From the NCBI RefSeq assembly GCF_035917455.1, contig NZ_CP109078.1:7858001-7922000 (forward strand): DNA of 64,000 nucleotides. The letters are read 5' to 3'. The notes beneath the pieces are model-generated. The model searched no databases and was not told where the DNA came from. It saw nothing but the letters and a program-made list of their open reading frames with translations. Position 1 is the first letter of the stretch; each line of letters starts with the position of its first letter. Below are positions 1 to 64,000 of the stretch, piece after piece. A program made the translations under genes and the position numbers. This DNA is from Micromonospora sp. NBC_01796 (GTDB taxonomy: Bacteria; Actinomycetota; Actinomycetes; Mycobacteriales; Micromonosporaceae).

Positions 1-624
1 ATCTGCAACCCGAACAACCCGACCGGGGCGGTGCTGGGCCGCGCCGAGCTGGAGGACTTCCTGGGCAGGATCCCGCCGGAGGTGGTGGTGATCATCGACG
101 AGGCGTACCGGGAGTTCGTCACCGATCCCGACGTACCGGATGCCCTCGATCTGTACCGGGAGCACGACAACGTCTGCGTCCTGCGTACCTTCTCCAAGGC
201 GTACGGCCTGGCCACGCTGCGGGTCGGCTACGCGGTGGCGGCCCCGGCGATCGCGGCGGCGGCCCGGATGGTCGGGTTGGTCTTCTACCCCGGCGGACTC
301 GGGCAGGCTGCGGCGCTGGCGTCCCTGGACGACGCCGCGGGTGCGGAGCTGGCCAAGCGGCGCGACGACCTGATCGCGGCCCGCACGGCACTGCGCGACG
401 AACTGCTGGCGGCCGGTCTGCCGGTCGCGCCGAGTGAGGCGAACTTCCTCTGGCTGCCGCTGGGGCCGGCGGCGGTCGAGTTCGCCGCCCGGTGCCGGCA
501 GGCCGGGATCCTCGTCCGCCCCTACCCCGACCAGGGCGTACGGATCACCGTCGGCTCGGCGGAGGCGAACGAACGACTGCTCGCGGTGGCCCGCGCCGCC
601 GCCCCGGAGGTCTCCGGTGAGTGA
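1..624 (+). CDS. HisC-like class I/II aminotransferase, C-terminal part
   Basis: The frame is open from the first base, so the gene starts outside the window and about 207 C-terminal residues are seen. They show the PLP aminotransferase fold type I: CNPNNPTG substrate loop, IIDEAYREF (PLP-contacting Asp and Tyr), TFSKAYGLATLRVGY with the Schiff-base lysine near residue 66 of the fragment, and a late SEANFLWLP motif. This matches histidinol-phosphate aminotransferase and the related actinobacterial aromatic aminotransferase Pat. The stop overlaps the next gene by 8 bp, so it is probably co-transcribed with a glycosyltransferase rather than with his genes. A role in supplying an amino-sugar or amino-acid precursor is possible but is inference; CobC-type decarboxylase is less likely. 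Confidence 0.85.
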   Translation: MCNPNNPTGAVLGRAELEDFLGRIPPEVVVIIDEAYREFVTDPDVPDALDLYREHDNVCVLRTFSKAYGLATLRVGYAVAAPAIAAAARMVGLVFYPGGLGQAAALASLDDAAGAELAKRRDDLIAARTALRDELLAAGLPVAPSEANFLWLPLGPAAVEFAARCRQAGILVRPYPDQGVRITVGSAEANERLLAVARAAAPEVSGE

Positions 625-1954
625 CCGACCGACCGGGGCCGTTCCGGCGGTGAGCGTGGTGGTGCCGGTGCTCAACCACGGGCACCTGCTCGACATCACC
701 CTCGACGGATTCACCCGGCAGACCCTGCCCACCGACCGGTTCGAGGTGATCGTCGTCGACGACGGCTCGACCCCTTCGCTGGAACCGCTGGTCACGCCGT
801 ACGCGGACCGCCTGGACCTGACCTTCGTCCGGCACGACGAGAACCGGGGCCGGTCGGTCGCCCGTAACCGGGGCCTGCGGGAGGCTGGCGGTGACGTGGT
901 GGTGTTCGTCGACGCCGACCACTGCCCGCACCCCGACCTGCTCCGCCGCCACCTGGACTTCCACACCGGACGCGACCACCGTCCGGGTGTCCTGCTCGGC
1001 CGCAGTGTGGCCGTCGACTGGGCCGCGATCGGGGCGCTGCGGGCGGGTCGCACCCCCGACGAGGCGATGGTCGGCGACTACCGGGAGGACGTCCGGGACT
1101 ACCTGTTCGCGGCCGAGAACCACCGCCGCGACTTCCCCCGCGCCCCCTGGCTGTACGGGCACACCAACAACGCCTCGGTCGACCGGGCCACCCTGGAGGC
1201 GATCGGCGGCTTCGACGAGACGCTGGTGACCTGGGGCGGCGAGGACAACGACCTGTTCTACCGGATCTTCCACCAGTACGGCCGGTCCCGGGACACCTTC
1301 GAGTTCGGGGCGGACGCGCTCTGTTACGCGGTTCCGCACTTCCGGGCCTGGCCGGTGCTGATGGCGCAGCTCGCCGAGAACTACCGGTACCTCGCCGCCA
1401 AGCACCCCCGGTACGACATGGAACTGCTCGGCTACCCCGGCAACTGGGCCACCCTCGTCCGGCGGATCGCCTGGTTCGAGGACGCTCTGGAGGTCTGCCG
1501 CGAACACGGCCTCGGCCGGGTCGGCGATCTGCCCCCGGCGCTGCTGGACCGGATCGAGGGCGGCAACAGTCTCCTGGTCGGGTTCGGCGCGACCAAGCCT
1601 CGACTCGGTCCGGGCGCGGTCACCTTCGACTACGACGCCCCGCTGGGCGAGCGGAATCCGCACCTGATGGGCCTGCTGACCCCGTACGCCGAGCGGCAGT
1701 TCGACCGGGTGGTGAACGTCGACGTGTGGCGCTTCCTCAACCCGGAGGACCTCGGCGGTTACCTGCTGGAGTCGTTGCGGGTGGCGGGGCGGGTGGAACT
1801 GGTCCGTACCGAGGACCGGCTCCGGGCCGCCGACCTGCTCCCGCTCCCCTTCGTCGACGAGCTGGACTTCCTCCGGACGACGGTCGAGCCGTACTTCCCG
1901 GTGGAGATCAGCACGGTCGACGGGGTGACCGTACTCGCCATCGGCGGGGCCTGA
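617..1954 (+). CDS. Family 2 glycosyltransferase
   Basis: The 445-residue protein starts at a GTG inside the end of the aminotransferase gene. The N-terminal 260 residues are a GT-A fold: VSVVVPVLNHGHLLDITLDG, the VIVVDDGST nucleotide-binding strand, NRGRSVARNRGLREA, and VVFVDADHCPHPD carrying a DxD-like metal site. GGFDETLVTWGGEDNDLFYR is the ED acid/base region typical of chondroitin-polymerase-like GT2 enzymes. The C-terminal 180 residues carry no motif I recognise. No signal peptide or membrane helix is seen, so it should act in the cytoplasm on a nucleotide sugar. Acceptor and sugar are unknown. Coupling with the aminotransferase, and a GT1 and P450 downstream, suggest natural-product decoration. 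Confidence 0.85.
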   Translation: MSDRPTGAVPAVSVVVPVLNHGHLLDITLDGFTRQTLPTDRFEVIVVDDGSTPSLEPLVTPYADRLDLTFVRHDENRGRSVARNRGLREAGGDVVVFVDADHCPHPDLLRRHLDFHTGRDHRPGVLLGRSVAVDWAAIGALRAGRTPDEAMVGDYREDVRDYLFAAENHRRDFPRAPWLYGHTNNASVDRATLEAIGGFDETLVTWGGEDNDLFYRIFHQYGRSRDTFEFGADALCYAVPHFRAWPVLMAQLAENYRYLAAKHPRYDMELLGYPGNWATLVRRIAWFEDALEVCREHGLGRVGDLPPALLDRIEGGNSLLVGFGATKPRLGPGAVTFDYDAPLGERNPHLMGLLTPYAERQFDRVVNVDVWRFLNPEDLGGYLLESLRVAGRVELVRTEDRLRAADLLPLPFVDELDFLRTTVEPYFPVEISTVDGVTVLAIGGA

Positions 1955-1986
1955 TGGTCACCGTACGGCGCCGGTAGGCGGCATCG

Positions 1987-3246
1987 GTGCGGGTGCTGAT
2001 GACAACCTGGGGCTGGCGGTCGCACTTCTTTCCGCTGGTCCCGCTCGGCTGGGCGTTGCAGGCCGCGGGTCACGAGGTCCGGGTCGCCAGCCGGCCGGGA
2101 CTGGTCGACGCGATCACCACGGCCGGGCTGACCGCCGTACCGGTCGGGGTGGACCTCGACTTCGCGGCGGTGTTCAGCGGGCAGATCGGCCGGGTCGCCG
2201 CACGGTCCGCCGGCCAAACGACGGATCCTCGCCGCCGACCAGATCCTGGCCCCGCCGCGACCGGCGCCGGGATGAAGCCGGAGATCACCCCGGATGGCGG
2301 GGTGGTCCGGTACGCCGACGCGATGCTGGACGACCTGGTGGCCTTCGGTCGGGTGTTCCAGCCGGACCTGGTGGTGTACGAGCCGTTCAACCTGGCCGGG
2401 GCGATCGCCGCGACGGCGCTCGGCGTACCGGGGGTGCGGCATCTGTGGGGGCCGGACTCCGGCAGCGAACTCGACCTCGACCCGGAGACGGTGATCGGGC
2501 CGTTGGCCGGCCGGTTCGGCGTGGACGTCGACCGGGTCAACCTCGACGGCGCCCTGACGATCGACCCGTGTCCTGCCCCGATGCAGGTGCCGTTGGGGGT
2601 GTCGAGCCGGCCCTCCCGGTTCGTGCCCTACAACGGAGTGTCCACGGTCCCGGACTGGCTGTGGGCGAACGACGCGGTCGGCGGGCGCGGGCGGGACCGG
2701 GTCTGTGTCACCTGGGGAACGATGATGGCCGGCGCCGAGCTGACCGGGTTCTTCGGTGCGCCGCAGGTGGTGGAGGCGATCGCCGCGCTGGACGTGGAGG
2801 TGGTGGTCGCACTGGACGCCTCCCAGCACGGCCGGCTCGGCGAGCTGCCGCCCAACGTACGGCTGGCCGCCGCGCCGCTGGCCCTGCACCTGCTCCTGCC
2901 GACCTGCCGGGCGCTGGTGCACCAGGGCGGCGCCGGGACCACCATGACCGCGGCGGCGGCCGGCGTACCCCAACTGGTCCTGCCCCAGGTCAGCGACCAG
3001 CACTTCAACGCCGGGCGGCTCGCCGTCACCGGTGCCGGCAGCTACCTCGCCGACGGGTCGGTGAGCGGCCCGGAGATCCGTGACCGGGTGGCCGACCTGC
3101 TGCGGGCCGATCACTGGGCCGAGGCGGCGGGGCGGTTGCGGGGCCGGATCGAGTCCCGCCCCACACCGGCAGACCTGGTCCCGGTGCTGCAACGACTCGC
3201 CGCCGACGCGCAACCGAGCAAGCAGGTGGTGAGCGCGCCGCCGTGA
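1987..3246 (+). CDS. EryCIII/DesVII-like glycosyltransferase (GT1, UGT type)
   Basis: The 419-residue GT-B protein starts at GTG 1987. It opens with VLMTTWGWRSHFFPLVPLGWAL (written here as recognition of the GT1 N-terminal strand and its catalytic-His loop) and ends with the nucleotide-sugar signature HQGGAGTTMTAAAAGVPQL followed by the D-Q pair of VSDQHFN. This is the family that attaches deoxysugars to macrolide, anthracycline and related aglycones. Residues about 80-100 form a charged Arg/Pro-rich loop unlike the rest. It lies 32 bp after the GT2 gene and is followed by a P450, so the set looks like one operon. Some EryCIII-type enzymes need a P450-like helper protein; the neighbour here keeps its haem cysteine, so it is not obviously such a helper. 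Confidence 0.85.
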   Translation: MRVLMTTWGWRSHFFPLVPLGWALQAAGHEVRVASRPGLVDAITTAGLTAVPVGVDLDFAAVFSGQIGRVAARSAGQTTDPRRRPDPGPAATGAGMKPEITPDGGVVRYADAMLDDLVAFGRVFQPDLVVYEPFNLAGAIAATALGVPGVRHLWGPDSGSELDLDPETVIGPLAGRFGVDVDRVNLDGALTIDPCPAPMQVPLGVSSRPSRFVPYNGVSTVPDWLWANDAVGGRGRDRVCVTWGTMMAGAELTGFFGAPQVVEAIAALDVEVVVALDASQHGRLGELPPNVRLAAAPLALHLLLPTCRALVHQGGAGTTMTAAAAGVPQLVLPQVSDQHFNAGRLAVTGAGSYLADGSVSGPEIRDRVADLLRADHWAEAAGRLRGRIESRPTPADLVPVLQRLAADAQPSKQVVSAPP

Positions 3247-3310
3247 GCCGTCGGTGGCAGACCTTCGTACCCGCACCGTATCCGCAGCTCAACCCCAGGG
3301 CAGGTTACCG

Positions 3311-4504
3311 ATGACCGACCAGCAGACGCCTATCCCGTACCCGTTCGCGGCACCGCCGACGATCTTCCACCCGTCCCCGCAGCTCGCCGAGCTGCGCGAG
3401 CACCGGCCGGTGGTGCCGGTGACCATGCCCGACGGCAGCCCGGCCTGGCTCGTCAGCCGGTACGCCGACGTCCGCCGGGTCCTCACCGACGCCCGGTTCA
3501 GCCGGGCCGCCGCGGTCGGGCCGGGCGGGCCGCCGAAGGAACTCGGCGTCCTGGAAACCGAGTCGCTGATCGGGATGGACCCGCCGGACCACACCCGGAT
3601 GCGCCGGCTCGTCGCCCGCGCCTTCACCCCGCGCCGGGTCGAGCAACTGCGCCCGTGGGTGGCGAAGCTGGTCGACGAGCTGCTGGACACGGTCGAGGCG
3701 CAACCTCGTCCGGTCGACCTGGCCAGGCACTTCTCCACCCCGTTCCCGATCGCGGTGATCAGCGAACTGCTCGGCGTACCGGAGCACCTGCGGTATCTCT
3801 GCAAGACCTGGTCGGACACCATGATGGGCGACTGGAGCAAGGACCCGGAGGGCACCCAGGCCGCTTTCGACAGCTTCGCCGAGATGATCGACGCCAAGCG
3901 CGCCGAGCCGGGCGACGACCTGATCACCGCCCTGATCAGCGCCAGCGACGACGAGGACAAGCTCACCGAACGGGAACTCGTCTCGGTCTGCGTCGGTGTG
4001 CTCATCGGTGGTCACGAGACCACCACCAACCAGATCAACATGTTCCTGCTGACCCTGCTGCACCACCCGGAGGAGTTCGCCCGGCTCCGCGCCGACCTCG
4101 ACGCGATCCCGCAGGCGGTGGAGGAACTGACCCGGTTCATCCAGCTCGGTGAGACCGGCGTGATGCTGCCCCGGGTCACCACCGAGGAGGTCGAACTGAG
4201 CGGGGTGGTGCTACCGGCCGGCTCGGCGGTGCTGCCGGCGTTCGTCGCGGCGAACCGGGACCCGGCCGCGTTCGCCGACGCCGACCAACTCCGGCTGTCC
4301 CGTACCGAGAACCCGCATCTGGGCTTCGGCGGCGGCATCCACCACTGTCTCGGCGCGCAGCTCGCCCGGATGGAGTTGCAGGAGGCGCTGGGCGGGCTGC
4401 TGCGCCGCTTTCCGAACCTGCGGATCGCGGTGCCGACCGACGAGTTGCGCTTCCGTCAGGGCATGGCCGTACGCACCCTGGAGACCCTGCCGATCACCTG
4501 GTAG
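3311..4504 (+). CDS. Cytochrome P450
   Basis: The 397-residue bacterial class I P450 has all hallmark motifs. The I-helix reads GVLIGGHETTTNQ, the K-helix ExxR is E-L-T-R in VEELTRF, and the haem loop is LGFGGGIHHCLGAQLAR with thiolate Cys at about residue 346. ATG 3311 gives the normal family length; the frame is open upstream to 3254 but that stretch does not look like P450. Such enzymes hydroxylate or otherwise oxidise secondary metabolites using external ferredoxin and reductase, neither of which is encoded here. It is last in the glycosyltransferase operon and ends at a strong hairpin, so tailoring of the same product is a reasonable guess. Substrate unknown. Confidence 0.92.
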   Translation: MTDQQTPIPYPFAAPPTIFHPSPQLAELREHRPVVPVTMPDGSPAWLVSRYADVRRVLTDARFSRAAAVGPGGPPKELGVLETESLIGMDPPDHTRMRRLVARAFTPRRVEQLRPWVAKLVDELLDTVEAQPRPVDLARHFSTPFPIAVISELLGVPEHLRYLCKTWSDTMMGDWSKDPEGTQAAFDSFAEMIDAKRAEPGDDLITALISASDDEDKLTERELVSVCVGVLIGGHETTTNQINMFLLTLLHHPEEFARLRADLDAIPQAVEELTRFIQLGETGVMLPRVTTEEVELSGVVLPAGSAVLPAFVAANRDPAAFADADQLRLSRTENPHLGFGGGIHHCLGAQLARMELQEALGGLLRRFPNLRIAVPTDELRFRQGMAVRTLETLPITW

Positions 4505-4511
4505 CGGCAAA

Positions 4512-4539
4512 GGGCCCCTTGTCATACGGCAAGGGGCCC
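4512..4539. terminator. Bidirectional hairpin terminator between the P450 gene and cobN
   Basis: Perfect 10-bp stem GGGCCCCTTG / CAAGGGGCCC with an 8-nt loop lies between two converging genes whose stops are 42 bp apart. There is no long T-tract, as usual for actinomycete terminators. Confidence 0.8.
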
Positions 4540-4546
4540 GGCCCTG

Positions 4547-7500
4547 CTACTCGGAGCCGTCGTCCTCGAGGTCGCCCTCGGTCTGGACGTAGAGCTCCCG
4601 GAGGGCGTCGAGGGTGGCCTGCTCGGGGTGCTCCCAGAGGTGCCGGTCGGCCGCTTCGAGCAGCCGCTCGGTAATGCCGTGCAGTGCCCACGGGTTCGAC
4701 TCGGTGAGGAACTTCTGGTTCTCCGGGTCGAGCACGTACGTCTCGGCCAGTTTCTCGTACATCCAGTCGGCGACCACACCCGCCGTGGCGTCGTACCCGA
4801 AGAGGTAGTCGACGGTCGCGGCCAGCTCGAACGCGCCCTTGTAGCCGTGCCGGCGCATCGCGGCGAGCCAGCGCGGGTTGACCACCCGGGCGCGGAAGAT
4901 CCGGGCCGTCTCCTCGCTCAACGTACGGGTACGCACCGCGTCCGGCCGGGTGCTGTCCCCGATGTACGCCGCCGGTGCCTTCCCGGTCAGCGCCCGTACG
5001 GTGGCGATCATGCCGCCGTGGTACTGGAAGTAGTCGTCGGAGTCGGCGATGTCGTGTTCCCGGGTGTCGGTGTTCTTCACCGCCACCGCGATCCGCCGGT
5101 ACGCCGTCTCCATGTCCCCGCGCGCGGGGACCCCGTCCACGCCCCGGCCGTAGGCGTAACCGCCCCAGACCGCGTACACCTCGGCGAGGTCCGCGTCGTC
5201 GCGCCAGTTCCGGCTGTCGATCAGCGGCAGCAGTCCGGCACCGTACGCGCCCGGCTTGGAGCCGAAGATGCGCATGGTGGACCTTCGCTCGTCACCGTGC
5301 TCGGCCCGGTCGGCGAGGGCGTGTGCGCGTACGTAGTTCGACTCGGCCGGCTCGTCCAAGCCGGCGACCAGGCGTACCGCGTCGTCGAGCAGGGCCACCA
5401 CGTGCGGGAACGCGTCCCGGAAGAAGCCGCTGATCCGCATGGTGACGTCGATCCGGGGTCGGCCCAGTTCGGCCGGGTCGATCGGTTCCAGGCCGGTGAC
5501 CCGGCGGGACGCCTCGTCCCAGCGCGGCCGTACGCCGAGCAGCGCGAGGACCTCGGCGATGTCGTCACCGGCGGTCCGCATGGCGCTGGTGCCCCACATG
5601 GACAGTCCGACCGAGCGCGGCCACTCGCCGTTGTCGGCCCGGTAGCGGGCCAGCAGCGAGTCCGCCATCGCCTGCCCGGTCTCCCAGGCCAGCCGGCTCG
5701 GCACCGCCTTCGGGTCGACGGAGTAGAAGTTGCGGCCGGTGGGCAGCACGTTGACCAGGCCACGCAGCGGTGACCCGCTCGGGCCGGCGGCCACGTAACC
5801 GCCGTCGAGAGCGTGCAGCACCGCGGTCATCTCGTCGGTGGTCCGGTCCAGCCGGGGCACGATCTCGCCTGCCGCGAACTCCAGCACCCGGACGACCGGT
5901 TCGTGGTCGGCAACGGAGTCGCCGAGCACCCGCTCGCACACCTCGGCGCCGACGCCGGGGGTCCAGTCCCGCTCCTCCATCGCCAGCACCAACGCGCGGG
6001 CGGTCTCCTCGATCCGGTCCACCTCGACCCGGGCGGCGGTGCCGTCCTCGGTCAGGCCGAGCGCCTCGCGCAGGCCGGGCAGGGCGGCGACCTGACCGGC
6101 CCACATCTGCCGGGCGCGGAGCATGGCGAGCACCAGGTCGACCCGGTTCTGCCCGCTCGGCGCCACCCCGAGGACGTGCAGCCCGTCGCGGATCTGGACG
6201 TCCTTGACCTCGCAGAGCCAGCCGTCGACGTGCAGGATGAACTCGTCGAACTCGGCGTCGTGCGGCCGGTCGGCGAGGCCGAGGTCGTGGTCGAGCTTGG
6301 CGGCCTGGATCAGGGTCCAGATCTGGGCCCGGATCGCCGGTAGCTTCGCCGGGTCCAGGGCGGCGATGTTGGCGTGCTCGTCGAGGAGCTGCTCCAGCCG
6401 GGCGATGTCGCCGTAGCTGTCGGCGCGGGCCATCGGCGGGATCAGGTGGTCGACCAGGGTGGCGTGCGCCCGCCGCTTGGCCTGGGTCCCCTCACCGGGG
6501 TCGTTGACCAGGAACGGGTAGATCAGCGGCAGGTCGCCGAGGGCGGCGTCGGACCCGCAGGCGGCGGACATGCCGAGCGTCTTGCCGGGCAGCCACTCCA
6601 GGTTGCCGTGCTTGCCGACGTGCACCATCGCGTGCGCGCCGAACTCGTCGGCCAGCCACCGGTACGCGGCCAGGTAGTGGTGGCTCGGCGGCAGGTCCGG
6701 GTCGTGGTAGATCGCGACCGGGTTCTCCCCGAAACCGCGCGGCGGTTGGACCATCACCACGGTGTTGCCGGACCGCAGCGCGGCGAGCACGATCTCGCCG
6801 TCGGGGTCGCGGGAGGTGTCGACGAACAGTTCACCGGGCGCCGGTCCCCAGTGCCGTTCCATGCCCTCGCGCAGCTCGGCGGGGAGGGTGTCGTACCAGG
6901 CCCGGTAGCGGCTGGCCGGGATCCGGATCGGGTTGGCTTCGAGCTGTTCCTCGGTGAGCCAGTTGAGATCCTGACCACCGGCGGCGATCAGCGCGTGCAC
7001 CAGGGCGTCACCGTCACCGGCGGTCACTCCGGGGAACGCGTCGGGTCCGTCGGCGGGGCCGATGTCGTACCCCTGGTCGCGCATGGCGCTGAGCAGCCGG
7101 ACGACGCTGGCCGGGGTGTCGAGGCCGACGGCGTTGCCGATCCGGGCGTGCTTGGTCGGGTACGCCGACAGCATCAGGACGATCCGGCGGTCGGCCGGGG
7201 GGATGTGTCGCAGCGACCCGTGCCGGACCGCGATGCCGGCGACCCGCGCGGACCGTTCCGGGTCGGCGACGTAGACGGTCAGCCCGTCGGCGTCGATCTC
7301 CTTGAACGAGAACGGGACGGTGATGATCCGGCCGTCGAACTCGGGGATGGCGACCTGGGTGGCGGTGTCCAGCGGGGAGAGGCCGTCGTCGTTGTCCGCC
7401 CAGACGGCGCGGCTGCTGGTCAGGCAGAGCCCCTGGAGGATCGGCACGTCGAGGGCGGCGAGTGCGCCGACGTCCCACGCCTCGTCGTCGCCACCGGCAC

Positions 7501-8167
7501 CGGCGTCGGCCGGGCGGGTGCCACCGGCGGCGAGCACGGTCACGACCAGGGCGTCCGCCTCGCCGAGGGTCTCCAGCAGGGCGGGTGCGGGGCTGCGTAG
7601 CGACGCGCAGTAGACCGGCAGCGGCCGACCACCGGCGTCCTCGATCGCGGTGCAGAGCGTCTCGACGAACGCGGTGTTGCCGGCGACGTGGTGGGCCCGG
7701 TAGTAGAGGACCCCGATCACCGGCCCGTCGCTGTTGCGGGCCGCGCGCTCCAGCCGCCCCCACTCGGGGGTCGGCACCGGCGGGGCGAAGCCGTACCCGG
7801 TGAGCAGGATCGTGTCGGAGAGGAACCGGTGCAGCTCGGTGAGGTTCGCCGGGCCGCCGTGCGCGAGGTAGGCGTGGGCCTCCGCGGCCACCCCGGCGGG
7901 CACGGTCGAGCGGCGCATCAGCTCCGCGTCCGGTGCCTGCTCACCACCGAGGAGTACGACCGGCAGCGCCCCGGCCAGCAGCGCGTCCAGCCCCTCCTCC
8001 CAGGCGCGGTAGCCACCGAGGATGCGTACGACCACGAGGTCGACGCCGTCGAGCAGGGCGGGCAGGTCCTCGACCGAGGTACGGGCCGGGTTGGCCAGCC
8101 GGAAGTCGGCGCCACTGGCCCGTCCGCTGAGCAGGTCGGTGTCCGAGGTGGAGAGGAGCAGGATCAT
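4547..8167 (-). CDS. cobN: Cobaltochelatase large subunit CobN
   Basis: The 1206-residue protein is the H-type subunit of cobaltochelatase, which inserts Co(II) into hydrogenobyrinic acid a,c-diamide with ATP hydrolysis by an AAA partner. The start MILLLSTSDTDLLSGR is the usual CobN N-terminus, and the length fits CobN rather than ChlH/BchH. Blocks typical of the family include HVGKHGNLEWLPGKTLG and EHDIADSDDYFQYHGG. The AAA and VWA partner is probably the fused ChlI/ChlD protein at 28635-30650. The gene's own ribosome binding site is weak; its ATG overlaps the TGA of a short upstream ORF that follows a cobalamin riboswitch, so translation is probably coupled and repressed when B12 is plentiful. 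Confidence 0.95.
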   Translation of the reverse strand: MILLLSTSDTDLLSGRASGADFRLANPARTSVEDLPALLDGVDLVVVRILGGYRAWEEGLDALLAGALPVVLLGGEQAPDAELMRRSTVPAGVAAEAHAYLAHGGPANLTELHRFLSDTILLTGYGFAPPVPTPEWGRLERAARNSDGPVIGVLYYRAHHVAGNTAFVETLCTAIEDAGGRPLPVYCASLRSPAPALLETLGEADALVVTVLAAGGTRPADAGAGGDDEAWDVGALAALDVPILQGLCLTSSRAVWADNDDGLSPLDTATQVAIPEFDGRIITVPFSFKEIDADGLTVYVADPERSARVAGIAVRHGSLRHIPPADRRIVLMLSAYPTKHARIGNAVGLDTPASVVRLLSAMRDQGYDIGPADGPDAFPGVTAGDGDALVHALIAAGGQDLNWLTEEQLEANPIRIPASRYRAWYDTLPAELREGMERHWGPAPGELFVDTSRDPDGEIVLAALRSGNTVVMVQPPRGFGENPVAIYHDPDLPPSHHYLAAYRWLADEFGAHAMVHVGKHGNLEWLPGKTLGMSAACGSDAALGDLPLIYPFLVNDPGEGTQAKRRAHATLVDHLIPPMARADSYGDIARLEQLLDEHANIAALDPAKLPAIRAQIWTLIQAAKLDHDLGLADRPHDAEFDEFILHVDGWLCEVKDVQIRDGLHVLGVAPSGQNRVDLVLAMLRARQMWAGQVAALPGLREALGLTEDGTAARVEVDRIEETARALVLAMEERDWTPGVGAEVCERVLGDSVADHEPVVRVLEFAAGEIVPRLDRTTDEMTAVLHALDGGYVAAGPSGSPLRGLVNVLPTGRNFYSVDPKAVPSRLAWETGQAMADSLLARYRADNGEWPRSVGLSMWGTSAMRTAGDDIAEVLALLGVRPRWDEASRRVTGLEPIDPAELGRPRIDVTMRISGFFRDAFPHVVALLDDAVRLVAGLDEPAESNYVRAHALADRAEHGDERRSTMRIFGSKPGAYGAGLLPLIDSRNWRDDADLAEVYAVWGGYAYGRGVDGVPARGDMETAYRRIAVAVKNTDTREHDIADSDDYFQYHGGMIATVRALTGKAPAAYIGDSTRPDAVRTRTLSEETARIFRARVVNPRWLAAMRRHGYKGAFELAATVDYLFGYDATAGVVADWMYEKLAETYVLDPENQKFLTESNPWALHGITERLLEAADRHLWEHPEQATLDALRELYVQTEGDLEDDGSE

Positions 8168-8196
8168 CGGGCACCGCGCAGGGCGTGGCGTGACAT
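8164..8196 (-). CDS. 10-residue upstream ORF between cobalamin riboswitch and cobN
   Basis: The frame encodes MSRHALRGAR. Its ATG is preceded by a strong AGGGAGGA Shine-Dalgarno sequence at 8203-8210 with 6-nt spacing, and its TGA overlaps the cobN ATG as ATGA. A GC hairpin (CGGGG/CCCCG, 8211-8226) sits directly 5' of the Shine-Dalgarno. The same arrangement, with a 9-residue product, occurs before chlID at 30647-30676. The likely role is to carry ribosomes into cobN, so the riboswitch would control uORF initiation and cobN follows by coupling. That is inference from architecture; the peptide itself may have no function. Confidence 0.65.
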   Translation of the reverse strand: MSRHALRGAR

Positions 8197-8280
8197 GGTG
8201 GTTCCTCCCTCGGGGTCCGCGCCCCGGGTTCGTCGGTTGCGGCTCGGGGCGGGCCCGGACGGGTCCGCTCGATGCCGCGC

Positions 8281-8445
8281 GGTGACCCGGAGTCTCCTGG
8301 CTCCCGGATCGTCGCTCGCCCCGGTCTTCCCGCCCGTGTGGGCCGTGACCGTGTCGGGGTCCGCTCCCCGGTAACAGTGGCGGGACCGCGCCGGGATCAC
8401 ACCGGCTTCCTCCACCTGTCGCCGCGTTCAGCGGTTCTCACTCTC
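8281..8445 (-). promoter_or_regulatory. Cobalamin (B12) riboswitch controlling cobN
   Basis: Read on the minus strand, the leader contains the conserved blocks of the cobalamin aptamer in order: GGAAGCCGGTG-TGATCCCGG, then GCGGTCCCGCCACTGT (the B12-box region, 8374-8388), then GAGCCAGGAGACT (8291-8303). These are the diagnostic core segments of family RF00174. The 5' boundary is approximate because I could not pair P1 confidently. It lies about 85 nt upstream of the uORF Shine-Dalgarno, and no hairpin followed by T-run is seen, so control at translation initiation is more likely than termination. Confidence 0.9.
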
Positions 8446-8516
8446 ACGAGTCGGACCCCCGTTCGTCAAGCGGTACCCGACAGGGGTGAAGCTGCGCAGG
8501 CCGTAGTATCCGCCGG

Positions 8517-9785
8517 GTGTGGTCACCACGAGGGCGGTCGGCACCGGACGCCTGTCCGGGGACGAGACGCGTACATGCCGCCGCCGACGGCAACCTGGCC
8601 CGGGTACGGGTGCCCGGTGGGCGGCTGCACGCCGACCAGCTCGACGCGCTGGCCGCCGCCACGACCGAACTCGCCGACGGCGCCCTGGAGCTGACCTCAC
8701 GCGGCAACGTCCAGCTCCGTGGCCTGCGGGCGGGTGCGGAGCGGGAGCTGGCCGCCCGGTTGTACGCCGCCGGGCTGCTGCCGTCGGAGAGCCACGAACG
8801 CGTACGCAACGTCATCGCTTCCGTACTCAGTGGTCGGGTGGGTGGGGGTCTGGTCGACGTCCGGGCGCTGGTCGACGCGCTGGACGAGGGGCTCTGCGCC
8901 GATCCGGCACTGGGCGGGCTGCCCGGTCGTTTCCTGTTCACCATCGACGACGGTCGGGGCGACGTGACCGGGTTCGGGGCGGACGTGGGGTTGCTCGCCG
9001 TACCCGGGGGTGCGGTGGCGGTGCTCCTGGCCGGCACCGACACGGGAGTACGGGTGAGCCCACCGGAGGCCGCCTCGACCGCCCTGCTAGCCGCCCGGTT
9101 GTTCCTCGCCGAGTCCACCGCGCAGCACAGCACCGCCTGGCGGCTGGCCGAACTCGACGACGGCGTACCGAGGGTCACCGCCCGCCTGCGTGCGGCTCTC
9201 GACCCGGCGCTCCTGGTGCCGCCCGGCGACCTGACCATCCCCGAGGCGCCGACGCGGGCACCGGTCGGGCCGGTGGCCCAGGTCGACGGGCGGGTGGCGC
9301 TGGCGCTGGTGGTGCCGCTCGGCCGGCTCACCGGAGCCCAGCTCGCCGCACTCACGGCAGCCGCCGGTACGGGCAGCGACGAGATCAACATCACTCCGTG
9401 GCGGACCGTCGTGGTACCCGATCTGAGCACCGGCGAGGCTGAGCGCCGGCTGGCGACACTTGCCGCCGAGGGTCTGGTGGCGGATGCCGCCGCCGGTTGG
9501 GTCGGGGTGACCGGCTGTGCCGGGCAGCCCGGCTGTGCGAAGGCACTCGCGAACGTACGGACCGACGCCACCCTGGTGCACGCCTCGGCGTCGCCGGGCG
9601 CGGGTGACCTGCCGGTGCACTGGGTCGGTTGCGAGCGGCGCTGCGGACGGCCGGCGGACCGGCATGTCGAGGTGCTGGCCAGCATCGAGGGTTACCAGGT
9701 CAGCCTGGACGGCCGACCGCGCCCGCGGTCGGCGACGCTGGAGGAGACCGCTGCCGCGATCGCGGCGGCACGGAGGGGTAAGTGA
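8517..9785 (+). CDS. cobG: Precorrin-3B synthase CobG
   Basis: The 422-residue monooxygenase is related to the sulfite/nitrite reductase haemoprotein fold and makes precorrin-3B from precorrin-3A with oxygen, the defining step of the aerobic corrin route. Seen are the two ferredoxin-like halves (N-terminal [15 protein letters not shown] and [10 protein letters not shown]) and the Fe-S binding cysteines [13 protein letters not shown] and [10 protein letters not shown] near the C-terminus. GTG 8517 is the first in-frame start and leaves the family N-terminal CPG motif at about residue 13. It is divergent from cobN and has no riboswitch on its own strand; the 3' end overlaps cobH. Confidence 0.92.
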
Positions 9786-10408
9786 TCGACTACATCCGCG
9801 ACGGTGCGGAGATCTACCGCCGGTCGTTCGCCACGATCCGCGCCGAGGCGGACCTGTCGGGCCTGCCCGACGACGTCGCCGCGGTGACCGTACGCATGAT
9901 CCACGCTTGCGGCATGGTCGACCTGCCGGCGGACGTCGACCACTCCCCCGGCGTGGTGTCGGCGGCGCGGGCGGCGCTGCGCGCCGGGGCGCCGATCCTC
10001 TGTGACGCCGAGATGGTCGCCTCCGGGGTGACCCGGACCCGGCTGCCCGCCGACAACGAGGTGATCTGCACTCTCCGTGACCCTCGGGTGCCGGCCCTGG
10101 CGACCGAACTCGGCACCACCCGCAGCGCCGCCGCACTGGAGTTGTGGGGCGACCGGCTCGACGGCGCGGTGGTGGCCGTCGGCAACGCCCCGACCGCGCT
10201 GTTCCGCCTGCTCGAGATGGTCGACGCGGGAGCGGGACGGCCGGCGGCGGTGCTCGGCATCCCGGTCGGTTTCATCGGCGCGGCCGAGTCCAAGCGGGCG
10301 CTCGCCGACCATGCCGGTGGGCTGGAGTACCTGGTCGTGCACGGGCGACGCGGTGGCAGCGCGATGACCGCGGCGGCGATCAACGCCATCGCCAGCGAGA
10401 AAGAGTGA
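9782..10408 (+). CDS. cobH: Precorrin-8X methylmutase CobH
   Basis: The 208-residue protein converts precorrin-8X to hydrogenobyrinic acid by moving the C11 methyl to C12. The catalytic histidine lies in [12 protein letters not shown] near residue 42; [28 protein letters not shown] and [13 protein letters not shown] are family blocks. It starts at a GTG within cobG (GTGA overlap) and its own TGA overlaps the GTG of cobIJ, so cobG-cobH-cobIJ are translationally coupled. Length is normal. Confidence 0.95.
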
Positions 10409-12042
10409 CCAGCGTGGACGGCGGCATGCCCGTGGACGAAACGGAACCGGGCCGCGTCACCGGACGGCTGTACGGAGTGGGGCTCGGACCGGGTGACCCG
10501 GAACTGGTGACGGTGAAGGCCGCCCGGCTGGTCGAGCGGGCGGACGTGATCGCGTACCACAGCGCCCGGCACGGGCGGAGCGTGGCGCGGACGATCGCCG
10601 AGCCGTACCTGCGGGACGGGCAGATCGAGGAGGCGCTGACCTACCCGGTCACCACGGAGAAGCCGGAGCACCCGGACGGCTACCGGGCCGAGATCGAGGA
10701 GTTCTACGCGGCGAGCGCGGCCCGGCTCGCCACGCACCTGGACGCCGGGCGGAACGTGGTGGTGCTCTGCGAGGGCGATCCGTTCTTCTACGGCTCGTAC
10801 ATGCACATGCACAAGCGGCTCGCCGGTCGGTACCCGACCGAGGTGGTGCCGGGCGTGACCTCGGTCAGCGCGGCTGCGGCCGTACTCGGGCGTCCGCTCG
10901 TGGAGCGGGACGAGATCCTGACCGTGCTGCCGGGCACGCTGCCGACCGAGGTTCTGGCGGAGCGGTTGACGGCCACCGACTCGGCGGCGATCATGAAGCT
11001 GGGTCGGACCTTCGGCAACGTCCGCGCGGCACTCGCGCAGGCGGGCCGGCTGGACGAGGCCTGGTACGTCGAACGCGCCACCACGGATCGTCAGCAGTCG
11101 GCCAGGCTCGCCGAGGTGGATCCGGAGACGGTGCCGTACTTCTCGCTGGCGTTGCTGCCGAGTCGGGTGCACGAACGTACCCGTGCCGAGTTGGCGGGTG
11201 CGGTGGCCTCCCCTGCTGCCGCCGGGCCGGTCGGTGTTGCCGGAACGGTGGGTGTCGCCGAGTCGGTAGGTGCTTCCGAGCTGGTGGCGGCCGGGATGGG
11301 TGAGGTCGTCGTGGTCGGGCTCGGTCCGGCCGGGCGGGAGTGGTTGACCCCGCAGGCGCAGGACGCGCTCGCCGTCGCCGACGACCTGGTCGGTTACGGG
11401 CCGTACCTGGACCGGGTGCCGGCCAACCCGCGCCAGCGCCGGCACGCCTCGGACAACCGGGTGGAGGCGGAACGGGCCGAGTTCGCCCTGGACCTGGCCC
11501 GGCGCGGCCGGCGGGTGGCCGTGGTCTCCTCCGGTGACCCGGGCGTGTTCGCGATGGCCGCCGCCGTCCTGGAGGTGGCCTCCGAACCGAAGTGGACCGA
11601 CATTCCGGTACGGGTGTTGCCGGGTCTGACCGCCGCCCAGGCGGTGGCGAGCCGGGTTGGTGCCCCGCTCGGGCACGACTACTGCGTGCTGTCGCTGTCG
11701 GACCGGCTCAAGCCGTGGGAGATCATCGCGAAGCGGTTGAGCGCCGCCGCCGAAGCGGACCTGGTGATCGCGATCTACAACCCGGGGTCGAAGAGTCGTA
11801 CCTGGCAGGTGGCTGCGGCGAAGGACCTGCTGCTGGCGCACCGGTCACCGGAGACCCCGGTGGTGCTCGGGCGGGACGTCGGCGGCTCGGGCGAACGCGT
11901 ACGCGTGGTCCGGCTCGCCGACCTCGACCCGGCCGAGGTCGACATGCGTACGCTGCTGCTGGTCGGCTCGTCCACCACGCAGGTGGTGGAGCGGGGTTCC
12001 GGCGATCCGGTGGTCTTCACGCCCCGGCGGTATCCGGCCTGA
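10405..12042 (+). CDS. cobIJ: CobI-CobJ fusion: precorrin-2 C20- and precorrin-3B C17-methyltransferase
   Basis: The 545-residue protein contains two tetrapyrrole methylase domains. CobI spans about 20-260 ([52 protein letters not shown]). CobJ spans about 300-545 ([45 protein letters not shown]). An Ala/Gly/Val-rich linker of about 35 residues joins them. The fusion is common in actinobacteria. Both halves use S-adenosylmethionine; CobJ also performs ring contraction. The start is GTG 10405, overlapping the cobH stop; longer upstream frame is shadow sequence. It closes the plus-strand cob operon. Confidence 0.95.
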
Positions 12043-12057
12043 AGCGGTTCCGGGATC

Positions 12058-12105
12058 ACCGATCGGTCGGGGGGTTCGCGCGCGAGGTGCGGCCGGCCGA
12101 TCGGT
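12058..12105 (+). terminator. Possible terminator after cobIJ
   Basis: Inverted repeat ACCGATCGG / CCGATCGGT with a 30-nt GC-rich loop follows the cobIJ stop and precedes the converging gene at 12121. The loop is long, so support is modest. Confidence 0.35.
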
Positions 12106-12120
12106 AACCCGTCGTGGCAC

Positions 12121-12486
12121 TCAGGACAGCAGATCGCCGTCGGCGGCCCGTACCTGCTTGTGGAACCGCCAGTGCACGTAGAGCTTCTCGTGACCCACGC
12201 TTATCTTGGGCCAGATCCCCTTGACCGGTCCGAGCTGACTGTGCCGGGGGTGCCGGGCCAGCACCTTTGTCGGTTTGGTGCCGTTCAGGTTCGTTTCCAG
12301 GACCACGATCGCGTGATCGGTCACCGCGACGATGCGCCGCTTGGCCAGGGCGATCAGGCCGATGGCACCGAAGGAATTGGCTATCCAGGGATTCAGGCCA
12401 CCCTGGGCCAGGAACGTGTGTCGCGGGATTTCGCCGGGTTCGAGAAACGGCGCCACCCGCGGACCGAGTTTGTCACTCAGTGCCAT
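12121..12486 (-). CDS. Hypothetical protein with PH-like fold features
   Basis: The 121-residue protein (MALSDKLGPRVAPFLEPGE at the start) is not one I can name. EPGE followed later by IVAVTDHAIVVLE resembles small actinobacterial proteins with a bacterial PH-like domain. One hydrophobic stretch (ANSFGAIGLIALA, about residues 35-47) may be a short membrane or core segment. ATG 12486 is chosen because AGAAGG lies 8 nt upstream; ATG 12492 would leave only 2 nt. Codon use is less GC-biased than in the neighbours. It is a single gene between cobIJ and a Nudix gene, with no functional hint from context. Confidence 0.6.
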   Translation of the reverse strand: MALSDKLGPRVAPFLEPGEIPRHTFLAQGGLNPWIANSFGAIGLIALAKRRIVAVTDHAIVVLETNLNGTKPTKVLARHPRHSQLGPVKGIWPKISVGHEKLYVHWRFHKQVRAADGDLLS

Positions 12487-12596
12487 ATTCATTGCCTTCT
12501 CTTCAAGATCCACTTGGGCGAGCATCGTATCTGATCAAGGCGTCGAGCTGGCATTCTCGCTACCGATGCCGGTGCCGGGCTCGGTAATCTGAGCCG

Positions 12597-13118
12597 ATGA
12601 CGGACCAGGTGACGTACCGGCGCCGATCGGCACGGGTTCTGCTTTTGGACGCCGCCGGTCGGGTCCTGCTCCTGAAATACCTGACCGATCCCGACAAACC
12701 CGGTCTCGGCCACTACTGGTGCACCCCCGGCGGTGGGGTGGACGAGGGTGAGTCACTGGGGCAGGCGGCAGCCCGCGAACTCCACGAGGAGGTCGGGCTC
12801 GCGGTCGACCCGGACCAGCTCGGCGACCCGGTCGCCTACACCGGCGGGTACGCCGACCTCGGCTGGGCTGCCGGCAACTTCCGCGACGACTTCTTCCGGC
12901 TCCAGGTCGAGTCGCACGAGGTCGACATGAGCGGGATGGCCGCGTACGAACTCACCGCGCAGGTCGGGCACCGGTGGTGGCCCGTGGACGAACTGGCCGC
13001 CTCCGGTGACACCGTTCATCCGATCGGACTCGCCGGATTGCTAACCGACCTGCTCACAGAGCCGCACCCGCGCGAAACCCACCAACTCCCCTGGCACCAC
13101 GCCGAGGATGTCCGCTGA
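12597..13118 (+). CDS. Nudix hydrolase
   Basis: The 173-residue protein has a full Nudix box, beginning GGVDEGE and ending RELHEEVG (G-x5-E-x7-REL-x-EE-x-G), at about residues 42-64. It hydrolyses a nucleoside diphosphate linked to another group, using Mg on the box glutamates. YWCTPGGG before the box and WWPVDEL after it are typical of MutT/ADP-ribose pyrophosphatase-like members, but substrate cannot be read from the sequence. It stands alone. The 268 bp that follow, up to 13386, show no gene or strong hairpin. Confidence 0.9.
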   Translation: MTDQVTYRRRSARVLLLDAAGRVLLLKYLTDPDKPGLGHYWCTPGGGVDEGESLGQAAARELHEEVGLAVDPDQLGDPVAYTGGYADLGWAAGNFRDDFFRLQVESHEVDMSGMAAYELTAQVGHRWWPVDELAASGDTVHPIGLAGLLTDLLTEPHPRETHQLPWHHAEDVR

Positions 13119-13386
13119 ACGGTCGGCAATCCCGTCACCCTCACCGTTGAGCCCTCGATCGAGGTGTCCACCAGGTCGATTCCCTGGCGAGCACCGGCGG
13201 CACGGGCCGCCGATGCTCGCCACCCATCGGTCCATCTGGGAGGAGCCCCTGTCAGTGGGCCCTGGTCGCGGCCTTCGATCCTCACAGCGACGGCTAGCGC
13301 AGGCCCGACGGTGCCGCAGGTGTTGACAGAGCTCTCTGATTTCCAAGGCTAATCGACATCTGTAAGAGTCAATCTGAGATAGGGAT

Positions 13387-15258
13387 TCACACTCTGTCGG
13401 ACACCATGACTGCCTGCCGACGGAAGATCGTGCTGACGGCGGTGTCGGAGAGCGCGCCCTGATACAGCTCCAGGTCGTCGAGGCCGCCGTGCAGCCACTC
13501 CGTCGGACCCGCCGGGGTGGTCGCCCGTCCCACCAGCATGGAACCCGACGCCTGCCACGGCTTCCACGCCTGGTTGAGGTTCACCGTTTGGGCGAGCACG
13601 CCGTCCACGTACAGGCGGGCCTGGGACCGGGTGGCGTCGAGTACGCCGACCAGGTGGTGCCACACCGTCGGATCCGGGGCGGGCGCGACCGCGTACGTGG
13701 TCTTCGTGTCCGGGCCGTCGGCGTTCGACCGGACCTTGAACACCCACTCCCCGCCGTTGTCCGGCCGGTACGCCACCTGGAAGGCGCTGGAGCCGGTCGA
13801 GTCCTGCGACACCAGCGTCTGCGCGCCCTGGCCCTGGTCGACCTGCCCCCACACCGACACCGAGTACGACTGGTCGGTACGCAGCACCGGACTGTCCTGC
13901 CAGACCGGGTTACCGTCCTCGCCGATATTGGTCTGCGACCAGCCGTACTCTTTGGTCGCCAACCCGTAGTACGGGTCGGAGGGGTCATCGATCCAGTGGA
14001 CGCCGTCGAGCCACAGCCCGTCGCGGTTCTGTCGCCAGTCGCCGGAGGTGCCCTGGGTCAACTGGAGGTGTCGACCGAACACGGAGTAGTCCGGCTCATC
14101 ACAGCTGTAGGGCTCATCGGTCTGCTCGTAACAGTACGTACCCACGAAGTCCCACGTCCCCACCGTGAGCGGGTGCAGCAGACCCGACGCGTCCACACCG
14201 CCGGAATAGGGGTCCGAGGCGCGCTGGCCGAAGAAGTCCACCTCGCTGAGAGCGCGGTCGTACACCAGCACGTCGGCAAGGTTGCCCTGCCACCACGTGG
14301 ACTCCGAACGCCCGAGCCGGAACTCACCCTGCGGGTCGTTGAAGCCGGCAGCGTTGGCGGCTGTCCCCTCCAGGATCCCGTTCACATAGAGCTTGAGCGT
14401 CTGGTCGGCGGTGTTGTACACCGTCGCCAGATGGGTCCAGAGGCCCAGCTTCGGGACCGAGGTGGACCGCGCCTTCGTCCACTTGACCTGCGGGCCTGCG
14501 GCCTTGGACGGCATCTGCACGGACCATCGGTTGATGTCCTTGCGGTAGCCGAAGGACAGCGAGTCGAGCCCACTGCTGTCCTTGCTGACGAGGGTCCGGT
14601 CCTGGGACTTGTCGCTCAGCCGGACCCAGGCCGCGATGGCGAAGGTCCCGGAGGTGTCCAGCGCGGCCGGCGACGCGCTCAGGTACGACGACTGCCCGTC
14701 GAAGTCGACCGCCTCCGCACCGATCATCCGGACGTCGTCCGCCCAACCGATGTTGACTCCGGTGAGCGGAGTGTCGAGCACCGCGCTCTGATCCTGAAGC
14801 GCCTGTGCCCGAGTCGCCCCGGGATACGCCTGCAGACTCCACAGCGCCGTCGGCGAAGCGGGACTGGGCACGGTCAAGTCGATCGAGCTGTAGCCCTCGT
14901 TGTAGTTGTTGTCGACGGCCGACACGTAGAGGGTGTTGATGCCGTAGTGCGGCACGATGATCGTCACCGTGGCCGAGCGGACGGTGGTGCCGATCGCGGC
15001 GACCTCGTTGGTGCGAGCGGTCCAGCCGTAGCGGAAAATCGTCACCGTCGGTTCGGTGGAGGAGATGGTGAACGTAGCTGGTCGGCCCGGACCAGCCGGC
15101 AGCGAGTCGATCGTCACCGTCACCGGCGGGACCAGGTTCGACGGCGGCGGATCCGCCAGTGCCAGGGTCGGCGAGCCCAGCACCACCGCCATTACGGACG
15201 CGACGATCGCGCCCCACCAGTACGTCGGACTTGCCGAACTGCGTGCACGACTGAACAC
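13387..15258 (-). CDS. Secreted protein with two LamG/concanavalin A-like domains
   Basis: The 623-residue protein has an N-terminal signal peptide (hydrophobic run VASVMAVVLGSPTLALA, cleavage near residue 35). A beta-rich region to about residue 135 follows, then two LamG-like jelly rolls. The first (about 160-350) has AIAAWVRLSDKSQDRTLVSK and LKLYVNGILEG; the second (about 430-620) has SYSVSVWGQVDQGQGAQTL and ARLYVDGVLAQT. Such folds bind glycans or surface polymers, and no catalytic domain is visible. GTG 15258 has GGGGAG seven nt upstream; TTG 15261 is the alternative. It lies 138 bp after the GH1 gene on the same strand and could be read with it, which would suit a carbohydrate role. Confidence 0.8.
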   Translation of the reverse strand: MFSRARSSASPTYWWGAIVASVMAVVLGSPTLALADPPPSNLVPPVTVTIDSLPAGPGRPATFTISSTEPTVTIFRYGWTARTNEVAAIGTTVRSATVTIIVPHYGINTLYVSAVDNNYNEGYSSIDLTVPSPASPTALWSLQAYPGATRAQALQDQSAVLDTPLTGVNIGWADDVRMIGAEAVDFDGQSSYLSASPAALDTSGTFAIAAWVRLSDKSQDRTLVSKDSSGLDSLSFGYRKDINRWSVQMPSKAAGPQVKWTKARSTSVPKLGLWTHLATVYNTADQTLKLYVNGILEGTAANAAGFNDPQGEFRLGRSESTWWQGNLADVLVYDRALSEVDFFGQRASDPYSGGVDASGLLHPLTVGTWDFVGTYCYEQTDEPYSCDEPDYSVFGRHLQLTQGTSGDWRQNRDGLWLDGVHWIDDPSDPYYGLATKEYGWSQTNIGEDGNPVWQDSPVLRTDQSYSVSVWGQVDQGQGAQTLVSQDSTGSSAFQVAYRPDNGGEWVFKVRSNADGPDTKTTYAVAPAPDPTVWHHLVGVLDATRSQARLYVDGVLAQTVNLNQAWKPWQASGSMLVGRATTPAGPTEWLHGGLDDLELYQGALSDTAVSTIFRRQAVMVSDRV

Positions 15259-15396
15259 CAAGACACTCCCCGTGAGGTCGACGATTGGGTCGATCGACGG
15301 TCGGCCGTCCCGCCAACCGTCATGATCGCGGGGACAAGTGTCACAGGCCTCGACGCCCGTACACCAGCGAATTCAGCGAACACATTGGACTGATCC

Positions 15397-16815
15397 CTAG
15401 CGGGTTTCGAGACCGCCGGCCGCGATCACTTCCCGGTACCAGTGGGCGCTGTCCTTGAGGGTGCGGGCCTGGGTGGCGTAGTCGACGTGGACGAGGCCGA
15501 ACCGCTTGCTGTAGCCGTACCCCCACTCGAAGTTGTCCAGGAGGGACCAGACGAAGTAGCCGCGCAGGTCCACCCCGGCACTCATCGCCTCGTGCACCGC
15601 GGCGAGGTGGGCGTGCAGGTAGTCGATCCGTTCCGGGTCGGGGACCCGGCCGTCCGGCGTGACCCGGTCGACGTACGCGGCGCCGTTCTCGGTGACGTAC
15701 ATCGGGATGTCGCCGTAGTCGCGGCGGATCCCGAGCAGGACCTCCCGCAGCCCGGTCGGGTCAATCGACCAACCCATGTCGGTCACCGGTCCGGGGGTCG
15801 GGTGGAAGACGATGTCCTGCGCGGTCGGATACGGCGTGCCCGGGTCGGACTGCCCGGCGGGTGCCGCGCCGACCAGGTCGGGTTGGTAGTAGTTGATACC
15901 GAGGGCGTCGATCGGGGTGCTGATCACGGCGAGGTCGCCGTCCCGGACGAAGGACCAGTCGGTGATGCCGGCGGTGTCCGCCTGGATGTCGGCCGGATAG
16001 GCGCCGCGCAGCAGTGGGTCGAAGAAGATCCGGTTGAGCAGCCCGTCGATGCGACGGGCGGCGTCCAGGTCGGCGGGGGCGGTCGACACCGGTCGTACCC
16101 GGCCCGCGTTGAGGGCGATGCCGACCTGTCCGGTGGTCGCGGCGGCGCGCAGTGCCCGGGTGGCCAGACCGTGGGCGAGCAGCAGGTGGTGGGTTGCGGT
16201 CAGGGCGTCCCGGTGACTGGTCCGGCCCGGCGCGTGGCCGCCGGAGCCGTAACCGAGGAAGGCCGAGCACCACGGTTCGTTGAGGGTGTTCCACAGGCGT
16301 ACCCGGTCGCCCAGCCGGCCGGCGACGGCGGACGCGTAGTCGGCGAAGTGGCCGGCGGTGTCGCGGTTGGTCCAACCGCCCGCCTGTTCCAACTCCTGCG
16401 GGAGGTCCCAGTGGTAGAGGGTGGCGACCGGGGTGATCCCGGCGGCGAGCAGCGCGTCGACCAGGCGGTCGTAGAAGTCGAGCCCGGCGGTGTTGACACC
16501 GGCGCCGCCGGCGGAGCGGATCCGGGGCCAGGCGACCGAGAACCGGTACGCGGCCAGGCCGAGTTCGGCCATCAGCGCGACGTCCTCGCGGTAGCGGTGG
16601 AAGTGGTCGGTGGCGGTCTCGCCGGTGCCGCCGTCCTCGATCCGCCCCGGTGTGGCGGTGAAGACGTCCCAGATGGACGGCGTACGGCCGCCCTCGGTCA
16701 CCGCGCCCTCGATCTGGTACGCGGCGGTCGCCGCCCCCCACCAGAAATCTACCGGGAACCGTAGGTCGGCCCGGCGGTCGCCGGTCAGCGTCTCCGTTGC
16801 CCCGAGGATGGTCAT
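15397..16815 (-). CDS. Family GH1 beta-glucosidase
   Basis: The 472-residue (beta/alpha)8 enzyme has the GH1 N-terminal motif FWWGAATAAYQIEGA, acid/base Glu180 in NTLNEPW and nucleophile Glu376 in YVTENGAA. A late aglycone-site block reads YFVWSLLDNFEWGYGYSKRFG. It lacks a signal peptide, so it should act in the cytoplasm on imported beta-glucosides or short beta-glucans. ATG 16815 has GGAG five nt upstream; the frame stays open further upstream but that part overlaps promoter and operator DNA. It is divergent from the secreted multidomain glycosidase and shares operator sequence with it and with lacI, so substrate-induced control is likely. Confidence 0.93.
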   Translation of the reverse strand: MTILGATETLTGDRRADLRFPVDFWWGAATAAYQIEGAVTEGGRTPSIWDVFTATPGRIEDGGTGETATDHFHRYREDVALMAELGLAAYRFSVAWPRIRSAGGAGVNTAGLDFYDRLVDALLAAGITPVATLYHWDLPQELEQAGGWTNRDTAGHFADYASAVAGRLGDRVRLWNTLNEPWCSAFLGYGSGGHAPGRTSHRDALTATHHLLLAHGLATRALRAAATTGQVGIALNAGRVRPVSTAPADLDAARRIDGLLNRIFFDPLLRGAYPADIQADTAGITDWSFVRDGDLAVISTPIDALGINYYQPDLVGAAPAGQSDPGTPYPTAQDIVFHPTPGPVTDMGWSIDPTGLREVLLGIRRDYGDIPMYVTENGAAYVDRVTPDGRVPDPERIDYLHAHLAAVHEAMSAGVDLRGYFVWSLLDNFEWGYGYSKRFGLVHVDYATQARTLKDSAHWYREVIAAGGLETR

Positions 16816-16874
16816 CCGATCTCCAGCTTCTACGACGACGGACGTTCTACGACGACGGGCACGAGATTCCCGCA

Positions 16875-16892
16875 CCGGAGAGCGCTCTCCGG
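16875..16892. promoter_or_regulatory. LacI-type operator upstream of the GH1 gene
   Basis: Perfect 18-bp palindrome CCGGAGAGCGCTCTCCGG. The core GAGAGCGCTCTC recurs at 17001-17014 and, with one mismatch, at 20635-20648, matching the CG-centred palindromes of actinobacterial LacI sugar regulators. It lies just downstream of the proposed GH1 promoter, a position for repression. Confidence 0.8.
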
Positions 16893-16903
16893 CCGCTCTC
16901 GCC

Positions 16904-16932
16904 AGAGTCCCCGGAGCCGCCCTCGATGTCAA
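16904..16932 (-). promoter_or_regulatory. Candidate promoter of the GH1 gene
   Basis: On the minus strand a perfect -35 TTGACA (16927-16932) is followed after 17 nt by GACTCT (16904-16909), a poor -10. The operator 16875-16892 would fall at about +5 to +22. Confidence 0.4.
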
Positions 16933-16961
16933 GAAGGGCCGGGCAGACATCGACGGATCTC

Positions 16962-16990
16962 TTGACATGCCGGAAAACTCGGCGTAACAC
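16962..16990 (+). promoter_or_regulatory. Promoter of the multidomain glycosidase gene
   Basis: TTGACA (16962-16967), 17-nt spacer, TAACAC (16985-16990). The expected transcription start near 16997 abuts the operator at 17001-17014, so a bound repressor would block initiation. Confidence 0.55.
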
Positions 16991-17000
16991 TTCGAGCAAC

Positions 17001-17014
17001 GGAGAGCGCTCTCC
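17001..17014. promoter_or_regulatory. LacI-type operator of the multidomain glycosidase gene
   Basis: Perfect 14-bp palindrome GGAGAGCGCTCTCC overlapping the predicted transcription start; same core as the operators near GH1 and lacI. Confidence 0.8.
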
Positions 17015-17076
17015 AATGAAAGCACCGATCCCACCCCCGCCGCGACCCCGTTGTCGTCGAGAGGCAGGAGTCCACC

Positions 17077-20000
17077 GTGTACCCGGTCCCCCCAGCCCCA
17101 CCAGCCGGGCCGACAGCCGTGCCCCGACGCTGGCAGGTCCTGCTCCCGGCCGCCCTGCTCGCGCTGGTCGCGGCCTACCTGTTCGTGGCACCACCACCGG
17201 CCAGCGCTGCCGACGTCCTGCTCTCCCAGGGCCGTCCCGTCGTGTCGTCGTCCGACCAGGCCGCGGACACCCCGGCCACGGCGGCGGTCGACGGGAACCT
17301 CGCCACCCGCTGGTCGAGCCAGTGGTCCGACCCGCAGTGGATCCGGGTCGACCTCGGCGCCACCGCCACCATCAACCAGGTCGTCCTGCGGTGGGAGGGC
17401 GCGTACGGCAGCGCCTTCCAGCTCCAGACCTCACCGGACACCGTCACCTGGACCACTGTCTACTCCACCACCACCGGCACCGGCGGAACCCAGACCATCC
17501 CGGTCACCGGCACCGGCCGCCACCTGCGGCTGTACGGCACCGCCCGGTCCAGCGGCTACGGGTACTCGCTCTACGAACTCCAGGTGTACGGGACCACCGG
17601 CACCACCCCCACCCCGAACCCGACCGGCGGCTGCGGCACCGACAACGCCGCCCTCGGCCGTCCCGCCACCGCCTCGTCCGCCCAGGCCGCCGACACCCCG
17701 GCCGGTGCCGCCGTCGACGGCAACCCGGGCACCCGCTGGTCCTCGGCCTGGTCGGATCCGCAGTGGCTCCAGGTCGACCTCGGCACCGTACGGAGCATCT
17801 GCCAGGCGGTCCTGCAGTGGGAAGGCGCGTACGCCAGCGCGTACCAGATCCAGACCTCGACCGACGCGACCACCTGGACCACCGCGTACGCCACCACCAC
17901 CGGCACCGGCGGCACCCAGACCATCCCGCTCGCCGCCAGCGGCCGATACCTGCGGATGTACGGCACCACCCGGGCCACCGGCTACGGGTACTCCCTCTAC
18001 GAACTCCTGATCCGCACCGGCGGGACCAGCACCCCGCCTCCCACCACTGCGCCCCCGACACCGACCCCCACGGACCCGGTCCCCGGCAACTGGACCACGC
18101 TCTGGACCGACGACTTCACCGGGCCGGCGAACTCCAGCCCGTCGGCGGCGAACTGGCTGCTCCGGACCGGGACGCAGTACCCCGGTGGCGCCCCGAACTG
18201 GGGCACCGGCTCGGTCGAGACCGCGAGCGCGTCGACCGCGAACGTGCACCTCGACGGCGCCGGCCGGCTCAACCTGCGGGCGATCCGGGACGGTGCCGGC
18301 AACTGGACCTCGGGCCGGATCGAAACCCAACGGGCCGACTTCACCCCCCGCCCCGGTGAGCTGCTGAAGTTCAGCGCCGTGCTCAAGCAACCGGACGGGA
18401 CGAACGCGCTCGGGTACTGGCCCGGCTTCCGGGCCACGGGTGCTGCGTACCGGGGCAACTACAACAACTGGCCGGGGGTCGGCGAGACGGACATCATGAC
18501 CGACGTCAACGGACGCAGCCAGCTCTCCCAGACCCTGCACTGCGGCACCGCGCCGGAGGGGGTGTGCAACGAGTACAACGGCCGGACCAGCGGCCTGGCG
18601 AGCTGCACCGGATGCCAGACCGGCTACCACGAGTACGCGCAGGTCATCGACCGGACGAAGACCGACGAGGAGATCCGGTTCTACCTCGACGGCCGGCAGA
18701 CCTGGGTGGTCCGGGAGAGCCAGGTCGGTGTCACCGCCTGGCAGGCCGCCGTGCAGCACGCCTTCTACCTCCGGTTCGACCTGGCCGTCGGCGGGTCGCT
18801 GCCCAACGCGGTCGCCGGGCAGACCACCCCGACCCCGGAGACCGTCTCCGGCGGCACGCTGAGCGTCGACTCGGTGACGGTCGCCCGCGCCACCGGGACC
18901 GTCCCGGCCGCGATGACCGACCCGGCCACCCCGGCCGGACCGAGCGTGGTCCGGGTGACCGGCACCCAGGGCAACTGGCAGCTACAGGTCAACGGCGCGC
19001 CGTACGAGGTGAAGGGGCTCACCTACGGTCCGCCGCAGGGGGCGGCCGACGGTTACATGCGCGACCTGAAGAACACCGGGGTCAACACGATCCGCACCTG
19101 GGGGGTGGACGACACCCAGACCCCGACGCTGCTCAACCGGGCCGCGCAGCAGGGCATCAAGGTGGTCGTCGGGCACTGGCTCAACCAGGGCGCGGACTAC
19201 GTCAACGACACCGCGTACAAGACCGCGGCCAGGAACGAGATCGTGGCCCGGGTCAACGCGCTCAAGGGCTACCAGGGCGTCCTGATGTGGGACGTGGGCA
19301 ACGAGGTCATCCTGACCATGCAGGACCACGGGTTGCCGGCCGCCGAGGTCGAGGCGCGCCGGATCGCGTACGCCCGGTTCGTCAACGAGATCGCGGTGGC
19401 GATCCACGCCGCCGACCCGAACCACCCGGTCACCTCCACCGACGCGTGGACCGGGGCGTGGCCGTACTACAGGACGTACTCGCCGGCGCTGGATCTGCTG
19501 GCGGTCAACGCGTACGGCGCGATCGGCACGGTCAAGACGGACTGGATTGCCGGCGGTTACACCAAGCCGTACCTGGTGACCGAGGCCGGGCCGGCCGGCG
19601 AGTGGGAGGTCGACCCGGACGCCAACGGGGTCGCCAAGGAGCCGTCGGACCTGGAGAAGCGGGCCGGCTACACGGCGAGCTGGAACGCGATCAAGGCGCA
19701 TCCGGGAGTGGCGCTGGGCGCGACCGAGTTCCACTACGGACTGGAGAACGACTTCGGCGGGGTCTGGCTCAACGTCACCACCGGCGGTTGGCGCCGACTC
19801 GGCTACCACGCGCTGCGGCAGGCGTACACCGGTCAGGCGTCGGCGAACACCCCACCGGAGATCACCGCGATGACGGTCGGTTCGCCGACCTCGGTGCCGG
19901 CCGGCGGGCAGTTCACCGTCGAGGTGGCCGCGACCGATCCGCAGCAGGACCTGATCCGCTACAACCTCATGGTCAACAGCAAGCACATCAACGCCAACCG

Positions 20001-20559
20001 AGGGTTCGACCACGTCAGCTTCACCGAGACCGGCAACGGGCGGTTCACCGTACGGGCGCCGGAGCAACTCGGGGTCTGGCTGGTCTACGTGTACGCGTTC
20101 GACGGTCACGGCAACGTCGGCATCGAGCAGCGCTCGTTCCGGGTGGTCCCGCCGACCGTACCCGGCACCAACGTGGCGCTCGGCAAACCGGCCACCGCGT
20201 CGTCGTACCAACCGACCGGGCCGAGCGGGCCGCAACTGCCGTCGTACGCGGTGGACGGCAACTTCGGCACCCGCTGGGCGAGTGAGTGGGTCGGGGCGGC
20301 CTCGATCCAGGTCGACCTCGGTACGGTCACCACCTTCAACCACGTACAACTGGCCTGGGAGGCGGCGTACGCGAAGGCGTACCAGATCCAGACCTCGACC
20401 GACGGGGCCACCTGGACCACGGTCTACTCGACCACCAGTGGCAACGGTGGATTCGACAGTCTCGCCATCTCCGGCACCGGCAGATACGTACGGATGAACG
20501 GCACGGAACGGGCCACCGCCTACGGCTATTCGTTGTGGGAGTTCGGCGTCTACCGCTGA
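17077..20559 (+). CDS. Secreted multidomain glycosidase: discoidin x2, GH16-like, clan GH-A barrel, discoidin
   Basis: The 1160-residue exported protein has a signal peptide (hydrophobic residues about 20-40, cleavage after PASA near 44). Two F5/8C discoidin (CBM32-like) domains follow at about 46-172 and 187-312, then a Pro/Thr linker. A GH16 lectin-fold domain spans about 335-600. A (beta/alpha)8 domain of GH2/GH5 type spans about 625-905, with NE pair Asn742-Glu743 in WDVGNEV as acid/base and Glu836 in VTEAGPAGEW as probable nucleophile. An Ig-like segment and a third F5/8C domain (about 1028-1160) end it. In the GH16 motif E470-x-D472-x-x-T475 the usual acid/base Glu is Thr, so that domain is probably a binding module. 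The GH16 family and the GH1 partner suggest beta-glucan; exact specificity is not provable. Confidence 0.88.
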   Translation: MYPVPPAPPAGPTAVPRRWQVLLPAALLALVAAYLFVAPPPASAADVLLSQGRPVVSSSDQAADTPATAAVDGNLATRWSSQWSDPQWIRVDLGATATINQVVLRWEGAYGSAFQLQTSPDTVTWTTVYSTTTGTGGTQTIPVTGTGRHLRLYGTARSSGYGYSLYELQVYGTTGTTPTPNPTGGCGTDNAALGRPATASSAQAADTPAGAAVDGNPGTRWSSAWSDPQWLQVDLGTVRSICQAVLQWEGAYASAYQIQTSTDATTWTTAYATTTGTGGTQTIPLAASGRYLRMYGTTRATGYGYSLYELLIRTGGTSTPPPTTAPPTPTPTDPVPGNWTTLWTDDFTGPANSSPSAANWLLRTGTQYPGGAPNWGTGSVETASASTANVHLDGAGRLNLRAIRDGAGNWTSGRIETQRADFTPRPGELLKFSAVLKQPDGTNALGYWPGFRATGAAYRGNYNNWPGVGETDIMTDVNGRSQLSQTLHCGTAPEGVCNEYNGRTSGLASCTGCQTGYHEYAQVIDRTKTDEEIRFYLDGRQTWVVRESQVGVTAWQAAVQHAFYLRFDLAVGGSLPNAVAGQTTPTPETVSGGTLSVDSVTVARATGTVPAAMTDPATPAGPSVVRVTGTQGNWQLQVNGAPYEVKGLTYGPPQGAADGYMRDLKNTGVNTIRTWGVDDTQTPTLLNRAAQQGIKVVVGHWLNQGADYVNDTAYKTAARNEIVARVNALKGYQGVLMWDVGNEVILTMQDHGLPAAEVEARRIAYARFVNEIAVAIHAADPNHPVTSTDAWTGAWPYYRTYSPALDLLAVNAYGAIGTVKTDWIAGGYTKPYLVTEAGPAGEWEVDPDANGVAKEPSDLEKRAGYTASWNAIKAHPGVALGATEFHYGLENDFGGVWLNVTTGGWRRLGYHALRQAYTGQASANTPPEITAMTVGSPTSVPAGGQFTVEVAATDPQQDLIRYNLMVNSKHINANRGFDHVSFTETGNGRFTVRAPEQLGVWLVYVYAFDGHGNVGIEQRSFRVVPPTVPGTNVALGKPATASSYQPTGPSGPQLPSYAVDGNFGTRWASEWVGAASIQVDLGTVTTFNHVQLAWEAAYAKAYQIQTSTDGATWTTVYSTTSGNGGFDSLAISGTGRYVRMNGTERATAYGYSLWEFGVYR

Positions 20560-20634
20560 CGTTTCCTCGGGGCATGGAAGGGATGGCGGGTGCCGGTGGG
20601 GCGCCCGCCATCCCCGCGTCGACCCGGATCGATG

Positions 20635-20665
20635 GGAAAGCGCTCTCCGTTCGCTGTGCTATAAA
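20635..20665 (+). promoter_or_regulatory. lacI promoter with autoregulatory operator
   Basis: GGAAAGCGCTCTCC (20635-20648) is a one-mismatch copy of the GAGAGCGCTCTC operator and covers the expected -35. TATAAA (20660-20665) is a clear -10 in a GC-rich background. Together they indicate autorepression by the LacI protein encoded downstream. Confidence 0.65.
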
Positions 20666-20694
20666 TGCCGGCATGAGCATCGGTGCCGCGCTCG

Positions 20695-21744
20695 ATGAGC
20701 GGTGAGATCCGGGCCGGTGCCCGGCTGCCCACCCTGGAGGACGTTGCCCGGGTCGCCGGTGTCTCCCGAGCCACCGTCTCGCGGGTCGTCAACGGGATCC
20801 GCAACGTCGACCCGCAACTGCACGAGGTGGTCTGGCACGCCGTCGAGGTGACCGGGTACGTGCCGAACCGGGCGGCCAGATCCCTGGTCACCCGTCGCAC
20901 CGGCACCGTCGCCCTAGTCGTCTCCGACAACGAGGACCACGACGACGACCCGTTCATGAGCCGGTTCTTCGCCGACCCGTTCTTCGGCCGGGTCGTCGGC
21001 GGCCTGCTGAGCGTGCTGCGACCGCTCGGCATCCAGCTGGCGCTGCAGCTCGTCGGCACCCAGCAGGCCAGGGTCCGGCTCGTCGGCGACCTGCGACAGG
21101 GCCAGGCCGACGGGGCGGTGGTCCTGTCGCTGCACCCCGAGGACACCCTGCCCGCGCTGATGACCGAGGCCGGGCTGGCCGCCGTACTGGTCGGCCGGCC
21201 GGCGACCCCGCTGCCGGTGAGCTACGTCGACGTCGCCAACGACGCGGGCGCCGCCCTCGCCGCCGATCATCTGGTCGGCCGGGGCTGCCGACAGGTCGGC
21301 ATGATCAGCGGCCCGGTCGACGTGCCGGCCAGCCAGGACCGGATCGCCGGCTTCCGCCGGGCGATGGCCCGGCACGGCCACCCGTACGTGCCGGCGGTCG
21401 CCGGGAACTTCACCCACGACAGCGGTGAGCAGGCGATGTACCAGCTCCGCCGGGAGCACCCGGGGCTGGACGGGGTGTTCGTCGCCAACGACCTGATGGC
21501 CCAGGGGGCGCTGATGGCGCTGCGTGAGGCCGGGTGCCGGGTGCCGGACGACGTCGCCGTCATCGGCTTCGACGACAGCTCCGCCGCCCTGGCCGCCCGA
21601 CCGCCGTTGACCACCATCCGGCACCCGCTGGAGGACATGGCCGCGGAGAGCGCACGGCTGTTGCTGGCCCGGATCGACGACCCCGAGCAGCGCGTCACCT
21701 CGGTCATCTTCGACCCGGTCCTGGTCCACCGCCAGTCGGCATAA
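20695..21744 (+). CDS. LacI-family transcriptional regulator
   Basis: The 349-residue regulator opens with the LacI helix-turn-helix and hinge: TLEDVARVAGVSRATVSRVV, then GYVPNRAARSLV. The sugar-binding core with GVFVANDLMAQGALMAL and VIGFDDS follows. It should repress the flanking glycan genes until a sugar ligand binds. All three GAGAGCGCTCTC palindromes (16875, 17001, 20635) are within 4 kb and lie at its own promoter and at its two likely targets. ATG 20695 is chosen for protein alignment; GTG 20683 is in frame and neither has a good ribosome binding site. Confidence 0.9.
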   Translation: MSGEIRAGARLPTLEDVARVAGVSRATVSRVVNGIRNVDPQLHEVVWHAVEVTGYVPNRAARSLVTRRTGTVALVVSDNEDHDDDPFMSRFFADPFFGRVVGGLLSVLRPLGIQLALQLVGTQQARVRLVGDLRQGQADGAVVLSLHPEDTLPALMTEAGLAAVLVGRPATPLPVSYVDVANDAGAALAADHLVGRGCRQVGMISGPVDVPASQDRIAGFRRAMARHGHPYVPAVAGNFTHDSGEQAMYQLRREHPGLDGVFVANDLMAQGALMALREAGCRVPDDVAVIGFDDSSAALAARPPLTTIRHPLEDMAAESARLLLARIDDPEQRVTSVIFDPVLVHRQSA

Positions 21745-21777
21745 CCCTCCCCCCTCCCACCCTCTCTCCCACCCTCT

Positions 21778-21851
21778 CTCCTCGTCGATCTAGGGCAAAT
21801 GGTGGTGATCAGAGATCAATCAGCGACCATTTGCCCTAGATCGACGAGGAG
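21778..21851. repeat. Long palindromic element between lacI and cobK
   Basis: Two perfect 26-bp arms (21778-21803 and 21826-21851) flank a 22-nt loop that itself holds TGATC-AGA-GATCA. The right arm includes the last codons and the TAG stop of cobK. It can act as a bidirectional terminator for the converging genes. The length and perfection, with low-GC arms, suggest a dispersed genomic palindrome rather than a plain terminator. Confidence 0.85.
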
Positions 21852-22603
21852 GGGTGTGCGGCCAGCCAGGGTAGGGCGTCCTCGATCCTGGTGACCTGGT
21901 CGCTGGGCGGGGCGGAGGGACGGTCGACCATCACCACCGGGAGACCGAGCCGGCGGGCGGCGTCCAACTTCGCCGCGGTCATGGTGCCGCCGCTGTCCTT
22001 GGTGACCAGCACGTCGATGCCGTACCGGCGCAGCAGGGCCAGCTCGCCGTCCACGGTGAACGGGCCACGGTCCAGCACCACCGTGAGGCGGCGCGGCAAC
22101 GGCGGCTCGGGATGGTCGACCGAGCGGACCAGGAACCAGTGCCGGTCCAGGTCGGCGAAGGCGGCCAGGCTCTGCCGGCCGGTGGTGAGGAAGACCCGCT
22201 CCCCCATCCCGGCGACGGTTTCGGCGGCGGCGGCCAGCGACGGGACCCGCCGCCAGGCGTCACCTGGCTGCGCGGTCCACCCCGGTCGGCGTACGACCAG
22301 CAGCGGCACCCCGGTCTCGGCGCAGGCACTCACGGCGGAGGCGCTCATCGTGGCGGCGAACGGGTGGGTCACGTCCAGCACCGCGTCGACCCGTTCCCGG
22401 CGCAGCCAGTCGACCAGCCCGGCCGGGCCACCGAAGCCACCGATCCGGACCTCGCCCTCGGGCAGCGCGGGGTCGGCCACCCGACCGGCGAGCGAGGTCA
22501 CCACCCGCCACCGGGGCCGGTCCCGCACCAGCAGGGCGGCCAGGCGACGCGCCTCCCCGGTGCCGCCGAGCAACAGGACGGTCAGGTCCGCCACGGCCAC
22601 CAC
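21836..22603 (-). CDS. cobK: Precorrin-6A reductase CobK
   Basis: The 255-residue enzyme reduces precorrin-6A to dihydro-precorrin-6 with NADPH. Family features are VLLLGGTGEARRLA (dinucleotide-binding start), VLDVTHPFAATMSASA, LTTGRQSLAAFADL and VTKDSGGTMTAAKL. The C-terminal residues PSSSI and the stop codon lie inside the palindrome 21778-21851, so the native end may have been altered by that element. It is divergent from cbiD (68 bp apart), and I see no riboswitch before it. Confidence 0.93.
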   Translation of the reverse strand: MVAVADLTVLLLGGTGEARRLAALLVRDRPRWRVVTSLAGRVADPALPEGEVRIGGFGGPAGLVDWLRRERVDAVLDVTHPFAATMSASAVSACAETGVPLLVVRRPGWTAQPGDAWRRVPSLAAAAETVAGMGERVFLTTGRQSLAAFADLDRHWFLVRSVDHPEPPLPRRLTVVLDRGPFTVDGELALLRRYGIDVLVTKDSGGTMTAAKLDAARRLGLPVVMVDRPSAPPSDQVTRIEDALPWLAAHPSSSI

Positions 22604-22671
22604 CGCCTCTCCGATACGCGCGGTCGTACCCCCGGGTCGGTGACCGTCCGGGCGGCAGGCATGCTGAGCTG

Positions 22672-23760
22672 GTGACCAGCGGCAGGACCCCGACCCAGCT
22701 GCGGTACGGCTGGACGACCGGTGCCTGTGCCACCGCGGCGACCACCGCCGCGTACACGGCCTTGCTCACCGGCTCCTTCCCGGACCCGGTGGAGATCACC
22801 CTGCCGAAGGGACAGCGACCGGCGTTCGCCCTGGCCCGCGAGGAACTCGGCGACGGGCGGGCGTTCGCGGGGGTGGTGAAGGACGCCGGTGACGACCCCG
22901 ACGTGACCCACGGGGCCCTGGTCTGCGCCACCGTACGCCCGGCCCCGGCCGGCGCCGGCGTGGTGTTCCAGGCCGGCCCCGGAGTCGGCACGGTGACCAA
23001 ACCCGGCCTGCCGCTGCCGGTCGGCGAGCCGGCGATCAACCCGGTCCCCCGGGACATGATGCGCCGGGCGGTGACGGAGGTCGCCGACCGGCACGGCGGC
23101 ACCGGGGACGTGCTGGTGGAGATCTCCGTCGAGGGCGGCGAGGAACTCGCCCGGCACACCTGGAACCCCCGGCTGGGCATCCTCGGCGGGCTGTCCATCC
23201 TCGGCACGACCGGCATCGTGGTGCCGTACTCCTGCTCGGCCTGGATCGACAGCATCCGGCGCGGCGTCGACGTGGCCCGCGCCGCCGGGCACCGGCACGT
23301 GGCCGCCTGCACCGGCAGCACCTCCGAGCGGGTCGCCACCGAGCTGTACGGGCTGCCCGACGACGCGCTGCTGGACATGGGCGACTTCGCCGGGGCGGTG
23401 CTGAAGTACCTGCGCCGGCACCCGATTCCCCGGCTCACCGTGGCCGGCGGCATCGGCAAGCTCACCAAGCTGGCCAACGGTCACCTCGACCTGCACTCCG
23501 GCCGGTCGCAGGTGGACTTCCGGGCCCTGGCCGAACTGGTCGCCGGGGCCGGCGGCGGTCCCGACCTGGTCGAGGGCGTACGCGGGGCGAACACCGCGCT
23601 GGACGCGCTGCGCCAGTGCCAGGCGGCCGGGCTGCCGCTCGGTGACCTGGTCGCCCTCGGTGCCCGCAACACCGCCGCGGAGGTTCTGCGCGGCGCCCCG
23701 GTCGAGGTCGACGTGGTGGTCATCGACCGTGCCGGCACCATCGTCGGCCGCACCCCCTGA
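22672..23760 (+). CDS. cbiD: Cobalt-precorrin-5B (C1)-methyltransferase CbiD
   Basis: The 362-residue protein has the CbiD start LRYGWTTGACATAATTAAY, the block GLSILGTTGIVVPYS and the late GARNTAAEVLRG. CbiD methylates C1 with loss of the C20 unit, the step done by the unrelated CobF in the classical aerobic route. No CobF is encoded in this window although CobG, CobN and CobK are. It is a single plus-strand gene between cobK and the oppositely oriented cobM. Either CbiD replaces CobF here or a CobF lies elsewhere. Confidence 0.93.
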   Translation: MTSGRTPTQLRYGWTTGACATAATTAAYTALLTGSFPDPVEITLPKGQRPAFALAREELGDGRAFAGVVKDAGDDPDVTHGALVCATVRPAPAGAGVVFQAGPGVGTVTKPGLPLPVGEPAINPVPRDMMRRAVTEVADRHGGTGDVLVEISVEGGEELARHTWNPRLGILGGLSILGTTGIVVPYSCSAWIDSIRRGVDVARAAGHRHVAACTGSTSERVATELYGLPDDALLDMGDFAGAVLKYLRRHPIPRLTVAGGIGKLTKLANGHLDLHSGRSQVDFRALAELVAGAGGGPDLVEGVRGANTALDALRQCQAAGLPLGDLVALGARNTAAEVLRGAPVEVDVVVIDRAGTIVGRTP

Positions 23761-23803
23761 CCCGACCCGGTCGCCGGTTCTCCCGACCCGGCCCACCGAC
23801 GGA

Positions 23804-24547
23804 TCAGACACGGCAGCGGGTGGTCGAGTAGAGGTGGCTGTCGGGGAACGTGGCGGCGGTGAGGACGTCACCGACGATCACCACGGCGGTGCGGACGATG
23901 CCGGCGTCGCGTACCTGCTCGGCGATGTCGGCCAGGGTGCCGCGCAGGACCAGTTCGTCGGGGCGGCTGGCGCGGGCGACCACGGCGACCGGGCAGTCCG
24001 ACCCGTAGTTGGGGACGAGTTCGTCGACCAGTTCCGTGATCCGTTGCACGGCCAGGTGCAGGACGAGGGTGGCCCGGCTGCGGCCCAGGGTGGCCAGGTC
24101 CTCCCCCGGCGGCATCGGGGTGGCGCGGGCCGCGGTGCGGGTGAGGATCACCGTCTGACCCACCCCCGGCACGGTCAGCTCCCGGCCGAGCGCCGCCGCG
24201 GCGGCGGCGAACGCGGGCACTCCCGGCACCACCTCGTACGGCACGCCGAGGGTGTCCAGCCGGCGCATCTGCTCCGCCATCGCGCTGAACACCGACGGGT
24301 CACCCGAGTGGAGGCGGGCCACGTCCAGGCCGGCGGTGTGCGCGGCGAGCAGTTCGGCCACGATCTGGTCCAGGTCCAGGTTGGCCGTGTCCACCAACCT
24401 GGCCCCGGGCGGGCAGTGGTCGAGCAGTTCGGCCGGCACCAGGCTGCCGGCGTAGAGGCAGACCGGCGCCGCCGCCAGTCGATCCCGGCCCCGGACCGTG
24501 ATCAGATCCGCGGCGCCCGGACCGGCGCCAATGAAGAAGACCGTCAT
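23804..24547 (-). CDS. cobM: Precorrin-4 C11-methyltransferase CobM
   Basis: The 247-residue SAM-dependent tetrapyrrole methylase has [43 protein letters not shown] and [16 protein letters not shown], the set typical of CobM/CbiF. ATG 24547 overlaps the cobL stop (ATGA) and gives the family N-terminus [11 protein letters not shown]; a longer frame exists but is not family-like. It is the last gene of the minus-strand chlID operon. Confidence 0.95.
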
Positions 24548-25800
24548 CGTTTTGCCACCGTCCACTGGGTCACCGGCAGCATCGGCCGCCAACCGGTGAA
24601 GTTGCCGACCGGCGCCGCCCGCTGGACCGCCAGCCGGATCAGGTCACCGCCGAGCCGGTCGTACGCGTCGGTCACCACCCGCTCCGACTCCAGGGTGACC
24701 GCGTTCACCACCAGCCGGCCGCCCGGCCGCAGCGCCTGCCAGCACCGGTCGAGCAGGCCCGGCACGGTCACCCCGCCACCGACGAAGATCGCGTCCGGTG
24801 GCTCCAGCCCGGCCAGCGCCTCGGGCGCGGCACCGCGTACGACATGCAGCTCCGGGACGCCGAGCGCGGCGGCGTTGACGGCGATCCGGTCCGCCCGTGC
24901 CGGCTCCCGCTCGATCGCCACCGCCCGGCAGGACGGGTGCGTACGCAGCCACTCGATCGCGATGCTGCCGGCGCCCCCGCCGACGTCCCAGAGCAGTTGG
25001 CCGGGGATCGGCGCCAGCCGGGCCAGGGTCACCGCGCGGATCTCCCGCTTGGTCAACTGCCCGTCGTGCTCGTACGCGTCATCCGGCAGGCCGGGGACCA
25101 GCGGGCGTACCGCCGTGTCCGGGTCGGCGTGGCAGTGCACCGCGACGATGTTCAGCGCACCGGTCGGCTCGTCCCATCCGGACGCGGTGCCGACCCGGAT
25201 CCGCTCGTCCGGCCCACCGAGCGACTCCAGTACGGTCAGCGCGCTGCCGCCGTAGCCACGGTCGGTCAGCAGAGCGGCCACCGCCGCCGGAGTGGCACCG
25301 TCGGCGCTGAGTACGAGCAGCCGCCGGTTCGGGTGCACGGACCGGTGCAGCCGGTCCACCGCCCGCCCGACCACGCTCACCACCTCCACCTCGTCGGCGG
25401 GCCAGCCGAGCCGGGCACAGGCGAGCGAGACCGACGACGGGTGTGGCAGGACCCGTACCCGCTCGGGTCCGAGCAGCCGGGTCAGCGTCGTACCGACGCC
25501 GTAGAACATCGGATCACCACTGGCCAGTACGCAGACCGCCCGTTCCCCGTGTGCGTCGAGCAGGCCGGGCAGGGCGGGCAGCATCGGCGACGGCCAGGCG
25601 ATCCGTTCCTGGTCGAGCGGCGCGGCGGCGGAGGCGCCGACCGAACCGGAGAGGTCCACGGGGAGCAGGGCGAGTTGCCGGGTACTGCCGAGCAGCACCT
25701 GGGCCGAGCGGATCGCGGCTCGGGCCGCCCCGGTCAGCCCCGCCCAGCCGTCCGCGCCGATCCCGACGACCGTCACCACCTCGGCGCGCTGGTCAGACAT
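24544..25800 (-). CDS. cobL: Precorrin-6B methyltransferase (decarboxylating) CobL, CbiE-CbiT fusion
   Basis: The 418-residue bifunctional enzyme methylates C5 and C15 and decarboxylates the C12 acetate. The N-terminal CbiE half (about 1-205) shows [32 protein letters not shown] and [13 protein letters not shown]. The C-terminal CbiT half (about 220-418) has the SAM loop [18 protein letters not shown] and [15 protein letters not shown]. Its start overlaps the end of the FDOR gene by 8 bp and its stop overlaps cobM, so all three are coupled. Confidence 0.95.
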
Positions 25801-26209
25801 TGCCGAGCACGCGGGTGACCCGGATCTCGATGACCACCCGCTCCGGGTTCGGACGCGGCTGCCGGTAACGCTCGGCGTAGCGGCGCTCGGCGTCGGCCAC
25901 CGACGCGGGGTCGTCCCGGATCACCGCGTGGCCTTCGAGGGTCGACCAGCGGCGGCCGTCGACCTGGCAGACCGCGACCGGGCCACCGGCAGCCGCCAGG
26001 TGGACCACCTTGCGGGAGGTACGCGAGGAGATCACCCTGGCCAGGCCGGTCTCGATGTCGTACGTGACCCCGACCGGCACCACGTGCGGGGTGCCGTTGG
26101 GCCGGATGGTGGTGAGCGTGCACAGGTGGCGTTCCCGCCAGAACTCCCCGAGCGCGCCGCCGCCCGGTTCGACCCGGTGATCGACCTTCCCGCCGGTCCG
26201 CTCCGTCAT
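25793..26209 (-). CDS. PPOX-class F420/flavin-dependent oxidoreductase (FDOR, Rv2074-like)
   Basis: The 138-residue split-barrel protein shows HLCTLTTIRPNGTPHVVPVG, RTSRKVVHL and CQVDGRRWSTLEGHAVI, the pattern of pyridoxamine-phosphate-oxidase-like F420-binding FDOR-B proteins. In Mycobacterium tuberculosis the similar Rv2074 lies next to cobL. Rv2074 has been described as an F420-dependent biliverdin reductase, that is, acting on a linear tetrapyrrole. Here it is overlapped by cobE at one end and cobL at the other, so it is made with corrin enzymes. Its role is unproven; reduction of a corrin intermediate or of a breakdown product are options. Confidence 0.85.
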   Translation of the reverse strand: MTERTGGKVDHRVEPGGGALGEFWRERHLCTLTTIRPNGTPHVVPVGVTYDIETGLARVISSRTSRKVVHLAAAGGPVAVCQVDGRRWSTLEGHAVIRDDPASVADAERRYAERYRQPRPNPERVVIEIRVTRVLGNV

Positions 26210-26697
26210 CTCGTCTCCTCGCTGTGCCGATCCCCGCCGTGCCGATCCACGTCATGCCGATCTTCGCCGCCCCGGTCCACGGCGGCACGGTGGTGACGGT
26301 ACGTGTCCGGGTCGCCGGCCGGGGCGGCGACCGCCACCGTGGCCGTACCGTCGGTGTGCTTGGTGACCAGCAGGATCGGCTGCGCACCGGTGTCCCGTAC
26401 GGCACGCAGGGCGGCGGCTTCCGCCACGCTCGGCGTACCGACGGTGACCTGTGCCAGGGCGGACGGGTGCGGCACCCGCTCGCCGGCCAACGCCTCCGCC
26501 GGGTAGCCCAGCAGGGGCCAGCCCCGGCGGGCGGCGACCTCGACCAGGGCCGGCGACGCGGCCCGCCGATCCACGGTCGCCAGGGCGGTCACCCGGGCCG
26601 GGTCCAACCCGTTGCCGGCGAGCGTCGCACCGATCAGCGTGTCGAGGTCGTCGGCGTGCACCGCCGACCGGGCCCCGACACCGACGATCAGCGACAC
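26206..26697 (-). CDS. cobE: CobE/CbiG C-terminal domain protein
   Basis: The 163-residue protein starts at GTG 26697. It begins VSLIVGVGARSAVHADDLD and continues with VTALATVDRRAASPALVEVA and VPHPSALAQVTVGTPSVAEA, the usual CobE/CbiG_C signature. CobE is associated with the aerobic route and in other bacteria has been linked to corrin intermediate binding. After about residue 130 the domain is followed by a His/Asp/Arg-rich tail (YRHHRAAV, EDRHDVDRHGGDRHSEE) built from GTGCCGATC-like DNA repeats, not part of the usual domain. It overlaps cobB by 10 bp upstream and the FDOR start by 4 bp downstream. Confidence 0.88.
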   Translation of the reverse strand: MSLIVGVGARSAVHADDLDTLIGATLAGNGLDPARVTALATVDRRAASPALVEVAARRGWPLLGYPAEALAGERVPHPSALAQVTVGTPSVAEAAALRAVRDTGAQPILLVTKHTDGTATVAVAAPAGDPDTYRHHRAAVDRGGEDRHDVDRHGGDRHSEETR

Positions 26698-28037
26698 GCG
26701 GCGACCAGGTTCCGGGCCAGCGACGGCTGACCCGCCCAGTGCAGATGCAGGTACGAGGCGTGCACTCCCCCGGCGACGAAGCCCTCCGGTGCCGCGTCCC
26801 GCCACGCCCAGGCGGGCGCCCGACCGGCTCGGGGGGTGATCGTGGTCCGGTGGAACTCGTGCCCGGTGACCCGGGTGCCGGTCGGCGCCAGCACACTGTC
26901 GGTCAGCGCGACCGCGTCCCGGTAACCCAACGTGAGCCGGCTGGTCATCACCGCCTCGGCGTCCAGGACCCCGCACATCGGTGCCCCGTCCAGGCTGCGG
27001 CAGAGCCAGAGCAGGCCGGCGCACTCGGCGGCGATCGGGGCGCCGGATGCGGCCAGCCGGGCGACCTCGGCGCGCAGCGGGGAGTTGGCGGTGAGCTGTT
27101 CGGCGTACACCTCGGGGAAGCCGCCGCCGACGACCAGGGCCGCCGTGCCGGGGGGCAGCGTCTCGTCGTGCAGCGGGTCGACCACGGCTACCTCGGCACC
27201 GGCCGCGCGCAGCAGTTCGGTGGTCTCCGCGTACCCGAAGCTGAAAGCCGGACCACCGGCGACCGCGACCACCGGGCGCGGCCCGGTCACGGCGACCGTC
27301 GGCGGCTCCCACGGTTGGACGGCCAGCGGCGGCGCGCTGCGGGCCACCCCGAGTACGGCGTCCAGGTCGACGCTCTCCGTGATCAGGCTGGCCAGCGCGG
27401 CCACCGATTCGAGTGCCTCGGCCCGCCGCTCCACCGCCGGCACCAGCCCGAGGTGGCGGGACGGGGCGGCGATCACCGCGTGTCGACGCAGCACCCCCAG
27501 CACGGGCGTGCCGACCTCGGCGCAGGCGTCCCGGAGCAACTCCTCGTGCCGGTCCGAACCGACCCGGTTGAGCAGGACCCCGGCGATCCGGATCGCCCCG
27601 GTCGCGGCCGAGCCGAAGGAGCGGAAACCGTGCACCAGGGCGGCCACCGAACGGGCCTGCGCGGAGGCGTCGACGACCAGCAGCACCGGCGCGTCGAGCA
27701 GGGCGGCGACGTGTGCGGTGGAGCCGAAGTCTCCGGCGCCGACCCGCCCGTCGTACAGGCCCATCACGCCCTCGACCACGGCGAGGTCGGCACCGGCCGC
27801 ACCGTGCGCGAACAGCGGCCCGACCAGGTCCTCCCCGACCATGACCGGGTCCAGGTTGCGCCCGGGTCGGCCGGCGGCGAGGGTGTGGTAGCCGGGGTCG
27901 ATGTAGTCCGGACCGACCTTGAACCCGGCCACCCGCACACCCCGTGCGGCGTACGCGGCCAGCAGCCCGGTCGCGACGGTGGTCTTGCCGTGCCCGGAGG
28001 CGGGTGCCGCGATGACCAGTCGGGGAACCGTCACCAC
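26688..28037 (-). CDS. cobB: Hydrogenobyrinic acid a,c-diamide synthase CobB/CbiA
   Basis: The 449-residue glutamine-dependent amidotransferase amidates side chains a and c with ATP. The N-terminal P-loop domain shows LVIAAPASGHGKTTVATGL and GFKVGPDYIDPGYH, with VVEGVMGLYDGR. The C-terminal class I glutamine amidotransferase-like domain has IAAECAGLLWLC with the catalytic Cys and a late HEFHRTTI. It starts at GTG 28037 overlapping the cobO stop. Confidence 0.95.
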   Translation of the reverse strand: MVTVPRLVIAAPASGHGKTTVATGLLAAYAARGVRVAGFKVGPDYIDPGYHTLAAGRPGRNLDPVMVGEDLVGPLFAHGAAGADLAVVEGVMGLYDGRVGAGDFGSTAHVAALLDAPVLLVVDASAQARSVAALVHGFRSFGSAATGAIRIAGVLLNRVGSDRHEELLRDACAEVGTPVLGVLRRHAVIAAPSRHLGLVPAVERRAEALESVAALASLITESVDLDAVLGVARSAPPLAVQPWEPPTVAVTGPRPVVAVAGGPAFSFGYAETTELLRAAGAEVAVVDPLHDETLPPGTAALVVGGGFPEVYAEQLTANSPLRAEVARLAASGAPIAAECAGLLWLCRSLDGAPMCGVLDAEAVMTSRLTLGYRDAVALTDSVLAPTGTRVTGHEFHRTTITPRAGRAPAWAWRDAAPEGFVAGGVHASYLHLHWAGQPSLARNLVAACR

Positions 28038-28633
28038 TCGATGCCCTGCTGGCCCTTGCGGCCGGCGTCCATCGGGTGCTTCACCTTGGTCATCTCGGTG
28101 ACCAGGTCGGCGAGGTCGACCAGATCCGGGTGTGCGTCCCGGCCGGTGATCACCACGTGCTGGTTGCCCGGCCGATCACGCAGCGTGGCGACGACGTCGT
28201 CAATGTCGATCCAGCCCCACTTGATCGGGTACGTGAACTCGTCCAGCACGTAGAAGCGGTACGCCTCGGCGGCCAGGTCGCGTTTGATCTGGGCCCAGCC
28301 CTCGGCCGCCTCGACCGCGTGGTCACGCTCGGTGCCGGGGCGCTGGATCCAGGACCAGCCCTCGCCCATCTTGTGCCAGACCACGGTGCCGCCCTTGCCG
28401 CTCTCCCCGAGCGCCCGCAGCGCGGTCTCCTCGCCGACCTTCCACTTGGGGCTCTTCACGAACTGGAAGACGGCGATCGGCCAACCCGCGCTCCAGGCCC
28501 GCAACGCCATCCCGAACGCGGCGGTCGACTTGCCCTTGCCCTGACCGGTGTGCACCGCCGTGACCGGCTGGCGGCGCCGCTCCCGGGTGGTGAGACCGTC
28601 GTCGGGGACCTGCTCCGGCTTGCCCTGGGGCAT
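28031..28633 (-). CDS. cobO: Cob(I)yrinic acid a,c-diamide adenosyltransferase CobO
   Basis: The 200-residue CobA/CobO-type adenosyltransferase forms the Co-adenosyl bond from ATP. Seen are the P-loop VHTGQGKGKSTAAFG, the Walker B-like YVLDEFTYPIKWGW and HVVITGRDAHPDLVDLADL near the end. It begins 1 bp after the chlID stop, so the two are tightly co-translated. Confidence 0.96.
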   Translation of the reverse strand: MPQGKPEQVPDDGLTTRERRRQPVTAVHTGQGKGKSTAAFGMALRAWSAGWPIAVFQFVKSPKWKVGEETALRALGESGKGGTVVWHKMGEGWSWIQRPGTERDHAVEAAEGWAQIKRDLAAEAYRFYVLDEFTYPIKWGWIDIDDVVATLRDRPGNQHVVITGRDAHPDLVDLADLVTEMTKVKHPMDAGRKGQQGIEW

Positions 28634-28634
28634 C

Positions 28635-30650
28635 TCAGGCCGCCTTTCCGAGAGTGTGCAGCGCGTCCAGCGGGACGCAGTCGGCGTCGAGCGCGGTGGC
28701 GAGCCGCCGGGCCAGCCCGAGCCTGATCGGCCCCGACTCGCAGTCGACCACCACGGAGGCGACGTCGGCCAGCGACGGCACGACGGTCAACGGGTCCGGA
28801 CCGCTGGTCGCCCGACCGTCGGTCACCACCACCAGCAGGGGCCGGCGGCGCGGGTCGCGGCGGCGTTCGGACTCCAGGGTCCGGGCCGCCTGGCGCAGGC
28901 CGGCGGCGAGCGGGGTACGGCCACCGGTGCGCAGTTCGGCCAGGCGCAGCACACCGACCTCGTGGCTGGCGGTCGGTTCCAGCACCGTGCTCGCCCCGGT
29001 ACCCCGGAACGTGATCATGCCGATCTTGTCCCGCCGCTGGTAGGCGTCGCGCAGCAGGGACAGGACGGCGGTCTTCACCACCCTCATCCGGCGGCGGGCC
29101 GCCATCGACCCGGAGGCGTCCACCACGAAGAGCACCAGGTTCGCCTCCCGCCCGACGTGCACCGCCTCGCGCAGGTCCGCGGCGCTGACCGTGCGGGCTC
29201 CGCGCCGGGCGGTGGCCAGCAGGGTGGCGGGCAGGTGCAGGCTGGTCAGCCGGCCGGCCGGCAGCCGGGCCCCGACCACCCGACCCCGCCGGGCGTACGC
29301 CGGGGAGCGGCGGCCGGTGTGCGCGCCGGTCCCCCGTCCGCGTACGGCCAGGGCGCGGGTCCGGTACGGGCTCGTCGCCGCGACCGTCGGCTGGTTCCCG
29401 GCGGTCGGCTGTTCCGTCGTCTGCTCCTCCGTCCGCTGCTCCGGTACGGGTTGTTCGGCCGGGTCGGTCTGCTCCGGTCCGGTGGCCTGCGGGGGCGGCC
29501 CGTCGGATGTGTCCGGCCCCCGGTCGGGTCCACCCGGTGGCGGGCCACCGTCGGGTCCCTCCGGCGGACCGTCGGGCGGCCCTCCGTCCGGGTCGTCGTC
29601 GGGTCCGGCCGGCGGGTCGGGCTCCGGATCGGCGTCCGCGCCGTGCTCCCGCAGCAACTCCTCGAGTTTCTCCTGGTCGGCGCCGGGCGGGTCGAGCGGG
29701 TCCCGGCGGCGGCGGTGCGGCAGGGCGAGCCTGGCCGCGGCGGCCACGTCGTCGGCGGTCACCACGTCCCGGTCGTGCCACGCGGCGAGCGCCACCGCCG
29801 TCCGGGCCACCACGATGTCGGCGCGCAGCCCGTCCACCCCGTACGCGAGGCAGATGGTGGCGATCCGGTCCAGTTCGTGGTCGGGCAGCCGCACGCCGGG
29901 CAGCCGTCGGCGGGCGACCGCGATCCGCTCGGCGAGTACGGCATCCTCGTCGATCCAGCGCGCCGCGAAGCCCACCGGATCCGTCTCGTACGCGAGCCTC
30001 CGCCGGACCACCTCGGCCCGGGGAGCCGTCTCGCGGGGCGCGGTGACCGCGACCACCAGCCCGAACCGGTCCACGAGCTGGGGGCGGGGTTCGCCCTCCT
30101 CCGGGTTCATCGTGCCGACGAGCAGGAACCGGGCCGCGTGCTTGACCGACACCCCGTCGCGTTCGACGTGCGCCCGACCCATCGCGGCGGCGTCCAGCAG
30201 CAGGTCCACCAGATGGTCCGGCAGCAGGTTGACCTCGTCGACGTAGAGCACCCCGCGATGGGCGGCGGCGAGCAGCCCCGGCTCGTACGCCTTGATCCCG
30301 TCGGCGAGGGCACGTTGCAGGTCGAGGGTGCCGACCACCCGGTCCTCGGTGGCGCCGACCGGCAGCTCGACCAGGGTGGCGCGGCGCCGCTGGCCGACCG
30401 CCCCCGGTTCGTGCGGGCCGTCCGGGCAGTCCGCGTCCGGGTTGGCCGGGTCGCAGGCGAACCGGCAGCCGGGGACGACGTCGACGTCGGGCAGCAGCGC
30501 CGCGAGCGCCCGGACGATGGTCGACTTGGCGGTGCCCTTCTCACCCCGGACCAGCACCCCGCCGATCGCCGGGGAGACCGCGTTGAGCAGCAGGGCCAGC
30601 CGCAGTTCGGCCAGGCCGACGACGGCGGAGAACGGGTACGGCGGGGTCAT
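28635..30650 (-). CDS. ChlI-ChlD fusion, ATPase subunit of cobaltochelatase
   Basis: The 671-residue protein fuses a ChlI/BchI AAA ATPase (about 1-330) with a ChlD/BchD VWA domain (about 470-671). The AAA part has VRGEKGTAKSTIVRA (Walker A), GVLYVDEVNLLPDHLVDLLL (Walker B) and FLLVGTMNPEEGEPRPQL. The VWA part has the MIDAS motif FVVDASGSMAARRRM. Residues about 345-430 are a Pro/Gly/Asp-rich acidic linker, as in ChlD. In actinobacteria this fusion replaces CobS/CobT and drives CobN, encoded at 4547-8167. It is first in the operon chlID-cobO-cobB-cobE-FDOR-cobL-cobM and follows a riboswitch and short uORF; its ATG overlaps the uORF stop. Confidence 0.93.
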   Translation of the reverse strand: MTPPYPFSAVVGLAELRLALLLNAVSPAIGGVLVRGEKGTAKSTIVRALAALLPDVDVVPGCRFACDPANPDADCPDGPHEPGAVGQRRRATLVELPVGATEDRVVGTLDLQRALADGIKAYEPGLLAAAHRGVLYVDEVNLLPDHLVDLLLDAAAMGRAHVERDGVSVKHAARFLLVGTMNPEEGEPRPQLVDRFGLVVAVTAPRETAPRAEVVRRRLAYETDPVGFAARWIDEDAVLAERIAVARRRLPGVRLPDHELDRIATICLAYGVDGLRADIVVARTAVALAAWHDRDVVTADDVAAAARLALPHRRRRDPLDPPGADQEKLEELLREHGADADPEPDPPAGPDDDPDGGPPDGPPEGPDGGPPPGGPDRGPDTSDGPPPQATGPEQTDPAEQPVPEQRTEEQTTEQPTAGNQPTVAATSPYRTRALAVRGRGTGAHTGRRSPAYARRGRVVGARLPAGRLTSLHLPATLLATARRGARTVSAADLREAVHVGREANLVLFVVDASGSMAARRRMRVVKTAVLSLLRDAYQRRDKIGMITFRGTGASTVLEPTASHEVGVLRLAELRTGGRTPLAAGLRQAARTLESERRRDPRRRPLLVVVTDGRATSGPDPLTVVPSLADVASVVVDCESGPIRLGLARRLATALDADCVPLDALHTLGKAA

Positions 30651-30676
30651 CGCCCGCTCAGGCGCGCAGAAGCCAT
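30647..30676 (-). CDS. 9-residue upstream ORF between cobalamin riboswitch and chlID
   Basis: The frame encodes MASARLSGR. It is preceded by GGAAGGGA (30684-30691) 7-9 nt from its ATG, and its TGA overlaps the chlID ATG as ATGA. A hairpin CGCGGG/CCCGCG (30691-30710) touches the Shine-Dalgarno. The layout and the closing codons CGA-TGA match the uORF before cobN (8164-8196). Translational coupling is the likely purpose; this is inferred. Confidence 0.65.
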   Translation of the reverse strand: MASARLSGR

Positions 30677-30730
30677 GCTCAAGTCCCTTCCGCGGGTGTC
30701 CACGCCCGCGTGTGGCTGGGTGTCACCGAG

Positions 30731-30900
30731 CGGTCGGAGTCTCCTGACTCCCGGATCGACGCTCCCCCTCGACCTTCCGGCCGCTCGGCCGTGGCCCGTA
30801 CGTGAGGGGTCGCTCCCCGGTCACAGTGGCGGGACCGCCCCGGACTCGCACCGGGTTCCTCCGCGCACCGCTCGTGCAGGCCATGCTGTCCCACCGACCG
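30731..30900 (-). promoter_or_regulatory. Cobalamin (B12) riboswitch controlling the chlID-cobM operon
   Basis: On the minus strand the core blocks are GGAACCCGGTGCGAGTCCGG, GCGGTCCCGCCACTGTGACC and GGGAGTCAGGAGACTCCG in the order of RF00174. A P1 stem CGGTCGG (30894-30900) pairs with CCGACCG (30731-30737), fixing the boundaries well. No intrinsic terminator separates it from the uORF, so translational control is more likely. Confidence 0.93.
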
Positions 30901-30969
30901 GTCCGCCGTCAACGTGACCACCGCGACCGCGCCGCGACCGGTTCGTCTTCCGTACCGACCGGGTAATCG

Positions 30970-31431
30970 ATGGCCATGGCATTCTTCGGGGAACGTCGGC
31001 GGCCACCGGTGCCGCTCTTCGTCGGTACCGGGATCGTGGTGATCGTCGGGTTCGCGATCGCCACGGTCCAGGTGTGGCGCAACGACAACGCGTTGCGGGA
31101 TCACGGTGAACGAACCACCGCCCGGGTGGTGGACGTCGGTGCGGGCAGGGCCAACCGGACCGAGGTCGAGTTCCGTACGCCCGACGGCCGGCAGGTGCGG
31201 GCGCTGATCGGTCAGGGCGACGAGGCACCCGGTCCCCGCCCCGCGCTCGGCGACGAGGTGCCGATCGTGTACGACCCGCAGGACCCGGAAGCCGACGTCA
31301 ACGACGCCCGCGCCGGTGAGAACCACGACACGGCGTACCTGTTGCTGGGAGTGACCCTGTTCGGCGGGATCGGGGTGCCGCTGGCAACCTGGGCGCTGGT
31401 TCGGGCGAACCGGCGGGACAGGGTGGGCTGA
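30970..31431 (+). CDS. DUF3592 membrane protein
   Basis: The 153-residue protein has two membrane helices (about 16-38 and 119-143) flanking an extracytoplasmic or cytosolic beta-rich domain with TTARVVDVG, VEFRTPDGRQVRALI and GDEVPIVYDPQDPEADV. That YDPxxPxxA-type block is characteristic of DUF3592. Function is unknown. It is divergent from the chlID operon, with the riboswitch region between them, and about 150 bp precede the next gene. Confidence 0.8.
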   Translation: MAMAFFGERRRPPVPLFVGTGIVVIVGFAIATVQVWRNDNALRDHGERTTARVVDVGAGRANRTEVEFRTPDGRQVRALIGQGDEAPGPRPALGDEVPIVYDPQDPEADVNDARAGENHDTAYLLLGVTLFGGIGVPLATWALVRANRRDRVG

Positions 31432-31578
31432 TGGTGGGGGGCGGGGCGCCGCCGGCCGAACTGCCGGGCCGGCCGTCCTCGGGTGAGCCGGCCTCCGACC
31501 CGTCATGGATCATGGGCCCGCAGCGGGCGCCGGGGCATGCGACCTGCCGGAGGTCGAGCACCGGGACGGGGAGACGGA

Positions 31579-32490
31579 TTGAGCCGCGGAAGCATCCTGA
31601 GACTGGGCCTGCTCGCGCTGATCTGGGGGTCCGGCTTCCTCTGGATCAAGCTGGCACTGGACGGGTTCACACCGGTCCAGCTCGTCCTGTTCCGGCTCCT
31701 GCTCGGAGTCGCGATACTGGCACCCATCGCCCTGGTACGGAGGCTGCCCTTCCCGACCCGTCGCGTCATCTGGGCGCACCTGGCCGTCGCGGCGCTGTTC
31801 GCCAACGCGATTCCGTACACGCTCGTGGGTTTCGGCGAGCAGACCGTGGGCTCGAACGTCGCGGGTGTGCTCAACGCGACCACACCACTGTGGACGGTGC
31901 TGGTGGCCGTACTGGCGGGGACGGACCGGACGGTCAGCGTCGGACGCGGGGTGGGCATCGCACTCGGTTTCGCCGGGACCGTGCTGATCTTCACACCCTG
32001 GGAGTCGGCCGGCGACATCGCGAGTTGGGGCGGGCTGGCCTGCCTCGCCGCCGCCGCGAGCTATGGCGTCAGTTTTGTCTACATGGGCCGTCATCTCACC
32101 GGCCGGGGCATTCCCCCGATCATGCTCGCGACCTGCCAGCTCGCCGCCGGCGCGGCGCTGCTCACGCTCGCCCTGCCCTTCGGTGGCCTGACCGCGCCGA
32201 CGTGGGGCGTGGTGCCGGTCGGCAGCCTCCTGCTGCTCGGGACCGCCGGGACCGGGCTCGCCTACGTACTCAACTACCGCCTCATCAACGACCTCGGATC
32301 AACCGCCGCGTCCACGACCACCTACCTCCTCCCCGTCGTGGCAGTCCTGCTGGGCGCCCTCGTCCTCCACGAACCCGTAACCCTCCCCACAATCACCGGC
32401 ACAGCCCTGGTCCTAACCGCCATCTCCCTGGTCCAACGACGCGTCGATCATGAAGTTAGCGACGCCGCCGAGGCCGAAAACCCGCGCTAA
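31579..32490 (+). CDS. EamA-family (DMT) transporter
   Basis: The 303-residue protein consists of two EamA repeats of about five helices each (for example LRLGLLALIWGSGFLWIKLA and LLLLGTAGTGLAYVLNYRLI), the ten-helix drug/metabolite transporter layout. Substrate and direction cannot be read. TTG 31579 is chosen because GGGGAG lies about 6 nt upstream and the protein then begins directly before helix 1. The last residues (about VDHEVSDAAEAENPR) and the TAA stop are encoded inside the palindromic element 32446-32500, so this tail is probably acquired sequence. Confidence 0.85.
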   Translation: MSRGSILRLGLLALIWGSGFLWIKLALDGFTPVQLVLFRLLLGVAILAPIALVRRLPFPTRRVIWAHLAVAALFANAIPYTLVGFGEQTVGSNVAGVLNATTPLWTVLVAVLAGTDRTVSVGRGVGIALGFAGTVLIFTPWESAGDIASWGGLACLAAAASYGVSFVYMGRHLTGRGIPPIMLATCQLAAGAALLTLALPFGGLTAPTWGVVPVGSLLLLGTAGTGLAYVLNYRLINDLGSTAASTTTYLLPVVAVLLGALVLHEPVTLPTITGTALVLTAISLVQRRVDHEVSDAAEAENPR

Positions 32491-32500
32491 CTTCATGATC
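32446..32500. repeat. Palindromic element at the ends of the EamA and SMP-30 genes
   Basis: Perfect 16-bp arms GATCATGAAGTTAGCG (32446-32461) and its complement (32485-32500) with a 23-nt loop. The right arm contains the EamA stop (32488-32490) and leads into the SMP-30 stop (32499-32501). Sequences with a GATCATGAAGTTA core are, as I recall, dispersed in Micromonosporaceae genomes; a genome count would settle it. It may double as a terminator for the converging genes. Confidence 0.8.
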
Positions 32501-33377
32501 AACGAGGTGGGGTGGCGGGGTGGGTGGGGAGGCCGGGGGTTTGGGTGTCGATCGCCAGGAGGGCGCCGTCGAGGGGTGGGCGGGGGGTTAGGGCGTGGTG
32601 GGCGGTGGTGATGAAGAGGCGGGTCAGGGTTGGGCCGCCCAGGCAGACGCTGGTGGGTTGGGCGGTTGGTAGGCGCAGTTCGTGGTCGAGGGTGCCGTCG
32701 GGGCGGTAGCGGCGGACGGCGTACCCGCCCCAGAGGGCCACCCAGAGGTGTCCGGCGGCGTCGACCGTCATGCCGTCCGGGGCACCCTCGGCGGGGGCGA
32801 GCCGCAGGAACGGTTCCCGGCCGGAGAGGTCACCGGTGCGCGGGTCGACGGTGAACCGGTCCACCTCGCCACGGGGCGTGTCGGCCAGGTACATGGTGGT
32901 GCCCGCGGCGTCGAACGCGGGCCCGTTGGCGATGGTCAGGCCGGTGACGACGGGGACCGGCGCGCCCGAGCCGGCGTACCGGTAGAGGGTGCCGGCGCCG
33001 GGAGTGGTGTCGTACGCCATGCTGCCGGCCCAGAAACGGCCGTGCGGATCCGCGACCGCGTCGTTCATCCTGGCAGGTGAGGGGTTTGCGCTCTCCAGGT
33101 CGGCGACCTGACGGTAGCCGTCGGTGCCGGTGAGCGCGGCGATGCCGGTGCCGGTCGCGGCGAGCCAGCCGCCGGGCTGCCCGGCGATCGGCGCCACCGC
33201 ACCGAGCGGGGCGTCCAGCCGGCGGAGTTCACGCAGCGGTGCGGGTGCGTCGCCGGTGGTCTCCAGCAGCCGGCCGGCGAGCAGGTCGACCAGGACCAGC
33301 CGGCCGTCCACCCAGCGGGCTCCCTCGCCCAACTCGAACCGGTCGTCGCTCCACGGGGTTGGCTCGGTGAGCCGCAT
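32499..33377 (-). CDS. SMP-30/gluconolactonase family lactonase
   Basis: The 292-residue six-bladed propeller belongs to the SMP-30/regucalcin group. Metal-ligand and blade motifs are LGEGARWVDGRLVLVDL (first Glu ligand), RMNDAVADPHGRFWAGSMAY (Asn), LTIANGPAFDAAGTTMYLAD (Asn) and APDGMTVDAAGHLWVALWGG (Asp). In this operon it should hydrolyse galactono-lactone made by the SDR dehydrogenase. ATG 33377 has GGAGG 6 nt upstream. It is the last gene of the minus-strand galactonate operon, 61 bp after the kinase, and its stop touches the palindrome 32446-32500. Confidence 0.88.
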   Translation of the reverse strand: MRLTEPTPWSDDRFELGEGARWVDGRLVLVDLLAGRLLETTGDAPAPLRELRRLDAPLGAVAPIAGQPGGWLAATGTGIAALTGTDGYRQVADLESANPSPARMNDAVADPHGRFWAGSMAYDTTPGAGTLYRYAGSGAPVPVVTGLTIANGPAFDAAGTTMYLADTPRGEVDRFTVDPRTGDLSGREPFLRLAPAEGAPDGMTVDAAGHLWVALWGGYAVRRYRPDGTLDHELRLPTAQPTSVCLGGPTLTRLFITTAHHALTPRPPLDGALLAIDTQTPGLPTHPATPPR

Positions 33378-33438
33378 CGTTTCCTCCACAGGGGTGCTCA
33401 GCGGATGGCGGGGACAGGCTTGCTCGGCGAATGGCTGG

Positions 33439-34452
33439 TCAGCGTACGGCGCTGCCGGGCGCGTGGTCGAGCAACGACAGTTCGGTACGGGTGGGCAGTC
33501 CCTCCCAGTCGCCCCGGGTGGCGACCGCGAACGCGCCGGTGGTGACGGCCCGGTCGAGCCGGCCGGCCACGTCGAGCCCGTCGAGCAGCCCCGAGAGCAG
33601 CCCGGCCACGAACGCGTCTCCGGCGCCGACGGTGTCGACCACCGGCACCGTACGGGCCGGGGCGTGCACACTGTCCCGTCCACCGTGGCTGGTGGCGCCC
33701 CGACCGCCGTGTTTCACCACCACCTCCGGCACTCCGGCGGCCAGCAGTGCGGCGACCGGATCCGGGTCGTCGGTCAACACGCCCAGTTCGTCGTCGGAGG
33801 CGACCAGGAGGTCGATCGAGGGCAGCAGTGGACGCAGCGCGGCGGCTGCCGACTCGACCGACCAGACGCGCTGCCGGTGGTTGACGTCGAGGCACACCGT
33901 GGCCCCGGCGGCTCGGGCCGCGTCGACCGCCGCCACCACCGCCGCGTACGGCTGGGTGCCGAGCCCGGCGGTGATGCCCGTGACGTGCAGGATCCGGGGT
34001 GTCGAGGCGGCATCGGCGAAGGCCGGCGACACGTCCTGCGGGCTCAACCGGGAGCCAGCCGACCCGGTCCGGTAGTAGCTGACCCGGCTGATGTCGCCGA
34101 CCCGCGCCTCGAACAGGATCAGTCCGGTCGGGGCGTCCGGGTCGATCCGGGCCAGTCCCAGGTCGACGCCTTCGGCGCGCAGCGTACGGCGGATCAGCTC
34201 GCCCGGTTCGTCGGCGCCGGTCACCCCGATCCACCGCACCCGGTGGCCGAGCCGGGCCAGGCCGATCGCCACGTTCGACTCGGCACCGGCAACCGACAGC
34301 GAGAGCGTGCCGCCCAGCCGCAGCGGTGCCGCCGCCCGGAACGCCGCCATCGTCTCCCCGAGCGTCAGCACGTCGAACCGGGGAGAGTCGTCGGACGACG
34401 CGTCGAAGCCGGAAGCGGGGGCATCGGTGCCGGGTATCGGGGTGCCGGTCAC
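33439..34452 (-). CDS. 2-keto-3-deoxy-galactonate/gluconate kinase (PfkB family)
   Basis: The 337-residue ribokinase-like enzyme shows VAGAESNVAIGLARLG near the N-terminus, a sugar-binding VSYYRTGSAGSRL, and the PfkB signature VVDTVGAGDAFVAGLLSGLL with catalytic Asp in GAGD. YYR-x-GSA is typical of KDG kinases. It should phosphorylate 2-keto-3-deoxy-galactonate (DgoK role), as its neighbours are galactonate dehydratase and the aldolase. GTG 34452 overlaps the aldolase stop; the first 25 residues before FDVLTLGETM look like an extension, so a later start is possible. Confidence 0.9.
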   Translation of the reverse strand: MTGTPIPGTDAPASGFDASSDDSPRFDVLTLGETMAAFRAAAPLRLGGTLSLSVAGAESNVAIGLARLGHRVRWIGVTGADEPGELIRRTLRAEGVDLGLARIDPDAPTGLILFEARVGDISRVSYYRTGSAGSRLSPQDVSPAFADAASTPRILHVTGITAGLGTQPYAAVVAAVDAARAAGATVCLDVNHRQRVWSVESAAAALRPLLPSIDLLVASDDELGVLTDDPDPVAALLAAGVPEVVVKHGGRGATSHGGRDSVHAPARTVPVVDTVGAGDAFVAGLLSGLLDGLDVAGRLDRAVTTGAFAVATRGDWEGLPTRTELSLLDHAPGSAVR

Positions 34453-35090
34453 GATGCGCCGCCGGCCGGGGCGATCGCCGTCACGGCGAGGAAGTCGGCC
34501 GCCCGTTGCCGGAGGGCGGCGAGGTCGCCGCCCCGGACCGCGTCGCCGACCAGGGGCGAGCCGACACCGACCGCGATCGCGCCCCGGTCGAGGTAGTCGC
34601 GGGCGCGGGCCGCGTCGACCCCGCCCACCGGTACGAACGGGGTCTGCGGGAACGGGTCGCGCAGGGCGCGCAGGTAGTCGGGGCCACCGACCGAGGCGGG
34701 GAAGAGCTTGACCGCGGCCGCCCCGCCGGTGGTCGCCTGGACCACCTCGGTCGGGGTGAGCGCACCGGCCAGCACCGGCAGCCCGAGCCGGGCGGCCTCG
34801 GCGAGGCTGGGCGCGAGTGCCGGGGTCACCAGGTAGGTCGCACCGGCCTCGGCGGCGTCGGCGGCCTGCTCGGCGGTGAGGACGGTGCCGGCGCCGAGGC
34901 CGTACTCGGTGCCGAGGGCGGCGCGGGCCCGGCGCAGCACCCCGAGGGCGTCGGTGCTGGTCAGCGAGACCTCGATCAGGTTGATCCCGCTGTCGGCCAG
35001 GGTCAGTACGGTCGCCAGCGCGGCGTCCGGGTCGCTTCCCCGGACGATCGCCAGCAGCCGGTGGGTACGCAGGGAGTCGAGCAGGTTCAT
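34449..35090 (-). CDS. 2-keto-3-deoxy-6-phosphogalactonate (KDPG-type) aldolase
   Basis: The 213-residue class I aldolase has the Eda/DgoA sequence LLAIVRGSDPDAA, the Glu of NLIEVSLTS, YGLGAGTVLT and the Schiff-base lysine in AAAVKLFPASVGGPDYL. It cleaves KDPGal (or KDPG) to pyruvate and glyceraldehyde 3-phosphate, the last step of the route. ATG 35090 gives normal length; the frame is open further upstream without family similarity. Stop overlaps the kinase GTG. Confidence 0.93.
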   Translation of the reverse strand: MNLLDSLRTHRLLAIVRGSDPDAALATVLTLADSGINLIEVSLTSTDALGVLRRARAALGTEYGLGAGTVLTAEQAADAAEAGATYLVTPALAPSLAEAARLGLPVLAGALTPTEVVQATTGGAAAVKLFPASVGGPDYLRALRDPFPQTPFVPVGGVDAARARDYLDRGAIAVGVGSPLVGDAVRGGDLAALRQRAADFLAVTAIAPAGGAS

Positions 35091-35128
35091 CGGTGGTCGC
35101 CTCCGGGCGATCGACGGACAGAAGTGGA

Positions 35129-36058
35129 TCAGTGGGCAGAGCTGGATCGATGGGCGGAGATGGTGAGCCGCCAGTTGACCTCGCCCCCGGCCGGCACCAC
35201 CGCGACATCCACTCCGACACCGCCTTCGAACGGATCGGAGACTTCCGCACCGGCCTCGGAGCGGTCGAAGACGCTGCCGAGCATGGGTTCGACGCCGATG
35301 CTGCGGTACGGGCGGTCGGCGGGCCAGCCGCGCAGGTTGCGCCAGAGGGCGGTGGACCGGGGCTGGTCGGCGCAGTCGAGTCGCAGGGTGAGGATGTCCG
35401 TGCCGTCGACCACCCGTACCTCGGCGCAGCCGACGAGTACGGCGCCGACGGCGGTGCCGTCGTCCGGGCCGAGCCGGTCCAGCGGCAGTCCCGCCGGTTC
35501 GGGCCAGGCGGCGGTGTGCCACGGCCGGCCCGCCGGCCATCCGCCGTCGCCCGGCGGGGCGCCGGGACCATCCGACACCGTCGGGCGGACCAGCTCGGCG
35601 GCTTCCGGGTAGAGCCGGGTCAGGGTGCCGGCGGGCGCCACCAGCCGGGCTTCGGGGCCGAGGTCGAGCAGGGCGTGCGCGGCCCAGACGAACCGGTATC
35701 CGGCGGCGGCTCGCAGCCGGTAGTCGGCCACCACCACGCCGCCCTCGTCGGTCAGTCGGCGGGTGAGGGTGAAGTCGGGACAGTCGACGGTGGCGGTCCG
35801 GGCGTCCGTCATACGCCAGGGGCGGGACCAGGCGTCGCCGTGGTCCGGTATGCCCCGCACGGTCGGCACGCACTCCTCCAGCCCGCCAGCGTCCACGAAC
35901 GGGCCGCCGGGAATGACCTGGTCACGACCACTGTCGGGGCCGGTCCAGAGCCACTGCCGGCCTCCGCCGGTGAGGCTGGTCCACCGCCCGCCGAGGCGGT
36001 GGTCGTACGCGACCCGCAACGGGATCGGTGCTGCCGGGAGCGATGGGCCGGTCACCAT
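35129..36058 (-). CDS. Aldose 1-epimerase-like protein
   Basis: The 309-residue beta-sandwich protein of the galactose-mutarotase superfamily shows GGLEECVPTVRG, a VWAAHALLDLGPEARLV stretch with the usual conserved His, and RSIGVEPMLGS near the end, where the catalytic Glu of this family usually lies. It probably interconverts anomers of the pathway sugar; some relatives bind sugars without known activity. ATG 36058 overlaps the end of dgoD (a GTG follows at once at 36055). It sits between dehydratase and aldolase in the operon. Confidence 0.75.
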   Translation of the reverse strand: MVTGPSLPAAPIPLRVAYDHRLGGRWTSLTGGGRQWLWTGPDSGRDQVIPGGPFVDAGGLEECVPTVRGIPDHGDAWSRPWRMTDARTATVDCPDFTLTRRLTDEGGVVVADYRLRAAAGYRFVWAAHALLDLGPEARLVAPAGTLTRLYPEAAELVRPTVSDGPGAPPGDGGWPAGRPWHTAAWPEPAGLPLDRLGPDDGTAVGAVLVGCAEVRVVDGTDILTLRLDCADQPRSTALWRNLRGWPADRPYRSIGVEPMLGSVFDRSEAGAEVSDPFEGGVGVDVAVVPAGGEVNWRLTISAHRSSSAH

Positions 36059-37197
36059 TCGGCGAAGGATCCGTCGTCGTGCCGCCACACCGGGTTACGC
36101 CAGGCGTGCCCCTCCCGGGCGGCGGACCGGACCGCCGCCTCGTCCACGGTGATGCCGAGCCCGTGCCCCTCCGGTCGGCGGATGTGCCCGTCGACGAACC
36201 GGAACGGCTCCGGGTCGATGACGTAGTCGAGCAGCTCGGCGCCCCCGTGGTAGTGCATGCCGATGCTCTGTTCCTGGATCAGGAAGTTGGGGGTGGCGAA
36301 GGCGATCTGGAGGCTGGCGGCGAGCGCGATCGGGCCGAGCGGGCAGTGCGGGGCGAGCACCGCGCCGTACGGCTCGGCCATGGCACCGATCCGGCGTACC
36401 TCGGAGATGCCTCCGGCGTGGGACAGGTCCGGTTGCAGCACCGCGACCCCGGCCTGGAGCGGGGTGAGGAACTCGGCCCGGCCGAAGAGCCGTTCCCCGG
36501 TGGCTACCGGGACGGGGGAGGCGGTGACGACGTCGTGCAGCAGATGCCCCTGTTCGGGCAGGAGGGGCTCCTCGACGAAGAGGGGGTGGAACGGGGCGAG
36601 TTCCGGCAGGATGCGGCGGGCACCGGCGGCGGTGGCCCGGCCGTGGAAGTCGATGGCGACGTCCCGGTGTTCGCCGAGCACCTCCCGGGCGGCGGCGACC
36701 CGGCGGACCACCCCGGCCACCTCGGCGGCGGTCGGGATGGCGGAGAGCTGGCCGGAGGCGTTCATCTTCACCGCGGTCATGCCGGCGGCGACCTGGGCGG
36801 CGATCGCGTCGGCGACCTCACCCGGGTCGTCCCCACCGACCCAGGAGTAGACCCGGACCCGGTCCCGGACCGGGCCGCCGAGCAGGGCGTGCACCGGGGC
36901 GCCGTACGCCTTGCCTGCGATGTCCCAGAGTGCCTGGTCGAGTCCGGCGACGGCGCTGGAGAGCACCGGCCCGCCCCGGTAGAAGCCGCCCTTGGTGAGC
37001 ACCTGCCAGTGCTGTTCGATCCGCAGCGGGTCCTCACCGATCAGGTACTCGGAGAGCACCTCGACCGCGCTGCGTACCACTTCGGCGCGCCCCTCCACCA
37101 CGGGCTCGCCCCACCCGATCAACCCTTCGTCGGTCTCCACCCGGCAGAACAGCCACCGGGGCGGGACGAGGAAGGTCTCGATTCGGCTGATCTTCAC
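36052..37197 (-). CDS. dgoD: D-galactonate dehydratase
   Basis: The 381-residue enolase-superfamily enzyme is close in sequence pattern to E. coli DgoD along its length. It has MKISRIETFLVPPRWLF at the start, GGFYRGGPVLSSAVAGLDQA, metal ligands in AIDFHGR, FVEEPLLPEQ and TGERLF, the catalytic histidine in LAPHCPLGPIALAA, and the C-terminal RNPVWRHDDGSFAEW. It dehydrates D-galactonate to 2-keto-3-deoxy-D-galactonate. GTG 37197 overlaps the regulator stop. The strong match fixes the sugar of this operon as galactose-derived more firmly than any other gene here. Confidence 0.93.
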   Translation of the reverse strand: MKISRIETFLVPPRWLFCRVETDEGLIGWGEPVVEGRAEVVRSAVEVLSEYLIGEDPLRIEQHWQVLTKGGFYRGGPVLSSAVAGLDQALWDIAGKAYGAPVHALLGGPVRDRVRVYSWVGGDDPGEVADAIAAQVAAGMTAVKMNASGQLSAIPTAAEVAGVVRRVAAAREVLGEHRDVAIDFHGRATAAGARRILPELAPFHPLFVEEPLLPEQGHLLHDVVTASPVPVATGERLFGRAEFLTPLQAGVAVLQPDLSHAGGISEVRRIGAMAEPYGAVLAPHCPLGPIALAASLQIAFATPNFLIQEQSIGMHYHGGAELLDYVIDPEPFRFVDGHIRRPEGHGLGITVDEAAVRSAAREGHAWRNPVWRHDDGSFAEW

Positions 37198-37904
37198 CGG
37201 GTGCCTTTCTGTTGACGTACCTTTTCGACGTCCGCGACGGCCTTGTCCAGCAGTCCCCGCATGGCCTGTTCGGCGGCGGCACTGTCCCCGGCGCGGATGG
37301 CGTCGACGACCGCGCGGTGGCTGGGTACCGGGTCGTCGTACTGCTCGACGCCGTGTACGAGGCGGTCACGTTCGGCGAGGCCGGTCTCCATCACCACCTC
37401 CATCCGCACCAGCAGCTCGTTGTGGGTGGCGGCGAGCAGCGCGCGGTGGAAGGTGAGGTCGGCGCCGACCGCGGCCACCGGGTCACCGTCGGCGGCGGAC
37501 ATCTCGGCCAGGGCGCTGTCGAGGCTGTCCAGGTCGGCGTCGACGGCCCGGGTGGCGGCGAGCCGGGCGGCGGCCGGCTCGATGATGCTGCGCACCTCGT
37601 GCAGGGCGTCGAGCAGGCGCGGGTCGGCACCGTCGGCGAACTGCCAGCGGATGACGTCGCCGTCGAGCAGGTTCCAGTCCGACCGGGGCCGGACGAAGGT
37701 GCCGCGCTTCTGCCGGGCGTCGACCATGCCCTTGGCGGTGAGCACCTTGAGCGCCTCGCGCAGCACGGTGAGACTGACGTCGAGCTCCTGTTGGAGGGCG
37801 GCGAGGTTGAGGGTCGCGCCCTCGGCGATCTCGCCGGCCAGGATGCGTCGGGCCAGGACCTCGACGGTCTGGCCATGGATGCCGCGGCGTGCGTACTGTG
37901 CCAA
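37194..37904 (-). CDS. GntR/FadR-family regulator (DgoR-like)
   Basis: The 236-residue regulator has an N-terminal winged helix (VEVLARRILAGEIAEG, LQQELDVSLTVLREALKVL, KRGTFVRPR) and an all-helical FadR C-terminal domain with metal-site histidines (DLTFHRALLAATHN, PSHRAVVDAI). The WNLLDGDVIRW segment is typical of galactonate and related sugar-acid regulators. It is second in the operon it probably controls, between the SDR and dgoD genes, and an AT-rich divergent region at 38689-38850 is the likely target. Ligand is presumably galactonate or a keto-deoxy acid. Confidence 0.9.
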   Translation of the reverse strand: MAQYARRGIHGQTVEVLARRILAGEIAEGATLNLAALQQELDVSLTVLREALKVLTAKGMVDARQKRGTFVRPRSDWNLLDGDVIRWQFADGADPRLLDALHEVRSIIEPAAARLAATRAVDADLDSLDSALAEMSAADGDPVAAVGADLTFHRALLAATHNELLVRMEVVMETGLAERDRLVHGVEQYDDPVPSHRAVVDAIRAGDSAAAEQAMRGLLDKAVADVEKVRQQKGTR

Positions 37905-37941
37905 TGCTCTGGGTGCCTTCTCGCTCGTCAGGGTCGATGGT

Positions 37942-38688
37942 TCAGGCCGAGGCTTTCACCGCGGTCCAGCCGCCGTCCACCACCAGGCTGGTGCCGGTGA
38001 CGTAGGCGGCGTCGGGTGAGGCGAGGAAGGCCACGGTGGCGGCCACCTCGTCCGGGGTGCCGAACCTGCCGGCGACCGTCTGGGCGACGCTACGCGCTCT
38101 GTCCTCTTCGGACACACGATCCCACGCGGCGGTGAAGATCGGTCCGGGCAGCACGGTGTTCACCCGTACGTCCGGGCCGTACTCCACGGCGAGCTGGCGG
38201 CCGAGGGAGACCAGGCCGCCCTTGGCCGCCGCGTAGGCCGGATGTCCGGGCAACCCCACGAGCGCGTGTACGGAGGAGACGATCACGACCGCGCCCCGGT
38301 TCGCCCGCAGGTCGGGCAGGCAGGCGCGGACGCCGAGGAAGGTGCCGGTCAGGCAGACCGCGATCTGCCGGTCCCAGGATTCGCGGCTGGTCTCGTGCGC
38401 GGGTGCCACCTCGTTGAGATGGGCGTTGCTGACCAGGATGTCCACCGGCCCGAGCCGGTCGCGTACGGCGGCGACGGCGACGATCCAACTGTCCTCGTCG
38501 GCCACGTCGGAAATCACCGAATGTGCGCGCCCACCGGCCGCTCTGATCTCCTCGGCGAGGGGCTCCGCGTCACGCAGGTCGGTGAGTCCGACCGCCGCTC
38601 CTTCGGCAGCAAGCCGCCGGGCGACAGCCGCCCCGATGCCGCCAATTGCACCTGTGACCAGGGCAACCTTGCCTTCAAGCCGTCGCAT
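37942..38688 (-). CDS. Short-chain dehydrogenase, probable galactose 1-dehydrogenase
   Basis: The 248-residue classical SDR has the NAD(P) loop VTGAIGGIGAAVARRLA, the NAG-like VSNAHLN, catalytic Ser-Tyr-Lys in IVSSVHALVGLPGHPAYAAAK, and the C-terminal YVTGTSLVVDGG. Asp in LTDLRD after strand 2 suggests NAD preference. ATG 38688 is chosen because MRRLEGKVALVTG is the normal SDR start. As first gene of the dgo-type operon it most likely oxidises D-galactose to the lactone; sequence alone cannot exclude fucose, arabinose or another sugar. Confidence 0.8.
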   Translation of the reverse strand: MRRLEGKVALVTGAIGGIGAAVARRLAAEGAAVGLTDLRDAEPLAEEIRAAGGRAHSVISDVADEDSWIVAVAAVRDRLGPVDILVSNAHLNEVAPAHETSRESWDRQIAVCLTGTFLGVRACLPDLRANRGAVVIVSSVHALVGLPGHPAYAAAKGGLVSLGRQLAVEYGPDVRVNTVLPGPIFTAAWDRVSEEDRARSVAQTVAGRFGTPDEVAATVAFLASPDAAYVTGTSLVVDGGWTAVKASA

Positions 38689-38850
38689 ATGCTGGCTCAC
38701 CGTCCGCCGAACCTCGATGATCAAATCATTAATTACGAAGAAATCTTGACAGTCGCGGGCCCCAGATGCAACCTTCTGATCACACCGTTTACAGGACCGA
38801 CACACCGCGATCCGTGACGCACCGTGTCGTTGAGGAAGGGACACACCCCC
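38689..38850. promoter_or_regulatory. Divergent control region of the galactoside locus
   Basis: This 162-bp gap between the two operons contains an AT-rich island unusual for the window. ATGAT-CAA-ATCAT (38717-38729) is a perfect interrupted palindrome and a candidate site for the FadR-type regulator. TTGACA at 38746-38751 is a consensus -35 for the plus strand, though no good -10 follows at 17-18 nt. Confidence 0.5.
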
Positions 38851-40146
38851 GTGAGCGACTTCGACCCCAGTCGTCGCCGGTTCCTTGGGCACGTCGGCCT
38901 CGCCGGCCTGGGCGTGCTCGGAGCGGGCAGCCTGGTCGGCTGCGCCAGTTCCGCCAGCAGCCCCGGCGGAAGCGGTAGCGCCACCGGCCCGATCACCCTC
39001 CAGTCGAACCTCTCCTCCCCGCAGGCCAAGGCCGCGATGGAGAAGATCATCGAGAACTTCAACAAGCAGGGCAAGGGCACCGCGACGCTGAACACCATCG
39101 CGTCCGAGACCTACCGCACCCAGCTACCGACGTACCTGACCTCGGCCAACCCGCCGGACCTCTACACCTGGTACGCCGGCTCCGTCGCCAACGACTACGC
39201 CAGCAAGAACCTCCTCCTGGACGTCTCCGACGTGTGGCAGGGGATGTCGGACTACCCCGAGTCGCTGCGGACCCTCTCCACCGACGCCTCCGGCAAGAAG
39301 ATCTTCGTCCCGATGAACAACTACTGGTGGGGCTTCTTCTACCGCAAGTCGAACTTCGCCAAGTGGGGCGTACAGGAGCCGAAGACCTGGGCCGAGTTCA
39401 TCACGCTCTGCCAGACCCTCCAGAGCAAGGGCATCCCGCCGATCGGCATCGGCCTCGGCGACACCCCGTGGGTCGCGTCGGCCTGGTTCGACTACCTGAA
39501 CATCCGGATCAACGGGGCGCCGTTCCACCGCGAACTGCTCGCCGGCAAGCAGCGCTTCGACGACCCGAAGGTCAAGGCGGTCCTGGAGAAGTGGCGCGAG
39601 GTGCTGCCGTTCTTCGACCCGAAGGGCAAGGCGTACCCGTTCCAGGAGGCGACCACCGCGCTGCTGGCGGGCAAGACCGGGATGTTCCTGATCGGCACCT
39701 TCTTCGCCGACGCCGCCCCGAAGGACGCCCTCGGCGACCTCGACTTCTTCCGGTTCCCGATCATCGACCCGGCGGTCCCGGTGGCCGAGGAGGCGCCGAC
39801 CGACGGCTTCTTCGCCAGCGCCAAGGCGGGCAACCCGACCGGCACCAAGGCGCTGCTCACGTACCTGGCCTCGGCCGAGGCGCAGGAGGCGTACGTCGCC
39901 GCCAGCTCGGGGATCGTGCTGCCGGCGAACCCGAAGGCCAAGGCGTCCGACTCGCCGCTGGTGGTGAAGGGCAAGGCGATGCTGGACAGCGCCAAGGAGC
40001 TGACCCAGTTCTTCAACCGGGACTCCAGCGACGCCCTCCAGCCCACCGCTGACACCGCACTGACCAAGTTCATCGACAAGCCCGACCAGATCGACGCGAT
40101 CCTGCGCGAATGGCAGGCCGGAGCCGAGAAGGTCTTCAAGGGCTGA
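38851..40146 (+). CDS. Sugar ABC transporter substrate-binding lipoprotein
   Basis: The 431-residue family 1 extracellular solute-binding protein of the CUT1 type has a twin-arginine motif SRRRFLG and a lipobox LVGC within the first 32 residues, so it is probably exported by Tat and lipid-anchored. The mature part shows YWWGFFYRKSNFAKWGV and GKTGMFLIGTFFADAAP, usual for oligosaccharide binders. GTG 38851 has GAGGAAGGG upstream. It is followed by two permeases and an alpha-galactosidase, so melibiose, raffinose or another alpha-galactoside is a reasonable ligand guess. Confidence 0.9.
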   Translation: MSDFDPSRRRFLGHVGLAGLGVLGAGSLVGCASSASSPGGSGSATGPITLQSNLSSPQAKAAMEKIIENFNKQGKGTATLNTIASETYRTQLPTYLTSANPPDLYTWYAGSVANDYASKNLLLDVSDVWQGMSDYPESLRTLSTDASGKKIFVPMNNYWWGFFYRKSNFAKWGVQEPKTWAEFITLCQTLQSKGIPPIGIGLGDTPWVASAWFDYLNIRINGAPFHRELLAGKQRFDDPKVKAVLEKWREVLPFFDPKGKAYPFQEATTALLAGKTGMFLIGTFFADAAPKDALGDLDFFRFPIIDPAVPVAEEAPTDGFFASAKAGNPTGTKALLTYLASAEAQEAYVAASSGIVLPANPKAKASDSPLVVKGKAMLDSAKELTQFFNRDSSDALQPTADTALTKFIDKPDQIDAILREWQAGAEKVFKG

Positions 40147-41084
40147 TGACTTCCGTCGACGAGCGGGTGCTGGCGCCGGACGCGCCGGCACCGGCCAGCA
40201 CCCGCCGGCGGCGGCGACGGGGCAAGCCCCTGTCGCCGCTGCTGGTGGCCTTCGTACTCGTACCCTTCGCGGTCGAGAGCATCTGGGTGTTCTGGCCCGC
40301 CCTGCAGGGATTCTGGTTCTCGCTGACCCGGTGGGACGGACTGGAGCCGCCCACGTACATCGGCTTCGACAACTACGCGGAGCTGGCCGGCGACGCGACC
40401 TTCCGGGGTGCGCTGGTCAACACCGTGCTCTGGCTGGTGCTCTTCGGGGGCCTGTCGGTGCTCGGCGGGTTCGGGATGGCGCTGTTGTTGCAGCGGGAAC
40501 GGCGCGGGGTCGGGTTCTACCGGGCCGCGCTGTTCACCCCGGTCGTCTTCTCGCTGGTGGTGACGGCGCTGGTCTGGCGGGTCTTCTACCAGCCGGACGG
40601 GGTCGCCGACGAGCTGTTGCGCGCGGTCGGGTTGGAACACCTGATCCGCCCCTGGCTCGCCGACCCGGACACCGCCCTGTACGCGGTGATCCTGCCTGCC
40701 CTGTGGCGGCAGATCGGCTACGTCATGGTGCTGTTCCTGGCCGGACTGAAGGCGATCGACCCCGCCCTGCACGAGGCGGCCAAGATGGACGGCGCCAACA
40801 ACTGGCAGCGGCTGTGGAACGTGACGATCCCCCAGTTGCGCGGGGTCAACGCGGTGGTGCTGTCGGTCATCGTGATCGACTCGCTGCGGTCGTTCGACAT
40901 CGTCTGGGCGTTGACCCGCGGTGGGCCGTACCACTCGTCGGAACTGCTGAGCACCTACATGTACTCGACCGCGTTCCAGAGCCTGCGGCTGGGTTACGCG
41001 TCCGCGATCGCCGTCGTCATCTTCGTGCTCGCGCTCGCCGTCATCCTCGGCTACCTGGTACGCGCGTTCCGGGAGGACGCATGA
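40146..41084 (+). CDS. Sugar ABC transporter permease (MalF type)
   Basis: The 312-residue membrane protein has an Arg-rich N-terminus, six predicted helices and the EAA loop EAAKMDGANNWQRLWNVTIP that contacts the ATPase. It starts by TGATG overlap with the binding-protein stop. It pairs with the next permease. No ATP-binding subunit is encoded in the locus; many actinomycetes share one MsiK-type ATPase between CUT1 systems. Confidence 0.93.
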   Translation: MTSVDERVLAPDAPAPASTRRRRRRGKPLSPLLVAFVLVPFAVESIWVFWPALQGFWFSLTRWDGLEPPTYIGFDNYAELAGDATFRGALVNTVLWLVLFGGLSVLGGFGMALLLQRERRGVGFYRAALFTPVVFSLVVTALVWRVFYQPDGVADELLRAVGLEHLIRPWLADPDTALYAVILPALWRQIGYVMVLFLAGLKAIDPALHEAAKMDGANNWQRLWNVTIPQLRGVNAVVLSVIVIDSLRSFDIVWALTRGGPYHSSELLSTYMYSTAFQSLRLGYASAIAVVIFVLALAVILGYLVRAFREDA

Positions 41085-41905
41085 TCCGCGCACTGCGCAC
41101 CGGCTCGTTCCACCTCGGCATGAGCCTGCTGTCGCTGCTCTGGCTGGCCCCGATCCTCTGGGTGGTGGTGATGTCGACGCGTACGTTCGACGACATCGCC
41201 GCCAACGGGGTCGGCAGCCTGCCGCACTCGTTCACGCTGGACACGTACCGCCAGGCCTGGACCGACGGCGGTGAGCTGCGCGCCCTGATCAACAGCATGC
41301 TGGTCACCGTGCCGGCGGTCACCCTCAGCCTGGTCCTCGCGGCGCTGGCGGCGTTCGCGCTGGCCCGCTTCCGGATCCCCGGTCGGCGCACGATCCTGCT
41401 GCTGATGCTCGCCGGAAACCTGCTCCCACCGCAGATCCTGCTCATCCCGGTGAGCAAGTTCAGCGAGCTGACCGGGACCTTCGACACCCTGTACGCGCTG
41501 ATCGCGGTGCAGGTGGGCTTCGGGCTCGGCTTCTACACGTTCGTGCTGCACGGCTTCATGCGGGACCTGCCGAACGAGATCCAGGAGGCGGCGACCATCG
41601 ACGGCGCCGGGCCGGGGCAGATCTTCGCCCGGGTGATCCTGCCGCTGACCCGACCGGCCCTCGCCGCACTCGGCGCGCTCTCCTTCACCTGGATCTTCAA
41701 CGACCTGCTCTGGGCGATCACGGTGCTGCGTACGGACGACAACATGCCGGTCACCCCGGCCCTGCTCGCGTTGCAGGGGCAGTTCGTGTCGTCCTGGAAC
41801 GTCATCGCCGCCGGTACGGTCATCGCCGCGGTGCCGACCCTGCTGGTCTTCCTGCGCTTCCAGCGCCACTTCGTGTCCGGCCTCGCGATCGGAGCGGTGA
41901 AATAA
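41081..41905 (+). CDS. Sugar ABC transporter permease (MalG type)
   Basis: The 274-residue protein has six helices and the EAA motif EAATIDGAGPGQIFARVILP. It overlaps the previous gene by ATGA. NMPVTPALLALQGQF near the end is typical of MalG-like subunits. It completes the membrane channel for the presumed alpha-galactoside importer. Confidence 0.93.
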   Translation: MIRALRTGSFHLGMSLLSLLWLAPILWVVVMSTRTFDDIAANGVGSLPHSFTLDTYRQAWTDGGELRALINSMLVTVPAVTLSLVLAALAAFALARFRIPGRRTILLLMLAGNLLPPQILLIPVSKFSELTGTFDTLYALIAVQVGFGLGFYTFVLHGFMRDLPNEIQEAATIDGAGPGQIFARVILPLTRPALAALGALSFTWIFNDLLWAITVLRTDDNMPVTPALLALQGQFVSSWNVIAAGTVIAAVPTLLVFLRFQRHFVSGLAIGAVK

Positions 41906-41954
41906 TGAACCGGAATTGGTGGGCACGGCGATCGTGGGCTCGGCGGGAGACCCG

Positions 41955-44057
41955 ATGAGCCGCGGTGATCAGACCCGGCGGGTGTGGACGCTACGGGGGG
42001 CGAGCACGGAGTACACCGTGGCGGTGCCGGAGGTCCCGGAGCACGGACGCTGGCTCGAACTCGTCGCCTGGGGTCCGCACGGCGTCAGCGACGGCCCCTC
42101 CCCCGTCGGCTACGACGGACCGACCCCGTTCCTCACCGCCGGTGACGCCGCCCCGATCGAGTACGCCACCGACGCCAACCGCCCGTTCACCGGACCGGAT
42201 CTCGTGGTCGAGACGGCCACCGGCGACCGCCGGGTCTCCTGGCGTTGGAGCCACACCGAGGCCGACGCCGACCAGCGGCAACTCACCGTCGGCTTCGCCG
42301 ACCCGGTCACCGGGCTGCGCGCGGTGATCCGCTACGAGATACCGGCCGGCACCGACGTCGTACGCCGGTGGGTCGAGCTGACCAACGACGGCCCCGCGCC
42401 GCTGCGACTGGTCCGGGCCGGCTCGGCCGGGTTCTGCGTACCCACCCCGCACGGTGCCCGGCTGAGCTACCAGTGGGGGCAGTGGGCCCAGGAGTTCCAG
42501 CTCGACCACGTCGACCTCGGCCACGGGGGCTTCACCATCGGCAGCGCCCAGGGTGTGCCGGGACACCTCTACGTTCCGTGGCTCGCCGTCCGGGACAACG
42601 CCGAGCCGGACGGCCCGACCTGGGGCATGGCGCTGGCCTGGACCGGTTCGTGGGAGATCACCGCCGACCGGGACACCGGTGGCCTGACCCGGGTACGGGT
42701 CGGCCGGAACCTGCCCGACGGCCCGTTGGACCTGCCCGCCGGTGCCAGTCTCACCCTGCCGGTGGCCGCCGGTGCCTACAGCCCGGACGGGTTGGACGGG
42801 CTGGCCCGGGTCTGGCACACCTACCAGCGTCAACTCGCGGGCGAGCGGCTCTCACCCCGGCCGGTGCTCTACAACTCGTGGGAGGCGACCTACTTCGCGG
42901 TCGACGCGGACAACCAGCTCGCGCTGGCCCGGATCGCGGCCGACCTGGGTGTGGAGACCTTCGTGGTCGACGACGGGTGGTTCGTCGGGCGCCCGGACGA
43001 CCACGGCGGGCTGGGCGACTGGACCCCGGATCCGGCCAAGTTCCCGGCCGGCTTCGACAACTTCGTCAAAGAGGTACGCGCACTGGGCCTGAACTTCGGG
43101 CTCTGGGTCGAACCGGAGTGTGTCAGCCCCCGCTCGAAGCTCTACGCCGAACACCCCGACTGGGTGTACGCGATCGACGGTCGACCGATCACCCCGGTCC
43201 GCAACCAGTACCTGCTCGACCTCGGCCGGCCCGAGGTCGCCGAGTTCGTCCACTCCACCGTGGACGGTCTGCTGCGCCGGCACGACATCGGCTACCTGAA
43301 GTGGGACTTCAACCGGCCGCGTACGGAACCGGGGCGGGGCGGCGCGGGTGGTCGGGTGGACCTGGACGGGGCCCACGTGGCGAACCTGCACCGGATCTAC
43401 CGGGACCTGCGCCGGGACCACCCGCACGTGGTGATCGAGGCGTGCGCCGGTGGCGGTGCCCGTACCGACCTGGCGATGGCGGCACTGTCCGATGTGTTCT
43501 GGCCCAGCGACAACACCGGCCCACTGGACCGGCTGGCGATCCAGTACGGCTTCCTGCACGCCAACGCGCCGCACCTGCTCAGCTCGTGGGTGACCGACTC
43601 CCCCGGACTGTTCGACCCGCGTCCCCGGTCGCTGGCGTTCCGGTTCGTGCTGGCGATGGCCGGGGTGCTCGGCATCGGGGCCGACATCCGGCACTGGAGT
43701 CCCGAGCAGCGTACGGAGGCCGCCGCCTGGATCGCCCGCTACAAGGAGATCCGCGAGATCGTCATGCACGGCACCGTGCACCTGATCGGCGGGCCGGACC
43801 AGTCCCGCTGCGCGGTGCAGTACACCTCCCCCGACGGCGGCACGGTTGTCGTGCTGGCCTGGCACACCGGCCGGCTCGACGGTGCGGGACTGCTGCCGTC
43901 CCGCCCGGTCCGGTTGCCCCTGCGCGGGCTCGACCCGGCGGCCCGCTACCGGCACGACGAGCGGCACTACTCCGGCAGTCATCTGCAGTCGGTTGGCCTT
44001 CCGGTGCACTGGACCGCGACCCACGACGCCGAACTGGCCGTCCTCCAGCGCGTCTGA
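41955..44057 (+). CDS. Family GH36 alpha-galactosidase
   Basis: The 700-residue cytoplasmic enzyme (no signal peptide) has an N-terminal beta-sandwich domain to about 310, a catalytic barrel (NSWEATYF, FVVDDGWFVGR, WVEPECVSPRSKLY) and a C-terminal beta domain. The nucleophile is Asp451 in KWDFNR; the acid/base is Asp519 in PSDNTGPLDR. It releases galactose from imported alpha-galactosides, feeding the oxidative operon on the other strand. ATG 41955 is preceded by GGGAG at 5-6 nt; an upstream GTG is less likely. A strong terminator follows. Confidence 0.95.
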   Translation: MSRGDQTRRVWTLRGASTEYTVAVPEVPEHGRWLELVAWGPHGVSDGPSPVGYDGPTPFLTAGDAAPIEYATDANRPFTGPDLVVETATGDRRVSWRWSHTEADADQRQLTVGFADPVTGLRAVIRYEIPAGTDVVRRWVELTNDGPAPLRLVRAGSAGFCVPTPHGARLSYQWGQWAQEFQLDHVDLGHGGFTIGSAQGVPGHLYVPWLAVRDNAEPDGPTWGMALAWTGSWEITADRDTGGLTRVRVGRNLPDGPLDLPAGASLTLPVAAGAYSPDGLDGLARVWHTYQRQLAGERLSPRPVLYNSWEATYFAVDADNQLALARIAADLGVETFVVDDGWFVGRPDDHGGLGDWTPDPAKFPAGFDNFVKEVRALGLNFGLWVEPECVSPRSKLYAEHPDWVYAIDGRPITPVRNQYLLDLGRPEVAEFVHSTVDGLLRRHDIGYLKWDFNRPRTEPGRGGAGGRVDLDGAHVANLHRIYRDLRRDHPHVVIEACAGGGARTDLAMAALSDVFWPSDNTGPLDRLAIQYGFLHANAPHLLSSWVTDSPGLFDPRPRSLAFRFVLAMAGVLGIGADIRHWSPEQRTEAAAWIARYKEIREIVMHGTVHLIGGPDQSRCAVQYTSPDGGTVVVLAWHTGRLDGAGLLPSRPVRLPLRGLDPAARYRHDERHYSGSHLQSVGLPVHWTATHDAELAVLQRV

Positions 44058-44064
44058 CGGGGGC

Positions 44065-44102
44065 GGCAAGGGCTCCCTCCCGTACGGGTGGGAGCCCTTG
44101 CC
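44065..44102 (+). terminator. Terminator after the alpha-galactosidase gene
   Basis: Perfect 13-bp stem GGCAAGGGCTCCC / GGGAGCCCTTGCC. The 12-nt loop contains CCCGTACGGG, itself a palindrome. It starts 8 bp after the stop codon. Confidence 0.85.
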
Positions 44103-44470
44103 ACTCGTACCCTCGTGCCGGAACGAGAGAAACGCTCGCGATCGGCCGGGAGCCGCGTGGCCGGGCCAATTTGATCGCGAATTTCCGGGCGTGTCCCTTG
44201 AGGATTGCCCGAATAGGAACCAATATAGGTGGTTTGAGACGGCAATCGGGCAGGAATCCGCGACGTTCCGTCGAACTAGTCGTTGGTACGGGTGAATCGG
44301 CTCACGCCAACAGGCGATCCACGGCGTGAGCGCCTAGCGTCCGGAACGGCCCTCATCACGGCCGGAGCACTTCCATACCGCTTTGCCCGGTACTTCGGGC
44401 CTGTGGCCGGCAGTTCAGGCCGCACCGCCCGAGATACGCATGTGAGCACCGGGCCGACATTGGAGCGATC
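44103..44470 (+). promoter_or_regulatory. Long structured leader of the NlpC/P60 gene
   Basis: These 368 bp hold no convincing gene. They contain GGGTGAATCGG (44290-44300) leading into a 9-bp perfect hairpin GCTCACGCC / GGCGTGAGC (44300-44308, 44323-44331) and then CCTAG. GGGTGAATC-hairpin-TAG resembles one block of the ydaO/yuaA c-di-AMP riboswitch, which in actinobacteria often precedes cell-wall hydrolase genes. I could not find the other conserved ydaO blocks, so this is only a candidate. The Shine-Dalgarno GGAG at 44462-44465 ends the region. Confidence 0.35.
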
Positions 44471-45199
44471 CTGAACGTACGGCATCCGCTGCACCGATTC
44501 GCAGCTGGTACCACCGTCCTGACCGTCACCGCCCTCTGGCTCCCGCCGGCAGCCATCGGGGCCCGACCCGAACCGGAAGAACGCTCGACAGTCGAGACCA
44601 GCGCCGCTCTGGAGGCCTCAGCCGAGGCCCGACTGCTCGCCGCCGAACGCGCCGATCGCGCGGACCGGCTACCCAGGATTCCACCGGCACTCCCCGCCAC
44701 ACCGACGGCCACGGCGACGACGCCACCGAAGGCGAAGGCAACCAAGGAGAAGGCGAAGACCCCCAGCAGGGGCACCGCCAGTACGCCGAAGAGCACAAAC
44801 TCCACCGCGCCGGCGCGGAAGAAGTCCACCGGCACCCCGAAGCCGGGTACCACGGTGAAACCCCCGTCCGGCGCCGCCGGAACGGTCGTCTCGTACGCGC
44901 TGGCCCAGGTCGGCAAGCGCTACGTCTACGGAGCGTCCGGCCCGAACAGTTTCGACTGCAGTGGCCTGGTCGCGGCAAGCTACGCCCGGGTCGGCATCAA
45001 GTTGCCGCACCAGAGCGGAGCGATCGCCAGCCGCGGCCGGCGTGTCCCAGCCGGGCAGTGGATGCCCGGAGACGTCATCTACACACCCGGTCACGTGGCC
45101 ATCTACCTGGGCAACAACAGGATGGTCGCGGCGACGAAGCCCAGCACGGGGGTACGGATCGGCACGGTCCGGGGCGGAACCGCGTACCGGTTCCTGTAA
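44471..45199 (+). CDS. Secreted NlpC/P60 peptidoglycan endopeptidase, apparent CTG start
   Basis: The 242-residue protein has a signal peptide (RHPLHRF then AAGTTVLTVTALWLPPAAIGA), a charged Glu/Ala-rich helix, a long Lys/Pro/Thr/Ser linker, and an NlpC/P60 domain from about residue 130. The catalytic Cys is in FDCSGLVAASYARVG and the His in GDVIYTPGHVAIYLG. It should cut D-Glu-meso-DAP peptide bonds in the wall. No ATG, GTG or TTG lies in frame at the right place. The CTG at 44471 is preceded by GGAG with 5-nt spacing and opens directly into the signal peptide. GTG 44855 is in frame but would delete the signal peptide and linker. Confidence 0.85.
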   Translation: MNVRHPLHRFAAGTTVLTVTALWLPPAAIGARPEPEERSTVETSAALEASAEARLLAAERADRADRLPRIPPALPATPTATATTPPKAKATKEKAKTPSRGTASTPKSTNSTAPARKKSTGTPKPGTTVKPPSGAAGTVVSYALAQVGKRYVYGASGPNSFDCSGLVAASYARVGIKLPHQSGAIASRGRRVPAGQWMPGDVIYTPGHVAIYLGNNRMVAATKPSTGVRIGTVRGGTAYRFL

Positions 45200-45234
45200 A
45201 GCCCGGTAGGCCGATCGGCAAGACGGACCAACAC

Positions 45235-45268
45235 GTGGTGCCCGGAGCAGTGCTGCTCCGGGCACCAC
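45235..45268 (+). terminator. Terminator after the NlpC/P60 gene
   Basis: Near-perfect inverted repeat GTGGTGCCCGGAGCAG / CTGCTCCGGGCACCAC (16-bp arms, effective loop 6 nt), 35 bp after the stop. The 186 bp that follow, up to 45454, show no gene and only the ribosome binding site of tctC. Confidence 0.85.
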
Positions 45269-45454
45269 CCCGTTCCCGGCCCGTGACACCAGGAGTGGCG
45301 GGCGCCGGTGATCCGGCGGGCCCGCCACGACCACAAAGACCACAACGAACTCCGCGACCGCAATCGTGACCCGAGTCACTCGGACCGGAAGCATCTACGC
45401 AACCCAGTGGAAACGCTGCGGCAACAGATGCCGATCCCGGCCGAGGAGACAACG

Positions 45455-46537
45455 ATGACAGACGTTCGAGGCACGGCGGGACTCCGATCCCGTGGCGGCC
45501 CGTACTCACCCGGCCGTGGATCGGCGGTCCGGCGCCGCGCCGCCGCGCTGGTGTGCGTACCGCTGCTGGCCCTCGGGACCGTCGGCTGCGCCAAGGACGG
45601 AGACGACGCCGGCTCGGACGCGGCGGTGAAGTACCCGACCAGCACCCTGGAGCTGATGGCACCGGCCGCACCCGGCGGCGGGTGGGACAGCACCGCACGG
45701 TCGCTGCAGAAGGCGCTGACCGACAGCAAGCTGGTCACCGAGTCGGTCGAGGTCTACAACGTGCCCGGCGCCGGTGGCACGCTCGGCCTGTCCCAGCTCG
45801 TCACGAAGAACAAGGGTGACTCCCACCAGCTGATGGTCACCGGTCTCGTGATGATCGGCGGCGTGGTGACCAACAAGTCGCCGGTCAAGCTGAGCCAGGT
45901 CACGCCGATCGCCACGCTCACCGCCGAGCAGGAGGTGATCGTCGTCCCGACCGACTCGAAGTACACCACCCTGCAACAGCTCATGGCCGACGCCAAGTCG
46001 AACCCCTCGTCGATCAACTGGGGTGGCGGTTCGGCCGGCGGCACCGACCAGATCCTGGTCGGCCTGCTCGCCAAGGCGGCCGGCGCGGATCCCAAGGCGA
46101 TGAAGTACATCGCCTACTCCGGCGGCGGCGAGTCCAAGGCGGCACTGCTCTCCGGTGACCTGACCGCGGCCGTCTCCGGCGCGAGCGAGTACTCCGACCT
46201 GGTCGCGGCCGGCAAGCTGCGCGCCCTCGCGGTCTCCGGCCCGACCGGCATCGACGTCGGCGCCGGCAAGCCGACCCCGACGATCAAGGAATCCGGGTAC
46301 GACGTGGAGCTGATGAACTGGCGCGGGCTGGTGGCGCCACCCGGGATCAAGGCCGGTGAGCGGGCCGCCATCATCAAGCTGATCGACGACCTGCACTCCT
46401 CGGCGCAGTGGAAGCAGACCCTCACCGACCAGAAGTGGGAGGACTTCTACCGCAGCGGGGACGAGGCCAAGGCGTACTTCGAGAGCGAGAACACCCGGAT
46501 CACCACGGTCCTCAGCGAGATCGGCCTGGCCGGTTAA
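45455..46537 (+). CDS. tctC: Tripartite tricarboxylate transporter substrate-binding lipoprotein TctC
   Basis: The 360-residue Bug-family binding protein has an Arg-rich signal region and lipobox LGTVGC at about residues 43-48. The mature part begins LELMAPAAPGGGWDSTARSL and continues VYNVPGAGGTLGLSQLV and WGGGSAGGTDQILVG, the usual ligand-loop motifs. It should deliver a carboxylate such as a tricarboxylic acid to TctAB. ATG 45455 has GAGGAG six nt upstream. First gene of tctCBA, which faces the two-component genes. Confidence 0.93.
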   Translation: MTDVRGTAGLRSRGGPYSPGRGSAVRRRAAALVCVPLLALGTVGCAKDGDDAGSDAAVKYPTSTLELMAPAAPGGGWDSTARSLQKALTDSKLVTESVEVYNVPGAGGTLGLSQLVTKNKGDSHQLMVTGLVMIGGVVTNKSPVKLSQVTPIATLTAEQEVIVVPTDSKYTTLQQLMADAKSNPSSINWGGGSAGGTDQILVGLLAKAAGADPKAMKYIAYSGGGESKAALLSGDLTAAVSGASEYSDLVAAGKLRALAVSGPTGIDVGAGKPTPTIKESGYDVELMNWRGLVAPPGIKAGERAAIIKLIDDLHSSAQWKQTLTDQKWEDFYRSGDEAKAYFESENTRITTVLSEIGLAG

Positions 46538-47226
46538 TGGCTCTGCCGACAACTGACGCACAGGGGAGGGTGGACCCGCGGGTCGCCCTCCCCCGGGCGC
46601 CGTGGGGACCCCGGATCCTCGGCGCCGTCCTGCTGGTGGTGGGACTGTTCCTCGCCTGGACCGCGTACGACTCGGCCGAGGGCGACTTCTCGGCGGACGG
46701 ACCATGGCTGGCGCCACTGGTGGTGACGGCCGGCTGGGTGGTCCTGTCCGCCTGGTACCTGGTCAGCCAGTTCGTCCGCCCGGCAGGCTCGGCCGACGCC
46801 ACCCCGACCACAGTGGAATCGACCGACGGCGTGGATCCGGCGCTCCGAACGGAAACGGTCCGCGAGCCGGCATCGGCCGACGGAACCGGTCCGGCCGACA
46901 AGGAACCGGGCGCCGGTACGGAACTGGCCGACGGTACGAACCTGCCCGACGGTACGGAGCTGGTCGACGAGACCGAGGCGACCGGGCCGGTGCAGGGGCT
47001 CACCCCGGTCCTGCTCGGCGTGGCGCTGCTCGGTTACGTGTTCGTCCTCGACCCGGTCGGCTTCGTGCTCGCCTCGGCGGTCTTCTTCGTCGCCGCCGCC
47101 CGGATCCTCGGCAGCCACCACTCGGTCCGGGACGTGCTGGTGGCGGTGCCCCTGGTCCTCGCCATCTATCTCGGCTTCACCCAACTGCTCGAGATCTCAC
47201 TGCCGTCCGGAGTGTTGCCGCTGTGA
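46537..47226 (+). CDS. tctB: Tripartite tricarboxylate transporter small membrane subunit TctB
   Basis: The 229-residue protein has the four-helix TctB layout: two N-terminal helices (about 27-45 and 57-80) and two or more C-terminal ones (about 155-220). Between them is an unusually long hydrophilic, acidic segment of about 70 residues with three 6-residue repeats ([18 protein letters not shown]). TctB usually has only a short loop there. It begins by TAATG overlap with tctC and ends overlapping tctA. Confidence 0.85.
46915..46968 (+). repeat. Three tandem 18-bp repeats inside tctB
   Basis: Units start at 46915, 46933 and 46951, each GGTACG followed by a variant of CTGxxCGAC, coding GT(E/N)L(A/P/V)D. 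They lie in the inserted loop and look like recent in-frame expansion. Confidence 0.85.
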
Positions 47227-48773
47227 ACGTCTTCGGAGACCTGCTCAGCGGCTTCGGCACCGTGCTGGAGCCGCAGTACCTGCTCTACGCCGCGATCGGG
47301 GTCACCCTCGGCACCTTCGTCGGGGTACTGCCCGGCATCGGTCCGGCGCTGACCATCGCCCTGCTGCTGCCGGTCACGTTCAGCCTGGACGACCCGATCG
47401 GGACGTTCATCATGTTCGCCGGGATCTACTACGGCGCCATGTACGGCGGCTCGACCACCAGCATCCTGCTGAACACCCCGGGTGAGTCGGCCTCGGTGGC
47501 CACCGCCATCGAGGGTTACCAGATGGCCAGACGGGGTCGGGCCCGTGCCGCCCTGGCCACCGCGGCGATCGGCTCGTTCGTCGCCGGGACCATCTCCACC
47601 CTGCTGCTCACCCTCTTCGCCCGGCCGGTGGCCGCGCTGGCGGTCGAGTTCCGGGCGGCGGACTACTTCGCCCTGGCCCTGCTGGCCATGGTCGCGGTCA
47701 CCGCACTGGTCGGCCGTTCCCTGGTACGGGGGCTGCTCTCGCTCAGCCTGGGGCTGTTCCTCGGGCTGGTCGGGCTCGACGGTCTCACCGGCCAGGCCCG
47801 GTTCAGCTTCGGCACCCTGGAACTGCTCGACGGCATCGACGTCGTGGTGATCATCGTCGGGCTCTTCGCCATCGGCGAGACGCTCTACGTGGCGAGCCGG
47901 CTGCGGCAGCTGCCCGAGCACGTCACCCCGCTGGAGCCGGGTCGGGGCGGCTTCGGCTGGCTCAGCCGGTCGGACTGGTCCCGCTCCTGGCGCCCGTGGC
48001 TGCGCGGCACCGCGGTCGGCTTCCCGTTCGGCGCCCTGCCGGCCGGTGGCGCCGACATCCCCACCTTCCTCTCCTACACCTTCGAGAAGTACCGCTCGAA
48101 GAACAAGGCGGAGTTCGGCAAGGGCGCGATCGAGGGGGTGGCCGGTCCGGAGGCGGCGAACAACGCCGCGTTCTCCGGCGTACTCGTGCCGCTGTTGACC
48201 CTGGGTATTCCGACCTCGGCCACGGCGGCGGTGATGCTGGCCGCGTTCCAGATCTTCAACCTGCAACCCGGCCCGCAGTTGTTCGACAAGTCACCGGAGT
48301 TGGTCTGGGCGCTGATCGCGTCGCTCTACGTCGGCAACGTGCTGCTGTTGGCGCTGAACCTGCCGCTGATCCGGCTCTGGGTGAAGGTGCTCCAGATCCC
48401 CCGCCCGCTGCTGTACGCGGGCATCCTGGTCTTCGCCACCCTCGGTGTGTACGCCGCCTCGAACGACATCACCCAGGTGCTGATCGCGTACGGGATCGGG
48501 GTGATCGGGTTCTTCATGCGGCACTACGACTTCCCGATCGCACCGGTCATCCTCGGCGCCATCCTCGGCCCGATGATGGAACTCCAGTTCCGCCGCACCC
48601 TCGTGCTCAGCAACGGGGACCTGAGCGTCTTCGTCACCCGCCCGCTGACCGCCGTACTGCTGTCGCTGGTGGTCCTGGCGGTGGTGGTCCCGTACCTGCC
48701 GAGGATCATCGCTCGGCTGCGGGGCAGGTCGGCCAAATCGGTGCAGCGTCTGGCCTTCGGCGAGGACGACTGA
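47223..48773 (+). CDS. tctA: Tripartite tricarboxylate transporter large membrane subunit TctA
   Basis: The 516-residue membrane protein with about 11-12 helices has the family motifs [20 protein letters not shown] and [19 protein letters not shown], plus [16 protein letters not shown] in the first half and [19 protein letters not shown] in the second. These belong to the duplicated TctA fold that forms the transport path. GTG 47223 overlaps the tctB stop by GTGA. The gene ends 12 bp before the converging response-regulator stop. Confidence 0.95.
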
Positions 48774-48785
48774 GACGGCACCGCC

Positions 48786-49463
48786 TCAGGCTCCGCCGGT
48801 CCACCGGTAGCGACGTTCCGGTCGGCCGGCGGAGCCGTACCGGAGGCTCACCCCGGCCTTGCCCGTACCGACGAAGTGCTCCAGGTAGCGGCGGGTGCTG
48901 ACCCTGGACAGCCCGACCCGCTCGGCGCACTCGGTGGCCGACAGGTCGCCGTCGGCCTTGCGGAGCGCCTCGGCGACCAGGTCGGCGGTGGGCCGGGTCA
49001 GCCCCTTGGGCAGTTCGACCGGGGGTGCCGGGCGGAGCGCCACGAAGAGCCGGTCGACGTCGTCCTGGGCCACCTCGCGGGACCCGGCGAGCCCGTGGTG
49101 GGCGACCGCGTACCGCTCCAGCCGGTCGCGCAGGGCGTCGAAGCTGAACGGCTTGATCAGGTAGTGGACCACTCCGCTGCGCAACGCGGTCCGGATGGTG
49201 TTGACGTCCCGCGCCGCGGTCACCGCGAGTACGTCCACCACCGCGTCCCCCTCGCGCAACCGGCGCAGCACCTCCAGGCCGGAGACGTCCGGCAGGTAGA
49301 TGTCGAGCAGGACCAGGTCCGGCCGGAGCCGGTCCACCTCGGCGAGCGCCTCGGCACCGGTGTGCGCCACCCCGACGACGGCGAAGCCCGGCACCCGGGT
49401 GACGAACCCGCACTGCACCTTCGCCACCATGAAGTCGTCGTCGACCACCAGCACCCGGATCAT
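48786..49463 (-). CDS. CitB/DcuR-like response regulator
   Basis: The 225-residue protein has a receiver domain (VLVVDDDFMVAK, phospho-acceptor Asp in DLVLLDIYLPD, Thr in AVTAARD, Lys in LIKPFSF). The C-terminal helix-turn-helix (GDLSATECAERVGLSRVSTRRYLEHF) is of the kind found in citrate/dicarboxylate regulators. It most likely activates the adjacent tct genes in response to the carboxylate. Its ATG overlaps the sensor kinase stop. Confidence 0.92.
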   Translation of the reverse strand: MIRVLVVDDDFMVAKVQCGFVTRVPGFAVVGVAHTGAEALAEVDRLRPDLVLLDIYLPDVSGLEVLRRLREGDAVVDVLAVTAARDVNTIRTALRSGVVHYLIKPFSFDALRDRLERYAVAHHGLAGSREVAQDDVDRLFVALRPAPPVELPKGLTRPTADLVAEALRKADGDLSATECAERVGLSRVSTRRYLEHFVGTGKAGVSLRYGSAGRPERRYRWTGGA

Positions 49464-51019
49464 GCCGACACCCCTACCACCAGCGGCAGCCGGGCCACGA
49501 ACGACGACCCGCGTACCTGCACACTGCCGCCCCGGTGCTGGCAGATCAACCGGATCAGGGCCAGGCCGAGGCCGTGGTGACCGAGCGACTCGTCCTTGGT
49601 GCTGTAGCCCTGCCGGAACACCTCCTCGACCAGCTCCTCCGGTACGCCCGGCCCGGAGTCGCTGACCGTCACGTGGACCTCGCCGTCGTGCACCCGTACC
49701 CCCGCCTCCACCCGGCCGCCCGGCCCGATCGCGTCCAGCGCGTTGTCGATCAGGTTGCCGATCACCGTCACCAGGTCACCGGCGAGCCGTTCGTCGACCA
49801 CCGGGAGGTCCGAGTCGGCGGCGATCACCAGTTGCACACCCTGCTCGGCGGCGAGGCTCGCCTTCGCGATCAGCAGGGCGGCCAGCGCCGGATCCCGGAT
49901 CAGGCTGGTCACGTCCCGGTTGAGCGCCTCGTGCACCTGGCTGGCCCGGGTGATGTAGCGGACCACCTCGTCGTGCTCGCCCAGCTCCACCAGCCCGGCG
50001 ATGGTGTGCAGCCGGTTGCTGAACTCGTGCGCCTGGGCCCGGAGGGTGTCGGTGGTGTGCCGGCTGACGTCGAGTTCGCGGCGCAGCGCGGTCAGCTCGG
50101 TCCGGTCCCGCAGGGTCGTCACCGAACCGACCCGGCGCCCCCGTACCAGCACCGGCCGGCGGTTGAGCACCAGCACGCGGTCGTCGCTGAGCACGATCTG
50201 GTCCACCCCGCTGACCCGCCCGGTGAGTACGTCCCGCAGCCGGGGCTCCATCGGCTGGGCGTGCAGCGACTGCCCGACCGGCGAGGCCGGCAGCCCGAGC
50301 AGGCGTACGGCCTCGTCGTTGACCAGGGTGACCCGGTCGGCGGCGTCGGTGCCGAGCACACCTTCCTTGATGCCGTGCAGCATCGCCTCCCGGTGCTCGA
50401 CCAGGCCGGTGATCTCGTCGGGTTCCAGGCCCAGCGTCTGCCGTTTCACCCGACGGGCCAGCAGCAGCGACCCGGCCACCCCGAGCACCCCGCCGAGCAG
50501 CAGGTAGGTGAGCAGGTTGGTGACCCCGGCGGCGAGCTGTTCGGGCAGCGTGGGGTAGACGTGGCCGACCACGATCAGGCCGAGGAAACCACCGTCCCGC
50601 TCGTCGAGTACGGGCACGTGCGCGACCAGCGCCTTGGACCCGTCGTCGACCACACCGACCCAGGACCGGCCGGCAAGCCCGTCGCTGGTGCCGAGGACAG
50701 CGGGTGTGCCCGCGTCCGGGCCGGTGACGAGTTTGCCGGTGGCGTCGGTGATCAGCACGTACGAGGCACCGGAGACCGCTCGGGCGCTCTCCGCGACCGA
50801 GGCCAGCGCCTCCTGTCCGGTCGGGTCGCCGAGCCCCAGCCGCACCGTACGGTTGATCGCCGCGTTCTCCCCCACCGACCGCAGCCGGGCGCCCTCCTCG
50901 CGCCGGAACGCGGCGTCGGACTCGGCGATCGACACCGCCGCGACCGCGCCGACCACCAGCAGCACGATGCCGAGCTGGAGCAGCAGGAACTGGCCGGCCA
51001 GGGACATCCGCTGACGCAT
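49460..51019 (-). CDS. CitA/DcuS-like sensor histidine kinase
   Basis: The 519-residue sensor has a first helix (about 8-30), an extracytoplasmic PDC-like domain (about 40-165), a second helix (about 175-195), a PAS domain (about 205-300), and the kinase core. The phospho-acceptor His is in AQAHEFSNRLHTIAGLVELG. NLIDNALDAIGPGG (N box), SDSGPGVPEE and HHGLGLALIRLIC (G boxes) form the ATP site. This is the layout of citrate and C4-dicarboxylate sensors. ATG 51019 has GGAGGAG just upstream. It is divergent from the second TctC gene. Confidence 0.92.
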   Translation of the reverse strand: MRQRMSLAGQFLLLQLGIVLLVVGAVAAVSIAESDAAFRREEGARLRSVGENAAINRTVRLGLGDPTGQEALASVAESARAVSGASYVLITDATGKLVTGPDAGTPAVLGTSDGLAGRSWVGVVDDGSKALVAHVPVLDERDGGFLGLIVVGHVYPTLPEQLAAGVTNLLTYLLLGGVLGVAGSLLLARRVKRQTLGLEPDEITGLVEHREAMLHGIKEGVLGTDAADRVTLVNDEAVRLLGLPASPVGQSLHAQPMEPRLRDVLTGRVSGVDQIVLSDDRVLVLNRRPVLVRGRRVGSVTTLRDRTELTALRRELDVSRHTTDTLRAQAHEFSNRLHTIAGLVELGEHDEVVRYITRASQVHEALNRDVTSLIRDPALAALLIAKASLAAEQGVQLVIAADSDLPVVDERLAGDLVTVIGNLIDNALDAIGPGGRVEAGVRVHDGEVHVTVSDSGPGVPEELVEEVFRQGYSTKDESLGHHGLGLALIRLICQHRGGSVQVRGSSFVARLPLVVGVSA

Positions 51020-51260
51020 CGCTCCTCCTCCGCCGGGGGGTCGGGCACGCACACGACGCCGGGACGGGCTGGGCCGGACCCGGATGGGCGTGGTGGGAAG
51101 CGTCCGCCCGACCGGCGCCGGAGTCAACCGCAAACTACCCGAGGCCCGGCTGGTGACAACCGGCCGTCGGACGAGCAGGATCGTCAGGTACCTCCGCCGG
51201 ACGTCAGGTATCCGCACCGGACGGCTCACCGGCGGGACGAACCGGCAGAGGAGGATCGAA

Positions 51261-52250
51261 ATGCGACGGCTGAGGCGCTCGGTCGCGTTCGGCCTCGCCG
51301 TGCTGCTGGTCGGCGTACCGGGGTGCGGCACCGGGCGGCCCGCCGGTGAACTGTCCGAACTGCGGGTGCTGGTGCCCAACGCGCCGGGCAGCGGCTACGA
51401 CGTCACCGCCCGGATCGCCGCGAAGGCGCTCGAGGACGCCGGGGTGATCCGCGGGGTGGAGGTGTTCAACCTGCCCGGCGGCGGGGGCGTGGTCGGGCTG
51501 CGACGGCTGGGTTACGAGCGCGGCAACGGCCGGCTGATGATGCTGATGGGGCTCGGGGTGGTCGGCAGCCAGTACACCGGAACCGCCCAGGTGACGCTCC
51601 AGGACACCACGCCGATCGCCCGGCTGATCGAGGAGCCGGCGATCGTGGTGGTCACCCGCGAGTCGCCGTACCGGGACCTGGCCGAGCTGATCACGGCCTG
51701 GCGGGCGGACCCGGCGGCCGTACCGGTCGGTGGCGGGTCCTCGGCCGGCGGCCCGGACCACCTGGCCCCGATGCTGGTCGCGGACGCGGTCGGCATTCCA
51801 CCCCGCAGGGTCTCCTACCGGCAGTACGACGGTGGCGGCGACCTGCTCGCGGCGATCCTGCACCACCAGGTCGCGTTCGGTGTCTCCGGGCTGAGCGAGT
51901 ACGCCGACCAGATCACCTCCGGGCAGCTACGGGTCCTCGCCGTCACCAGCGAACACCGGATCCCCGGCATCCTCGCCCCGACCCTGCGGGAGCAGGGGGT
52001 CGACGTGGTGTTCAGCAACTGGCGGGGCATCGTCGCCCCGCCCGGACTGGCCGAGCGCGACGTGCTGGCGATGCGGGACGCGGTCGCCCGGTTGCACGAC
52101 TCGGCGCAGTGGCGGACCGCCCTGACCAGGTACGGCTGGACCGACGCCTATCTGGACGGCGACGCCTTCGGCGACTTCCTGCGTACGGAGAACGACCGGC
52201 TCGACCACCTGCTGGGCGGGCTCGGCCTCACGGGCACCCGCACCGGCTGA
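51261..52250 (+). CDS. Second TctC/Bug-family binding lipoprotein, next to the sensor kinase
   Basis: The 329-residue protein has a signal peptide with lipobox VGVPGC (residues 17-22) and Bug-family motifs LRVLVPNAPGSGYDVTARI, VFNLPGGGGVVGLRRLG and VGGGSSAGGPDHLAP. It resembles the tctC product but has no membrane subunits behind it. It is divergent from the CitA-like kinase. In Bordetella, Bug proteins can work as co-sensors for such kinases, so a sensing role is likely, by inference. ATG 51261 follows GAGGAGGATCGAA. Confidence 0.9.
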   Translation: MRRLRRSVAFGLAVLLVGVPGCGTGRPAGELSELRVLVPNAPGSGYDVTARIAAKALEDAGVIRGVEVFNLPGGGGVVGLRRLGYERGNGRLMMLMGLGVVGSQYTGTAQVTLQDTTPIARLIEEPAIVVVTRESPYRDLAELITAWRADPAAVPVGGGSSAGGPDHLAPMLVADAVGIPPRRVSYRQYDGGGDLLAAILHHQVAFGVSGLSEYADQITSGQLRVLAVTSEHRIPGILAPTLREQGVDVVFSNWRGIVAPPGLAERDVLAMRDAVARLHDSAQWRTALTRYGWTDAYLDGDAFGDFLRTENDRLDHLLGGLGLTGTRTG

Positions 52251-52261
52251 GGGCTGACCGG

Positions 52262-53497
52262 TCAGTCGCTCACCACCGGACCGTCGTCGGTGGTGTCATC
52301 CTCTCTGCCCGGCCCGATCCGCATGCCCTGGTCGTCCTCGGACTCGACGCTGTCCGGGCGGTAGGGACCGATGCCGGAGAACCGGCCGGCACCGTGCCTG
52401 CGCAGGATCGCCTGCTCCACCACGTTCACCACGATGATCACGGCGGACAGGGTGACCAGCGCCGCCAGGGAGGGAATCAACGTGGCGACGGGGAAGAAGA
52501 CCAGGCAGGCACCGGCGGCCAGCAGCCGACGCCAGGCCACGGTCCGGTGCAGTCGCCAGTGGGTGTAGGCGAAGGTGCCGAGGAACAGCGCGGATCCGCC
52601 GTAGAGCAGCGCGGCGTCTCCCATCCGCATCCCGGTCTCCGGCGTCCGGACCACCTCCGCCAGGCCGACGGAGATGACGATGATCCCGCAACTGAACCCC
52701 AGGTGCGCGTAGAGGAGGATCGCCCGCCGTACGTCGCTGCTCCCCTCGGACTGGACCACGGCCCGGCGGAACGCCCAGAGACCGTGGATGAAGTAGGCCC
52801 ACCAGAGCCCGCAGGCGAGCGCGTACGACCCGGCGACCGCCAGGATCCGGTACCAGGTCAACGGCAGGCTGGAGGCGACCGCGCCGACCTGCACCACCGA
52901 TTCGCCGAGTACGAGGATGAGCAGCAGCCCGTACCGGTGGGTGTAGTGCACGGGCCGGACCCGGAACCTGGCCAGTTGCCGGCGCAGCGCCAGCGGGCTG
53001 AAGATGTCCATCGCCGAGGCGGTCGCCCAGAGCACGATCCGGGCGGTGCCGTCGACGATCCCGCCGATCAGCAGCAGCGGCCCGGCGATCACCGCACCGA
53101 CCCCGTACGGGCCGACGAAGAAGCCCCGCCACTCCCGGAAGTTGTTGAGCGCGAAGCCGGCGAGCAGCGCCCGGATGATCAGGTAGCTGACCCCGTAGAG
53201 CAGCCCGCGGTCGTCGAACGCGCCGGGGATGGCGAGGGCCAGGACGAGATTGCCGAAGCCGAGCGTGAAGATGACCACCCGGTCGCGGACGTTGCCGATG
53301 TCGCGCTGGTTGGCGTAGATGGTGACGCCGACCCACGCCCAGTACATCGAGATGAACAGGATGAGCGCCTGGGCGACGCCCAGCAGGTCGTGGTCGCGGA
53401 ACAGTTCGGCGGTGATCTGGGTGACCGCGAAGACGAAGGCCAGATCGAAGAAGAGTTCTTCCCAGGTCACCCCCTTGTCCGACTGCCGCTGCCGCAC
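52262..53497 (-). CDS. LtrA-family (low temperature requirement A) membrane protein
   Basis: The 411-residue protein has 10-12 predicted helices and the LtrA opening VTWEELFFDLAFVFAVTQIT, followed by YWAWVGVTIYANQRD and HRYGLLLILVLGESVVQVG. Function of the family is poorly defined; the name comes from a Listeria cold-growth locus. It converges with the second tctC gene (11 bp between stops) and is divergent from the CaiB gene. Confidence 0.9.
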   Translation of the reverse strand: MRQRQSDKGVTWEELFFDLAFVFAVTQITAELFRDHDLLGVAQALILFISMYWAWVGVTIYANQRDIGNVRDRVVIFTLGFGNLVLALAIPGAFDDRGLLYGVSYLIIRALLAGFALNNFREWRGFFVGPYGVGAVIAGPLLLIGGIVDGTARIVLWATASAMDIFSPLALRRQLARFRVRPVHYTHRYGLLLILVLGESVVQVGAVASSLPLTWYRILAVAGSYALACGLWWAYFIHGLWAFRRAVVQSEGSSDVRRAILLYAHLGFSCGIIVISVGLAEVVRTPETGMRMGDAALLYGGSALFLGTFAYTHWRLHRTVAWRRLLAAGACLVFFPVATLIPSLAALVTLSAVIIVVNVVEQAILRRHGAGRFSGIGPYRPDSVESEDDQGMRIGPGREDDTTDDGPVVSD

Positions 53498-53562
53498 CGA
53501 ATCAACATACCGATCACGGTGCGTCGTCGGAGCCGGAGCGATCAGATCACTATCGTGGCGGG

Positions 53563-54768
53563 ATGCCCGAACGAGACCCGTCCGTCGATCCGTCCGAGGG
53601 TCGACCCGACGGCCCGGCCGGTGGCCCGCTGCACGGTGTACGGGTGGTGGAACTCGCCGGGATCGGGCCGGGCCCGTTCGCCGCGATGATGCTGGCCGAC
53701 ATGGGCGCGGACGTGGTCCGGGTGGACCGGGCCGCCGACGTGCACCCGGAGCGGTTCGGCACCCCGCATCCGGACGTGCTCAACCGGGGGCGCCGCTCGA
53801 TCGGGCTGGATCTGAAGGCCGACGGCGCCCGGGAACTCGTACTCGATCTGGTGCGTGGCAGCGACGTACTGCTGGAGGGGTTCCGTCCGGGGGTGACCGA
53901 GCGGCTCGGCCTCGGTCCGGCCGACTGCCACGGGGTCAACCCGCGCCTGGTCTACGGGCGGATGACCGGCTGGGGGCAGGACGGTCCGAACGCCGGGTAC
54001 GCCGGACACGACCTCACCTATCTCGCGCCGACCGGGATCCTGCACGCCATCGGCCGGGCAGGCGAACGGCCGGTGCCGCCGCTCAACCTGATCGGCGACT
54101 TCGGTGGCGGCGGGATGATGCTCGCCTTCGGGGTGGTCTGTGCCCTGCTCGACGTACGGGCCGGCGGTGCCGGGCAGGTGGTCGACGCCGCCATCGTCGA
54201 CGGCGCCACCCTGCTATCGACCGCCCTGCACGGGTTGCGCGGGCTCGGGATGTGGCGCAACGAGCGGGGCGCGAACCTGCTCGACGGCGGGGCACCCTTC
54301 TACGACACGTACGAGTGCGCCGATGGCCGGTTCGTTGCCGTCGGTGCGCTGGAGCCGCGGTTCTACGCCGAGCTTGTCGCCCGTACCGGCTTCCGGCCGC
54401 CGTCCGGGACCCGGCAGGACCGGTTCGATCCGGCCTCCTGGGCGGTTGACCGGGCGGCCTGGGCGGAGCTGTTCCGCAGCCGGACCCGGGACGAGTGGGC
54501 CGCGCTGCTGGAACACGGCGACGCCTGTGCCGCCCCGGTGCTCGACTGGGACGAGGCACCGGACCATCCGCACCTGGCCGCGCGCGGGGTGTTCGTTACC
54601 CACGCCGGTGCCGTCCAGCCCGCTCCGGCCCCCCGGTTCAGCCGTACGCCCGGCGCGATCCGCCGCCCGCCGCCGCACCCCGGCGAACACACCGACGAGA
54701 TCCTCACCGACCTGGGCCTGCACCCCACCGCCATCGCCCACCTGCGCGAGGCCCGGACGGTCGCCTAG
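53563..54768 (+). CDS. CaiB/BaiF family CoA transferase or alpha-methylacyl-CoA racemase
   Basis: The 401-residue family III protein shows VRVVELAGIGPGPFAAMMLADMG (written in parts: VVELAGIGPGPFAAM and LADMGADVVRVDR), NRGRRSIGLDLK, GRMTGWGQDGPNA, GHDLTYLAPTG and LIGDFGGGGMMLAFGV. The His-Asp of GHDLTY and Asp of GDFGGG match the catalytic pair of alpha-methylacyl-CoA racemase, and the usual racemase-type PFYDTYECADG follows. Racemase is therefore favoured over CoA transfer. It is single and its stop shares a CTAG with the converging phzF-like gene. Confidence 0.88.
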   Translation: MPERDPSVDPSEGRPDGPAGGPLHGVRVVELAGIGPGPFAAMMLADMGADVVRVDRAADVHPERFGTPHPDVLNRGRRSIGLDLKADGARELVLDLVRGSDVLLEGFRPGVTERLGLGPADCHGVNPRLVYGRMTGWGQDGPNAGYAGHDLTYLAPTGILHAIGRAGERPVPPLNLIGDFGGGGMMLAFGVVCALLDVRAGGAGQVVDAAIVDGATLLSTALHGLRGLGMWRNERGANLLDGGAPFYDTYECADGRFVAVGALEPRFYAELVARTGFRPPSGTRQDRFDPASWAVDRAAWAELFRSRTRDEWAALLEHGDACAAPVLDWDEAPDHPHLAARGVFVTHAGAVQPAPAPRFSRTPGAIRRPPPHPGEHTDEILTDLGLHPTAIAHLREARTVA

Positions 54769-55619
54769 CTCGGCAAGGGGCCGGGCAGCGGTACGGCGGT
54801 GCCGGTGACGGCGATCCCGGAGGTGGGGTCCGCCGGGATGCCGACCGTGAGCACGCTGGGGCGGCCGAGGTCGGCGCCCTGGTAGACGGTGACCATCGCG
54901 GGCACGGTGACCAGCCCCAACTCGCGCAGGTAACCGCCGAACGCGGCCGCGGCGGCACCGGTGGCCGGATCCTCGAACACCCCGCCCGGCGGGAACGGGT
55001 TGCGCGCGTGGAACACCTCCGTCGACTCCCGCCAGACCAGGTCGACCGTGGTCCAGTCGTGGCGTGCCATCAGGGCGGCCAGCGTGGGCAGGTCGTAGTC
55101 CAGGTCGGCGAGCCGCTGCCGGGTCGCCGCCGCGATCACCGGGTGCCGGGCACCGGCGTACGCGACCCGTGGCGGCAGGGTCGGGTCGAGGTCGGCCGGA
55201 TCCCAGCGCAGGGCCGCGAGCAGTTCGGCGAGGTCGGTGGCGTCGATCGGATCGGTACGCGGGGCGACGCTGATCAACGTCGCCGTGGTCGTACCGTCCG
55301 GGGCGGCGGCGGTGGTCACGTCGACCCGACCGGCGCGGGTGTCGAGGTGCATCCGTCCGGTGCCGTGCCGTTGGGCGTACGCGGCGGCGGTGGCGATGGT
55401 GGCGTGGCCGCAGAACGGCACCTCCGCCAGCGGGCTGAAGTAGCGGATGTCGAAGTGGTCGTCCCCGCGCGGCAGCAGGAAGGCGGTCTCGGAGTAGCCC
55501 ACCTCGGCGGCCACCCGGAGCATCTCGGCACCGTCCACGCCGGTCGCGTCGAGCACCACTCCGGCCGGGTTGCCGCCGCTCGGGCTGGTGCTGAAGGCGG
55601 CGTACCGCTGGATTTCCAT
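54765..55619 (-). CDS. PhzF-family isomerase-like protein
   Basis: The 284-residue protein with duplicated DapF-like domains shows IQRYAAFSTSPSGGNPAGVVL at the start, then VGYSETAFLLP carrying the catalytic Glu of PhzF, FSPLAEVPFCGHATIATA, and DPATGAAAAAFGGYL. PhzF isomerises a phenazine precursor, but most relatives outside phenazine clusters have unknown substrates and no phenazine genes are here. ATG 55619 gives the normal N-terminus. Confidence 0.88.
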   Translation of the reverse strand: MEIQRYAAFSTSPSGGNPAGVVLDATGVDGAEMLRVAAEVGYSETAFLLPRGDDHFDIRYFSPLAEVPFCGHATIATAAAYAQRHGTGRMHLDTRAGRVDVTTAAAPDGTTTATLISVAPRTDPIDATDLAELLAALRWDPADLDPTLPPRVAYAGARHPVIAAATRQRLADLDYDLPTLAALMARHDWTTVDLVWRESTEVFHARNPFPPGGVFEDPATGAAAAAFGGYLRELGLVTVPAMVTVYQGADLGRPSVLTVGIPADPTSGIAVTGTAVPLPGPLPS

Positions 55620-56054
55620 GATCGCGACCCTACGCGCGGGGTACGGGAGCGGCGACGGCCAATCGCCGTCCACTGGCTCGACGGACCCGCCCGGCAACCG
55701 GCAAGGATCCCCTGCTCGCGCCGCCGATGCCGGTGAGTACGAGAATGGTTCATTTTCACTCATCGTCTACGTTGCGAACACACCCCGGATTGTTGACAAA
55801 CTTGAATGTATCGGGGGCCGTCGGTGGTCACTCCCAACCGATGCCGGCGGTCGCCGGACGACGACCGCGGGCAGGCAGATCACCGATCACGAGTCAACCC
55901 CGAACCCCTCCGTAGGCACCCATCCGCAGCCCTGGTGACGCCCGCCCCACGGCAGTCGGCTCCCATCCGCGTCAGCCTCCTTCCCTACCGCGACAAGTTC
56001 GGTTCGGACGGCACCACGATGGCAGTTCTCGCCGCACGCCTAAGGAGAGACACC
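55620..56054. other. Intergenic region without a recognisable gene
   Basis: The 435 bp between divergent genes include an AT-richer stretch near 55740-55810. GAGAATGGTTCATTTTCA (55741-55758) read on the other strand starts TGAAAATGA, one half of an actinobacterial Zur box, with a poor second half. No coding signal is convincing until the AAGGAGA ribosome binding site at 56042-56048. Confidence 0.4.
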
Positions 56055-56771
56055 ATGCGGCTGATCCTCTTCAACACCCTGATGGGCGCTTGCGCCGGCA
56101 TCGCTCTGCTCCTCGTACCGCGCTTCTGGGCGGTGGTCCGGGGTGAACGACCCCCGCTGCTGCTGCTCGGCAACCAGCCGGTCAGCCCGAGCGGCTGGGC
56201 GGCGACGTTCGGCATCCTCGGATTTGTCCTCACCTCGCTCGGCTTCGTCACGACGGTCTGGCATCCCTCCGCCCCCGCCAAGGACTACATCGACACGATC
56301 TTCGGCGAGCCGACCCTGCTGCTGGGCGTCATCCTGCTGGCCGCCGCCTGGTATCTCGGCCGGCGGCCGGACGGCGAGGAACTGGACCCGGTGGCGCTGC
56401 GGGCGGTGCTCGCCCCGGTGAGCTGGGTGGTGTTCTGGCTCGGCGTCATCCTGGTCTGGTGCACCCTGGCCATCATCCGGTTCAACGTCGTCGGCGCCGC
56501 TCCGGCGGAGGAACCGATCACCGGGCTGTTGCACGACTGGCCGATGGTGGAGAACCTCTTCTTCGCCCTGCTGCTGTACGGCCCCGCCGCGATCGGCTGT
56601 CTGCTCTTCCCCGTCGCCGTACGCGGCAACGGCCGGGTCTCCTGGCTCATCCTCTACTGGTGCTGGACCGTCGCCGGTTTCGGATTCGCCCTGTTCAGTG
56701 CGATGAACTTCTACACCCACACCGGAATGTTGATCAACCTCGGCACGGAGGGCGCCGACTACCGGTGGTGA
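56055..56771 (+). CDS. DUF981 multi-spanning membrane protein
   Basis: The 238-residue protein has about six to seven helices. The opening RLILFNTLMGACAGIALLLV and the later VSWVVFWLGVILVWCTLAI and SAMNFYTHTG match the DUF981 family of unknown function. ATG 56055 is set by AAGGAGA about 6-7 nt upstream. It stands alone, followed by a terminator hairpin. Confidence 0.7.
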   Translation: MRLILFNTLMGACAGIALLLVPRFWAVVRGERPPLLLLGNQPVSPSGWAATFGILGFVLTSLGFVTTVWHPSAPAKDYIDTIFGEPTLLLGVILLAAAWYLGRRPDGEELDPVALRAVLAPVSWVVFWLGVILVWCTLAIIRFNVVGAAPAEEPITGLLHDWPMVENLFFALLLYGPAAIGCLLFPVAVRGNGRVSWLILYWCWTVAGFGFALFSAMNFYTHTGMLINLGTEGADYRW

Positions 56772-56797
56772 GCGGCACCGACCCCGCGTGAACGCCC

Positions 56798-56827
56798 GGG
56801 GGCCGCCGGGTTCGCCCGGAGGCCCCC
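56798..56827 (+). terminator. Terminator after the DUF981 gene
   Basis: Stem GGGGGCC-GCCGGG with TTCG loop and CCCGG-A-GGCCCCC, interrupted by one bulge; stable tetraloop hairpin 27 bp after the stop. Confidence 0.8.
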
Positions 56828-56918
56828 AGGATCGGTTGATCTAGCTGATCTAAGCTGGCCGAATCCGGGCCGGAATACCGGCCAAGGTACGGCGAATACG
56901 CGGAAATCGGGAGCCACC

Positions 56919-57662
56919 ATGTACGACGCGATGCTCGCGGAGACGGTCACCCTCGCCGGGGCGGACGGGGACGAGATCGAGGCCTATCTGGCCCGCCCGC
57001 TGGGCCCCGGCCCGTACGGCGCGGTGGTGGTGATCCACCACATGCCCGGCTACGACGAGGCGACCAAGGAGATGACCCGTCGCCTCGCCCACCACGGTTA
57101 CCTGGCCGTCTGCCCGAACCTGTACAGCCGGGAGGCGCCCGGCGCGAGCCCGGACGACGCGGCCGCCGCCGCCCGCGCCAACGGCGGGGTGCCGGACGTA
57201 CGGCTGGTCGGTGACGTGGCCGGCGCGGCTGCGTACCTGCGGGGGCTGACGTCCAGCAACGGCAAGGTCGGCGTGATCGGGCACTGCTCCGGGGGCCGGC
57301 AGTCGTTCCTGGCCGCCTGCCAGTTGCCGCTCGACGCCGCGGTCGACTGCTACGGCGCGTTTGTCGTCGGTACGCCCCCGGAGGGCATGCCGGCGACGTT
57401 CCAGCCGCTGCTGGGCATGGCCGACCGGCTCTCCGCCCCGCTGCTCGGCCTGTTCGGTGCGGAGGACAAGTACCCGTCGCCGGAGCAGACCGAGGAACTG
57501 GAGCGGGAACTGACCCGGCTCGGCAAGACCTTCGAGTTCCACACGTACGAGAACGCCGGGCACGCCTTCTTCGCCACCGACCGGCCCAGCTACCGCCCCC
57601 AGGCGGCGGTCGACGGCTGGCAGAAGATCTTCACCTGGTTCGACCGCTACCTGAGCGCCTGA
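56919..57662 (+). CDS. Dienelactone hydrolase family protein
   Basis: The 247-residue alpha/beta hydrolase has the nucleophile elbow IGHCSGGRQSF with Cys, as in dienelactone hydrolase, the acid region FGAEDKYPSP and the catalytic His in YENAGHAFF. It should hydrolyse an ester or lactone; no ring-cleavage pathway is nearby, so the substrate is open. It is followed after 10 bp by a small DUF6295 gene and may be co-transcribed. Confidence 0.9.
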   Translation: MYDAMLAETVTLAGADGDEIEAYLARPLGPGPYGAVVVIHHMPGYDEATKEMTRRLAHHGYLAVCPNLYSREAPGASPDDAAAAARANGGVPDVRLVGDVAGAAAYLRGLTSSNGKVGVIGHCSGGRQSFLAACQLPLDAAVDCYGAFVVGTPPEGMPATFQPLLGMADRLSAPLLGLFGAEDKYPSPEQTEELERELTRLGKTFEFHTYENAGHAFFATDRPSYRPQAAVDGWQKIFTWFDRYLSA

Positions 57663-57672
57663 GGAGCCGGAC

Positions 57673-57954
57673 ATGTGCACCTACGTCACCGAGAAGATCG
57701 AGATCGACGGCAGCGGAAAGGGACCGACCGGCTGGTTCGGTCTCACCGGCGCCACCGTGTACGTCGACCACCCCGTGCACGCCCCGTACGAGCACACCGT
57801 GAACATCGATCTGGTGAATCCGGCCGCCGGTCCGGGCGCCCGGGTGGCGGTGGAGTTGACCGAGGAGTCGGCGCTGGCCCTGATCGCCGCGATCCAGGCG
57901 GCACTGGCCAGCGCCCCGCCCGGACTGGCCAGCGCGCCGCGTCCGGCGTCCTGA
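57673..57954 (+). CDS. DUF6295 small protein
   Basis: The 93-residue protein begins MCTYVTEKIEIDGSGKGPTG and contains VYVDHPVHAPYEHTVNIDLV, the pattern of actinobacterial DUF6295 proteins. The ATG has GAGGAGCC just upstream. Conserved Cys2 and His residues could bind a metal, but function is unknown. The tail after about residue 80 is an Ala/Pro-rich repeat (LASAPPG, LASAPRP). It is linked to the hydrolase gene before it. Confidence 0.8.
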   Translation: MCTYVTEKIEIDGSGKGPTGWFGLTGATVYVDHPVHAPYEHTVNIDLVNPAAGPGARVAVELTEESALALIAAIQAALASAPPGLASAPRPAS

Positions 57955-58086
57955 TCCTCGGGAAGGGTCGGATCCGGTGCGGCGGAGCGGCGCAACCCGG
58001 AAAGTAAGCTTTTCCGCAGGCCTCGCCGCCGCGACCGGACGATCCGCGCTGATCGCGACCTATTGATCCGAACTGATGAGGACCCG

Positions 58087-59403
58087 GTGACCCAGACTGT
58101 CGACAACACCGCACAGGATCCCGCGGCTGCCGCCGCCCCGCTCTCCGCGCAGACCGGGCCGTACTTCGGCCGGTTCGGTGGGCGGTTCGTGCCCGAGGCG
58201 CTGATCGCGGCGCTGGAGGAACTGGACGCCGCGTACACCACGGCACTGGTGGATCCGGAATTTGTCGCCCAGCTCGACGAGCTGCACCGCAGCTACTCCG
58301 GCCGGCCGAGCATCCTGACCGAGGCGCCGAGGTTCGGCCAGCACGCCGGTGGTGCCCGGATCATCCTCAAGCGCGAGGATCTGAACCACACCGGATCACA
58401 CAAGATCAACAACGTCCTGGGTCAGGCGCTGCTGACCGTACGGATGGGCAAGACCCGGGTGATCGCCGAGACCGGCGCCGGACAGCACGGGGTCGCCACC
58501 GCGACCGCCGCCGCCCTGCTCGGCCTCGAAGCCGTGATCTACATGGGCGAGGAGGACACCCGGCGACAGGCGCTGAACGTGGCCCGGATGCGGTTGCTGG
58601 GCGCCACCGTCATCCCGGTCACGGCGGGCTCGCGCACGCTCAAGGACGCGATGAACGAGGCCATGCGCGACTGGGTCACCAACGTGCACAACACTCACTA
58701 CCTGATCGGTTCGGTGGCCGGGCCGCACCCGTTCCCGTCGATGGTCCGCGACTTCCAGAAGATCATCGGGATCGAGGCCCGGCAGCAGGTGCTCGACCTG
58801 GTCGGCCGGCTGCCCGACGTCATCTGCGCCTGCGTCGGCGGCGGGTCGAACGCGATCGGGATCTTCCAGGCCTTCCTCGACGACACCGAGGTCGAACTGG
58901 CCGGGTTCGAGGCGGGCGGCGACGGCGTCGACACCGGCCGGCACGCGGCGGCGATCAGCGGCGGCGCGCCCGGAGTGCTGCACGGCAGCCGCTCCTTCAT
59001 CCTCCAGGACGAGTTCGGCCAGACCGTGGAGAGCCACTCGATCTCGGCCGGGCTCGACTATCCGGGCGTCGGTCCGGGGCACTCCTGGCTGCACGAGATC
59101 GGTCGGGGCCGCTACGAGGCGGTGACCGACGCGGACGCGATGGAGGCGTTCCTGCTGCTCTCCCGTACCGAGGGGATCATCCCGGCGATCGAGAGCGCGC
59201 ACGCGCTGGCCGGTGCGCTCCGCGAGGGGCGCCGGCTCGGTCCGGACGGGGTCATCCTGGTCAACCTCTCCGGTCGCGGTGACAAGGACGTCGACACCGC
59301 CGCCCACTACTTCGGTCTGCTGGACGGCGCGCCCGCGCCGGACGCCACCTCCGCACCGGCCGGGTCGGCCGACGCGGCGCACGGAGAGGACGCGGCCAAG
59401 TGA
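58087..59403 (+). CDS. trpB: Tryptophan synthase beta subunit
   Basis: The 438-residue PLP enzyme condenses indole with serine. Signatures are [16 protein letters not shown], the PLP lysine in [36 protein letters not shown] (phosphate loop) and [20 protein letters not shown] 58087 with GAGGA upstream is preferred; TTG 58063 would add eight residues. The C-terminal 30 residues are an Ala/Pro/Asp-rich extension. It overlaps trpA by GTGA. trpE, trpD and trpC are not in the window. Confidence 0.96.
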
Positions 59404-60194
59404 CCGTCCGTACGACCATCGAGAAGGCTCGGGCCGAGGGCCGCGCCGCACTGATCGGTTACCTCCCGGTGGGTTTCCCCGACGTCGAGACCTCCGTTGC
59501 CGCGATGCGGGCGATGGTGGCCGGTGGGGTGGACATCGTCGAGGTGGGCCTGCCGTACTCGGATCCGCTGATGGACGGTCCGGTGATCCAGCGGGCCACC
59601 GAGGCGGCGCTCGCGGCCGGTACGCAGACCGGGGACGCGTTCACCGCCGTACGCGGGGTGGTCGACGCCGGTGCGCCGGCGCTGGTGATGACGTACTGGA
59701 ACCTGGTCGACCGGTACGGCGTGGACCGGTTCGCCACGGACCTGGCCGCCGCGGGCGGCTCGGGGCTGATCACGCCGGACCTGATTCCGGACGAGGCCGC
59801 GCAGTGGCAGGAGGCCTCGGACGCGCACGACCTGGACCGGGTCTACCTGGTGGCGCTGACCTCCACCCCGCAGCGGCTGGCGATGACGGCGAACGCGTCG
59901 CGCGGTTTTGTCTACGCGGCGTCGTTGATGGGTGTGACCGGTGAGCGCAACTCCGTCGGTGCGGGCGCACGGGACCTGGTCGAACGGGTGAAGGCGGTCA
60001 CCGACGTACCGGTCTGTGTCGGGCTCGGGGTCAGCAACGGTGTCCAGGCCGCGCAGGTCGCCGCCTTCGCCGACGGCGTCATCGTCGGCTCGGCCTTCGT
60101 CCGCGCCCTGATCGACGCGCCCGACCGCCAGTCCGGCATCGCCGCCGTGGAAGCCGTCGCCAGGGACCTGGCCGAGGGCGTCCGCTCGGCCTGA
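59400..60194 (+). CDS. trpA: Tryptophan synthase alpha subunit
   Basis: The 264-residue barrel cleaves indole-glycerol phosphate. Catalytic Glu is in [19 protein letters not shown] and the catalytic Asp in [30 protein letters not shown] and GLGVSN are phosphate-site blocks. GTG 59400 overlaps the trpB stop, so the two chains of the complex are co-translated. Confidence 0.96.
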
Positions 60195-60206
60195 CCCCTC
60201 GCACGT

Positions 60207-60243
60207 GGGGTCGAAGGTCGGTGATCCACCGCCCTTCGACCCC
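60207..60243. terminator. Terminator between trpA and the converging MerR gene
   Basis: Perfect 11-bp stem GGGGTCGAAGG / CCTTCGACCCC with an inner GGTG-ATC-CACC hairpin; lies between two converging stops. Confidence 0.85.
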
Positions 60244-60253
60244 GGCATGCAAC

Positions 60254-61024
60254 TCAGGGCTCCCGCTTCGCTACCCGGGTCCAGCCGGTCCAACCACGCT
60301 CGGCGATCAACTCCCGCAGCCGCGCGACGGCGGGATGGGAGGCCTCGGCGAACGAGTCCATCAGGCCGACGAACGCCGCGTCGGGCGTGACCTCGTCCTG
60401 CCGGTCCAGGTCCCCGTTGGCCGCGGCCTCCTCGAACAGCTCGCTCATCAGGTCGGCGGTCTCGCGCAGCAACTCTTCGTCCTTCCAGTTCTCGGCGATC
60501 CGGGCGATGAGCCGGTAGAGCCGGAGGACTTTCGGGTCGGCCAGTTGGGCCACCTTCTCGGCTATCACCACCGGGATCACTTCCGGTCGTCGTGCCGCCA
60601 TCAGGATCCACGCGTCGCGTTCAGCCTCGATGAGGGCGGTCGGCGCGCCGGTGGCACGCAGGCGGTCCAGGTAGTCGACCACCTCCTCGGGGACCGCCAG
60701 GGAATCGCCGGAGCCCAGCCGCGCGATCCGCCGCCGGTGCTCCTGCAGCGCGCGGATCTGCGTACGCAACTGCCGGTCGACCTCGGCGGTCGCGGCGGCA
60801 AACGTCTCGGGGTCGGCGTCGAGCAGCTCCCGGACCCGGGCCAGTGGCACGCCGGCCTCGGCCAGGGTCCGGATCCGGATGAGCCGCACGACCTCGACCA
60901 CGTCGTACGTCCGGTAGCCGGAGGCGTCGCGCTCCGGCTCCCGAAGCAGTCCGATCTGGTGGTAGTGCCGCACCGCACGGATGGTCACGCCGGCGTAGGA
61001 CGCCAGCTGTCCGATCGTCAGCAT
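60254..61024 (-). CDS. MerR-family regulator of the adjacent ABC exporter
   Basis: The 256-residue regulator has the MerR winged helix LTIGQLASYAGVTIRAVRHYHQIGLL, then GYRTYDVVEVVRLIRIRTL and a dimer helix with QEHRRRI. The C-terminal about 130 residues form a helical ligand domain without recognised motif. ATG 61024 is chosen by family start; GTG 61039 is possible. It lies 30 bp after an ABC-2 exporter on the same strand, the common layout of drug-responsive MerR genes. Confidence 0.9.
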   Translation of the reverse strand: MLTIGQLASYAGVTIRAVRHYHQIGLLREPERDASGYRTYDVVEVVRLIRIRTLAEAGVPLARVRELLDADPETFAAATAEVDRQLRTQIRALQEHRRRIARLGSGDSLAVPEEVVDYLDRLRATGAPTALIEAERDAWILMAARRPEVIPVVIAEKVAQLADPKVLRLYRLIARIAENWKDEELLRETADLMSELFEEAAANGDLDRQDEVTPDAAFVGLMDSFAEASHPAVARLRELIAERGWTGWTRVAKREP

Positions 61025-61054
61025 GGCTTCAGCCTGCACCAGGAGGACGCATTC

Positions 61055-61819
61055 TCAACTGATCCTGCGCCGGTAGATGGCCATGGCGACGCCGTACGCG
61101 ACGACGAGGAGGCCGGCACACCAGGCGAGGGCGATCCAGACGTCCCCGCCGACCTGCTGCCCGGCGAACAGGCCCCGGATCGTGTTGACGATGGACGTCA
61201 CGGGCTGGTTCTCGGCGAACGCGCGTACGGGGCCGGGCATGCTCTCCGTCGGTACGAAGGCCGAGCTGACGAACGGCAGGAAGATGAGCGGATAGGAGAA
61301 CGCGCTCGCGCCGTCCACCGTCTTCGCGGTCAGGCCCGGGATCACGGCGAGCCACGTCAGGGCCAGCGTGAACAGCATCGTGATGCCGGTGACCGCCAGC
61401 CAGCTCAGCACGCCGGCTCCGGACCGGAAGCCCATGACGAGGGCGACCAGGACAACCACCACCAGCGAGATCAGGTTGGCGATCAGCGAGGTCAGCACGT
61501 GCGCCCACAGCACGGACGAGCGCGCTATCGGCATGGACTGGAACCGCTCGAAGATGCCGCCCTTCATGTCCAGGAAGAGGCGAAATGCGGTATAGGCGAT
61601 TCCCGAGGCGACCGTGATGAGCAGGATGCCGGGCAGCAGGTAGTTCACGTACCTGCCCGACCCGGTCTGGATCGCACCGCCGAACACGTAGACGAACAAC
61701 AACATGAATGCGATCGGCATGATCGCGGTCGTGATGATGGTGTCCGGGCTGCGGCTGATGTGGCGCAGGGACCGCCCGAGCAGGACGGCGGTGTCGCCGA
61801 TAAAATGCTTGGTCATCAA
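61055..61819 (-). CDS. ABC-2 type exporter permease (DrrB-like)
   Basis: The 254-residue protein has six helices and the ABC-2 pattern SRSPDTIITTAIMPIAFMLL, LPGILLITVASGIAYTAFRL, RFQSMPIARSSVLWAHVL and FLPFVSSAFVPTESMPGPVR, as in daunorubicin-resistance DrrB. It pairs with the ATPase 6 bp upstream to export a drug or lipid-like compound. Substrate unknown. Confidence 0.93.
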   Translation of the reverse strand: MMTKHFIGDTAVLLGRSLRHISRSPDTIITTAIMPIAFMLLFVYVFGGAIQTGSGRYVNYLLPGILLITVASGIAYTAFRLFLDMKGGIFERFQSMPIARSSVLWAHVLTSLIANLISLVVVVLVALVMGFRSGAGVLSWLAVTGITMLFTLALTWLAVIPGLTAKTVDGASAFSYPLIFLPFVSSAFVPTESMPGPVRAFAENQPVTSIVNTIRGLFAGQQVGGDVWIALAWCAGLLVVAYGVAMAIYRRRIS

Positions 61820-61825
61820 GGGTCC

Positions 61826-62659
61826 TCAGCTGTTCGTGCCGTCGGGGCTGGCGGCGCCTACCCTGCTGTCAGTGCCGTGATCACCGACGATGGCGAGGAA
61901 GACGTCCTCGAGGGTCGGCTGCTTCTCGACGTACTCGACGGTGGCGGGCGGGAGCAGTTGCTTGAGCTCGGCGAGGGTGCCGTTGGCGATGATGCGCCCC
62001 CGGTGCAGGACCGCGATCCGGTCCGCGAGCTGTTCGGCCTCGTCGAGGTACTGCGTGGTGAGCAGCACCGTCGTGCCCTGCCCGGCGAGTTCCCGGACGG
62101 CCTGCCACACCTCGAGACGCGCCTGTGGGTCGAGCCCGGTCGTCGGTTCGTCGAGGAATATCACGGGCGGGTTCCCGATGAGGCTCATCGCGATGTCGAG
62201 CCGGCGGCGCATGCCACCCGAGTACGTCGACGCCTTCCGGGTGGCCGCGTCGGTCAGCGAGAAGCGGGCCAGCAGGTCATCCGCGATCCGGCCCGGTTCC
62301 CTGAGATGCCGCAACCGAGCGACCAGCACCAGGTTCTCCCGCCCGCTGAGGATCTCGTCGACGGCCGCGAACTGTCCCGTCAGGCTGATGGACTCCCGCA
62401 CGCTCGCCGCCTGCGTGGCGACATCGAACCCGTTGACGGCGGCCGTCCCCGCGTCCGGCTTGAGCAGCGTGGACAGGATTCTCACGACCGTGGTCTTGCC
62501 CGCCCCGTTCGAGCCGAGCAGGGCGAAAATGCTCCCCCGCGCCACGTCGAAGTCCACGCCGCGCAGCACATGCAGATCCTTGTATGACTTCTCCAGGCCC
62601 TGGACCTGGATCACAGGCCCGCGAATTTGCTCGATCGTTGTCTGAACATCTCTGGACAT
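61826..62659 (-). CDS. ABC exporter ATP-binding protein (DrrA-like)
   Basis: The 277-residue ATPase has Walker A LLGSNGAGKTTVVRIL, signature STYSGGMRRRLDIA, Walker B PPVIFLDEPTTGLDPQ and the switch region TTQYLDEAEQLADR. The tail YVEKQPTLEDVFLAIVG is the DrrA-type C-terminal module. It comes 64 bp after the DUF6069 gene and is followed by its permease. Confidence 0.95.
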   Translation of the reverse strand: MSRDVQTTIEQIRGPVIQVQGLEKSYKDLHVLRGVDFDVARGSIFALLGSNGAGKTTVVRILSTLLKPDAGTAAVNGFDVATQAASVRESISLTGQFAAVDEILSGRENLVLVARLRHLREPGRIADDLLARFSLTDAATRKASTYSGGMRRRLDIAMSLIGNPPVIFLDEPTTGLDPQARLEVWQAVRELAGQGTTVLLTTQYLDEAEQLADRIAVLHRGRIIANGTLAELKQLLPPATVEYVEKQPTLEDVFLAIVGDHGTDSRVGAASPDGTNS

Positions 62660-62723
62660 GACGCCAGCATGCGGGGTTGACGCTGCGTCAGGGTCAAGCC
62701 CGAAAGCAGGTCAGGTCGTCTGC

Positions 62724-63185
62724 TCAGGTCCGGCTGCGGAGGCTCCGTGCCAGCGTGGGGATCATCACCGCCGCAGGGACGAGGTGTAGCGCGAGCAGCG
62801 CGGTGGTGGTCGCGGCGTTTGCCCCGACGAGAAGGGGCGGGACCAACGAGATCGCGGTCAGCGACACCGCCGTCCACACGAATCGCTCGGCGGGGCGAGC
62901 GCTCCAACGAAGAAGGACGACGGCAATGACGACGCCCACGATCGAGAAGACTCCGGTCACCACGGCGAACCCGGACAACGGGATCGTCTCGCCACCATCG
63001 GGGATCTCGAAGTCGACGCCGACGGCCTGGGCGAGCGCGGCGGCTAGGGTGGTGGTCAGCATCGCCGCGAGCGTGGCGACGAAGCCGGTGCCGGCGAGCC
63101 CGCCGAGCCGGTGGGTGCGCCTGGTCCGGCCCGATGCCGGGCCCGCGACGACCCCGGTGTCATCCATGCTGCTCATGCCGCTCAT
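62724..63185 (-). CDS. DUF6069 membrane protein
   Basis: The 153-residue protein has four helices after a polar N-terminus (GGLAGTGFVATLAAMLTTTL, GFAVVTGVFSIVGVVIAVVL, VWTAVSLTAISLVPPLLVGA, LLALHLVPAAVMIPTLARSL). This matches actinobacterial DUF6069 proteins, often found beside ECF sigma factors. ATG 63185 overlaps the sigma-factor stop as ATGA. It might be a membrane partner of the sigma factor, but no zinc-finger anti-sigma motif is seen. Confidence 0.75.
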   Translation of the reverse strand: MSGMSSMDDTGVVAGPASGRTRRTHRLGGLAGTGFVATLAAMLTTTLAAALAQAVGVDFEIPDGGETIPLSGFAVVTGVFSIVGVVIAVVLLRWSARPAERFVWTAVSLTAISLVPPLLVGANAATTTALLALHLVPAAVMIPTLARSLRSRT

Positions 63186-64000
63186 GCCTCCGTGCCGAGC
63201 GCCGGCAGGCGTTCCGGCAGCCCGAGCCGCGGGAACTGGTCGTCGTGGAACGTGACGATCTCGGTGATCGCCCCGCCGGTGACGCGCAGAACGTCGATCG
63301 TCAGCGGCAGGTACGCGCCCTCCTGCTCCCGCCACAGGTAGAAGGCGACGGTGGGCTGGCGGTTCACGGCGGTGGGGACGGCGCGCAGGTGCCCCAGGTC
63401 CTCGAAGCCGTCCGCGATCCAGTCGTTCACCACCGCGTCACGGCCGACGCACAGGCCCGGCGTGGGCGGCATCGAGCAGCGGACGTCGTCCCGCAACAGT
63501 GCGGCGAGCCCGTTCACGTCCGTGGCCACGCTGGCGTCGGTGAAGCGGCGTACCAGCTCACGCGTCCCGGCGTCCTCCTCGCCGCCGGTCCAGTCCTGCC
63601 GCTCGGCGGGCAGGTGCTCCCGCATCCCGGCGCGGGCCCGCTGCAGGGCGCTGTTCACGGAGTTGACGGAGTCCCCGAGGAGCTCCGCGACGTCCTTCGC
63701 CGGCCAGCCGAGCACGTCCCGCAGGATCAACACCGCCCGCGGGCGCGGCGCGAGGTGCTGGACCGCCACCAGGTACGCCAGCTCGATCGTCTCCCGCGCA
63801 ACGGCGACGCTCTCCGGCTCGTCCGCGTCGCCCGCGGGCAGCTCGTCGAGCAGCCGGTCCGGGTAGGGCTGCAACCACAGCACCTCGCCGCCGGTCGCAG
63901 GCTCCGGGCGGCACCTGGCGAGCAGGTCCAGGCAGGCGTTGGTGGCGATCCGGTACAACCAGGCCCGGAACGTCGACCGCCCCTCGAAGGTCTCCCGCCG
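63182..64000 (-). CDS. ECF sigma factor with C-terminal SnoaL-like domain, cut by window end
   Basis: The frame is open to the last base, so the N-terminus lies beyond 64000. Visible are the end of region 2 (ETFEGRSTFRAWLYRIATN, ACLDLL) and region 4 (LAPRPRAVLILRDVLGWPAK, DVAELLGDSVNSVNSALQRA). An NTF2/SnoaL-like domain of about 120 residues follows (RRFTDASVATDVNGLAALL, YLWREQEGAYLPLTIDVLRV). This is the architecture of ECF41/SigJ-type sigma factors, whose C-terminal domain tunes activity in place of a separate anti-sigma factor. It is coupled to the DUF6069 gene and may head the exporter operon. Confidence 0.9.
   Translation of the reverse strand, partial: RRETFEGRSTFRAWLYRIATNACLDLLARCRPEPATGGEVLWLQPYPDRLLDELPAGDADEPESVAVARETIELAYLVAVQHLAPRPRAVLILRDVLGWPAKDVAELLGDSVNSVNSALQRARAGMREHLPAERQDWTGGEEDAGTRELVRRFTDASVATDVNGLAALLRDDVRCSMPPTPGLCVGRDAVVNDWIADGFEDLGHLRAVPTAVNRQPTVAFYLWREQEGAYLPLTIDVLRVTGGAITEIVTFHDDQFPRLGLPERLPALGTEA

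Follow-up and report, generated by a model that had tools for sequence, protein, structure and literature searches.

The closest described relative of the leaders reported here is that of M. tuberculosis ppe2, in which a compact B12 OFF switch carries the Shine-Dalgarno (SD) sequence of an out-of-frame upstream open reading frame (uORF) that overlaps the gene start in an AUGA motif (Kipkorir et al. 2024, PMC11260477). In that account, reporters and tagged proteins showed that PPE2 requires translation of the uORF (uPPE2) and is produced mainly by termination-reinitiation, and the system has been described again as a translational relay (PMC12713380). The B12 riboswitch of M. tuberculosis metE also has a translated uORF, uMetE2, but here the uORF sits within the aptamer itself and represses the gene, unlike the layout of cobN and chlD described below (PMC11260477). 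A word search of PMC11260477 returned no mention of cobN, Streptomyces or actinobacteria, and within the literature searched, outside of which most subscription papers fall, we found no description of a uORF relay at either cobN or chlD.

We examined a stretch of 64,000 nt from Micromonospora sp. NBC_01796 (the window) that holds two leaders of this type, one ahead of cobN and one ahead of a cobaltochelatase D/I-type gene, chlD. They share with ppe2 the compact aptamer, the SD placed on an out-of-frame uORF, the AUGA overlap and a gene with no obvious SD of its own (ppe2) or a weak one (cobN and chlD). They differ in their targets: ppe2 with cobQ and cobU in M. tuberculosis, as against cobN in the first window leader and chlD, followed by cobO and cobB, in the second. 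They also differ in the uORF, which in ppe2 ends in poly-proline and is longer (as estimated from its 6.3 kDa FLAG-tagged form) than the 9-10 codons found here. In further contrast to ppe2, two putative relays lie in one window and their layout recurs in several actinobacterial families. A preliminary description of the cobN leader had mentioned a mycobacterial precedent for a uORF mechanism; this precedent is real and close, and the relay mechanism is therefore not new. By analogy with it, cobN and chlD are best read as two further ppe2-type relays, located at core B12-biosynthesis genes. What would be new is the recurrence of the design and a constraint that appears to act on the uORF stop only, the mechanism being known in kind. 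A single published case would thus become a recurrent design at core genes of B12 biosynthesis.

Two cobalamin riboswitch leaders in the window

The anatomy that the preliminary description had read from the cobN leader is present in full: an aptamer, a GC hairpin directly followed by the strong SD of a 10-codon uORF, the overlap of the uORF TGA with the cobN ATG, and a weak ribosome site of cobN itself, with an SD duplex energy of -3.0 kcal/mol (Table 1). The aptamer, for which a search with the RF00174 model had been proposed, scored well above the cut-off. Both window aptamers are compact (121 and 123 nt) and align, with few non-standard pairs, to positions 46-168 of the 189 positions of the model in cmscan, a span in which the B12 box and the four-way-junction core are present. 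Class IIb is assigned by junction motifs (GGAA in J3/4, J6/3); in the cobN leader, a GGAA was seen by eye at the start of the aptamer. RF00174 models the aptamer and not a uORF relay, and both window matches end ahead of the platform.

Table 1. Features of the cobN and chlD leaders and their genes (window coordinates; SD strengths are duplex energies)
Feature	Position	Strand	Evidence
Compact cobalamin aptamer, cobN leader	8291..8411	-	cmscan, RF00174, 81.8 bits, E 1.3e-18, cut-off 31.5
Loop L5, GGUCC, the complement of GGACC in the hairpin that follows (kissing loop proposed)	8383..8387	-	sequence; proposed pairing
P13/L13 expression-platform hairpin, CGGGG-CGCGGA-CCCCG (loop CGCGGA)	8211..8226	-	fold and conservation
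uORF SD, AGGGAGGA	8203..8210	-	-11.9 kcal/mol
uORF MSRHALRGAR, 10 codons + stop (ATG TCA CGC CAC GCC CTG CGC GGT GCC CGA TGA)	8164..8196	-	sequence; identical in G000, G010, G048
ATGA, uORF stop/cobN start overlap	8164..8167	-	sequence
cobN, cobaltochelatase subunit	4547..8167	-	TIGR02257, 1128 bits, cut-off 822
Second compact cobalamin aptamer, chlD leader	30738..30860	-	cmscan, RF00174, 76.5 bits, cut-off 31.5
P13/L13 hairpin, CGCGGG-CGUGGACA-CCCGCG (loop with GGAC)	30691..30710	-	fold, conservation, two-sided changes
Second uORF SD, GGAAGGGA	30684..30691	-	-6.2 kcal/mol
Second uORF MASARLSGR, 9 codons	30647..30676	-	sequence; ATGA overlap with chlD-type gene
ATGA, second uORF/chlD overlap	30647..30650	-	sequence
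chlD, cobaltochelatase D/I-type subunit	28635..30650	-	TIGR02442 (putative cobaltochelatase), 741.6 bits, just below cut-off 779.45
cobO (cob(I)yrinic acid a,c-diamide adenosyltransferase), behind the second putative relay	28031..28633	-	NF004637, 260.5 bits, cut-off 185
cobB (cobyrinic acid a,c-diamide synthase), behind the second putative relay	26688..28037	-	NF002204, 505.8 bits, cut-off 254

The chlD leader presents the same order of elements as the cobN leader: aptamer, hairpin, SD, uORF and ATGA. The name chlD is our own label, given that the best NCBIfam match of the gene falls slightly under its cut-off; we take its product to be the AAA-VWA subunit.

Both leaders occur in all three genomes examined for the genus (G000, G010 and G048). 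The cobN aptamer is almost unchanged among them, and the cobN uORF with its ATGA overlap is identical letter by letter, so that this uORF itself offers no codon-level test; the linker ahead of it differs by a 1-nt indel as well as by substitutions. Within the genus, the differences in the chlD uORF are GCG/GCA and AGC/AGT, both synonymous third-position changes, together with a 3-nt in-frame deletion in G048 that yields MAARLSGR and retains frame and overlap.

Upstream of the cobN aptamer (positions 8469-8440, minus strand) lies a candidate promoter consisting of TTGACG and, 18 nt on, GAGAGT; the pair is kept in the three genus genomes and only the spacer differs. With regard to the predicted folds, a clear anti-SD helix was found in neither the bound nor the free state. 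A minimum-energy fold of a short segment paired the uORF SD with near-start cobN codons, and we did not trust it. The opening codons of cobN (CTGCTCCTCTCC, positions 8160-8140, minus strand) are able to form this pairing in the predicted fold.

The expression platform and its layouts across the Actinomycetes

To place the two leaders in a wider context we collected cobN and chlD leaders from the family and the class. Among 121 Micromonosporaceae genomes, the CobN N-terminus was detected in 73 and chlD in 94, weak matches counted; the class-wide chlD search covered 197 genomes, of which 96 had a match at 1e-30. The cobN leaders came from 80 + 30 + 40 loci, 149 after removal of one that was too short (L162). 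The 80, taken from a public genome collection, are the best of 571 confirmed loci, that is, those most like the window CobN, and hence an uneven sample, and the family matches set aside were the three weakest full ones and two that were split or weak. The chlD leaders came from 30 + 40 + 29 + 40 loci (139); the remaining family matches were mostly split or weak, and those set aside from the class were 11 weaker ones and 16 starting at query residue 88 or later. This gave 288 classified leaders, of which 264 were distinct after a stricter removal of near-copies; a first de-duplication (282 of 288) is the basis of the counts given below for stop overlaps, SD energies, platform stems, start codons followed by A and peptide changes, and for the family chlD uORFs by genus and by length.

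The classifier is anchored on the P13 hairpin and recognises the platform by motif rather than by an RF00174 score of each leader. It favours an in-frame start near -4, and a uORF ending elsewhere would still appear as 'outframe', a flag raised for L008, L092, L208 and L221. Some leaders were relabelled by hand: L303, where no riboswitch is visible, was removed from the uORFs; L008 became an in-frame extension; L092 and L221, misread as out-of-frame, became direct starts; and L345, read as an in-frame stop, became a true uORF of 26 codons. L208, L223, L286, L291, L296, L301 and L307 look operon-internal or platform-less and were grouped as non-platform.

A stem of no fewer than 4 bp is formed in 190 out of the 196 platform leaders, and its outer pairs change on both sides (C-G, G-C, A-T). 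The stability of the hairpin was unremarkable against shuffles (z of -0.47 for cobN and -1.16 for chlD), so that what speaks for P13 is conservation and the two-sided changes of the outer pairs, not stability. The L5 sequence GGUCCC and the loop CGNGGA are mutually complementary and almost invariant, hence show no covariation, and an L5-L13 kissing loop may be proposed; the positions mutated in M. tuberculosis metE, conserved L5 cytidines and the GG of L13 (PMC11260477), match these near-invariant sequences. Distinct platform leaders number 185; the L5 motif (GGTCCCGCCACTG-like) lies upstream in 181 of them, among these each of the 55 that have a uORF. The four leaders that miss it (L053, L175, L219 and L341) are all of the direct layout, and L341 may lack a riboswitch altogether.

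The layouts that follow this platform differ between the two genes. Related actinobacterial cobN riboswitches have the same aptamer type, and many have the same hairpin GGGGCGMGGACCCC and SD GAGGGAGGA. Of 132 distinct cobN leaders, 26 had no recognised platform; in the other 106, the SD stands directly at cobN in 61 and ahead of an in-frame N-terminal extension in 33, both without a uORF, and an out-of-frame uORF is present in 12. In the case of chlD, also with 132 distinct leaders, 79 had the platform (43 uORF, 33 direct, 3 in-frame extension) and 53 did not (46 no platform, 7 other), many of the platform-less ones appearing operon-internal by eye. The uORF at cobN has 10 codons in the window genus, 10 in G020 (MLIVAGRVTA), 26 in Streptosporangium, 34 in Planobispora, 16 in Planomonospora, 21 in Saccharopolyspora and 27 in Actinopolyspora.

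The preliminary description had made conservation of the uORF among the cobN leaders of Micromonosporaceae a test of its reading. At cobN this expectation failed, the uORF being found in 4 of 69 classified loci (3 of 54 distinct) and in two genera, while related genera mostly have the SD straight at cobN or ahead of an in-frame extension. The same expectation fared better at chlD, with a uORF in 30 of 65 distinct family leaders and in 11 of the 25 genera examined; it has 8 codons in 30 of 34 family chlD uORFs. Beyond the family, 13 of 22 distinct chlD platform leaders in the class have a uORF, of 9 to 55 codons. On a tree of 108 CobN N-termini (91 with a layout), whose deep branches are weakly supported and which does not include G020 and L242, the uORF label needs 3 changes against a shuffled mean of 11.5, and a single origin of the cobN uORF would remain compatible with its starred branches.

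The classifier listed 32 in-frame cobN extensions, and 31 of them have 5-11 codons (the exception, L051 with 64 codons, is doubtful, and the hand-added L008 is the 33rd). In two genera (g32 and g23) they have 8-9 codons and occupy the position of the 10-codon uORFs. CobN extensions of 5-11 codons starting from the riboswitch platform SD were noted in L148, L150, L152, L026, L031 and others, and annotated cobN starts may be mis-set where such an extension exists.

Layouts also differ within a genus. In g18, 5 chlD loci have a uORF and 1 starts directly: the SD is directly at chlD in L194, the uORF has 2 codons in L195, and it has 8 codons in L189, L191, L192 and L198. L194 and L195 suggest that the mini-ORF was lost or shortened in nature. 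Related genera, and even members of a single genus, thus carry closely similar platforms with or without a uORF, and the contribution of a landing-pad uORF to riboswitch control could be tested by exchanging such leaders.

An apparently constrained stop, the owner of the SD and the proposed relay

We consider it likely that the cobN leader is a translational B12 OFF switch that acts on cobN through a uORF relay. Without B12, the strong uORF SD would be exposed and the 10-codon uORF translated; the ribosome would terminate at the TGA shared with the cobN start codon, and either it or its 30S subunit would begin again on cobN. With B12 bound, L5 would kiss L13 and lock the hairpin that adjoins the SD, the uORF would not be started and cobN would be silenced along with it. 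In such a scheme the position of the stop would matter and the peptide would not. The preliminary description had suggested that the riboswitch gates the uORF and that cobN is reached only by coupling. Anatomy and comparison speak for the gating and for a coupling, as it is the uORF that the conserved hairpin-SD platform serves, its stop is fixed onto the gene start and the second riboswitch is built alike; B12 binding, the OFF direction and the kissing loop are presumed, and the dependence of cobN on uORF translation is suggested by analogy with M. tuberculosis ppe2. If the relay operates in this way, a reporter fused solely to the gene start would not capture the step under control.

All 57 platform uORFs (13 cobN, 44 chlD; L303 excluded and L345 not included) end in a -4 overlap NTGA on the gene start, a count of leaders related by descent and not of 57 independent events. 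Where a leader lacks a platform uORF, its out-of-frame ORFs starting with ATG or GTG end in this way in 41 of 179 cases (cobN) and 16 of 92 (chlD). Inside uORF leaders, the other out-of-frame ORFs do so in 5 of 22 cases at cobN and in 39 of 75 at chlD; of these 39, 29 start upstream in the open frame of the platform uORF, which accounts for the high value. The overlap requires an A after the start codon. In the direct layout this A is present in 40 of 66 cobN and 13 of 34 chlD leaders, and all uORF leaders have it by definition. The overlap is kept each time in platform uORFs of 2 to 55 codons, with lengths that differ between and within lineages (16, 26 and 34 codons in the Streptosporangium group; 17, 23, 27, 33, 36, 55 and others in class-wide chlD). 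Among uORFs of equal length, 6 of the 24 distinct codon differences of a single base are synonymous and 18 nonsynonymous; the synonymous share, 25%, compares with 30% under equal weight for every single-base change. With the stop locked at varied lengths and no synonymous excess, it appears that the position of the stop is constrained and the peptide is not, the peptides evolving about neutrally.

These data also bear on a less likely alternative, in which the cobN uORF is a neutral by-product. A frameshift would have cut off a former in-frame extension, cobN surviving since an NTGA happens to lie at its start; the uORF would be tolerated and add no regulation, and coupling would merely keep cobN expressed. 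The frequency of in-frame extensions among cobN platform leaders, their narrow range of lengths, their location in g32 and g23 at the spot of the 10-codon uORFs, the lack of a synonymous excess in the peptides and the switch of layouts inside g18 are all in line with this possibility. The chlD leaders argue against it, inasmuch as a uORF present in more than half of the distinct platform leaders, and of 8 codons in most family cases, looks maintained, an observation that shared descent could explain too. The by-product alternative and the relay agree on the mechanism and differ in adaptive value only. As for the relay in its broader form, we give even weight to the proposal that, far from being peculiar to mycobacteria, it is a recurrent and maintained platform of Actinomycetes, common at chlD and with several origins at cobN, in which selection would act on the stop and the efficiency of reinitiation, not the SD alone, would set the amount of cobaltochelatase made per switch event.

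We then compared to which start codon the SD belongs, taking SD strength as the duplex energy to the anti-SD string ACCUCCUUU. In the window, the uORF values (Table 1) stand against the -3.0 kcal/mol of cobN given above and -2.3 kcal/mol for chlD. Across the chlD leaders, the gene's own SD lies above -5 kcal/mol in 37 of 44 cases when a uORF is present (median -2.25) and at or below -5 kcal/mol in all 34 of the direct layout. At cobN, 9 of 13 uORF leaders have a fair SD of their own (at or below -5 kcal/mol); these belong to Saccharopolyspora, Actinopolyspora and the Streptosporangium group and none to the window genus, and in G020 it is weak (-4.5 kcal/mol). Coupling may consequently not be strict in those nine leaders, where reinitiation may be SD-assisted or partly independent. 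The same nine leaders are the evidence in favour of a rather unlikely alternative, namely that cobN initiates independently at its own ATG and that the uORF is incidental or mildly inhibitory, as reported for the metE uORF of M. tuberculosis. The weak SD of cobN in the window genus, the weak own SD of chlD in most of its uORF leaders, and the stops locked onto the gene start without exception speak against independent initiation.

Two further explanations are very improbable. A programmed -1 frameshift at ATGA, producing CobN with a uORF-encoded N-terminal extension, would recall the in-frame extensions of relatives and the fusion product reported for ppe2, but that product is minor (PMC11260477), inspection of CGATGA by eye revealed no slippery heptamer, and uORF lengths and sequences vary widely. 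A small peptide acting in trans would fit the identity of MSRHALRGAR in the three genus genomes, and yet the uORF peptides have no common sequence and their changes include no synonymous excess over expectation.

Cobalamin leaders at other genes

The genome of the window contains 7 RF00174 matches, 5 of them above the cut-off, including the 2 of the window. The other three that pass the cut-off are of 197, 218 and 236 nt and span positions 1-189 of the model. We read all seven leaders, and a platform uORF is found in only two, those of cobN and chlD. At four of the other riboswitch-linked genes, which we take to be bluB-, metE-, ribonucleotide reductase- and cbtB-like, the presumed start is preceded by an SD-like stretch. 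The weakest match (L007, C1:6202720-6202851; 25.8 bits, sub-threshold) precedes a presumably BtuF-like gene that has its own AGGAGGA; an 11-codon ORF, MHWILDRQEDP, ends with ATGA on the gene start and has no clear SD of its own.

Outside cobN and chlD, a compact B12 aptamer followed by the same hairpin-SD platform was noted in L254 (G125) and L255 (G142), upstream of genes that are presumably cobD-like. ORFs of 19 and 35 codons follow the platform there, and their stops lie near the presumed gene start without an NTGA.

Full-length riboswitches were considered as a negative control, but of 29 loci read 3 were flagged, and this unclean set was not used to derive a rate. One flagged locus, L242, turned out to precede cobN and to carry a 41-codon uORF ending in GTGA, which lies outside the counted set, and another, L229, is a 2-codon ORF within the gene. 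In L232 (G151), which follows a full-length RF00174 match, a possible 24-codon uORF with a weak SD overlaps the start of a gene that we take to be permease-like in an ATGA, making it a possible candidate for a relay at a transporter behind a full-length aptamer.
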